In this document: positions 1 through 31,955 of the stretch, piece after piece
How positions within the stretch are numbered: position 1 is the first letter of the stretch
How the letters are laid out: each line of letters starts with the position of its first letter
IMG/VR virus record: IMGVR_UViG_3300025108_000227
Location: 1 to 31,955 of that record
Direction: 5' to 3' (one strand)
Length of the DNA: 31,955 bases
From: a virus
Position numbers and translations under genes: made by a program
The notes under the pieces: model-generated
What the model was told of the DNA's origin: nothing
The model's input: the letters and a program-made list of their open reading frames with translations, nothing else
Databases searched by the model: none

Positions 1-745
1 CGCCTGCGCCACGAACCGCTTTGGCTGTCATTACAAATTCACCGTCAGATAGACGGGCTGGCACTGAGTCCGAAGTGCCGGTGCCCGGACCCTCAACTTC
101 TCCGCCATGATACATCCGATACTCAAAGCCCGGGTCTCGGACCTCGGCCTTGCGTTTGGTGTACAGCTCAACATCTTCGGGGTTAGCTAGATCAAGCTCT
201 TCGCCCAGATATGTAGTTACAGGAGTTCTTCTCATCTTACCGACAGGGAATGGACGCAGAGACCCTGCTTCCTCTTCTTCCTCCTCGGTTAGACCAAGCG
301 CAGCCAAAGATCCCAGGCCTGCTGTTGTTAGGAGTGGATTCTCTTTAGCAAAGCCAAGCGCCTTGTCAAAGAAAGACGGATCGTTCAATGCTTGAGTGGA
401 AGCATTTTGTGGTGATACAGCAAAGTCCATTGCTGAGTCTACTCCTGGGACACCAATTTGTGTTGTCGCCTGCGGTAAAATAGAATCTCTTATAAAACCA
501 GGAGAAAAGCTTGAAGTTCCCGCAGGTCCAAAAACCTTTCCAGCACCAAACCCAAGCGCACCTCCGATAGCCGCTGTCTTCAAGGCTTCATCAACATCCT
601 GACCTGCAACAAGACCCCCGATCCCAGATCCGAGGGCCGAGTACAATGCTCCGCCAGCGGGACCACCAAGACCATACCCTATCACCCCACCAATGATAGG
701 TGCGGCGTCCTTGATCTTATCTGTCAGCTTACTAAAAAGTCCCAT
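1..745 (-). CDS. Probable internal virion/ejection protein, 3' end cut by window edge
   Basis: An open frame starts at an ATG at 745 and runs off the left edge after 248 codons. The start overlaps the stop of the upstream 76-aa gene (TGATG). Residues 1-75 are rich in Gly and Ala with short hydrophobic stretches (IIGGVIGYGLGGPAGGAL), like glycine-zipper segments that insert in membranes. An acidic run of six Glu follows at about 154-159. Near the cut end (about 221-248) is the block SDSVPARLSDGEFVMTAKAV, which I recall as a recurring module in large virion proteins of marine phages; its function is unknown to me. Its place after the tail hub and the glycine-zipper start suggest a protein ejected with the DNA or one at the tail tip. 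It could instead be tape-measure-like. The frame is certain; the role is an inference. Confidence 0.72.
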   Translation of the reverse strand, partial: MGLFSKLTDKIKDAAPIIGGVIGYGLGGPAGGALYSALGSGIGGLVAGQDVDEALKTAAIGGALGFGAGKVFGPAGTSSFSPGFIRDSILPQATTQIGVPGVDSAMDFAVSPQNASTQALNDPSFFDKALGFAKENPLLTTAGLGSLAALGLTEEEEEEAGSLRPFPVGKMRRTPVTTYLGEELDLANPEDVELYTKRKAEVRDPGFEYRMYHGGEVEGPGTGTSDSVPARLSDGEFVMTAKAVRGAG

Positions 746-975
746 CAGGTCACTACCTTTACAGTACCGCTATCATTATACAGTGCGCCGGTTTCAAGTC
801 CAGTTGCACTCGTAGGCAGATTTGTCAGTGTTAGTTTTGTTCCGCGCATCTCTCCGGGGTTACGCTCCTGTGCAATAAACAACTCAAGAGAACGAATCAG
901 GTCAGACATATACTGAACCGAATACTCTGTTGGTGCTTCCGGTAGCCTTGGTGGTGCGATCTGATTTGATGACAT
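745..975 (-). CDS. Small conserved phage protein, 76 aa
   Basis: The protein is 76 aa, soluble and has no cysteine. It begins with a Pro-rich stretch (APPRLPEAPTEYSVQYM), continues with a probable helix (about residues 23-38) and ends in a Thr/Leu-rich beta segment finishing ALYNDSGTVKVVT. The ATG overlaps the stop of the 625-aa hub gene by one base (TAATG), and its own stop overlaps the next start, so translation is probably coupled on both sides. The short beta tail resembles ends of small fibre or tail-tip proteins, but I do not recognise a named family. A minor tail protein fits the context best. Confidence 0.75.
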   Translation of the reverse strand: MSSNQIAPPRLPEAPTEYSVQYMSDLIRSLELFIAQERNPGEMRGTKLTLTNLPTSATGLETGALYNDSGTVKVVT

Positions 976-2852
976 TAGCGTCTACCATCCTGTCGTATAT
1001 CTATGCGTGGGCTACCAAGCTTCCACCTAGCTCCAAGGGCCGAGGACTCAATACGAAGAGCAAAGGATCTACCACGAGACCGCAAGAACAACTGGTTGGT
1101 GAATGTCTCAACCGGCGACGTGGCTGTGCGTATCGTGTCACCCGATGCTGTGTTGTCGAAGCCCGCACCTGGGAAGTTCCTGGATTTTACAGTAAATGTG
1201 GCCTGTGGGCTACTGAGATTTGTTGACCCATCAAATGTAATGTCAGGTATCACCCTACCAATGTATGTAAACTTGTCACCATCACCGATGTCCATAGGCG
1301 AGGACTCGATGAATGAGTTCATCGCTGATCCGTCATCATCGTACCCAAGCTCATGGTTATATATGTATTGATTGCCTGTAGCCAGCGGGAAGGATCTAAC
1401 ACCACGGTCAAGCCACGCGGTGCGGGCAAGATTACCGAAGTACCAGACCTTTTCGGCGTAGTTGTATATGACATATCTGTCATTCTCAGAACTACTAGCA
1501 CTAGGGTAATACCACACAACCTCTGAAAACTCAGAGTTGACTCCAGCTACAACCTTGTCTCTCTGACTTTGGTTAAAGTCGAGAAACACCTTGTCTTTTA
1601 CAGAGCAGGGTAACTGCTGTGTCTGACCAGCATAGATGTAGAAGTTGTCGATACCCATCCAGTAAACAACGTCTTCTGTACCAACCGCAGCATTTGGTCC
1701 AGCTATCGTGATATTAGACGCAAGCTGCTGTATGCCAAAGGTAAACGGAGGACCAATAAACCGCATAGAACTGAGCGCAGTATCAGTCCACACCAGTATC
1801 TCACGCTTTGTTTCAACGGCTTGCACAAAGGTGGACCCTGATCCAAGCCTGAGATCTCCTGCTGTATTTGTTGCTGCCGGATACCAGATCAGCGGGTTCT
1901 CTTGGTCAGAGAAGCGTATGAGCAGCGGGTCTTGTACACCGTTACCTTGGTTAGCTGTGTTGCTTGCATTCAGAGCATCACAACCAAAAGCAATAACATG
2001 CCTATCTTGATCAGATACAAGCACCTGCTTTGCGATTTGCGGGACGCTGGTCTTTGTCCCGCTAACCGTAGACAGTTCAATCGCTCTCGTGGAGAGGTTA
2101 TTACTTCTGTCCCAATAGTAAATGTTACTGTCACGAGGGTTGATGAGTAAATCTTCTCCGAAATTATCGTGTGACCACAGTCTGATCTGCGTGGTTGTAA
2201 CAAGTCCACTAGAGGCCGCGTCACCCCATCCATCTCTTCCCCATGTTCCTGCACCCCAGCCAGTACCGCCAACCGTGGTATCAAGGCCCACGTTTATTTG
2301 ATACACGCCAACAGTGTTAGACCCACCGTTACCTGTATCAGAGCTATTAGCTGTAGCAGATACGGTGATTTTATAGCTGTTAGCGTTAACAACTTGTGTG
2401 ATCTGATGCTCAGTATTCAGCACTGCGGCAGTGATATTGCCACCAAGGCTTGCCGCGCTAGAGAAAGTAACAAAGTCATTCTCGACTGCGCCGTGACTAG
2501 AGTCAGTTACAGTGATTATTGCACTGCCATTTGTTGCAGCAAAGGTACAGTCTCCTGCACTTGTAGTCAGACGTATAGGAGTGATGTCGTTAAAAGACTG
2601 GCCCTCTTCGATGTAATATTTAAGGTGAGTGCCGATACCAAGATAGTTAGAGCCATCCAGGGCTATCCAGTTGTGCAGCGCACGAGCAGAGCCAAGATAG
2701 GTTGACGAGGCATACTTTTCCCAGCCGCCAATCTTTTCAGGGTAACCAAAGCGGAAACGCACCTTGTCGCAGTCGCGCCAGCCGCCCTCGTTACTATACG
2801 AGGTGACTTCCCTGTTTACACCCGGTCTAAACTGAAGCTTGGTCAAAGGCAT
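975..2852 (-). CDS. Tail hub/nozzle protein, P22 gp10-like DNA-stabilisation family
   Basis: This 625-aa protein starts PLTKLQFRPGVNREVTSYSN and contains WRDCDKVRFRFGYPEKIGGW (about 25-44), a start typical of the P22 gp10-like packaged-DNA stabilisation proteins. It ends with FALRIESSALGARWKLGSPR and DIRQDGRR, a closing pattern of the same family. In P22 such proteins form the hub or nozzle below the portal, close the tail and hold the fibres. The body has many short beta strands, as expected for a propeller-like fold. Residues about 105-190 form an inserted beta module that also occurs in the 168-aa adaptor encoded at 15428-15934. Its start overlaps the stop of the glycine-rich fibre gene by one base. 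The family call is from recalled patterns, not a search. Confidence 0.82.
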   Translation of the reverse strand: MPLTKLQFRPGVNREVTSYSNEGGWRDCDKVRFRFGYPEKIGGWEKYASSTYLGSARALHNWIALDGSNYLGIGTHLKYYIEEGQSFNDITPIRLTTSAGDCTFAATNGSAIITVTDSSHGAVENDFVTFSSAASLGGNITAAVLNTEHQITQVVNANSYKITVSATANSSDTGNGGSNTVGVYQINVGLDTTVGGTGWGAGTWGRDGWGDAASSGLVTTTQIRLWSHDNFGEDLLINPRDSNIYYWDRSNNLSTRAIELSTVSGTKTSVPQIAKQVLVSDQDRHVIAFGCDALNASNTANQGNGVQDPLLIRFSDQENPLIWYPAATNTAGDLRLGSGSTFVQAVETKREILVWTDTALSSMRFIGPPFTFGIQQLASNITIAGPNAAVGTEDVVYWMGIDNFYIYAGQTQQLPCSVKDKVFLDFNQSQRDKVVAGVNSEFSEVVWYYPSASSSENDRYVIYNYAEKVWYFGNLARTAWLDRGVRSFPLATGNQYIYNHELGYDDDGSAMNSFIESSPMDIGDGDKFTYIGRVIPDITFDGSTNLSSPQATFTVKSRNFPGAGFDNTASGDTIRTATSPVETFTNQLFLRSRGRSFALRIESSALGARWKLGSPRIDIRQDGRR

Positions 2853-4096
2853 TATGTAAGCTCCGCTCTTGTATACTGTCCAGAAAAGTCGCTAAGTGAT
2901 ATTCCTGCACTTGGCGTTCCTTGTGCATTTGTTGTTACGCCAGAACCACCAAAAGCCTTGACTGCTGGGTAGTACGGCTCACCTGCATTTGTAACCGTGT
3001 AAGCGTTTTGCCACAAAAATATAATACCCGGTGCGCCAGAGTTACCACCTTTGTTTTGTCCTGCGCCGCCGCCACCGCCGTCACCCCAACCGTGATTTGT
3101 TCCAGAAACCCACCCCTGACCGGGGTTAGCATTTACGGTTTCAGTGCGCCATCTATAATCATCTTCACCGTCTTGGGTAAACCATCCTTGACCACCCTGA
3201 CCTGTGCCGCCATTTAAAACATCATTACCACCGCTTGTGCCATTTCTAGCTGTGGTGCTTGTTATAGGATATGTGCCGTTGTTGGTCACAACAGTTGCTG
3301 CTCCGCCGCCACCGCCATTATTACCACCACCGCTGGATTTTGCGCCGCCGCCTGCCCCTGTAACTAACTGAACACCACCAACTGTCAAATGAGAGTCGCC
3401 ACCGCCACCTGATGGATCGGAGCCGTTTCCACTCCCACTTCCTCCGAATCTAGCGGTAACAGAAGTTCCTGCGCTCAAACTATTAAAATACCCATAAGCA
3501 CCGCCACCGCCGCCACCTCCCGGGCCTTTCCCAAAAAACTCACCGCCACCACCACCGCCACCTTGGACGATAAAATATACACGGCCTGTTTGGGGTACAG
3601 TATACGTCTCACTTCCATTTCCGTCTGTAGATGCTGACCCAGTGCCTCTTGTCACACCATTTGTCGTGGTGACAAACGTAGACAGCCCGTTGACTTTGCT
3701 CGTTGAAGTTTGTGGCAAAGTGTAGTCTTTACTATCTGACGTAGCAAAAGGAACAAACCCATCCGTAAAATTAACGGTGCTGTCCGTTGATTTGGGTACA
3801 AACGATCCACCAGATATTGTGCCGGAACCTATCTTGCCAGACCCAGACAGGCGAAGTGTTACATTGTTAGAATTGTTGTACACAATAGGTGTTGAGCCGT
3901 TACCCCCCACATCGTTGCTACCAATTTCCAAATCAACAATAACGTGATTGTCATTGTTGGGTATGGTGATCACGCCAGTAAAGGATGAGGTAACCTCTAT
4001 CTTCTGCACGGGAAGAGCATACGAGTTTCCTGCGACTGAGGATACGTCACCCCCAGAGGTCAGGTTAATCTTTGAAAGTCCCTTTGCAACAAGCAT
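2852..4096 (-). CDS. Glycine-rich tail fibre / receptor-binding adhesin
   Basis: The 414-aa protein has a beta-rich first half (residues 1 to about 165, Ser/Thr/Asn/Val-rich, no cysteine) and a second half dominated by glycine runs, for example GGGGGGGEFFGKGPGGGGGG, GAGGGAKSSGGGNNGGGGGA and WGDGGGGGAGQNKGG. Such runs can pack as polyglycine-II helices; the gp38 adhesin at the fibre tip of T-even-like phage S16 uses this arrangement, with receptor-contact loops between the runs. The tail (about 385-414) is not glycine rich. It is the last fibre gene before the hub and starts one base after the preceding fibre stop. A receptor-binding tip is the best reading; a structural fibre domain is the alternative. 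Confidence 0.75.
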   Translation of the reverse strand: MLVAKGLSKINLTSGGDVSSVAGNSYALPVQKIEVTSSFTGVITIPNNDNHVIVDLEIGSNDVGGNGSTPIVYNNSNNVTLRLSGSGKIGSGTISGGSFVPKSTDSTVNFTDGFVPFATSDSKDYTLPQTSTSKVNGLSTFVTTTNGVTRGTGSASTDGNGSETYTVPQTGRVYFIVQGGGGGGGEFFGKGPGGGGGGGAYGYFNSLSAGTSVTARFGGSGSGNGSDPSGGGGDSHLTVGGVQLVTGAGGGAKSSGGGNNGGGGGAATVVTNNGTYPITSTTARNGTSGGNDVLNGGTGQGGQGWFTQDGEDDYRWRTETVNANPGQGWVSGTNHGWGDGGGGGAGQNKGGNSGAPGIIFLWQNAYTVTNAGEPYYPAVKAFGGSGVTTNAQGTPSAGISLSDFSGQYTRAELT

Positions 4097-4097
4097 A

Positions 4098-4949
4098 TTA
4101 TGATGTCACTGTCTCACTAAAGAACCAGTACCCTGCACTTGAATCGTAAACACCACTAGCTAGTTTGGCTTGGTTGCCAAGACTAACGCCCTTTGACGAA
4201 CCGTGCCACGAAAGCGTCATGGTTCCTACTGATCCAATGTTGACTGTTTGACCATCATACTGGCCTGCACCAATCGACAAAGTTCCTGTTCCAGAATGTT
4301 TGATAAATGTCTGCACCGCCGTTGCTGACATAGTAACACTTGCCGTGCCTGACTTTGTTTGTACATCTATCGCTACTTTAGCTGATGTTGCGGCGTCATC
4401 TGCAATGTCAGCAGTGGCAATCGTGCCATCCGCAATCTTTGCAGAGGTAATGGCGCTGTCTGCAATATCTGCGGTAGCGATGCCCCCATCTGCTATCTTA
4501 GCTGATGTAATCGCGCTGTCCGCAATCTGTGACGTATCCACCGTAGCGAGAGTTACTGCTGCCCCTGAACCCGCGCCATCTGCAAAAATCCAACCAAAAT
4601 CACCTGCGGGTATCGTGGCATTCGCTCCTGAACCCTGACTAAATATTGCAGACTGGCCCGTGTTGTTATGAACAAGAAACATCTTATCCTGATCATTAGG
4701 GCTTATCGTAATCGTGTTGGTTCCGCTAGGTGAGCCGCCAAGAACAAGAACTTTAAAATGACCATCCGACACAGAACCATCAGAGGTTGTCAGCGTATGT
4801 GTTGTGCCAGACAGCGTAATCGCGCCAACACCGTTAAGAGCGCGGTCAATGATGTCAAAGTTTGTATTAGTGGTATCGCCCCAAGTTCCTGACTGTTCGC
4901 CGGAGCCGGGTTTTTCTATGCCACTGTTTGCTGTATATGTACTAGCCAT
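4098..4949 (-). CDS. Tail fibre protein with IADxAITSAK decapeptide repeats
   Basis: The 283-aa protein begins ASTYTANSGIEKPGSGEQSG followed by TWGDTTNTNFDIIDRAL, an N-terminal module common to fibres of marine phages and probably the part that docks on the tail. Residues about 139-195 are a run of near-perfect ten-residue units (QIADSAITSAKIADGGIATA and onward) that likely form a repetitive shaft. The C-terminal third is beta rich with Gly and Ser and ends GYWFFSETVTS, a finish shared by many fibre modules. The ATG directly follows the stop of the 257-aa repeat protein. A structural fibre is well supported; the receptor cannot be told. Confidence 0.82.
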   Translation of the reverse strand: MASTYTANSGIEKPGSGEQSGTWGDTTNTNFDIIDRALNGVGAITLSGTTHTLTTSDGSVSDGHFKVLVLGGSPSGTNTITISPNDQDKMFLVHNNTGQSAIFSQGSGANATIPAGDFGWIFADGAGSGAAVTLATVDTSQIADSAITSAKIADGGIATADIADSAITSAKIADGTIATADIADDAATSAKVAIDVQTKSGTASVTMSATAVQTFIKHSGTGTLSIGAGQYDGQTVNIGSVGTMTLSWHGSSKGVSLGNQAKLASGVYDSSAGYWFFSETVTS

Positions 4950-5723
4950 TTAGACCACCTCTTCCGTCCACTGGTTGATTGTACCACCAGCATTGATTTC
5001 TGTCCATGAATCGCCCGTGTGAGTTATAGCAGACCAGTTAGGTGTGCCGCCAGGATCAATCGGCACCCACAACAAGCCTCCGTCTACTGTCATTACAAAC
5101 AAGAACGTCATGCTGCTTTCGCCGGAAGCGATTAAGTTAGGTATAGTGGTTTGCGTAAATGACGTAACAAGCTCTGCCACAGACGTTTTTATTAATGTGG
5201 GAGTAATGTCTTGTGAGAATACAAACTCTATACCAGACGAACCAGATGCCACAAGATTGCCATCACTGGTTTGCGTAAAGCTAAATATAATGTCTGAAGT
5301 TGCTACTTTAACAGTGTTGGCGGAGGCAGACTGAACAAACAAGAAGTCGGCTTCAGCAACAGCACTAGCTATCCGTGTAGCTGTAGAGGTCTGCGTGAAG
5401 TTAGCGTCCATAGACGCATCAGCTTCTTTGACTCTGTTGGCTGTACTGGTTTGCGTAAAATTGAAATCAACCTCTGCTACACCACTAGCAACAAGTGATG
5501 CAGTTGAGGATTGAGTAAAGTTAGCATCTATCGTTAGCTCACCACTTAGAATGCCAACACCAACATGTACTTTACTAAATGTGCCTATCATGTGATCCAC
5601 ACCTGAAAACACACCTATGCCTACAGAGGTTTGAGTAAAGTTGGCGTCCATAGTCTGAACGCCTTCTCTAATAATCCCCTGCCCAGCAAAAGGTATTTCG
5701 GCAAATGTGGCTTCGGCAAACAT
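4950..5723 (-). CDS. Fibre-like protein built of about ten 20-residue repeats
   Basis: From residue about 20 to 220 this 257-aa protein is a run of roughly ten units of 20 residues with consensus DANFTQTSTASLVASGVAEV; the FTQTS core is the best kept part. The regular period with alternating polar and hydrophobic residues suggests a beta-solenoid or trimeric beta-helix shaft. The last 45 residues lose the repeat and contain three Trp (WVPIDPGG, WSAITHTGDSWTEIN, QWTEEVV), probably a capping or binding tip. Its start overlaps the upstream stop by one base (TAATG). I do not know a named family. A tail-fibre shaft is inferred from repeats and from its place inside the fibre cluster. Confidence 0.75.
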   Translation of the reverse strand: MFAEATFAEIPFAGQGIIREGVQTMDANFTQTSVGIGVFSGVDHMIGTFSKVHVGVGILSGELTIDANFTQSSTASLVASGVAEVDFNFTQTSTANRVKEADASMDANFTQTSTATRIASAVAEADFLFVQSASANTVKVATSDIIFSFTQTSDGNLVASGSSGIEFVFSQDITPTLIKTSVAELVTSFTQTTIPNLIASGESSMTFLFVMTVDGGLLWVPIDPGGTPNWSAITHTGDSWTEINAGGTINQWTEEVV

Positions 5724-5968
5724 TAGCTTGCTGTGTACCCTTTGCCAGCCGTGATAGCAGCATTAACCGCTGCCATGTCCTCATCTGTCCAGTAGTCTTT
5801 AGCTACCATCAGTTGCAGATGTTCAACATTGCGGTCTACACAACCCTGACGCTCTTCTGCATCATCATCTGCCATTGCATCACCTGCAATAACGTCTGTG
5901 ATGAGTTGCACGGAATGACCCATAGCGGTGTAGTTCTGTGCGATTTGTTCTGTTGTAAGTTCGTCCAT
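5723..5968 (-). CDS. Small acidic protein between fibre genes, 81 aa
   Basis: I place the start at the ATG at 5968 because AAGGA lies eight bases upstream and the next gene's stop is only 12 bases away; a longer frame to 6001 would overlap the upstream fibre and lacks such a site. The product (MDELTTEQIAQNYTAMGHSV at the start) is 81 aa, acidic and predicted helical, with one cysteine and a C-terminal WTDEDMAAVNAAITAGKGY segment. It resembles the small helical assembly factors that often accompany fibre genes, but I cannot name a family. It may be a fibre assembly chaperone for the 815-aa or 257-aa neighbour. Confidence 0.7.
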   Translation of the reverse strand: MDELTTEQIAQNYTAMGHSVQLITDVIAGDAMADDDAEERQGCVDRNVEHLQLMVAKDYWTDEDMAAVNAAITAGKGYTAS

Positions 5969-5979
5969 TTTAATTTCCT

Positions 5980-8427
5980 TTAACAAGCCATTAGGACACA
6001 AGGCACACAGTATGACCCATCGTCATAGGTGTGCGATACATTGGTTGATGTTACTTTTGCGATTGTTTTGCTGCGAACAATGTCGTCACCTTGCGGCTTT
6101 GCCGTGCCATCGCCAGCACTCATTAGCAAGTCACCCCGTGCGACAGTTGTGCCTTGTGCGATACGGATAATCATGTCGCCTGTCATTGCGACATTCATGT
6201 CGGCGGTGTAGTCCTCGTCATCATTATCCCAGTTGACGAACACGCCAGCAACATTTGGGTCACCTTCAACTGAAGACACAGCCATACAGTTAAGCTGTTC
6301 GTTATCTTCTGTCACGCCATCCTTAGTCCACTCAGCCATCTGGTCTAAGTTAGTCATCACGGTGCCTTTGAGCAGGCCGTTAATACGGTTGCCGTCTGTA
6401 GCTTGTGACCAACGAGACAGGTGTCCACCGTTGTATGACACGGTAGTGCCAGATACTGAAATACTACCTTCAGCAGCGCCAGCCTGATAAAAAACTATTA
6501 AATCACCGTCAGAGGCGTTTCTATCTAAATATAATAAATTTGCGCCGCCTGTAATGCCAATATATCCAGCGCCACTGCCAGTATGTCCGTCAAGTACAAT
6601 ACCATTTCTTCCACTTACAGAACCCGTATTTGGGAAAAAAGTATTTTGACCACTATGTGAAATTCTCCAGCGTTCACTATCAGACCACATACGAATATTG
6701 CCAGCGCCATCTGACAGCACGACTCTGTTGCTGGCTGTGCGGATGTCTAGACCATCCTGATTGCCGTTGTAGCGGCCAAGAATGGTGTTATTAGAGCCTG
6801 TGGTGATATTGTCGCCAGAGCCTTGCCCAAAGAAACTATTTAATGCCCCAGTAGTTATGGATGCACCAGCAGCATGACCAAAAAATGCGTTTTGATACCC
6901 TGTAGTATTGGCAGTTCCAGCCTGATACCCAAACGCGGAATTGGTTGTACCAGTGGTGTTTGAAAGAAGTGCATTGTAACCTACCGCCGCATTTGAATGA
7001 CCACTAATGTTTGCTTGCAGAGCGGCATAGCCCATACCAGTATTGTTGGCACCAGTGGTGGTGTTCAACAAAGCGTTTACACCGACAGCGGCATTGCCAC
7101 TAGCCGTAGTGTTTTTATTCAGTGCAGCACTTCCCACTGCGGTGTTACTTACCCCCGTGGTGTTCAAAGCCAACGCCCCATTACCCACAGATGTATTGTC
7201 TGCTCCAGTAGTATTTGCTGATAGCGCAAGCCGACCTAGCCCAGTATTTCTATCTGCCGTGGTGTTTGCACTCAACGCTTGATAACCCACCGCTGTATTT
7301 CTTACGCCTGTAGTGTTAGCATCAAGTGACGAATGACCAACAGCCGTGTTCTGAGTGCCAGTGGTATTTGCATCCATCGCTGCATAACCAACAGCCGTGT
7401 TGGCGTTTGCTGTCGTATTGTTCTGCAAACTAGCCCTGCCTACAGCAACATTCTCTTCTCCTGTAGTATTCGCGGTCATAGAGTTTTGACCGATTGCGGT
7501 GTTAAGAGCGCCAGTGGTGTTTGCAGCTAGTGCAGCACTACCAACGGCTGTGTTGTTGCTTGAGGTGGTAGCTGCTTCAAGCGCACTTTTTCCAACCGCT
7601 ACATTAGACGAACCTGTAGTATGTGCGCTGAGAGAACTCGTTCCCAGAGCCGTATTGTTTGCGCCAGTGGTGTTTGCATACAATGATTGATAACCAACGG
7701 CGGTATTACCCCCACCAGTGGTCGTTACCTCCATCGCAAGGCCACCAACCGCTGTATTTAATTCAGCAGTAGTGTTTGAGTTCAAAGCGGAGTATCCAAT
7801 AGCCGTATTATAATCTAAGCCGCTATCAGTGACGTTATATGTCGCAAGCGCGGCATGACCAACAGCGGTATTGCGCCCACCCGTGGTGTTTGAAGTCATA
7901 GCGTTGTAGCCAATCGCCACGTTTCTAACACCTGTGGTGTTTGCGTCTAGTGATGTTGTTCCTACGGCTACGTTTCTGTCGCCTGTGGTGTTTGCGCCCA
8001 GTGCATCTTTACCCACACCAGTATTGTTGCTTGCTGTTGATGTCGCATCACCAGCTTGATGGCCTAAAAATGTGTTGCTATCGCCAGTTGTAATAGATGC
8101 ACCAGAGTTATGTCCAACGCCTGTGTTAGCGGTTGAGTCAGTTACTGCACCAAGAGCGTTATTGCCAATACCCACATTTTCTGTAGCACTTGTAGCTGCA
8201 TCAAGGGCGTTATCACCAATAGCAATATTATAGTTTCCAGATAGTGAACCGCCACTCAATGCCCCGTCACCCAACGCTACATTGTTAGTGCCTGTTGGAA
8301 AGTTACCGTCCAGCTTAACCGTGCCGCTATCCTGCGAGATGTTACCGCCAATAGTTATATTGTCTACAGTAACGGTGCCACTGAAGTCCTTATCGGCTGC
8401 ATCTGCTAAGTCTCTTGCTCTAGTCAC
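5980..8427 (-). CDS. Long tail fibre, about 30 tandem 17-residue repeats plus conserved C-terminal domain
   Basis: The start is GTG at 8427, preceded by AGGAGA at a normal distance. After a short N-terminal strand region (TRARDLADAADKDFSGTVTV), residues about 48-565 are about thirty copies of a 17-residue unit with consensus NTAVGYxALxANTTGxx; one copy is enlarged to 21 residues (NTAVGHAALATYNVTDSGLD). Such units are typical of trimeric beta-helical shafts and YadA-like stalks. The C-terminal 200 residues are a distinct domain with EDNEQLNCMAVSSVEGDP, MTGDMIIRIAQGTTVARGDL and the end TYDDGSYCVPCVLMAC. I recall this domain at the ends of other marine phage fibres, perhaps as a trimerisation or self-processing cap. 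It lacks an S74 signature. Confidence 0.85.
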   Translation of the reverse strand: MTRARDLADAADKDFSGTVTVDNITIGGNISQDSGTVKLDGNFPTGTNNVALGDGALSGGSLSGNYNIAIGDNALDAATSATENVGIGNNALGAVTDSTANTGVGHNSGASITTGDSNTFLGHQAGDATSTASNNTGVGKDALGANTTGDRNVAVGTTSLDANTTGVRNVAIGYNAMTSNTTGGRNTAVGHAALATYNVTDSGLDYNTAIGYSALNSNTTAELNTAVGGLAMEVTTTGGGNTAVGYQSLYANTTGANNTALGTSSLSAHTTGSSNVAVGKSALEAATTSSNNTAVGSAALAANTTGALNTAIGQNSMTANTTGEENVAVGRASLQNNTTANANTAVGYAAMDANTTGTQNTAVGHSSLDANTTGVRNTAVGYQALSANTTADRNTGLGRLALSANTTGADNTSVGNGALALNTTGVSNTAVGSAALNKNTTASGNAAVGVNALLNTTTGANNTGMGYAALQANISGHSNAAVGYNALLSNTTGTTNSAFGYQAGTANTTGYQNAFFGHAAGASITTGALNSFFGQGSGDNITTGSNNTILGRYNGNQDGLDIRTASNRVVLSDGAGNIRMWSDSERWRISHSGQNTFFPNTGSVSGRNGIVLDGHTGSGAGYIGITGGANLLYLDRNASDGDLIVFYQAGAAEGSISVSGTTVSYNGGHLSRWSQATDGNRINGLLKGTVMTNLDQMAEWTKDGVTEDNEQLNCMAVSSVEGDPNVAGVFVNWDNDDEDYTADMNVAMTGDMIIRIAQGTTVARGDLLMSAGDGTAKPQGDDIVRSKTIAKVTSTNVSHTYDDGSYCVPCVLMAC

Positions 8428-8445
8428 GGATACGTTCTCCTAAAA

Positions 8446-8490
8446 TTACCAGCTTGATGGTACTTTGCCTACAATAGATGGGCTTGCCAT
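8446..8490 (-). CDS. Possible 14-residue micro-ORF (MASPSIVGKVPSSW)
   Basis: An ATG at 8490 opens a frame of 14 codons closed by TAA. GAGGAG, formed by the last codons of the S74 fibre gene, sits at ideal distance (GAGGAGTAAACAATG), so ribosomes finishing that fibre could restart here. The peptide resembles the end of the 115-aa protein encoded at 10494-10841 (ASPSILTGTPSGW). It may be a coupling leader for the GTG-initiated 815-aa fibre, a remnant of a larger gene, or chance. There is no evidence that the peptide itself works. Confidence 0.35.
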   Translation of the reverse strand: MASPSIVGKVPSSW

Positions 8491-8493
8491 TGT

Positions 8494-10278
8494 TTACTCC
8501 TCTAGCGCAGCCACACGACTACGCAATTCCTGAATTTCTTTGATAAGCATTGGAACTAGAATACTATAGTCTACACCCATCATTTTATTACTATCTTCAC
8601 TGCCTGAAACAGCGAGTGGCTCAACAGACTGAAGTTCTTGTGCTATCATTCCGTAGTCTTGATGCTTGCCATCTTCAGTCCAATCAAACTGACGCACTTT
8701 CATGGCATCAATTTTGGATGAGGCAGATGCAGCATCTTGGATGTTAGACTTTAGACGGCGGTCAGATGAAGTGTTATAGGCAGTGGTTGTACCCGTAACA
8801 GTGATTGACCCCCTTGTGTTACCAGAATTATTAAACTGAAGTCTAGTTCCATCACCATTTCTGTTAATGCTTACATATGCAGATGCACTACTAAAAGCTA
8901 CGATGCCACCGGGCTGAAAAGCATGTCCGGTGGTGGTATTGCCAATACCCGGACTGTCTGTTCCTGTCTGGAACATACGGATATTCCCACCGGACGAAAT
9001 CCGCATCCGTTCAGCATTGCCAGTGCCGAATATCAAAGTGCCGCTTTCACAATTATTTAAAATTGCATCAGTGCCAATCATGGCAAACTGTGCGCCACGA
9101 TTAGAGCCTGATGCTGGGTCTGAAAGTTTTAAATACGCCCCATCCGTATCGTTAATGTGTAAAACCCTAGCCCCACCGGGTACATTTATGCCAGCCAGTG
9201 AGGAGTCAATGGTTGGGTCATTTGTACCCATACCAATGCCCTTTGTTGCGCCTTCAACAACAAAAGAGTTGGCATCGCCAAGAGACTCAACACGAAAGTC
9301 TACGTCTACACTATCCTCATTGAATACTGTTTCTGTCGGGGAAAAACTTTGACGAGTTCGGCGAGTTCCACCACTCATTATATTTATAAATAGGGTTGCA
9401 GATTCAGTGCTATCTGATGCGTCAATCAACTGACCTTTAAACTGTACTAGATTGATTGATTGTGCAGCATCATTGTCAGCGTTGTACCGAATCATTCCTA
9501 TAACATCATTATCTGCTGGACTGCCTGAATCACGAGTCAAGTCAAGAATAGGCCCAGAACTTGCATCTGCATCTGTGGATTTTAAAATCAACTGCGAAAC
9601 ATTGTTTGCACTACTAATTATACACTGGTCAGTTGCGGTAAACGCCCCTGTGATGTCTATGCCAGTTGAGCTAGTTTCTAACTTCTTGGCGTTGTCGTGG
9701 TACAGTTCAACAGCACCGTCAGTCTTAGCCACCAACATCTGTTCAGCTTGGTTTTTCATAAGCTGGATGTTGTTGCCGTTAGTGGTGATTAGGAAGTTAC
9801 CTGTTCCGACATCTTCGATAAATGAGTTATTGTTGGCGTGGTAAATCTGCAAGTCATTGCCAGCACCAAACACAGCCTTGTCATTGTCGCCAAAGTTGAT
9901 GTCACCAGTTGTGGTCAGTCCAGTAATAGTTGTTGCGCCTGTAAATGCAGTTGTACCTGTTACACTTAGATTACCACCCACACTGAAGTCGCTGTTCACG
10001 TTACCGCTGAACACACTAAACACGTCATACACTACAATCTCAACTACATCGCTTGCAGTCAGGGCTGACAGACCCGCGATAGTGTTCGCTGTGCTTGTGT
10101 TGTAGTCGGTGCCAGCTACTAGGGTTACACCATTCAGGTTTACGTCAACATAGTTGCCGTCAGTGAATGTCAGGGTGCCACCTGTCAGCGCACCACTAAC
10201 GGATGTCTCGCCCCCGGATGCAGTGAAGTAGTAACGATTTCTAACACCCTGTGATGGTGATCTACCCAAGTACGCCAT
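8494..10278 (-). CDS. Tail fibre with C-terminal peptidase S74 chaperone domain (594 aa)
   Basis: The N terminus (MAYLGRSPSQGVRNRYYFTA) is a recurrent tail-docking start in marine phage fibres. The middle contains beta-helix modules including AVFGAGNDLQIYHANNNSFI and ELYHDNAKKLETSSTGIDIT, shared with the 552-aa paralogue. The last 90 residues are an intramolecular chaperone of the S74 family. The signature SDRRLK places the expected catalytic Ser at about 505 and Lys at about 510, followed by YGMIAQELQSVEPLAV and a coiled-coil end. In this family the chaperone trimerises the fibre and then cuts itself off just before the Ser. Both key residues are present, so the domain should be active. Its stop lies three bases before the micro-ORF. 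Confidence 0.9.
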   Translation of the reverse strand: MAYLGRSPSQGVRNRYYFTASGGETSVSGALTGGTLTFTDGNYVDVNLNGVTLVAGTDYNTSTANTIAGLSALTASDVVEIVVYDVFSVFSGNVNSDFSVGGNLSVTGTTAFTGATTITGLTTTGDINFGDNDKAVFGAGNDLQIYHANNNSFIEDVGTGNFLITTNGNNIQLMKNQAEQMLVAKTDGAVELYHDNAKKLETSSTGIDITGAFTATDQCIISSANNVSQLILKSTDADASSGPILDLTRDSGSPADNDVIGMIRYNADNDAAQSINLVQFKGQLIDASDSTESATLFINIMSGGTRRTRQSFSPTETVFNEDSVDVDFRVESLGDANSFVVEGATKGIGMGTNDPTIDSSLAGINVPGGARVLHINDTDGAYLKLSDPASGSNRGAQFAMIGTDAILNNCESGTLIFGTGNAERMRISSGGNIRMFQTGTDSPGIGNTTTGHAFQPGGIVAFSSASAYVSINRNGDGTRLQFNNSGNTRGSITVTGTTTAYNTSSDRRLKSNIQDAASASSKIDAMKVRQFDWTEDGKHQDYGMIAQELQSVEPLAVSGSEDSNKMMGVDYSILVPMLIKEIQELRSRVAALEE

Positions 10279-10279
10279 A

Positions 10280-10492
10280 CTAGGCTACCTCTTCTTCGTC
10301 CTTGCTCTGAACTGATTCAATCAGCTTGTCAGTAAAAACATTCTGTGCAGCCTGAACCTGATCCAAATCAAATCGAATGTTCGCCGCTTTGTTTTGGCAA
10401 GACCGGATTTGCATAATGAGGTAGTTCTGCTCCTCATTAAGATCCTCTGTCTTGTATTCCTTGCCGTTGATCGTAACTACGTTATCGCTCAT
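10280..10492 (-). CDS. Small helical protein, possible fibre assembly factor (70 aa)
   Basis: The product begins SDNVVTINGKEYKTEDLNEE and continues as a long helix rich in Gln, Asn and Ala (about 20-60), ending acidic. A short strand with NGKEY followed by a coiled-coil helix is a pattern I recall for small proteins beside phage tail-fibre genes (DUF6447-like), but the family name is tentative. It sits between the S74 fibre and a 115-aa protein, with one-base spacing on both sides. A fibre chaperone or a small structural helix is plausible. Confidence 0.75.
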   Translation of the reverse strand: MSDNVVTINGKEYKTEDLNEEQNYLIMQIRSCQNKAANIRFDLDQVQAAQNVFTDKLIESVQSKDEEEVA

Positions 10493-10493
10493 C

Positions 10494-10841
10494 TTACCAC
10501 CCTGATGGAGTTCCAGTTAAAATCGAAGGACTGGCTTTCTCTGCAATGTCGGCATCTAATGCTGCCTTGACTTCATCTTCAGTCTGGCCCATGTCAGCCA
10601 AAACTTTGGCTTTGCACCAGTCCTTGGTTAAATCATTATATGCCACAAACTCTGCGCCGTCTTCCATCTCTACGCCAGTTGTGCCGTATTTAGTTGCGGA
10701 AAGGGCGTTGCCGTCAGCGTCTGTTTCGCTGTCAGAGGTCGCTGTTACACGCCAGTGAATTGTTTTTACAACGTCAGAGTTGTCCCCTTCAGTTGCTACG
10801 CGGTCAAGTTGTGGATATGTCCACTCATATGAATTAGCCAT
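10494..10841 (-). CDS. Fibre-associated protein, 115 aa (DUF7936-like)
   Basis: The N-terminal region ANSYEWTYPQLDRVATEGDN followed by DVVKTIHWRVTATS is a compact beta domain that I recall from proteins next to tail-fibre genes (DUF7936-like, tentative). The rest is a mixed region with a helical QTEDEVKAALDADIAEKA segment and the tail SPSILTGTPSGW. A good ribosome binding site (AGGAGTAGACA) precedes the ATG. The protein probably takes part in fibre assembly or attachment with its two small neighbours. Its last residues are echoed by the micro-ORF at 8446-8490. Confidence 0.75.
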   Translation of the reverse strand: MANSYEWTYPQLDRVATEGDNSDVVKTIHWRVTATSDSETDADGNALSATKYGTTGVEMEDGAEFVAYNDLTKDWCKAKVLADMGQTEDEVKAALDADIAEKASPSILTGTPSGW

Positions 10842-10844
10842 TGT

Positions 10845-11201
10845 CTACTCCTCGTATGGGCTTGTGCCGCAGCATGAAGGCCAAGCTGCTTTGAGTTCAG
10901 TGATTGTGGTTGCCCCGTTGCCAGCAGTCGGGGCATCCCGCAACGCCTGTTTGTCAGCCACGATTGAGGCTGTGTCTGCGCTTGCTTCAAGGGCTTTCAT
11001 GTAGTCAGCATCCAAAGCCTCAAGCAGCGGCTTTCTGGCTTCGCGTATCTTGTCGGCAAAGATTGTCTTAGCTGCTGCCAAGTCCTCTGTGATGACCGTG
11101 CCGTCCAAAGCCCAAGCGTTACGGAAATGTCTGTCGCTTGGAACTGTGGCTGATGTAGCATCAATCTCATTGCCGTCTTTATCTGCAATAATTGTGGTCA
11201 T
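10845..11201 (-). CDS. Tail assembly chaperone-like protein with FRNAW motif (118 aa)
   Basis: The start is set at the ATG at 11201, which overlaps the upstream stop (ATGA) and is preceded by GGAGG; a longer frame from a TTG at 11216 would run into the binding site. Residues about 25-70 contain DRHFRNAWALDGTVITEDLA followed by a helical KIREARKPLLEALDADYMKA segment. FRNAW followed by two basic helices is a pattern I recall in phage proteins lying beside fibres and annotated as tail assembly chaperones. The C terminus carries a Cys pair (WPSCCGTSPYEE). The upstream gene ends with the same FRNAW pentapeptide, so the two are probably related by duplication or recombination. Confidence 0.78.
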   Translation of the reverse strand: MTTIIADKDGNEIDATSATVPSDRHFRNAWALDGTVITEDLAAAKTIFADKIREARKPLLEALDADYMKALEASADTASIVADKQALRDAPTAGNGATTITELKAAWPSCCGTSPYEE

Positions 11202-11617
11202 GCTGCGACCCTCCAAGCGTTTCGAAATTCTCTGTCTGGCTGCTGTTCACGCCTAATGATTTTAAGATGAACACTGTTGCTGGTTTCGTAGTTGCGCCAG
11301 ATATGCTGTGGCACATCTTTCATAATGAGATACAACAAGGCTTCTTCTTCTGTTTTCGGACCTTCTCTTGGTGTGTCGTGCAGCAGGTGCATACGATGAT
11401 GTCGTTTGAAATCAGGTTGTGCTTCGTCCTTTGCCAGTTCCCAATAGACCCATACTGGTGGGAACACACCGCCAGCCATCAATGCAGCCATCGCATTTGG
11501 GTCTGGGTGCATAACAGCACAGCAGTCCATATCAACGTCCTCATACACAACAGCATACTTTGTTTGATAAGGTTCAAGTTGTTGCCGTGCTTCTTTTATG
11601 TGGTCAATCATGTGCAT
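11198..11617 (-). CDS. Conserved phage protein ending in FRNAW motif (139 aa)
   Basis: The start is taken as the ATG at 11617, which overlaps the previous stop (TGATG); an upstream TTG is less likely. The protein begins MHMIDHIKEARQQLEPYQTK and has a mixed alpha/beta body with an acidic EDVDMDCCAVMHPDP stretch, several His residues (KRHHRMHLLHDTP) and the end EQQPDREFRNAWRVAA. The final Trp-Arg codons (TGGAGG) double as the ribosome binding site of the next gene. The body is not one I can name. The His/Asp/Cys content could bind a metal, but no defined site is visible. The context suggests a fibre assembly factor. Confidence 0.75.
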   Translation of the reverse strand: MHMIDHIKEARQQLEPYQTKYAVVYEDVDMDCCAVMHPDPNAMAALMAGGVFPPVWVYWELAKDEAQPDFKRHHRMHLLHDTPREGPKTEEEALLYLIMKDVPQHIWRNYETSNSVHLKIIRREQQPDREFRNAWRVAA

Positions 11618-11961
11618 CAAAGGTCACCAAAAAACGCAACACAAACATCAGTAAAGTCTAGGTTAGTGCCAGCAGACCAAGCTGAACATGAAATGGCAGC
11701 CACAGTGGTGCTTCCACTAGCTGCACCAGATGAACCCATACAGGCTGTTCCTCTGTTAGCGGTGCTAGAATCACCAATGATTGAACCGACTACACACATA
11801 TGAGCATTTGCATGGGTTACAGCGGTTGTTACACGATAATTTCCTGTGCCATCATCTGTAATAGAAGATGCGTTAAAACTATCTGATATTGAGATGCTTC
11901 CTGTACCATTAAAGTTAATGCGGCAAGTGCAGCCTTCATTTTCAGGCCCAAAGCTAGACAT
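11617..11961 (-). CDS. Small Cys-containing beta-rich fibre-locus protein (114 aa)
   Basis: The product is low in charge and rich in Ser, Thr, Gly and Ala, with six Cys including an early CTC (GPENEGCTCRINFNGTGSIS). The strand pattern (DGTGNYRVTTAVTHANAHMC) is that of the small beta modules often found at the ends of tail fibres, here as a separate gene. It is sandwiched between the S74 fibre (one-base overlap, TAATG) and the FRNAW protein. It may be a detached fibre tip that binds the 552-aa fibre. I do not recognise a named family. Confidence 0.75.
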   Translation of the reverse strand: MSSFGPENEGCTCRINFNGTGSISISDSFNASSITDDGTGNYRVTTAVTHANAHMCVVGSIIGDSSTANRGTACMGSSGAASGSTTVAAISCSAWSAGTNLDFTDVCVAFFGDL

Positions 11962-13619
11962 TACTTAGCCTCCATCTCAGCGAGACGCTGTTCCAGTTGT
12001 TCGATTTTGCGGTGTGCATCCTGCAACGCCGACACCAAGATTGGTGTGATGCGTCCGTAATCCATAGACATCATCGCCTTGTCATCAGTGCCAATGCTTA
12101 CAGCTTCGGGCATCACCTCTTCCATCTCTTGGGCGATAAAGCCCATAGAGCGTGGGCCGTCTGGGTCAGCCTTCCAGCTATATGACACAGGGTTCATCTG
12201 CATCAGTTTATCTGTTGCGACTAACGGTTCGATGTCTTGCTTGAGGCGAATGTCTGAGGTTGTGGCAAAGGTTGCGCCGCTAGTTGTTACATTAATGCCG
12301 CCTACCCCAACTCCACTTCTAAGAACAGTTAGGACATTGTCATTCTGATTTACATTGAAATATCCAGCAGTACCATTTGACCTAGAGAAAAAGGCATCGC
12401 CGATAGCACCTCTCAATGTGCATCCAGTAGCTGTATTTCCAGCACCGGGGGCTGAAGTGCTTGTTACTCCAACCGAAAATGCTCCATCCGACCCGAATCT
12501 GAATTTCTCACTACCACCATTGAACACTTTGATGTTATTGCCAGTAGCAAAATCAAAGTAAGTGTCTGGGTCATCAAGATTGTAATGGTATCTTGCTGTT
12601 ATACCGTTGTTGAAATAACCGTCTTTCCAACGAACACTAGTGCTTCCCAAGTCCACAGCATTATTCTGTTGTGTGCCGTCGTAATGGGCAATGATACTGG
12701 TTGATGCAAATTGTAAGCCTGAGTTATCGGCATCGTTGGCAATGAAAGGATTATTATTGTTTACAACGCCGATTGAGCCAATCGTTGTGCCGTCTTTTCG
12801 GAGTTGGATAATCTCACCATCACTATTCAATCGGTTCAACCTTAGTGCGTCTGAGCCATCTCGTGTTGAAATTAAAGGACCAGTAGCACGGGCTTCGATG
12901 CCAACTGTTGCTACGTTATCTGCGGTCTTGCCAATCAGCAGATTTCGGCTTCCGTCAAATCGTGCGGCCTCAGTATTGGCAACCATAAACGCAAGCTGTG
13001 TACTGCCAGCCTCAGTGCCGAATGTTCCAACACTGCTTCCATCTGTTTTCATCGTAAAGTTTGTTGCAACACCGTCTGTAAACGTGGCGAGTGTTCCTGT
13101 GCTGCCTTTGGTTGCAATGACTTGGCCCTGAACATCTATGCCTGTAGCGGTAGTAGATATTTTGGCAGCGTTGTTGTGGTACAAAGTAGCTGCACCATCA
13201 GCAATAAACTTCGCCATAAACTCGCCGCCAGAACTAATAATGTCTACTTGAGAAGAACCAGCTAAACGTAAGTTTCCTGTGCCTGTATCGTTGATATAAC
13301 TATCGCTGCCATCGTGGTAAATTTGCAAGTCATCACCAGCACCAAACTTGAGCCGATTAACCTCTGCGCCGCTACTGTCTGGAAACTCGATGTTGTTGCC
13401 ATTTGTGTCCAGTACACCACCAAGCTGGGGACTGGTGTCGTTCACCAAGTCGGTGCTTACAGTGCCAAACGACAGAGTGCCGGAGCCGTTGGTCTTTAGC
13501 ACCTGACCATTGCTCCCATCTGCTGTTGGATAGGTTAAGCTGTTTATTTCTGCGGAGCCTGTAACAGTCAGACCATCAGCAGTATTAAATCGTTGTACAC
13601 CAGAGCCGATATAACCCAT
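11961..13619 (-). CDS. Tail fibre with C-terminal peptidase S74 chaperone domain (552 aa)
   Basis: This is a paralogue of the 594-aa fibre. It starts MGYIGSGVQRFNTADGLTVT and carries the shared shaft module LKFGAGDDLQIYHDGSDSYI and ATLYHNNAAKISTTATGIDV (about 90-170). Later strands lead to the C-terminal S74 domain, with SDIRLK giving the expected catalytic Ser near 455 and Lys near 460, then MGFIAQEMEEVMPEAV and a coiled coil of Glu/Gln/Leu heptads to the end. The domain would drive trimerisation and then self-cleave before the Ser. The start overlaps the stop of the 109-aa gene (TGATG). Two S74 fibres in one phage suggest two fibre types or a branched fibre. Confidence 0.9.
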   Translation of the reverse strand: MGYIGSGVQRFNTADGLTVTGSAEINSLTYPTADGSNGQVLKTNGSGTLSFGTVSTDLVNDTSPQLGGVLDTNGNNIEFPDSSGAEVNRLKFGAGDDLQIYHDGSDSYINDTGTGNLRLAGSSQVDIISSGGEFMAKFIADGAATLYHNNAAKISTTATGIDVQGQVIATKGSTGTLATFTDGVATNFTMKTDGSSVGTFGTEAGSTQLAFMVANTEAARFDGSRNLLIGKTADNVATVGIEARATGPLISTRDGSDALRLNRLNSDGEIIQLRKDGTTIGSIGVVNNNNPFIANDADNSGLQFASTSIIAHYDGTQQNNAVDLGSTSVRWKDGYFNNGITARYHYNLDDPDTYFDFATGNNIKVFNGGSEKFRFGSDGAFSVGVTSTSAPGAGNTATGCTLRGAIGDAFFSRSNGTAGYFNVNQNDNVLTVLRSGVGVGGINVTTSGATFATTSDIRLKQDIEPLVATDKLMQMNPVSYSWKADPDGPRSMGFIAQEMEEVMPEAVSIGTDDKAMMSMDYGRITPILVSALQDAHRKIEQLEQRLAEMEAK

Positions 13620-13948
13620 CAGGTAATCTCCAATATGGAAAGTGTAACATCAGCAGAAGTTGAAGCACTTGACGTAACCTTCAAAACATCTGATGCGTTC
13701 ATCACAACCTTCTGGTCGCCTCCTACAACAACCAACGATGATCCAACGGGAACCGGGGCATCCTTGATAATGTATACGTTATCGCCGTCATTGTTCTCTA
13801 GCTGAACATCAACCTCTATTTGAGATGTCACAATGTTAGCTATACTGAGGCCAATAATCGTTGTCTCTGTGGAACTTGGGCATGTGTAAATAGTAGCCGC
13901 GCTGGTACCAACTCCCGTGTCTGTTACAAGTTTAAAAGCATTCGCCAT
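13619..13948 (-). CDS. Small beta-rich virion protein (109 aa)
   Basis: A 109-aa, cysteine-poor beta protein that begins ANAFKLVTDTGVGTSAATIY, contains IIGLSIANIVTSQIEVDVQL and ends in a Ser/Thr-rich strand. Patterns of this kind (short sandwich, CPSSTETTIIGL) recur as small structural proteins in fibre clusters of marine phages. It starts four bases after the 127-aa gene. Its stop overlaps the start of the 552-aa fibre (TGATG), suggesting a matched amount of both. The likely role is a fibre-associated or decorating sandwich; no specific name is justified. Confidence 0.75.
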   Translation of the reverse strand: MANAFKLVTDTGVGTSAATIYTCPSSTETTIIGLSIANIVTSQIEVDVQLENNDGDNVYIIKDAPVPVGSSLVVVGGDQKVVMNASDVLKVTSSASTSADVTLSILEIT

Positions 13949-13952
13949 AATA

Positions 13953-14336
13953 TCATCCTAACGCAATCGCCATAGCGATGCCCTGTCCTGCGGGATCAAA
14001 AAACGTCAGCCCCTGTGTTTGAAGGTTGTCGGTATGGATAGCCTTTTCTGCTGGCAACGTGCAGAAAATTGTCTTGGTTCCAGAACTCCAACTCACAGCG
14101 TTGTCACTGTTGCTGGACTGCAAGATGGTTGTACGCGCCAATGTAGTGCCGGATGACGTATACGTTCCAACCCCAACCTCAAAGTCAGTGCCGTCTGTGC
14201 AAGCGTAAAATGTCGTGTTCCCGTTCCCGACAGAACCAAAAGTCTCAAAACCAGTGACCGCACCAGCCAATGTATATGTGCCAGTGCCTGTCGTGGTGGT
14301 CGTTTCTTTGACCCTATCCGCAAGAACAAGCGCCAT
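13953..14336 (-). CDS. Small tail fibre-type beta protein with ADRVKETTTTTGTGT start (127 aa)
   Basis: The N-terminal block LADRVKETTTTTGTGTYTLA followed by AVTGFETFGSVGNGNTTFYA is a domain I know from many phages and prophages of alphaproteobacteria, where it occurs alone or at the head of tail fibres. The core VGVGTYTSSGTTLARTTILQ and the finish TIFCTLPAEKAIHTDN complete the usual unit, so the protein is near full family length. It likely forms a small beta domain joining fibre to tail. The ATG lies one base after the stop of the 143-aa gene. Confidence 0.8.
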   Translation of the reverse strand: MALVLADRVKETTTTTGTGTYTLAGAVTGFETFGSVGNGNTTFYACTDGTDFEVGVGTYTSSGTTLARTTILQSSNSDNAVSWSSGTKTIFCTLPAEKAIHTDNLQTQGLTFFDPAGQGIAMAIALG

Positions 14337-14337
14337 T

Positions 14338-14769
14338 TTACTTCAACTCAACAGTGAAGTTACCCGCGTTAATACGGAAGATATCGCCGCTTTGAATTGT
14401 CTTGTTAACATCCAGTGCGCCAACAAACAGGATGTTTCCACTGCTTGCCGCGTCTGCAACAAAGGCATGTGTAATAACATCATCTCCGCCGCCACCAGAT
14501 GCTGGAAACTCAACATTCGCTGCATTTGTAGCTGTCTGTGCGTCTGTGCCAACAGCAGGAACCGTCCAACCAGAAGCAGCAACCTGCTGCCTCGCGTAGT
14601 TGGTAAAGTCCGCTTCAGTGACAGAGCCTGTTTCAATACTACTAACTGCAGTAGCTAGACCAATGTAGATACTGTTACCGGGAGTCGCAAAACTCTCCGC
14701 ATTATTCTTAAACAGAAACTGCAAGATGGCATGTTCTGTATAGTTGGTTGCTGCATTTGACGTTGCCAT
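14338..14769 (-). CDS. Phage tail fibre-like protein, gp80-type small subunit (143 aa)
   Basis: The sequence ATSNAATNYTEHAILQFLFK, then SIYIGLATAVSSIETGSVTE and NYARQQVAASGWTV, follows a family of small tail proteins whose hallmark is a helix with a YIGL strand, then an acidic loop and a YAR motif. The second half (VEFPASGGGGDDVITHAFVA) is a beta sandwich with a flexible glycine loop. AGGAGTAAAAA precedes the ATG. In other phages such proteins lie between the adaptor genes and the fibres, as here, and probably bridge the two. The family assignment is recalled, not searched. Confidence 0.8.
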   Translation of the reverse strand: MATSNAATNYTEHAILQFLFKNNAESFATPGNSIYIGLATAVSSIETGSVTEADFTNYARQQVAASGWTVPAVGTDAQTATNAANVEFPASGGGGDDVITHAFVADAASSGNILFVGALDVNKTIQSGDIFRINAGNFTVELK

Positions 14770-14779
14770 TTTTTACTCC

Positions 14780-15427
14780 TCAAGTACGGGGCCGTTCCGG
14801 CAAACCCCTGCGATATGCATCGCTGTTTTCTCTGGCCTCTGCCAGATCCTTAATCCTGGTCATTGCTTCCGTAAACTGTTTCTCATACATGGTGAGCATA
14901 TCCTGCTCACCTTTCATGTAAGTATACGCTTCGACCAAAGAACCGTAAAGCATGGCATTCGGAGCGTTCTCACTGAGCCATGTTGTACCAGAATCAGCCC
15001 CGGCTGTTAATGACGTAGGCCTATAATAGTAGTGAAGCTCAACAGCAAAGTTTGCATTCGGTGTTGGCGACACAATGAAGTTGTCAATATCGAAGAAAGC
15101 GTAATATTTAGGAACCCCTGTTGTGGATGCGTTGGGGTTGTACTCCTGGATAAAGTTTACATCCTTCTGCAACAAAAACTCTTTGGAGCTACTGTTGGTG
15201 ATCGACATGGAAAAAGATGCTAGGTAGTCACTAGGCACAGAAAGATACGGGTCATTCTGCGACAAGGCTGACGTGGCATTTTTACGGAAAAGTTCTAGGT
15301 CAACAAGTTTGAATATGCGCTGCTCTGTGTTCTTAATGAACGTGGGCAAGTTGGTTACAAACGTAGACTCTGTGTTCTCCGTATAATCCTGTATCGCTGT
15401 CTTTAGCTGTGCATAGGTGTAGCTCAC
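14780..15427 (-). CDS. Head-tail adaptor / neck protein (215 aa)
   Basis: The start is GTG at 15427, directly after the upstream stop and with GGAGG eight bases before. The protein begins SYTYAQLKTAIQDYTENTES, then NLPTFIKNTEQRIFKLVDLE, continues into a beta region with YYYRPTSLTAGADSGTTWLS, and ends in a long helical segment (ALLYG-like NAMLYGSLVEAYTYMKGEQD) with a basic tail. Helical bundle, beta middle and helical tail match the adaptor proteins that form a ring under the portal in short-tailed phages (T7 gp11 / P22 gp4 analogues). The related 222-aa protein is two genes upstream. The role is well supported by context; the exact ring position is not. Confidence 0.75.
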   Translation of the reverse strand: MSYTYAQLKTAIQDYTENTESTFVTNLPTFIKNTEQRIFKLVDLELFRKNATSALSQNDPYLSVPSDYLASFSMSITNSSSKEFLLQKDVNFIQEYNPNASTTGVPKYYAFFDIDNFIVSPTPNANFAVELHYYYRPTSLTAGADSGTTWLSENAPNAMLYGSLVEAYTYMKGEQDMLTMYEKQFTEAMTRIKDLAEARENSDAYRRGLPERPRT

Positions 15428-15934
15428 TTAAACCTCCAATGTGACTGGTCCGACAGTCGCATTTTCACCACCGCCTCGTGTATTACCGGCTGTCGCGGTT
15501 CCTGACGAGGCCGTGAAGGTATAAAGGTTTGAATCCACAACAGTAATCGAGTAACCACTTGCATTCTCCAATACGGCTTCCGTAAAACCGTCAAAAGCTT
15601 CAGCTTTGCGGAATCTTACAGTATCTGAGGTGCTACGTCCATGAGAGGGTTCAACCACGGTAATGGTGGTAGAGCCTTGGGCACCTGATATAAACGAGTT
15701 AGGCCCAAGAAGCCTTGCAACTGCAACCTCGGTTCTTTGATCTGGACGTGGATCAAACAATGCTTGCGGATCTGGCCCTACCTGTGGTGGCTCAAGCTGT
15801 GGGTGCTTTGGCTCATACTCATCTGGTCCTACCTTCAGACCATTCCACTCCGTCTGCATTTCAACAAGCCGGTAGCGAAACCCCGACCTATCGGAGTAGC
15901 CCCAAGCATCTTTACCCGAAGCATACCTCGCCAT
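15428..15934 (-). CDS. Small adaptor-region protein sharing a beta module with the tail hub (168 aa)
   Basis: The N terminus ARYASGKDAWGYSDRSGFRY plus EWNGLKVGPDEYEPKHPQ is an Arg/Trp/Tyr-rich head seen, from recall, in a small family adjoining adaptor genes of marine phages. Residues about 86-168 form a beta module (GSTTITVVEPSHGRSTSDTV, then AVLENASGYSITVVDSNLYT) that lines up with residues about 108-190 of the 625-aa hub protein. The start overlaps the 222-aa stop by one base (TAATG), and its stop abuts the GTG of the 215-aa adaptor. It probably sits at the neck and contacts the hub. Confidence 0.75.
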   Translation of the reverse strand: MARYASGKDAWGYSDRSGFRYRLVEMQTEWNGLKVGPDEYEPKHPQLEPPQVGPDPQALFDPRPDQRTEVAVARLLGPNSFISGAQGSTTITVVEPSHGRSTSDTVRFRKAEAFDGFTEAVLENASGYSITVVDSNLYTFTASSGTATAGNTRGGGENATVGPVTLEV

Positions 15935-16602
15935 TAATTAACCCTCAGATACTGTATGCTTGGCTGTAGTTTCAGGGCAACTCGGTCTTCGTCCTCGTCT
16001 GCGGCACGTTGAAACTCTTCTTCGTACAGGTTCTTTAGAAGCTGCACTCGTTCCGGTGCTTTTTTAAGAGCAGTATAGTACGCAAGGCCTGCGACCATGC
16101 AGGGCAAAAACCTAAATGGTGCATCTGTTGTGTTAACCAAAGCATCGACATCTTCAATCCGTTGAACATAGTAATATACCAATGTGTCTGTGGAGTTTTC
16201 AGGGGTGGGCCACAGCGTGATCTGAGGCTCCACCTGACGATTGTAATAATACTGACTTGGGCGTCCCTGTGTTGTTTTGTTTGGCACTGTCAGATACTCA
16301 CTGCGTGACATTCGGCTTATCTCAAAGTCTGTACCACTACGGCGAACTACTACTTCCAAAAGGTCCGTATAGTCCGATGTAAATGTATACGTCGCCGTGC
16401 CTTGAGTCAGAGCTTGCGTAGCTTGCTTGACTGTCCACAAGTTTAGCCCACGGTTTGCCCAGTCCGCAAACATCAGGTTCATGGACCTACGCGCCGTGCG
16501 AGCATCATAGCCAGTGCGAACTTCAAGCCCGCACCTCTCATACGCCTCTTCGATTATCTCTGCTACGTCGAGATCAAAGTCTCGTGAACCTGAAGTTGCC
16601 AT
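15934..16602 (-). CDS. Head-tail adaptor protein, P22 gp4-like (222 aa)
   Basis: The protein begins ATSGSRDFDLDVAEIIEEAY, ERCGLEVRTGYDARTARRSM and NLMFADWANRGLNLWTVKQA. This two-helix opening with a YDARTA segment and W-rich turn is characteristic of adaptor proteins that bind below the portal and prevent DNA leakage in P22-like viruses. The middle is beta (TATYTFTSDYTDLLEVVVRR, SQYYYNRQVEPQITLWPTPE) and the C terminus helical (YYTALKKAPERVQLLKNLYE) with an acidic end. It is about the same length as the second adaptor (215 aa); the two may form stacked rings. The role is inferred from pattern and order. Confidence 0.8.
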   Translation of the reverse strand: MATSGSRDFDLDVAEIIEEAYERCGLEVRTGYDARTARRSMNLMFADWANRGLNLWTVKQATQALTQGTATYTFTSDYTDLLEVVVRRSGTDFEISRMSRSEYLTVPNKTTQGRPSQYYYNRQVEPQITLWPTPENSTDTLVYYYVQRIEDVDALVNTTDAPFRFLPCMVAGLAYYTALKKAPERVQLLKNLYEEEFQRAADEDEDRVALKLQPSIQYLRVN

Positions 16603-16749
16603 TTACTTTCTCTTCAATGTGCCGCCACGCATCTTACGCATAGCTTTGCCCTTTTTTGCCATGACTGGTTTCTTCATCATTGAACCACCACCGCGCATAG
16701 CTTTCTTTGCGCCCATTCCACCACGCATCTTACGCATTGGTTTCTTCAT
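16603..16749 (-). CDS. Tiny Met/Lys/Arg/Gly-rich protein (48 aa) with KMRGG repeats
   Basis: The frame opens at an ATG at 16749, inside the end of the 160-aa gene, and ends one base before the next start. The product is 48 aa, strongly basic, with no acidic residues. It holds two copies of MRKMRGG (about 5-11 and 37-43) and ends RKMRGGTLKRK. A composition this extreme is unlikely by chance in a compact operon, and the end echoes the RGGTFKGIF tails of genes at 28350-28726. It may bind DNA or the inside of the capsid. I know no named family. Confidence 0.62.
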   Translation of the reverse strand: MKKPMRKMRGGMGAKKAMRGGGSMMKKPVMAKKGKAMRKMRGGTLKRK

Positions 16750-17212
16750 AACACTTTCTCCTATCTCTACGATGTTTAACTAAGCGTTGATAATCCTGGT
16801 CTTCATAGTTTGAATAATACCCTAAAGCCTCTAGCTTTGCACTAGCGTTGTCTATATCTGTCAAGCGTTGAATAAACACCATGCTTAACTTTTTTTCCTT
16901 AAACGCCAACAACCAAATATTGTGCCCTGTTGCTGCTAACCATCCGTTTAAGGCAAAACAAGAGGCCTCTAGATCATCGTAACTTTGTTTGTGTGTGTAG
17001 CTGGCACAAATTACGACCTGATATGTATCGTCAAAACTTTGTATCTCTTCGTAAACCGCGTCCCACAAATCGTCTTTTTCTTCTCGGACTTTTACTTTGT
17101 TTGCAAACCAAGCGTTTTTGGCGAAAGGGCACAAAGCATTTCCGTTGACGGATTTATCTGGCTGACTAAGTTCCGATACAATCCAATTTTTAAGAACGTC
17201 TGTTAGTGACAT
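16730..17212 (-). CDS. Unknown 160-aa protein with CPFAKNAW motif
   Basis: The protein has an N-terminal helix (SLTDVLKNWIVSELSQ), the conserved-looking NALCPFAKNAWFANKVKVRE at about 25-45, then an alpha/beta body (YQVVICASYTHKQSYDDLEA, NIWLLAFKEKKLSMVFIQRL) and a basic C terminus (KHRRDRRKCYEETNA). Cys-Pro-Phe-Ala followed by a hydrophobic KV strand also occurs in some cellular proteins of unknown role. It does not look structural, unlike most neighbours, and its DNA is locally AT rich, so it may be a moron or an auxiliary factor. Both its ends overlap neighbouring frames. The function is not recognised. Confidence 0.7.
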   Translation of the reverse strand: MSLTDVLKNWIVSELSQPDKSVNGNALCPFAKNAWFANKVKVREEKDDLWDAVYEEIQSFDDTYQVVICASYTHKQSYDDLEASCFALNGWLAATGHNIWLLAFKEKKLSMVFIQRLTDIDNASAKLEALGYYSNYEDQDYQRLVKHRRDRRKCYEETNA

Positions 17213-17366
17213 TTTTCTTTGGCATAGTTATAGCACCAGCCATTTCTTTGCGCGGGGAACAGTGCATGCCGCCATGACTAAAACCAGGAACACCACGCCC
17301 CTTTAAAATGTCAGCTTTCGTAACATCACCATCCTTGTTCAAATCCGGGAACTTTTTATTTGCCAC
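17190..17366 (-). CDS. 58-aa protein with EF-hand/dockerin-like calcium loop
   Basis: The frame starts at GTG 17366, inside the end of the 94-aa gene and preceded by AAGGAGAAAG, and closes at 17190, overlapping the start of the 160-aa gene by 23 bases. The product begins MANKKFPDLNKDGDVTKADI and LKGRGVPGF. Asp8, Asn10, Asp12, Gly13, Val15 and Asp19 fit the twelve-residue calcium loop DxNxDGxVxxxD, including the Gly at position 6 and an acid at 12. A helical ADILKG follows. One loop only, so a single EF-hand or dockerin half. The tail has one Cys and many Lys/Arg. I recall related short proteins in other marine phages. Calcium binding is inferred. Confidence 0.7.
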   Translation of the reverse strand: MANKKFPDLNKDGDVTKADILKGRGVPGFSHGGMHCSPRKEMAGAITMPKKNVTNRRS

Positions 17367-17640
17367 GTTTCTTTCTCCTTAATGCTTTTACACGCCGGGG
17401 CTTTCCGGCTGGTTGCCCAATACGTTTCTTCTGCGCAATTCTACTACGCTTCTCTGCTGCTGTCATTTCGCTAGATGTTTTAGGAGTTTTACTGGAAACT
17501 CTCTTAGAGGGGCGACAATATGGAGTACCCCGTTTTTCACCCTTGCGACGGCCACACGGTTTTCCTGTACGCTGGTCCGTCCACTTTTCCTTAAACCATC
17601 TTTTAAGAGCCAAGCCCTTTTTCGTCTTGCGTACCGCCAT
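17356..17640 (-). CDS. Small very basic conserved phage protein (94 aa)
   Basis: The start AVRKTKKGLALKRWFKEKWT then GKPCGRRKGEKRGTPYCRPS form a basic, two-Cys block I recall from short proteins of marine phages and some large eukaryotic viruses. The rest is Lys/Arg/Ser rich and ends ALRRKKRGK. There is almost no acidic content after residue 60. Such composition fits a nucleic-acid-binding or capsid-internal protein. The two Cys flank a basic loop and could bind zinc with a partner, but there is no full site. It is three bases from the stop of the 231-aa membrane protein. Confidence 0.75.
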   Translation of the reverse strand: MAVRKTKKGLALKRWFKEKWTDQRTGKPCGRRKGEKRGTPYCRPSKRVSSKTPKTSSEMTAAEKRSRIAQKKRIGQPAGKPRRVKALRRKKRGK

Positions 17641-17643
17641 TGT

Positions 17644-18339
17644 TTACTTCCTTGACTTTTTAATCGCATCGAATGTCTCCCGCATAGTGGCAGGCTTCTC
17701 ATTCTTCGGATCGTACTTGCACTTTATTTCCCGTGGGAAAAACTCGTTCAAGCCTAACCATACGCTGTCAACAGTGTTATTAGGCCCATGATATATACAT
17801 ACACGCTGCCCGTCTATAAGCTCACAACCTTTGAGTCGGCAATCTACATACTCCGGTATGGATGCTGCGTTAGCTGCACTTTTTAGGAACATTACAAAAC
17901 CCAGTAAAACCCCTGACCCTACACAGGCCACTAAAATCCACGCCACAATCTCAACAAATTTGCGCCTACGTTGCCTCTGACGATACAATGTTTCCTGGCG
18001 CTGCTTTCGGATCTGACCTTCCATTTTCACAAGGGAGTCCCATTTGGACTTGCCAAGAGTAAGGCCAATCCATTGTTGAAGCTCTCGTCTTTGCTGTTCA
18101 GCCTTTTCTTTAGCCGCAAAGGTTTCTATTGCCTCTTGTTCAACAGATTTACCAGCGAACAGTTTTTTAAACAGAGGAGGGTTCTTAGCTTCTTTCTCCA
18201 GCATATCCAGGTCACTGAGCGCACCCATCCACCGTGACAAGTCGGAAGCCATCGACTCAATATCACGTCCTACCTGCATACCTTTTTTGATTGCGCCAAA
18301 AGCTGCGGAAGCTGCTGCCATCGCTGATACTGGATCCAT
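17644..18339 (-). CDS. Single-pass membrane protein with coiled-coil and Cys-rich outer domain (231 aa)
   Basis: Residues 1-27 are Ala rich (MDPVSAMAAASAAFGAIKKG), followed by a helical, charged coiled-coil region (about 28-128) that ends in a strong basic cluster (RQRQRRRK). One hydrophobic span covers about 129-152 (IVAWILVACVGSGVLLGFVM). By the positive-inside rule the coil is cytoplasmic (or in the virion lumen) and the C-terminal 80 residues are outside. That tail has four Cys (about 167, 172, 181, 207) in VDCRLKGCELIDGQRVCIYH and EIKCKYDP, good for two disulfides. It could be an injected membrane channel part or a lysis accessory. I cannot assign a family. Confidence 0.75.
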   Translation of the reverse strand: MDPVSAMAAASAAFGAIKKGMQVGRDIESMASDLSRWMGALSDLDMLEKEAKNPPLFKKLFAGKSVEQEAIETFAAKEKAEQQRRELQQWIGLTLGKSKWDSLVKMEGQIRKQRQETLYRQRQRRRKFVEIVAWILVACVGSGVLLGFVMFLKSAANAASIPEYVDCRLKGCELIDGQRVCIYHGPNNTVDSVWLGLNEFFPREIKCKYDPKNEKPATMRETFDAIKKSRK

Positions 18340-18566
18340 TAATACACCTCCACGCTTCCTTCCTTGACGTACTTTGGCACACAGTAAGCAGTGACGCGGT
18401 CCTTCGGATCTATGTAGTCTTTATAGCCGTAGTTTCCGTACCTCTTTGAAACCTCGGCAGCAAAATAGTTACATTCTGTAACAGATCTAAAATGCATATC
18501 TGCACTTGTTAAGCGTCTGTCTTCACCCGTCCCCAGGTACACCATTAAGACAAACACATGTATCAT
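18339..18566 (-). CDS. Small protein with N-terminal hydrophobic stretch and two Cys (75 aa)
   Basis: I choose the ATG at 18566; a TTG nine bases upstream (18575) overlaps the stop of the previous gene and is an alternative. The product starts MIHVFVLMVYLGTG, a short hydrophobic segment that could anchor it or act as a weak signal, then a small domain with DMHFRSVTECNYFAAEVSKR and DRVTAYCVPKYVKEG. Two Cys are placed for one disulfide, which fits export. Its stop overlaps the start of the 231-aa membrane protein by one base, so the two probably work together in the envelope. I recall similar proteins in marine phages, always unnamed. Confidence 0.7.
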   Translation of the reverse strand: MIHVFVLMVYLGTGEDRRLTSADMHFRSVTECNYFAAEVSKRYGNYGYKDYIDPKDRVTAYCVPKYVKEGSVEVY

Positions 18567-18571
18567 CGCGG

Positions 18572-18748
18572 TCAATAAATCTTTGTTGTGCGGTACTTGT
18601 ACGTTCCGCCGGTTGCTTTCTTTTTGCTGTTACCCCAGTTTGCTGCGCCAACTTTTCGGCATTTTGCGATGGCACCGCTTGCATACGCCGACGGGAAGAC
18701 CTTATAGCGGCGTTTAACTTTGTGATAGCATGCATCCTTCTTGCTCAT
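18572..18748 (-). CDS. 58-aa basic protein, KKDACYHKVKRRYKV family
   Basis: This short frame opens at ATG 18748 with AGAGG twelve bases upstream and ends with TGA at 18572, overlapping the next gene's possible TTG start. The product MSKKDACYHKVKRRYKVFPS then AYASGAIAKCRKVGAANWG is a small family I recognise from many marine phages and from large algal viruses. Its hallmarks are an early Cys-Tyr, a basic helix, PSAYASG and CRKxGAxNW. The two Cys may pair or bind metal. The function is unknown; the basic charge suggests a nucleic-acid or virion-core role. A competing 70-aa frame on the same strand has no family pattern. Confidence 0.8.
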   Translation of the reverse strand: MSKKDACYHKVKRRYKVFPSAYASGAIAKCRKVGAANWGNSKKKATGGTYKYRTTKIY

Positions 18749-18772
18749 TTCTGCCTCTTTGGTTTTTTAGCC

Positions 18773-19015
18773 TTACGAACCTTCTTGAACTTTTTCTTCT
18801 GGGGCGGCTTTGATATTTGGCTTTCGAGCGACCCACGCGAGATTCCCATCTTTATTCCTCTCTATGTAGTCTTCCCACAAAGTAGTGAGCATCTTGTGGT
18901 TTTCATCAACCTTGACGCTTATAACAGCCGTGTCTGTCTTTAGCTCAACTACGGACAGAGCTATCCAAGCAACAAAACCCAGGATTGCAGTAACTCCTAT
19001 ATTTAGCATTTCCAT
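18773..19015 (-). CDS. Small single-pass membrane protein (80 aa)
   Basis: One transmembrane helix near the N terminus (about 4-24: LNIGVTAILGFVAWIALSVV) is followed by a coiled-coil-like segment (KVDENHKMLTTLWEDYIERN) and a charged tail. A helix plus a short coiled coil is seen in several unrelated small phage membrane proteins, including some holin-like and spanin-like ones; nothing here decides between them. The ATG lies inside the end of the 94-aa basic gene (13-base overlap). A lysis or entry accessory role is only a guess. Confidence 0.72.
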   Translation of the reverse strand: MEMLNIGVTAILGFVAWIALSVVELKTDTAVISVKVDENHKMLTTLWEDYIERNKDGNLAWVARKPNIKAAPEEKVQEGS

Positions 19016-19287
19016 CTCCGACGAGCTGCACAGATACGTTTTTTAGGGGTCTTCTTGCAACTGATGTTATGCATCTTCATCTGACCAGCAGAACGCGAGC
19101 AGTATGACTTGCGGCGCTTTGCACGAGATTTGCTAGGCTTGCTCTCAGTCACCGCTGTTTGAAGCTTGCTTCCCGGGTTTTTACGACGATACGCTGCAAC
19201 ACCAGCCTTAGTCATTCCCGCTCCAGATTTAGTGGAGCGGAAATTCTTTTTGTTGCGCTTGGGCATCTTTGATGGCTTTCTAGCCAT
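19003..19287 (-). CDS. Small basic Cys-containing protein (94 aa)
   Basis: The sequence ARKPSKMPKRNKKNFRSTKS is very basic. It leads to GAGMTKAGVAAYRRKNPGSK, a motif I recall as a T/S-GAG(M/L)TxxG(V/R)AxYxRKxPGS family of short marine phage proteins (perhaps DUF6321-like; tentative). The second half AKRRKSYCSRSAGQMKMHNI and CKKTPKKRICAARRRWKC holds four Cys in a Lys/Arg background. It is probably a DNA- or capsid-interior-binding protein. It starts at the stop of the 90-aa structural gene (one-base overlap, TAATG). Confidence 0.78.
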   Translation of the reverse strand: MARKPSKMPKRNKKNFRSTKSGAGMTKAGVAAYRRKNPGSKLQTAVTESKPSKSRAKRRKSYCSRSAGQMKMHNISCKKTPKKRICAARRRWKC

Positions 19288-19559
19288 TAGCCAAAGAACC
19301 CAGTGATAGAGTCTACGTTAGTGAGCGTTACATGACACTCATCATCGAAGATCATGCCGTGATCAGGAATGGTGATTTGATTGTCGTCTGATGTATGAAA
19401 CACCATTGACAACAATGTTGCACCACCGCTCCCGTTCTTAAACACAACGGCGGGTGACCCACTAGAGGCTGTCTTTACATAGAAAGCCTTTAGACGAGTT
19501 CTACCACCCTGCAATGTGCCTGTAGCTGTAGCAGTCTTTGCTGTAATAGAAGCAGCCAT
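19287..19559 (-). CDS. Small beta-rich structural protein (90 aa)
   Basis: A short beta protein: AASITAKTATATGTLQGGRT, then LKAFYVKTASSGSPAVVFKN and a closing CHVTLTNVDSITGFFG. Composition and pattern (alternating Thr/Val strands, glycine turn) fit a small head or neck decoration protein, and I recall such proteins following capsid genes in marine phages. It is preceded by GGAGGGCACA and sits 12 bases after the 153-aa gene. It is not a shadow: both flanks are tightly spaced and other frames are broken. The function is inferred from context only. Confidence 0.75.
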   Translation of the reverse strand: MAASITAKTATATGTLQGGRTRLKAFYVKTASSGSPAVVFKNGSGGATLLSMVFHTSDDNQITIPDHGMIFDDECHVTLTNVDSITGFFG

Positions 19560-19571
19560 TGTGCCCTCCTA

Positions 19572-20033
19572 TTAAGCAAGGTTGTTATTCTGCTGGTACA
19601 GGATTGTAACACGAACAAGACCTGCGTTTGTTGCAGCGGAGCCAGTTACAGTCAAACGAATGTCCGCTGTTCCTGTGTCCTGCCACGCCAATGCAGCGCC
19701 AGCTTGAGTTGTTGGATACTTGCGACCAGCAGTTGTTCCGATTGCAAACGTGTTGAGAATGGTAGCAGCACCACCAACAGTGTCACCAACACTAAGGTTA
19801 GTTGCAGTGTTAGCTGCGGTGATAACATCAATCACACAGTCAATAATTTGAGAGTTTGCTGGGATAACAACGTCAGTTACAGATGCTGCGACTGCACCAC
19901 CAGAAAGATCTACTGAGAATGTTTGAGCCATAACAACCTGACCGACATTGGCAATGTTAGTGCCAAGTGTTGTGCCTGTTGTGTTCTTAATCGTTCCGGC
20001 CTTAATAGGACCAGAGAAAGTAGTTGTAGCCAT
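19572..20033 (-). CDS. Beta-rich virion protein, first gene after the capsid terminator (153 aa)
   Basis: The protein begins ATTTFSGPIKAGTIKNTTGT, has a hydrophobic, Ala/Thr/Val-rich beta body (DVVIPANSQIIDCVIDVITA, VGDTVGGAATILNTFAIGTT) and ends VRVTILYQQNNNLA. The strand-rich, Gly/Thr-rich make-up resembles capsid-surface or fibre sandwich proteins. It is the first gene after the terminator behind the major capsid gene, with a strong AGGAGTACAAA site before the ATG and a hairpin just upstream. It probably marks the start of the neck and tail part of the module. The family is not named. Confidence 0.78.
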   Translation of the reverse strand: MATTTFSGPIKAGTIKNTTGTTLGTNIANVGQVVMAQTFSVDLSGGAVAASVTDVVIPANSQIIDCVIDVITAANTATNLSVGDTVGGAATILNTFAIGTTAGRKYPTTQAGAALAWQDTGTADIRLTVTGSAATNAGLVRVTILYQQNNNLA

Positions 20034-20046
20034 TTTGTACTCCTGT

Positions 20047-20066
20047 CGTGGCTAGTGTCAGCCACG
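20047..20066. repeat. Perfect 7-bp inverted repeat in capsid-tail spacer
   Basis: CGTGGCT and AGCCACG face each other across a six-base loop between the capsid-gene terminator and the ribosome binding site of the 153-aa gene. In the minus-strand transcript it would form a stable stem just 5' of the binding site. It has no U-run, so it is not a terminator. A processing site, a 5' stabilising stem or an attenuator is possible. Confidence 0.5.
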
Positions 20067-20100
20067 CTGTGCGGCTGTCAGGGATAAGTAACTATACAAT

Positions 20101-20127
20101 AAAAAAGGGCGGCATGGAAGCCGCCCT
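20101..20127 (-). terminator. Rho-independent terminator after the major capsid gene
   Basis: Read on the minus strand, AGGGCGGC, a six-base TTCCAT loop and GCCGCCCT form a GC-rich stem followed directly by a run of six U. This is a textbook intrinsic terminator 22 bases beyond the capsid stop codon. It would lower expression of the tail genes relative to the capsid gene, or require readthrough or an internal promoter. A TATAGT at 20091-20096 lies just downstream but has no good -35. Confidence 0.88.
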
Positions 20128-20148
20128 CTAGTTTCTTTGTGCCTACAG

Positions 20149-21060
20149 TTATGCTCCGGGTGAACCGAATACACAACGTGGGTCTGAGAAGCCGAAGCTG
20201 TAACGCTCACGAGCCTTGAACCGCATGTTACCAGTGTCGAAGTCTGGGTCCATGTTGGTTGACAGGGCTGTACGCTCAAAGTGCTTCAGACCGTTAGGTG
20301 CATCAGTCTTGATGAAGAATGCATCTGTGTCGGTCAGGTAGTCGTTGACTACATAGCCTTCAGGCAGCATGCCCATTGACTTCAGCGCGTTCACGTCGTT
20401 GTCGGCTGTTCCAACACGGAGGTTAGAAACAAGCAGACGCTCTGCAACGAATTGCAGTTGACGTGGAACAATCAGCTTCATGCCGCGAAGAGCAATGATG
20501 AGTCCACGCTCGTCAACGAAACCAGCGATGCTGATAAGAGCGTCTTCAAGTGAAGTCTCATTAAGGTCTGAGGCAGTTGCTGGCTCGTTTGAGAACGTGC
20601 CACCGCTTGTGAGCGGGTGGTTTGTCGCCATAAGAGCTACACCGTCACCACCAGCAAATGCGCCAGCGGAGAAGCCATTGTTGAGGACAGAAGCAGCCTT
20701 AACCTGCTTGGTGTGTGCCATAGAACGAGCAAGAGCGCGTGTATAGCGGGCACCAAGACGGTCATAAAGGTTATCTTCGATAGCCTCTTCCGTGATTGAA
20801 AAGCCCATTGCGATGGTCTCGTGGTTATACCGTGCGGTATACGCCTCATTTGCATCGTCATAGGAGATTCCAGAACCCTCGTTTTTCACAGGGGCTGCAC
20901 CGAAACCTGACAGCATGACCTCTTCTTCAAACGCCCGGTCTGATGACTCGGTGTCAAAGATCTCAGCATGCTGACCTTCGTAGCGGTTGTATTCCATACC
21001 AAAGAGGGCGTTGAGGCCTGGTTCTAGTTCTTTGGCGAGTTGTGCGCGAGAAATAGCCAT
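20149..21060 (-). CDS. Major capsid protein, HK97 fold (Mu gpT-like)
   Basis: The 303-aa protein has AISRAQLAKELEPGLNALFG at its start, then FEEEVMLSGFGAAPVKNEGS (probable E-loop region about 44-63), YNHETIAMGFSITEEAIEDN, the long helix RYTRALARSMAHTKQVKAAS, and a C-terminal ERYSFGFSDPRCVFGSPGA. A Met-Gly-Phe-Ser-Ile-Thr-Glu-Glu strand and the spine helix with its Lys-rich end fit Mu-like and many marine phage capsid proteins with the HK97 fold. It follows the scaffold and partner genes in the normal order and is followed by a terminator, as expected for the most abundant protein. No prohead protease is seen, and the N terminus has no long delta domain, in line with a separate scaffold. Confidence 0.9.
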   Translation of the reverse strand: MAISRAQLAKELEPGLNALFGMEYNRYEGQHAEIFDTESSDRAFEEEVMLSGFGAAPVKNEGSGISYDDANEAYTARYNHETIAMGFSITEEAIEDNLYDRLGARYTRALARSMAHTKQVKAASVLNNGFSAGAFAGGDGVALMATNHPLTSGGTFSNEPATASDLNETSLEDALISIAGFVDERGLIIALRGMKLIVPRQLQFVAERLLVSNLRVGTADNDVNALKSMGMLPEGYVVNDYLTDTDAFFIKTDAPNGLKHFERTALSTNMDPDFDTGNMRFKARERYSFGFSDPRCVFGSPGA

Positions 21061-21072
21061 TGTCTAGCCTCC

Positions 21073-21687
21073 CTATGAAATTGCCGCTTCAGAATCGGCC
21101 TGAAGCAGTGCGTGGTTGTTGAACATCACAATCACAGGCAGACCAGCAGCAGCGTAGTCTTCGTTGTCTGCATCATCCTGAATACCTACAATCTTCAGAG
21201 GAAGTGAGGTATTGGATGAATCCAACGTAGCTACATCCAACTGTGCGTTGGAAATACCTGTTGTTGTGCTTCCGCCTGCGCCGCTATTGAACATTGTGCT
21301 TTCAAAAATAGCTGCTTCAGCGGTTGCCTGATCCGTGAAAGAAGCGTCTGTACAAATTACAAAACGCTGGAGCGGGTTGTCGTACACAAATCCGATAATA
21401 TCGAAGTTTGTGTCCGCCCCTGAACCAGGCCAGAAATTTGAAAAGACTTTTTTCCCTGTTGACGAAGATACATACTCACAACCAGCAAAAACGCCAACAA
21501 ATGCTACAGTGTCCCCGGAAGCAGAACCAATGGCGATTGAACCGCCATTAACAGCTTTTACCGCAGAACCCTGATAGATTGCCGACGCATCACTGGCGAT
21601 CAAGTATGCATTAGTACCGCCTGTAGCTGGTGTGCTACCTGCGTTATTAATCGGCTTCATGCCGAATGCAACATTGACGTTTGCCAT
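21073..21687 (-). CDS. Candidate capsid decoration/stabilisation protein (204 aa)
   Basis: The protein begins ANVNVAFGMKPINNAGSTPA and shows a compact beta fold with YLIASDASAIYQGSAVKAVN, GDTVAFVGVFAGCEYVSSST and NPLQRFVICTDASFTDQATA. A GxxP-rich N-terminal arm followed by two open beta sheets is found in several capsid decoration proteins that sit directly upstream of, or next to, capsid genes. It is 12 bases upstream of the capsid gene. The placement between scaffold and capsid gene supports a head role, but the family name is uncertain. Confidence 0.78.
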   Translation of the reverse strand: MANVNVAFGMKPINNAGSTPATGGTNAYLIASDASAIYQGSAVKAVNGGSIAIGSASGDTVAFVGVFAGCEYVSSSTGKKVFSNFWPGSGADTNFDIIGFVYDNPLQRFVICTDASFTDQATAEAAIFESTMFNSGAGGSTTTGISNAQLDVATLDSSNTSLPLKIVGIQDDADNEDYAAAGLPVIVMFNNHALLQADSEAAIS

Positions 21688-21716
21688 AATGCTACCTTTC
21701 TCTCTAAGTTAGGTGG

Positions 21717-22166
21717 TTACTTACCACCAAAAGATACACGACTTTGCCTATCATTATGGATGGGCATAGAGGGATGTTGTTCCCTCATTAGGTTCTCATC
21801 AACGGCCTTGATTTGGTTGCGGGTCTGCTCCCGAAAATATTCAGTTCTTTCCTCTACCGTTTCTTCAGGAATACGGCACAGCATTAGTCCGCCGACACCA
21901 ATAATTCCTGCATTCTTACCCTCTTCAAGCACTGGATAACGATCCATTTCGTCAGGATATTCATCTGCACGAACTGGTTCCCATCCCTCACGCATCTTTG
22001 AGTGTACATTTGTTTTATCATCCTCACCACGAATGGCAGTTCTGATCCAACGATGCTTGTACCCTGCTGGTGGTTCTGGTGCTTCCAGCTTTGAAGGTGG
22101 TGCCCAAGGCTTGCGCCGTTGGGTGTTTGCGCGACTCTTTGATTCGCGTGTAGTTCTTTCAGCCAT
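21717..22166 (-). CDS. Conserved protein of head assembly block (149 aa)
   Basis: A hydrophilic 149-aa protein with a basic N terminus (AERTTRESKSRANTQRRKPW), the conserved-looking GYKHRWIRTAIRGEDDKTNV (about 35-54) and EGWEPVRADEYPDEMDRYPV, a short hydrophobic IIGVGGLMLCRIPEE strand and a charged helical C terminus. I recall this protein between scaffold and capsid genes of marine phages, always unnamed. It starts three bases after the scaffold stop. It may be a minor scaffold component or a capsid-interior protein. Confidence 0.78.
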   Translation of the reverse strand: MAERTTRESKSRANTQRRKPWAPPSKLEAPEPPAGYKHRWIRTAIRGEDDKTNVHSKMREGWEPVRADEYPDEMDRYPVLEEGKNAGIIGVGGLMLCRIPEETVEERTEYFREQTRNQIKAVDENLMREQHPSMPIHNDRQSRVSFGGK

Positions 22167-22169
22167 TTT

Positions 22170-23048
22170 CTACTCCTTTACATACTTTGCATATTCTTCA
22201 AGCGGAACATTCAGTCGTTTCGCAATGGCAATCTGCGAAGGAGACAGTTTGACTGTTCTGCGCCCCTTTGGTGACGACGACTTTGACGCCGTGGACTCAG
22301 CAGAAGCGACTCTGGGTCCAGAGTCACGTTTTGTCTCCTTGAACTTGTGTGGAAACTCAACGCGAACTCGTTTGTCAAGCTCAGTATAATACTCATCTGA
22401 GGTTGGGTCAAATCCTTCATCCTCAATTAATTGCCTATGTATGCCAAAAGCAGCATAGGTCATTGTTTGATCAGTACCGAACCATTCGTTGTTTTTTGCC
22501 CAAGACTCCGCTTTTGGATCTGGCTGGGCTTGCTGCTGCGGTGCAGGCTGCTGCGCGACTTCTTGCGCCGGCTGTTCAGCCCTCTCTTCATTACGCCGCT
22601 TTGCTTCTGCATACCTAGCCTGTTCTAGGGCAAGTTGACTAATCTTTTGCTGGGCCTCAAACATGGCATCCGCGTCACCGTCTTCATAGGCTTTGCGGTA
22701 TGATTCCTTGGCTGTCGTGACCTCGGACTCCAGTCTGCTGCCAAACTCACCAACATACGACTGATCAAGCTTATCAAGTCGTGACTTGAGTTCGTCGTTC
22801 TGCTTTTTTACAGCCTCGGCGTACTCCAAAGCAGCTTGTCGCTGTCTCTCTTCTTCCCGAAAGCGGTTGGTAAGTTTACTAATTCTACGCTGGACAGAAT
22901 CAGAATACTGCTCAAGCTCATCATCTTCAGAAGCTGCGGTTTCCTGCTCTGCGGTTTCCTCTGCTGGAGCAGCCTCTTGCTGCTCCTCTTCCTGTTCAGC
23001 CTCTACGACTTCTAGTTCTTCTTCTTTCTCAGCAAGATTGTTTTGCAT
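22170..23048 (-). CDS. Capsid scaffolding protein (292 aa)
   Basis: The N-terminal 50 residues are almost only Glu, Ala and Gln (EEELEVVEAEQEEEQQEAAP), then a long charged coiled coil (RISKLTNRFREEERQRQAAL to about 165), a Pro/Gln-rich hinge (AQQPAPQQQAQPDPKAE) and a basic C terminus ending LSPSQIAIAKRLNVPLEEYA and KYVKE. That layout (acidic start, coiled coil, small basic helix that docks on the capsid protein) is the hallmark of phage scaffolds, and the final helix pattern recurs in podovirus scaffolds. It lies two genes ahead of the capsid gene and just after the co-chaperonin. No protease domain is fused. Confidence 0.9.
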   Translation of the reverse strand: MQNNLAEKEEELEVVEAEQEEEQQEAAPAEETAEQETAASEDDELEQYSDSVQRRISKLTNRFREEERQRQAALEYAEAVKKQNDELKSRLDKLDQSYVGEFGSRLESEVTTAKESYRKAYEDGDADAMFEAQQKISQLALEQARYAEAKRRNEERAEQPAQEVAQQPAPQQQAQPDPKAESWAKNNEWFGTDQTMTYAAFGIHRQLIEDEGFDPTSDEYYTELDKRVRVEFPHKFKETKRDSGPRVASAESTASKSSSPKGRRTVKLSPSQIAIAKRLNVPLEEYAKYVKE

Positions 23049-23049
23049 A

Positions 23050-23484
23050 CTAAGCTCCGTATGTCTTTATGTCGTCTGGATCGACAATAGTTGCAATGAC
23101 CTCATCGTCATTGATAATACGAACCTCGCCGCCTTCAATATTAAAACGAGATCCAGCGTAACGACCAATACAAATCCAATCACCTTCCTTGCACCAAGGC
23201 TCGGAATCAGGACCAAATTTGTCTTGATCTTTGTAGGCAAGCGGCCCGACCTTAACCACATAGGCTACCATTGTGCCCCGTGCTTCTCGGTCTTTGGCTT
23301 GATCCGGCACATAAACACCACCTTCAGTCTTGTCTTTACCTGCATACGGCATAACAAGAATGCGCCAGCCTGTGGGTTGCGGCACACGTTCTGTGATAGG
23401 TTTATTTTTTGCTAGTTGTTCAGCTTCTTTTTTGGCTTGCTGTTGCCGTATTATGTGGTCAGGAACGAATAGAGTCTTCGTCAT
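23050..23484 (-). CDS. Phage-encoded GroES-like co-chaperonin (Cpn10 family)
   Basis: After a 37-residue helical extension (FVPDHIIRQQQAKKEAEQLA), residues about 38-137 follow the Cpn10 fold: GWRILVMPYAGKDKTEGGVY, VPDQAKDREARGTMVAYVVK, then WCKEGDWICIGRYAGSRFNI and IINDDEVIATIVDP. The mobile loop that inserts into GroEL is visible (KTEGGVYVPDQAKDREARG), aligning with the GGIVLTG segment of E. coli GroES; the hydrophobic contact here is VYV. T4 gp31 is the classic phage example, needed for capsid protein folding. This gene is immediately upstream of scaffold and capsid genes, so it probably serves the capsid protein. Its start lies inside the end of the 69-aa gene. Confidence 0.88.
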   Translation of the reverse strand: MTKTLFVPDHIIRQQQAKKEAEQLAKNKPITERVPQPTGWRILVMPYAGKDKTEGGVYVPDQAKDREARGTMVAYVVKVGPLAYKDQDKFGPDSEPWCKEGDWICIGRYAGSRFNIEGGEVRIINDDEVIATIVDPDDIKTYGA

Positions 23485-23668
23485 AGTTTACCTTTTTTAG
23501 CAGGGTTTGGAGTTCATCTAATGCGTAGGTGAGTCCCTGAATCTCACCAACCATTGCGCGGTATTGTCCGATATCGGATGCACTGCCGCTTGTCACGGAA
23601 ATGCTAATATCGTCCACACGAGTTTGCAAGGCTTTACGATACCTTGATAAAAATTGTATTACGTCCAT
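23459..23668 (-). CDS. Small helical protein upstream of the co-chaperonin (69 aa)
   Basis: A 69-aa, mostly helical protein: MDVIQFLSRYRKALQTRVDD and then AMVGEIQGLTYALDELQTLL with a charged end. Its last 26 bases overlap the co-chaperonin start in another frame. The heptad spacing of Leu and Ile in the second half suggests a helical hairpin or dimer. I recall similar short proteins in this position in marine podovirus genomes, unnamed. It may aid head assembly. Confidence 0.75.
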   Translation of the reverse strand: MDVIQFLSRYRKALQTRVDDISISVTSGSASDIGQYRAMVGEIQGLTYALDELQTLLKKVNYDEDSIRS

Positions 23669-23690
23669 TTGCCCCTTCTATAGCAGTCTT

Positions 23691-24194
23691 TTACGAACAG
23701 CCGCAAGGCTCGTGGTTGTCCTTCATGTTCATATCAGTTATTGGACCACCAGAAACCCAAGCATTACACACACGCATGGACGCACATTTGAACTTTATAA
23801 ACTGACAGTACCCTATGTCACCCGCATCCACAGATGCATATGGATCTGCACCACCATCCATACCAATGCCTTCAGCAATGCAATCTTTTATTTTTGACGT
23901 TAGGTTAAAGGCCGCACAATTACCGCATCGGCTGTCTTTTGCAGCCTCTATTTCTGTATTAAATGTGTTCGCTATTTTCTGCCAGAAGCTATCGTTCTTA
24001 CCTGTATCATCAAGGTTTGGATTCAGAGGACCATACCCATACTCATCAATCGCCTTTTGCCTGTTCTCAAGATTTAAGTCTAAATCTTGTGTCGCAGCAG
24101 GGCACTCTCCCTGCATTTGATCCACAGGAGTTCCGTCTTGAATTTCTTTAGCCAGATCCAGACCGTCAGGGATAAGTTTTATTTCTATTTTCAT
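23691..24194 (-). CDS. Cysteine-rich protein, possible metal or Fe-S centre (167 aa)
   Basis: The N-terminal half is soluble and acidic. The second half carries most of nine Cys: RCGNCAAFNLTSKIKDC (Cys90, 93, 105), then GYCQFIKFKCASMRVCNAWV (Cys130, 137, 143) and EPCGC at the end (164, 166); Cys31 is isolated. CxxC-x11-C and C-x6-C-x5-C with CGNCAAF and NAW are reminiscent of the small high-potential iron-sulfur-like or zinc proteins that I recall in virions of T4-like and other marine phages. The number and spacing suit one or two bound metals or an Fe-S cluster. It precedes the co-chaperonin block, and its stop-side neighbour is the 69-aa gene. Confidence 0.75.
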   Translation of the reverse strand: MKIEIKLIPDGLDLAKEIQDGTPVDQMQGECPAATQDLDLNLENRQKAIDEYGYGPLNPNLDDTGKNDSFWQKIANTFNTEIEAAKDSRCGNCAAFNLTSKIKDCIAEGIGMDGGADPYASVDAGDIGYCQFIKFKCASMRVCNAWVSGGPITDMNMKDNHEPCGCS

Positions 24195-24934
24195 CTTTTT
24201 AGCCCCGCTTGGAAAAACTGTTTTGCGCCCTCTACCATTGGGCTTATCTTCGGCTCTACATCACCATATGTAATACCACCTGTAAGTGGCTTCAACATAT
24301 TACTAAACATCCCGCTTGATCCTGTGAAATCTTCACTGGCTGGATCAAGTGTGGAGTCGTAAAACTCTGTGCCTTGGATTGCCAATGGATCTTTTCTCAG
24401 CGCACCAGTAAGTAATCCAACAGGTGTCCCCGCAGCGAGTATACTAAATATGCCTCGGCCTGCCATTTCCTGCCCAGACATGGGTCTGCGCTGCGCAGCT
24501 ACCATACCACGGCTGGTCATGTCCCCCGCAGATAGACCTTCGCGGAGCTGTCCAGTGGCTGCATCGCCGCCAACACGACGGCCCAATACATTTACAGATG
24601 CATATGGGTTCGTAAACCTGTCATAGGCCAGACGGTTCAAGTTTGCAATTCCGGCTGACCCACCGGGGATATTGTTCGCATAGCTTATATTCTTTGGGTC
24701 AATACCGAAAACTCGGCTAAAAAACCCTTCGTTTCCGTATGGATTTGTTTCGGTTCTTCCTGTGGCAAGCATAAAGTCCTGGACATTGTCCCTGCCCTTG
24801 TCTCTTTGGGCCTGCGCGTATCCTGATTGCTGACGTGCTTCTGTTACCTGACGTTCTCTCTCAGGAGAAGCCGCACCTCCACCTGGACCCCTAGCTTCTT
24901 GAGCAGCAGTTTCTCCACCAAAACCTCTAGGCAT
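24191..24934 (-). CDS. Gly/Ala-rich probable virion protein (247 aa)
   Basis: The first 60 residues are disordered-looking and charged (PRGFGGETAAQEARGPGGGA, then ERERQVTEARQQSGYAQAQR). Next comes a helical middle with NIPGGSAGIANLNRLAYDRF and a Gly/Ala/Ile-rich stretch GRGIFSILAAGTPVGLLTGA, possibly membrane-active. The C terminus has LKPLTGGITYGDVEPKISPM. Low complexity with amphipathic parts resembles internal virion proteins of short-tailed phages. The start overlaps the upstream stop by one base (TAATG), and its stop overlaps the next start (ATGA). No named family. Confidence 0.7.
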   Translation of the reverse strand: MPRGFGGETAAQEARGPGGGAASPERERQVTEARQQSGYAQAQRDKGRDNVQDFMLATGRTETNPYGNEGFFSRVFGIDPKNISYANNIPGGSAGIANLNRLAYDRFTNPYASVNVLGRRVGGDAATGQLREGLSAGDMTSRGMVAAQRRPMSGQEMAGRGIFSILAAGTPVGLLTGALRKDPLAIQGTEFYDSTLDPASEDFTGSSGMFSNMLKPLTGGITYGDVEPKISPMVEGAKQFFQAGLKR

Positions 24935-25320
24935 TACCTTGTTCCCGAAAACTTGCCGCCTTTAATGGCTGCGCCCATACCACGACAAGACATGTACTTA
25001 CCGTCTCCGGCTTCTACATATGTACCCATAGCAGCCTCACGAGTCTCTACATCTGTCTGACCAGGATTCTTTCTCTCGTTCCGATCACCAGGATTAGGAC
25101 GGCCCTTCTTCTTGTACATCTTAGAGTTTTCTCTACGCGCCCTAGCCTCTGGAGGTAGCGGACGGGGCGGGGTTACTTTTTCTTTCATTTCTGACATGTG
25201 TCTCTCCAAAACTTGTGAGCCGCCGTCGTTACGACGCCGTCCTTCATTTATAAGCTTTTTTGCTCCTGCCGTCGAGACACCAATGTCTCTGCCAAACTGT
25301 GCTGCTCTAGGTCTAGCCAT
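24934..25320 (-). CDS. Basic protein ending in GGKF motif (128 aa)
   Basis: The start is set at the ATG at 25320, where ATGGCTAG overlaps the end of the upstream holin-like gene; a longer frame from 25356 would lie inside that gene. The protein begins MARPRAAQFGRDIGVSTAGA, contains KKLINEGRRRNDGGSQVLER, a long Arg/Lys/Pro-rich region (PPRPLPPEARARRENSKMYK) and the end RGMGAAIKGGKFSGTR. The AKKLINEG start resembles a small helical DNA-binding-like motif but is not diagnostic. It probably resides in the virion core. The C-terminal GGKF echoes the RGGTFKGIF tails elsewhere. Confidence 0.72.
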   Translation of the reverse strand: MARPRAAQFGRDIGVSTAGAKKLINEGRRRNDGGSQVLERHMSEMKEKVTPPRPLPPEARARRENSKMYKKKGRPNPGDRNERKNPGQTDVETREAAMGTYVEAGDGKYMSCRGMGAAIKGGKFSGTR

Positions 25321-25531
25321 TGCCTTTTTCCTTTTCGTGGCCCAACCACACAGCAAATGCGCCGGTCATGGCTCCTGTCACTACACTAACTAAGCCTGCC
25401 TGCGCTGGTGTAGGGTCTGGCAATGTCATAAACCACTCCACTACCCGCCAAGCCGATATTGACATCATAACCATCATCAAGCGGGGTAATATCTTCCACC
25501 GCAGGAACCTTTCCATTGTCACGTCTGCCAC
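25313..25531 (-). CDS. Candidate holin-like small membrane protein (72 aa)
   Basis: The start is GTG at 25531, with GAGG at good distance; a Met at position 6 is an alternative. Two hydrophobic segments are visible, about 16-37 (LPRLMMVMMSISAWRVVEWF) and 44-63 (AGLVSVVTGAMTGAFAVWLG), joined by a short LPDPTPAQ turn, with a charged C terminus (HEKEKGNG). A two-helix hairpin with a short basic/acidic tail is a holin-like form, and the TGAMTGAFAVWLG block is one I recall from marine phage proteins next to portal genes. It shares 146 bases with the 66-aa frame in another register. Holin is the favoured but unproven call. Confidence 0.75.
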   Translation of the reverse strand: MADVTMERFLRWKILPRLMMVMMSISAWRVVEWFMTLPDPTPAQAGLVSVVTGAMTGAFAVWLGHEKEKGNG

Positions 25532-25586
25532 GATTAATCCTCGCTTGCTCTTCTGTCGTCCGCTCGTGTAAGCCCCATTTCGCCAT
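25386..25586 (-). CDS. Overlapping 66-aa frame of uncertain reality
   Basis: The ATG at 25586 overlaps the stop of the 127-aa gene by one base (TAATG), the pattern used by many real genes here. The first 18 codons are in a region with no other gene, reading MAKWGLHERTTEEQARINRG. After 25531 the frame lies on top of the two-helix membrane protein in another register. The N-terminal piece looks like a genuine helical start, but the rest may be a by-product. Either a true overlapping gene or a short leader coupling the two neighbours is possible. Confidence 0.4.
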   Translation of the reverse strand: MAKWGLHERTTEEQARINRGRRDNGKVPAVEDITPLDDGYDVNIGLAGSGVVYDIARPYTSAGRLS

Positions 25587-25969
25587 TATTTCTTCCCGAA
25601 GAATTTAGTCGCGCTACGAACTCCAAAAGAAGCGGCAACGATAACTCCCAAGGAATATTGATACCATTCAGGCATCGCATTGAGTTGTGCGAATCCGTTT
25701 GCAACTACTTCCTCCATGCCCGGAATGAAGGCTAAAATAAGCGGGATCGAAAACAAAATAGTAAGCCATTCGTCTTTCCACGAAGACTGACTACCCTTTG
25801 CCATCTCAAGATCCCAGTCAATCTCCCCAGTGGCTTTTTTCTGCATGACCACAGCTTCAGCCTGCGCCTTGGCAACCTTAGTTGCGGACTCAGCCTTCTT
25901 CTCTTCTACCTTGCCGTTGAGCCATGTACCGGCAAGGTTCGCTATTGGACCTATGAACGCCTGTATCAT
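25586..25969 (-). CDS. Candidate holin-like protein with two membrane helices (127 aa)
   Basis: The N terminus (MIQAFIGPIANLAGTWLNGK) is amphipathic, then a charged helical region VEEKKAESATKVAKAQAEAV precedes two hydrophobic spans, about 68-88 (WLTILFSIPLILAFIPG) and 104-120 (YSLGVIVAASFGVRSAT), with MPEWYQ between. The end is basic (KFFGKK). I recall this SSWKDEWL plus MPEWYQ pattern in marine phages, where it is often annotated as holin or 3TM holin, as in gene-transfer-agent release modules. It sits directly after the portal gene (ATGA overlap) and ahead of a second small membrane protein. No endolysin gene is nearby, so a virion role is also possible. Confidence 0.78.
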   Translation of the reverse strand: MIQAFIGPIANLAGTWLNGKVEEKKAESATKVAKAQAEAVVMQKKATGEIDWDLEMAKGSQSSWKDEWLTILFSIPLILAFIPGMEEVVANGFAQLNAMPEWYQYSLGVIVAASFGVRSATKFFGKK

Positions 25970-28350
25970 TTTCTTCCTGACAGTGCCGCCTGTGTGTTAA
26001 TGCGGTATATGTTGACATCGTTTCTGTCGCCAGCAATCTCTTCCTGAAGCTGCATACGCTGCTGGGCAAGATTGAATGCCTGCTGCATCTTGGCCTGATC
26101 GATCTGAAAGTCCATAGCGTCGTTCTGCATTTTACGCTGGATTTCCATCGTATCGTTCTGCAACTCCTGCTGGCGAATCCCGACCAGCGGATCTTGCTGC
26201 TGGGCTGGCTGAATCATTGGCATGATCTCTTTCATAATCTCACCAACCTGCTGTGCAACGGCTGACTCAATCACTGCTGGGTCAATCGTAGGCACTGGCT
26301 CTCCAGCCTGCTGTGCTTGCTGCTGCGCGTTGGTAAAGAACGCTGCAACCTGATCTCTCGCCAAGAAGGACACATGCTCTTGGACGTGAGCCTGCAACAG
26401 CAAGAAGCCTTGTGGATTTGCTGTAGCCACTGGTGAGGACAAGAACATGGCATGCGCCGCAATGTGCGACTCGTGATCCTGCTGTGGGAATGCCTGTGTT
26501 GGCTTGCCCTTTACAGCATTTGCGTTCTCGGTTGCCGGATCAATAGGTTGTGGCGGCTGTGGTGCCGGCAGGATGCTATCAATGTTCTTAACATCCAGCG
26601 CATCATACATCCGACGATATGCCTCGTACATGTTATGCATCTGCGGAGCAGCTTGCGCCAACTGCAACTGTGTCTGCGCCAAAGACAGGCGCTGAGACAT
26701 AGAGAAAATGGACGGATCACTAACAGGCAGAATATCCACACGCCCGTCGAAGTCCTGTGCCATGATCTCAGGCGGCACATTCACACCCACAAAGTATGGG
26801 TACGGCATTGGGTTATCTGCGAAGATCTCTGCCAGCAGCCGGAACTCCTGCTTCTGCCCATAATGCAGCCGCTTGTGGATACTGGAGATAATCTTTGAGC
26901 CTTGCTCAATCAGTGCAACCGTTGTTCCCACTGGCGCTTGAGAATTGACATCTGCGATTTTTGCATCTGCAACTTGTGCAAATCTTCTGCCGGAATCAAC
27001 AATAACCCCGAGGAGTTGAGCAAGTGTGCCAGAAGGCTCCTTATAAGGGAGGGGCATAAGAGCGTTGCGAAGATCGCCACCGGGAGCATCAATGTCACGA
27101 AACTCGCCAGGAGCAAGCGGCTCATCGTCGTTACGGATACGGACACCACGAGCCTTGAAACCCGCTGGAAGATTGGAAAGCGTTCCAGCATCGATAAGTT
27201 GTCTGAGGATTGATGTCGCTGCACGAGAGAGACCTCCTATAGTATGAAGAAGACCAAAGCCGTAAAAGCCGAACCCAGGCAAAAACTTATAATGCACGAA
27301 GTATTGTCTCTTGCGGCGGAGTGGATCTGTCTCCCGGAAGTTTCTAACCACTGAAAGAATCTTGCCTGACCCCTCATCCAGTGTGACGATATAAGGAAGC
27401 TTAACTCCCGTGGGTTCACCTTCTGCATCAACGTCTTCAAAACCGTCAAGGTCAAGTTCTGTGTGACACTCCAACAATGTGAACACATCGTCCCCATACG
27501 TTGGGCGAACCCCTTGAAGCTCGTTCTCAGTCTCTTTAATTGGTCCTGGATCATCTTCATCTTCTCCCTGCAACTCAATGTCCCGGTAAACACCTGAGAC
27601 CTGCATCTTGCGAAGTTCGTTCTCCGTCATGCGTACTACATGAGTTACCCGCTCTGCCGTGTTCAAATCACTAGCAGCATACGGGACAATCAGATCTTCC
27701 GCTGGTACGAACTTAGACACAGCCCGCTGTTTGGCGGGATCGAAGTATGTCTTCTTAAATGTGGAACCTGTCAGCGGTAAATAAAAGAGCATCTGATCCG
27801 TATCAGGATCGTACTCGTCCATAACCTCTGTAAGCTGGTAATTCATAAAGTCACTTACACGCTGCGCCTGATCTTCAGTCTGCGGTGTAGGTGTGCCAAC
27901 AACTTGCCCCTTTACAGGACCACCTGCCGGCAGCATTTCTTTGTAAGCCTGCGCCTGAAACTGCGTAACAGCCTCACTGAGCAGCGGATGGTGAACGCCA
28001 CTAGCACCCAAGAATGGTGCAGTGCGCTCTTCGTAGTTTACACCAAGAAGTCGTAGACCCTTGGAGATAGCCTCTTCCCAATCCTCACGAGATTCTTTGT
28101 CGCTCTCAACCCTGTCACGCAAGTCAGAGGACAACGAACCAAGGACCGAATCATCTAAGACCTCCGCCAGATTGGCGTTGTGGTCGTACATCTCAGCTTG
28201 GACCTCGACCATCTCTTCCATGCCCGCAAGCTCTATGCCATCAGGCAGACCCTCCTCCATAGGAAGCTCGACTTGCATCTCTTGAGGCATGACTTCTGAC
28301 GGACCGCCAGCACCCATAGCCGATTCAACCATCTGAGGAGGTAGTGCCAT
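25966..28350 (-). CDS. Portal protein, P22-type (794 aa)
   Basis: The 794-aa protein has an acidic N-terminal arm (about 1-70) and then SDLRDRVESDKESREDWEEA, GLRLLGVNYEERTAPFLGAS and GVHHPLLSEAVTQFQAQAYK, a pattern I recall for large P22-type portals of marine podoviruses. A middle LFYLPLTGSTFKKTYFDPAK segment and FLPGFGFYGFGLLHTIGGLS with SILRQLIDAGTLSNLPAGFK belong to the core. The C-terminal 150 residues are Gln/Met-rich helix (QELQNDTMEIQRKMQNDAMD) like the barrel of long portals. It forms the dodecameric DNA channel at one capsid vertex and the docking point for terminase and adaptors. The start overlaps the stop of the tiny 65-aa gene by one base. Confidence 0.88.
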   Translation of the reverse strand: MALPPQMVESAMGAGGPSEVMPQEMQVELPMEEGLPDGIELAGMEEMVEVQAEMYDHNANLAEVLDDSVLGSLSSDLRDRVESDKESREDWEEAISKGLRLLGVNYEERTAPFLGASGVHHPLLSEAVTQFQAQAYKEMLPAGGPVKGQVVGTPTPQTEDQAQRVSDFMNYQLTEVMDEYDPDTDQMLFYLPLTGSTFKKTYFDPAKQRAVSKFVPAEDLIVPYAASDLNTAERVTHVVRMTENELRKMQVSGVYRDIELQGEDEDDPGPIKETENELQGVRPTYGDDVFTLLECHTELDLDGFEDVDAEGEPTGVKLPYIVTLDEGSGKILSVVRNFRETDPLRRKRQYFVHYKFLPGFGFYGFGLLHTIGGLSRAATSILRQLIDAGTLSNLPAGFKARGVRIRNDDEPLAPGEFRDIDAPGGDLRNALMPLPYKEPSGTLAQLLGVIVDSGRRFAQVADAKIADVNSQAPVGTTVALIEQGSKIISSIHKRLHYGQKQEFRLLAEIFADNPMPYPYFVGVNVPPEIMAQDFDGRVDILPVSDPSIFSMSQRLSLAQTQLQLAQAAPQMHNMYEAYRRMYDALDVKNIDSILPAPQPPQPIDPATENANAVKGKPTQAFPQQDHESHIAAHAMFLSSPVATANPQGFLLLQAHVQEHVSFLARDQVAAFFTNAQQQAQQAGEPVPTIDPAVIESAVAQQVGEIMKEIMPMIQPAQQQDPLVGIRQQELQNDTMEIQRKMQNDAMDFQIDQAKMQQAFNLAQQRMQLQEEIAGDRNDVNIYRINTQAALSGRK

Positions 28351-28547
28351 TAAAATATTCCTTTGAATGTGCCACCGCGCTTTTTCATAACAGCTTTCGA
28401 CATGCCGCCATTACGCTTGTAGTCAGGCTCTGGTAAATCTTCAAACCTCTCACGGGCGTACTTAGCAGCCTGCTCAGTGGTCAAACCCATGTCCATCCCT
28501 TCGTCGAAAAGATCCTCAAGAATGGCTTCGTTCTGTTGATTGCTCAT
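28350..28547 (-). CDS. Tiny protein with RGGTFKGIF tail, copy 1 (65 aa)
   Basis: The 65-aa product begins SNQQNEAILEDLFDEGMDMG and continues with LTTEQAAKYARERFEDLPEP, both acidic helices, then a basic segment ending MSKAVMKKRGGTFKGIF. The last codons (TTCAAAGGAATATTT) contain AAAGGA, which serves as the ribosome binding site of the portal gene, whose ATG overlaps the stop. The start overlaps the stop of the 59-aa gene. Charge separates an acidic head from a basic tail, like a tether between scaffold-like and nucleic-acid-like partners. I know no family. Confidence 0.7.
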   Translation of the reverse strand: MSNQQNEAILEDLFDEGMDMGLTTEQAAKYARERFEDLPEPDYKRNGGMSKAVMKKRGGTFKGIF

Positions 28548-28726
28548 TAGAATATCCCTTTGAATGTGCCACCACGGGCTTTCATCACTGCACCAGACTT
28601 TGGCTTGCCAATCTGAGCTTTCTCAAGAAAAGCGTCAATCTCTCGTATTTTATCCAGACTCATACCCGTCCGGTTAGCCATTTTCTTTAGCTCTTTATCG
28701 TGCTTACCTTTTTTCTTGTCAGCCAC
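28547..28726 (-). CDS. Tiny protein with RGGTFKGIF tail, copy 2 (59 aa, GTG start)
   Basis: The frame opens at GTG 28726, which overlaps the upstream stop (TAGTG) and is preceded by AAGGGGA. It ends with TAA shared with the next ATG. The product MADKKKGKHDKELKKMANRT then GMSLDKIREIDAFLEKAQIG is basic, probably two helices, and ends KSGAVMKARGGTFKGIF, almost identical to the tail of copy 1. The N-terminal parts of the two are unrelated, so only the tail is shared. The frame is supported by the tail, both couplings and the lack of any other open frame. Confidence 0.68.
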   Translation of the reverse strand: MADKKKGKHDKELKKMANRTGMSLDKIREIDAFLEKAQIGKPKSGAVMKARGGTFKGIF

Positions 28727-28920
28727 TAGAATATCCCCTTAAATCTCTGTGGACGAGCAATCGGGCTAAAGCCCTTGATCATGCCGCCGGCTGCTTTCTT
28801 TACTGGAGCCTTTTTGGATTCAGCAAGAGCTTCCCGCTCTCGCTCCTTCTTGAGCTGATTTATCAACTGCGTCAACTCTTCATAGCTGGCAGTGGTAATG
28901 TCAATTTTTTTCGTAGGCAT
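28726..28920 (-). CDS. Tiny protein with RFKGIF tail, copy 3 (64 aa)
   Basis: The start is the ATG at 28920, with GGAGG at good distance (GGAGGATTTTTTGATG); a TTG just upstream is unlikely. The product begins MPTKKIDITTASYEELTQLI and has a charged helix (NQLKKEREREALAESKKAPV), then KKAAGGMIKGFSPIARPQRF and KGIF at the end. It has the same FKGIF finish as the two following tiny genes, but with a longer basic linker. The stop TAG overlaps the GTG of copy 2. The role is unknown; the three appear to be a matched set. Confidence 0.68.
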   Translation of the reverse strand: MPTKKIDITTASYEELTQLINQLKKEREREALAESKKAPVKKAAGGMIKGFSPIARPQRFKGIF

Positions 28921-28935
28921 CAAAAAATCCTCCGG

Positions 28936-29964
28936 TCAAGAGTATAATCGAAACACGTCGGCGATACCACCCCGAGCCTTCTTTACTAACTTCAGGTCAG
29001 GCTTTGCCGGTTTTTTAGGTAACCCAACACCCACAGCGTCCCGCTGCTGGCCCTCTGCAAACATACGCATCGCATCCGCCCTAGCAGCAGCGTCCATATC
29101 CGGAGTTACCCCCGCAGCCTGTTCCAAAGCAGCAGTCCTCGCCCTTACCTCCGCTGCTTCAGGAGACGCCTCATACCTCGCCCGCTCCGCCTTCAACTCC
29201 ATCTCTCGACGAGACTTGCTACCCTCCACGCGCCGAGCTACAAGATCATCCAACCCAGTAAAAGCTTCACGGTCCGGGTTCCGACGCGCAATGTCCTTCA
29301 ACAAATCATCAGCAACTATAAGCGTGTCGCCAACAGCCTCGTTCACCCTATTTGCACTTTGAACCAAAGCACTCGTTAATGCCTCACTCTGAGGTAAACC
29401 TTCATCCAGTAACCCCTGGTACTCCAACACAACATCTTCCGCAAAATCAGTAGGACCACCTAAACCATAATCCTCAAGGTTGTAGTCGGAAACCATGTCC
29501 TCAACTTCTACCTCAACCTTCCGAGAACGGGCGTTCAATACCTCAACGTCCGAGGGCGGAGCTTTTAGCTGCGCGTCACTCGTACCTTGAAGCTCGGACC
29601 CCTGACCTTTTTTCACACGAGCGGCTTTTGCAAATTGAGAAGCAATGCCCACTAAGCTGCCTTCCATGCCCAAGCCACCAACAACACGACCAATCGTCTC
29701 TTCCGTGCTGCCTGTAGGACGATCATAAGTTACCCCGATAGCCTCTCCGAGGTCCGCGTACTTATCTATCAGGTACTCTGATCCCATCACCGGCTTGTCA
29801 GAAACAGGTATACCAACCGCACCCATAGCCATGTTGACGATATCAACAGGGGCACCAATCAAATCAAAAGGCGCGTACTTCGCACCACGCACTATGTCAG
29901 ATTTTATCTGGTCAGCCCGCTCTGGATCGAAGGGCTTCTTGCCGGGACGGTCACCTTGAGCCAT
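28936..29964 (-). CDS. Probable internal virion protein between terminase and portal (342 aa)
   Basis: The N-terminal block PFDPERADQIKSDIVRGAKY, then APFDLIGAPVDIVNMAMGAV and SDKPVMGSEYLIDKYADLGE, is a module I recall at the start of internal or tail-tip proteins of marine phages. The rest is helical and charged, with Ala/Glu/Arg-rich stretches (RREMELKAERARYEASPEAA, MRMFAEGQQRDAVGV), and ends LVKKARGGIADVFRLYS. Its start overlaps the terminase stop (TGATG). Function is unknown; an ejected or capsid-interior protein is likely. The KKARGG tail loosely matches the tails of the following three small proteins. Confidence 0.72.
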   Translation of the reverse strand: MAQGDRPGKKPFDPERADQIKSDIVRGAKYAPFDLIGAPVDIVNMAMGAVGIPVSDKPVMGSEYLIDKYADLGEAIGVTYDRPTGSTEETIGRVVGGLGMEGSLVGIASQFAKAARVKKGQGSELQGTSDAQLKAPPSDVEVLNARSRKVEVEVEDMVSDYNLEDYGLGGPTDFAEDVVLEYQGLLDEGLPQSEALTSALVQSANRVNEAVGDTLIVADDLLKDIARRNPDREAFTGLDDLVARRVEGSKSRREMELKAERARYEASPEAAEVRARTAALEQAAGVTPDMDAAARADAMRMFAEGQQRDAVGVGLPKKPAKPDLKLVKKARGGIADVFRLYS

Positions 29965-31448
29965 CAGTAATACTCTCTTGTCTTGGACGGCAACCAGTCA
30001 TCAAGCTCTTCACCATGCAGACTAATAAACCCGCCCTGCCTAAAACGCATCAGAGCCATTGTCATGCTGTCACAGAAGTCATCGTGATCTCCGTTAGGAA
30101 ACGAAGCTACCTCTTCAATCACTTCTTCAGCAAATCTCCTACCAGAAGGATACCACACTTTACCAGATTCAAATATAGGAGAAGCCATATGCATGCGAGT
30201 TGTCTTATCAACACCCCCACCGCCCTTTTTCCGGCCCGGAGAAAACGTAGTAACCGGCAGATTGATCAAGCGCATCTCGTCCGCGAGCGGAGTACCTGAT
30301 GCCTTGGCCTCAATCAACATCATGTCCGGCTCCCAATACTCATTCTCCTCTGTAGCAATCTGCTTCAGCTCTGGGAAGTTCCACCGCCCCTTCTTCGCGT
30401 CGAGCATAATCAAATGCTGCTCGCCGTTATCATGCGGCTCAAACACGCCCCACGTCGTGATGGCAGTGTAGTCAGCCGTCTCCTTCTTGCTGTACGCAGT
30501 ATCATAAGACTGAATGACATACTGTAGAGCAGGTATATCCTCCTCTTCCCACGGTTGCCACCACTCCCGCTTGATCATCGCCGTCTCTTCAGAGACGGGA
30601 TTCTGCTGCCACTGAGCGTTCCACTTTCCAGGCGAAAGCGAAGCTTTTACCTTTAATAGCTCATCTTTTTTCCAAAATTCAGGCCAAAGAGGCTCGTCAG
30701 AAGGCATAATGGCAGGAAACTCTACCACCTCCCACTGATCAGACATGATGTCGTTACCCTGTGCTTGCAGTAACCGGCCCGTCAAATCCTTCTTTGACCA
30801 CCGTGTTTGCACAATGATAATGGAACCACCCGGCTGAAGACGCTGTCTCGGACCCGAAGTGTACCACTCATAGGTTCTATCATACGCAGTGGGAGATAAC
30901 GCATCCTGCTCCGAGTGCGGATCGTCAATAATCACCAAGTCACCACCACGACCAGTCATTGCTGCGCCCACCCCAGCAGCAAAATACTCGCCCCCCGCGC
31001 TGGTCTCCCACCGACCTGCCGCTTGGGAATCCTGTTTCAAGTCCGTGTTTGGAAAGATCTCCGCATACTTGGGGTCAGCGATCAGATCTCGGACTTTCCT
31101 GCCGAATCTTACAGCAAGTTCAGTGTTCATGGTAGCCTGAATGATTTTCAACTTCGGATTTCGGCCCAAGAACCACGAAGGCATGAGGTAGGACGCAAAC
31201 TCAGACTTACTGTGACGAGGGGGCATGTTCACAATCAATCGCTTCAAGTCACCCGAAGCTATGCGCTCTAACTTTTCTGCAATGATTTTATGATGTCGGC
31301 CCACGATGAACCCATCATACACATGCTGGACGTAGTCCATGAAGTTATCTTGCGCTGATTCTCGGGTCTCCAGGAGCTTTAGCTGCTGTTCTAGCAGCAG
31401 CATTTCTCGGAGGTCGTCCTCTGGGACTGTATCTAATCCTATGCTCAT
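29964..31448 (-). CDS. terL: Terminase large subunit (ATPase plus nuclease)
   Basis: The 494-aa protein carries a Walker A-type loop MPPRHSKSE at 75-83, Walker B VIIDD at 172-176 (GGDLVIIDDPHSEQDA) and the coupling motif QTRWSKKD at about 214-221. The C-terminal RNase H-like nuclease has acidic residues at Asp316 (SYDTAYSK), Glu380 (LIEAKASG) and Asp456/Asp460 (NGDHDDFCDSM). It is the motor that drives DNA through the portal and cuts the concatemer. Full length and all motifs are present. It is the first gene of the minus-strand operon. No Shine-Dalgarno is visible in front of the ATG (TTCCGGCATG), and no small terminase gene is found. Confidence 0.95.
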   Translation of the reverse strand: MSIGLDTVPEDDLREMLLLEQQLKLLETRESAQDNFMDYVQHVYDGFIVGRHHKIIAEKLERIASGDLKRLIVNMPPRHSKSEFASYLMPSWFLGRNPKLKIIQATMNTELAVRFGRKVRDLIADPKYAEIFPNTDLKQDSQAAGRWETSAGGEYFAAGVGAAMTGRGGDLVIIDDPHSEQDALSPTAYDRTYEWYTSGPRQRLQPGGSIIIVQTRWSKKDLTGRLLQAQGNDIMSDQWEVVEFPAIMPSDEPLWPEFWKKDELLKVKASLSPGKWNAQWQQNPVSEETAMIKREWWQPWEEEDIPALQYVIQSYDTAYSKKETADYTAITTWGVFEPHDNGEQHLIMLDAKKGRWNFPELKQIATEENEYWEPDMMLIEAKASGTPLADEMRLINLPVTTFSPGRKKGGGGVDKTTRMHMASPIFESGKVWYPSGRRFAEEVIEEVASFPNGDHDDFCDSMTMALMRFRQGGFISLHGEELDDWLPSKTREYY

Positions 31449-31459
31449 GCCGGAACGAT

Positions 31460-31465
31460 ATTATA
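31460..31465 (-). promoter_or_regulatory. Possible -10 element for the late operon
   Basis: A perfect TATAAT lies on the minus strand just upstream of terL. TTGATA is present further upstream, but only 12 bases away, so a normal sigma-70 -35 is lacking. A transcript would start within about five bases of the ATG, giving an almost leaderless message, in line with the lack of a Shine-Dalgarno. It may be chance, or need an activator. Confidence 0.3.
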
Positions 31466-31511
31466 ACGCAATGAATTTATCAACCCAGCATGGCATGGCA
31501 TGTGGCGTCAA

Positions 31512-31536
31512 CACCCCCCGCCGAAAAAAGGGGGTG
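31512..31536. repeat. GC-rich inverted repeat CACCCCC / GGGGGTG
   Basis: Seven-base arms CACCCCC and GGGGGTG enclose an 11-base loop that contains AAAAAA. On the minus strand the T-run lies in the loop, not after the stem, so it is not a standard terminator. Next to a block of C and G runs, it may be a protein-binding or packaging-related site. Confidence 0.35.
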
Positions 31537-31620
31537 CCCCCCGCGCGGATCCAAATCTGGCTGGCAAAGCCCCCAAGTAACCCCGCCCCGCGCAGTTTAG
31601 AATGATTCCAATTTGCATAG

Positions 31621-31637
31621 TTGCGAGACGTTCGCAA
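31621..31637. promoter_or_regulatory. Inverted repeat TTGCGA-N5-TCGCAA, candidate operator
   Basis: A perfect six-base inverted repeat with a five-base spacer sits 10 bases upstream of the plus-strand -35. Size and position suit a dimeric regulator that controls the rightward gene. It is seen directly in the sequence; the function is inferred. Confidence 0.4.
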
Positions 31638-31647
31638 AGATAATGGG

Positions 31648-31676
31648 TTGACCCATGCAATCCCATGTGATCTTAT
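31648..31676 (+). promoter_or_regulatory. Sigma-70-like promoter for the rightward gene
   Basis: TTGACC (five of six to TTGACA), a 17-base spacer and TCTTAT (four of six to TATAAT) give a fair promoter that would start about 31683. A 43-base leader with a small hairpin (GAGGG/CCCTC at 31686-31701) would precede the ATG at 31726. Confidence 0.55.
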
Positions 31677-31714
31677 GGTTTTCAAGAGGGAAGCAACCCT
31701 CACAACCACGACAT

Positions 31715-31720
31715 AGGAGG
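31715..31720 (+). promoter_or_regulatory. Strong ribosome binding site AGGAGG
   Basis: A full AGGAGG lies five bases before the ATG of the plus-strand gene. It fixes that start and marks a strongly translated message, in contrast to terL on the other side of the control region. Confidence 0.8.
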
Positions 31721-31725
31721 TTCAT

Positions 31726-31955
31726 ATGTCAAAGCGCGAAACACTCAAGACCCGGTTGGCTGGCCGGATTTTTACAGCCACATTCACCAAGGCCGACGGC
31801 ACGACCCGGAAGGCATGGGGGCAGCTCGTCGAGGATGATCGCCTGAATGATCACCCCGACACGGTCACTTTTATTGATTTCGGTTTGGGCAAGCCCCGCC
31901 GCGCCAAGCTCGACGGACCGTATGAGTTCCGGTCTGGCAAGACCGTGGTGTCCGG
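31726..31955 (+). CDS. Small SH3-like beta protein, partial (possible DUF2693/WYL_2-like)
   Basis: The frame runs from ATG 31726 off the right edge (76 codons seen). The start MSKRETLKTRLAGRIFTATF then TKADGTTRKAWGQLVEDD resembles the small phage DUF2693 (WYL_2) proteins, whose common pattern is a strand followed by FTKxDGxxR and a charged strand; these are thought to have an SH3-like barrel. The rest (TVTFIDFGLGKPRRAKLDGP) is strand rich. Codon use is clearly more G+C rich than the late operon. It is the only gene read to the right and probably opens an early or middle region. Function unknown. Confidence 0.75.
   Translation, partial: MSKRETLKTRLAGRIFTATFTKADGTTRKAWGQLVEDDRLNDHPDTVTFIDFGLGKPRRAKLDGPYEFRSGKTVVS

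Follow-up and report, generated by a model that had tools for sequence, protein, structure and literature searches.

Short conserved sequences at gene borders have been proposed as sites of homologous exchange in the lambdoid phages (the boundary sequences: Susskind and Botstein, 1978; Clark et al., 2001; refs 21, 22 of PMC3029335), where the nin region has been described as a “chain of interlinked genes” (Kroger and Hobom, 1982, via PMC8022706). A related case is known from genes 67/68 of mycobacteriophage Island3 (Pope et al., 2011; PMC3029335), in which a small gene that lacks homologues has its C-terminal 18 residues, about 50 bp, in common with the gene upstream (gp67/gp68). It is absent from a close relative, and recombination between the repeats was inferred (PMC3029335). 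The Start-Associated Sequences of cluster K mycobacteriophages are 13-bp repeats with a ribosome binding site (PMC3203893). Termination-reinitiation has been described for overlapping gene pairs (Huber et al., 2019, PMC6728339; Palleja et al., 2009, PMC2784483), and in E. coli removal of the Shine-Dalgarno (SD) sequence lowered reinitiation in four of five such pairs (PMC6728339).

Here we describe a C-terminal tail, read as Phe-Lys-Gly and two further residues before the stop codon (the FKG tail), which has points in common with each of these systems. As in the lambdoid phages, unrelated genes have the same short conserved sequence at their borders, and the breakpoints of exchange between relatives fall there. 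The overlaps of the nin region, however, are of the ATGA type, and the lambdoid boundary sequences are not known to include a C-terminal peptide common to unrelated genes, whereas the FKG border is itself a conserved protein tail of some 14 residues with an SD inside it. The Island3 gp67/gp68 case is nearly the same event as an insertion reported below (contig L382), but it is a single case for which no role as start signal or in coupling was noted, while the FKG linker is found on about 100 unrelated bodies. Like the FKG tail, the Start-Associated Sequences precede different gene families and are a possible recombination target (PMC3203893); they are defined by their place before start codons and not as the C-terminus of the upstream protein. 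The FKG junctions resemble termination-reinitiation pairs in their stop/start overlap and in the position of the SD in the upstream 3' end, and it is nothing unusual for overlapping genes to have the SD within the upstream one; such pairs, however, have neither a common peptide nor cassette exchange. Compared with integron-type cassettes, the FKG repeat is coding and terminates in a stop/start. The principle was known before, and the FKG tail extends it to about a hundred unrelated genes. An earlier note, made without database searches, knew of no description of this element; that holds for the tail, which we could not find in the open-access literature searched, and not for the principle, which has precedents (PMC3029335 and its refs 21, 22).

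The DNA analyzed (“the window”) has 31,955 bases and is the entire IMG/VR virus record IMGVR_UViG_3300025108_000227, itself a fragment, and consists of late genes of a tailed phage. The minus strand carries, in this order, the genes for the terminase large subunit and a 342-aa protein, three micro-genes and the portal gene:

Positions 29964 to 31448, minus strand: terminase large subunit gene (phrog_38, E=8e-108), the fixed upstream end of the chain.
Positions 28936 to 29964, minus strand: 342-aa gene of unknown function, upstream of the micro-gene chain; C-terminus KKARGGIADVFRLYS.
Positions 28726 to 28920, minus strand: micro-gene 1, 64 aa from ATG; tail KKAAGGMIKGFSPIARPQRFKGIF.
Positions 28547 to 28726, minus strand: micro-gene 2, 59 aa, GTG start; tail SGAVMKARGGTFKGIF.
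Positions 28350 to 28547, minus strand: micro-gene 3, 65 aa; tail GGMSKAVMKKRGGTFKGIF; the N-terminus matches phrog_9309.
Positions 25966 to 28350, minus strand: portal gene (phrog_1216, E=1.6e-55), the fixed downstream end of the chain.

The portal protein is 45-58% identical, over the aligned parts, to the portals of the Pelagibacter phages HTVC027P and HTVC023P, and the same range applies to those of 023Pt_psg01, DSL-LC04 and the Roseobacter phages CRP-901/902; a nucleotide search of the phage collection with positions 28300-29000 as query gave no matches. The terminase C-terminus, TREYY, overlaps the start of the next gene; the 342-aa gene and micro-gene 1 do not overlap. Micro-gene 1, which has relatives at 42-67% identity, could alternatively start from a TTG at 28923, giving 65 aa.

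In all three micro-genes the stop codon overlaps the following start by one base, and the FKGIF tails of genes 1, 2 and 3 are spelled TTTAAGGGGATATTC, TTCAAAGGGATATTC and TTCAAAGGAATATTT, respectively:

Positions 28729 to 28743, minus strand: FKGIF codons of gene 1, with the SD AAGGGG (28735-28740) serving gene 2; stop/start TAGTG.
Positions 28550 to 28564, minus strand: FKGIF codons of gene 2, with the SD AAAGGG (28556-28561) serving gene 3; stop/start TAATG.
Positions 28353 to 28367, minus strand: FKGIF codons of gene 3, with the SD AAAGGA (28359-28364) serving the portal gene; stop/start TAATG.

The C-termini read ARPQRFKGIF in gene 1, KARGGTFKGIF in gene 2 and KKRGGTFKGIF in gene 3, the ATG after the last being the portal start. 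VMK(A/K)RGGTFKGIF is common to genes 2 and 3 only; gene 1 has just the last five residues, FKGIF, in common with them and belongs to a second tail class, GFSPIARPQ[RK]FKG. The pattern of FKGIF followed by a stop has exactly three matches in the 31,955 bases, all at micro-genes 1-3, and a reversed control pattern has none in the record. Thus far the earlier note was right: it had reported three tandem genes of 64, 59 and 65 aa ending in FKGIF, the last running onto the portal start, and K(A/K)RGGTFKGIF on two of the products, and the long tail is indeed limited to genes 2 and 3.

Several hundred loci were collected through two pattern scans and through searches with the portal and the three micro-proteins. 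Both scans were capped, so that the counts are lower bounds, and one was restricted to tails that overlap the next start; gene calling simply took the longest ORF. A search of relatives for FKG-type endings at stop-start overlaps had been suggested in the earlier note, and such endings proved to be widespread, with at least 305 proteins ending in FKG(x)(F/Y) in our sample of related uncultured phages. Their N-terminal parts, 271 in number, fall into 104 clusters (blastp, 1e-3). With one representative for each of these 104 clusters, Pfam (E<=0.01) matched 12 families and PHROGs (E<=0.001) 8; the matches that carry a name are one LysM protein, one DUF6496 and endolysin-type PHROGs in single members, the few others being unnamed. 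One tail recurs on about 100 unrelated bodies.

The position of the tail is nearly constant. A scan of IMG/VR with the degenerate DNA of GGTFKG, for which no stop codon was required, yielded, with the loci already collected, at least 134 distinct occurrences, and in 133 of these a stop follows exactly two residues later. The next start is overlapped, as TAATG, TGATG or TAGTG, by 119 of the 133 tails and lies within 6 nt in the remaining 14. Genes with FKG tails stand two in a row 70 times, three in a row 23 times and four in a row once, and in four longer contigs of 45-57 kb the matches to the tail pattern all lie inside one short chain. A pattern search of isolate records found a single FKG tail in the cultured pelagiphage HTVC023P, in gp51 (C-terminus RGGGAAVRGMGFKGVF), which overlaps gp52; in the same search the tail was absent from HTVC027P, CRP-901, DSL-LC04 and 023Pt_psg01, and cultured relatives mostly have endings other than FKG. 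A 23-aa tail query gave no matches in the phage collection, and the tail was not found in an exact-pattern scan of one genome per bacterial or archaeal species; no link to prophages was therefore found.

The earlier note took the AAGG inside Phe-Lys-Gly to be the SD of the following gene. Lys-Gly is AAR GGN and contains AAGG in every spelling, so that the presence of AAGG is not independent evidence; all 294 FKG overlaps have an SD-like word, 13-14 nt away, but this too is forced by Lys-Gly. The refutation that had been proposed, a synonymous loss of AAGG, is void for the same reason, and we therefore used codon choice, which can be tested, and replacement of the Lys instead. The Gly of Lys-Gly is GGA in 175 of 281 coupled tails (62%) versus 544 of 2552 internal Lys-Gly pairs (21%; Fisher p about 1e-43); internal FKG has GGA in 23% of 145 cases, and with a single protein per N-terminal cluster the tails still have 59% (p=1.5e-16). 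Across the three Gly residues of RGGTFKG tails, the GGA share is 1% at the first, 38% at the second and 69% at that of Lys-Gly. Where the Lys is replaced, the SD is often rebuilt, FQG being spelled CAAGGAG and FRG AGAGG; FVGEF and FMGEF spell GGAGAG, their Glu occurring just where it restores the SD. Synonymous codon choice at Lys-Gly favours the Shine-Dalgarno sequence, that is, the SD is under selection. The SD assignment thus held by way of codon choice and not through the presence of AAGG, and the further claim, that one element serves as protein tail and coupling signal, is supported as dual coding, translational coupling itself not having been measured.

Other endings in these phages, REYY, RI[YT], VRIF and others, spell an SD too. 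Of 68 portal genes sampled without reference to the tail, 60 have their start overlapped by the gene before them, with 23 terminase-type REYY endings and 16 FKG tails among them; one further FKG tail lies at a gap, making 17 altogether. With these two kinds of ending before the portal, the terminase-portal interval looks like a site where micro-genes came to lie between two genes that otherwise adjoin, the direction of this change being an inference.

The tail might be explained as a mere by-product of the rule that places an SD in the upstream 3' end, with Lys-Gly at codons -4 and -3 as a convergent spelling. In favour of this, an SD-like word is carried by 396 of the 628 other overlapping gene ends in these phages, against 15% of random positions; Lys-Gly is among the few ways of spelling an SD, and the general rule is published (PMC2784483, PMC6728339). 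Conservation of the tail, however, extends back about 14 codons, past the needs of an SD, and GGTFKG is almost solely C-terminal (133/134). A comparison of 477 pairs with homologous bodies, using tail codons -14 to -6, which had played no part in selecting the sequences, gave a pN/pS of 0.29 for the tail versus 0.44 for the bodies at similar pS (ratio 0.66; bootstrap 0.58-0.74, the pairs not being independent). The tail peptide is therefore constrained, and more so than the bodies; this protein-level constraint on the residues before FKG is shown, the function of the peptide being untested. Synonymous tail positions are, in addition, common by descent in genes with swapped bodies (see below), and we consider convergence unlikely.

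The tail could instead be primarily an address or docking peptide, for example for the capsid, the portal or a host factor, on which the SD was later superimposed through codon choice; unrelated proteins would then bear it because they have one destination in common. Besides the pN/pS values, this is supported by tails on other proteins, RG(M/T)GAAxxGTKFKG and FSG(V/T)Y, which keep the F-x-G-x-aromatic shape, sometimes without an SD or without an overlap, and by HTVC023P gp30, which lies before the portal and has KARGG without FKG. In a few FSG(V/T)Y-type tails the overlap with the following start is present but the SD is not, and the roles as peptide and as SD are therefore separable. Against an address as the primary role, the tail follows the downstream gene and not the body in recent swaps, and relatives of the micro-gene 3 N-terminus lack both FKG tail and overlap where no gene is coupled (L319, L320); no partner or localization is known. 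This alternative, too, seems improbable to us, and we favour the reading of the tail as a linker that joins the genes on either side.

Direct evidence for such a linker comes from close relatives of the window. Loci L265 and L379, which are one contig (IMGVR_UViG_3300030103_000728), are 99.2-99.4% identical to the window on both flanks of the body of gene 2, and L382 (IMGVR_UViG_3300021197_000246) is about 99% identical to it. The changes in these relatives map to two features of the window:

Positions 28595 to 28707, minus strand: gene 2 body, exchanged in L265/L379, with no similarity inside.
Positions 28348 to 28385, minus strand: 38-nt tail with stop/start, by which the blastn blocks overlap by exactly 38 nt.

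Gene 2 of L265/L379 encodes 129 aa, with the first codons and the tail kept and an unrelated, longer body between them. In L382, genes 1-3 are arranged as they are in the window, but an extra, fourth gene of 74 aa lies before the portal; the 38-nt tail repeat is present twice, on either side of the inserted micro-gene of 224 bp. Natural variants thus display both the exchange of a body and the insertion of a whole gene at the tail, as shown in uncultured contigs, and they support the earlier suggestion of a cassette that chains new micro-genes into the operon.

Exchange of this kind is frequent at FKG tails. Pairs were required to have a downstream stretch of >=130 bases that is >=85% identical, and exchanges were counted when the breakpoint lay <60 nt from the stop. 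Among FKG overlapping small genes, 109 of 221 pairs had exchanged bodies (25 of 51 downstream clusters); the figures were 8 of 125 pairs (6 of 42 clusters) when the overlapping small genes had other endings, and 34 of 410 pairs (8 of 149 clusters) for the remaining small genes; exchange pairs share ancestry and are not independent. Exchange at the tail was seen in 26 downstream clusters. For exchanged pairs with downstream identity >=95%, third codon positions of the tail agree at 0.87 (unexchanged pairs 0.85, unlinked tails 0.50), which indicates that the tail was inherited with the downstream gene; identity is at background 42-48 nt before the stop. Among mixed pairs, the FKG tail itself was lost or gained in 57 of 69, and the linker is therefore not obligatory. 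Insertions show a similar distribution, with 15 FKG overlapping junctions having an insertion in another contig versus 142 continuous ones, 10 versus 258 for other overlapping junctions and 11 versus 659 for non-overlapping junctions; several insertions at FKG junctions are flanked on both sides by 15-51 nt of tail. That the exchange proceeds by homologous recombination or through annealing enzymes is inferred from the repeats only.

Breakpoints downstream of the stop do not discriminate, as they are found at the start codon in other genes too. Duplication within one genome, implied in the earlier note's “duplicated cassette,” is disfavoured as the main source of tails: tails within one genome are barely more alike at third positions (0.61) than random or between-genome tails (0.50), and it is therefore only weakly supported.

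The swaps and insertions might also be artefacts, the repeated tails having led metagenome assemblers to join separate sequences into chimaeras. All direct events are in uncultured contigs, and the two nearest to the window rest on one contig each; these contigs being metagenomic, a join made in assembly remains conceivable for any single event. The flanks of L265 and L382, however, both match one genome at about 99%, so a chimaera would need two joins within a few hundred bases. Contigs L380 and L381, which come from other datasets, also have the window's own arrangement, the exchange pattern recurs at 85-95% downstream identity, where the tails have since diverged, and neither the codon result nor the pN/pS result hinges on assembly. 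We regard this explanation as very unlikely.

Taken together, we think it likely that the tail is a protein-coding linker that serves as a peptide, a start signal and an exchange border. The SD and peptide readings are shown by selection and the border reading by natural variants; ribosome coupling, recombination between tails as the route and a molecular partner of the peptide are inferred, with no expression data. In this model, 40-45 nt would encode the conserved C-terminal peptide, typically GG-AVMK(A/K/N)RGGTFKG(I/T/V)(F/Y), and at the same time set an SD (AAAGGA and variants) at a constant spacing from a start codon that has one base in common with the stop. A ribosome ending one micro-gene would sit ready to start the next, and the chain from terminase to portal would so remain translated. 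The tails would also supply neighbouring genes with DNA identity, and recombination between them, homologous or by annealing, may replace a body or add or remove a whole micro-gene while preserving the frame, the C-terminus and the start signal of the next gene. Recombination could do this because the tail, together with its stop/start, goes with the downstream gene as one unit.

A bolder reading, which we put forward only as a possibility, combines three elements. The tail would be a plug-in socket for gene birth, any frame that gains it being supplied at once with a defined C-terminus, a link in the operon's translation chain and a handle for recombination; the peptide would direct such newcomers to a partner, in the virion or the host, that they have in common; and the terminase-portal interval would, if this is true, be a site of continual micro-gene trial.

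Phage genomes are rich in tiny genes without relatives, whose entry into coupled operons is largely unexplained. Here one short sequence appears to let tiny genes enter an operon without breaking it, and the events are visible in near-identical genomes; this would account for hypervariable micro-genes between two essential genes. The tail provides a search handle for such micro-genes and, as the cultured phage HTVC023P has it in gp51, laboratory work is possible. It also makes it possible to test how selection acts on a single piece of DNA as a peptide, a start signal and a recombination site.

Judged by eye, the product of one window gene resembles the largest N-terminal cluster (L006) of proteins carrying the FKG tail (C-terminal FKG(x)(F/Y)); on this visual relatedness the two would share a body family, the part upstream of the tail, but differ in their ending. 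Another small domain, whose core resembles YKV(F/Y)PSAYA, has endings that vary between phages (TTKIY, FKGVF, MMVDV); its carriers are a second window gene and, in the cultured Pelagibacter phages, HTVC023P gp51 and HTVC027P gp49.

Genes in the window and in L245, a locus sampled from the related, mostly uncultured phages
Window 24934-25323, minus strand: gene with tail CRGMGAAIKGGKFSGTR, TAATG overlap at its end
Window 18572-18748, minus strand: YKV(F/Y)PSAYA-like domain
Window 16603-16749, minus strand: 48-aa basic protein, overlapping the preceding gene
Window 5980-8427, minus strand: 815-aa protein, mostly NTTGxxNTAVG-type repeats
L245:213-890, minus strand: LysM-domain protein with FKG tail (Pfam E=3.9e-09)

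Few proteins with the tail have a domain that can be recognised, and the L245 product is one of them. The 48-aa protein contains repeated MRKMRGG-like units and ends in GGTLKRK, and the 815-aa product is likely a tail fibre or spike, with spurious reading frames on the strand complementary to its gene.

Within the FSPIARPQRF class, the second class of FKG tail, replacement of Lys by Val or Met is accompanied by Glu two residues later (VGEF, MGEF; L166, L191, L195, L196 and L200), which restores GGAG and appears to be a compensatory change for the Shine-Dalgarno sequence (SD).

A second shared tail, (N)(R/N)(F/Y)SD(R/I)(M/L)(L/A)PxKK(R/K)xTRI(Y/T), is found on differing bodies in the gene preceding the portal (L128, L130, L131, L132, L133, L135, L138 and L139), and its SD, GAGGAT or AAGGAT, occupies the same position as in FKG tails. 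The tail GGEVRGMGRAYMG(A/V)SRKAKIR, terminating at a TGATG overlap, is common to the second gene of the terminase-to-portal micro-gene chain in L383, L386 and L387; since the bodies that share it differ, the exchange pattern extends beyond FKG tails.
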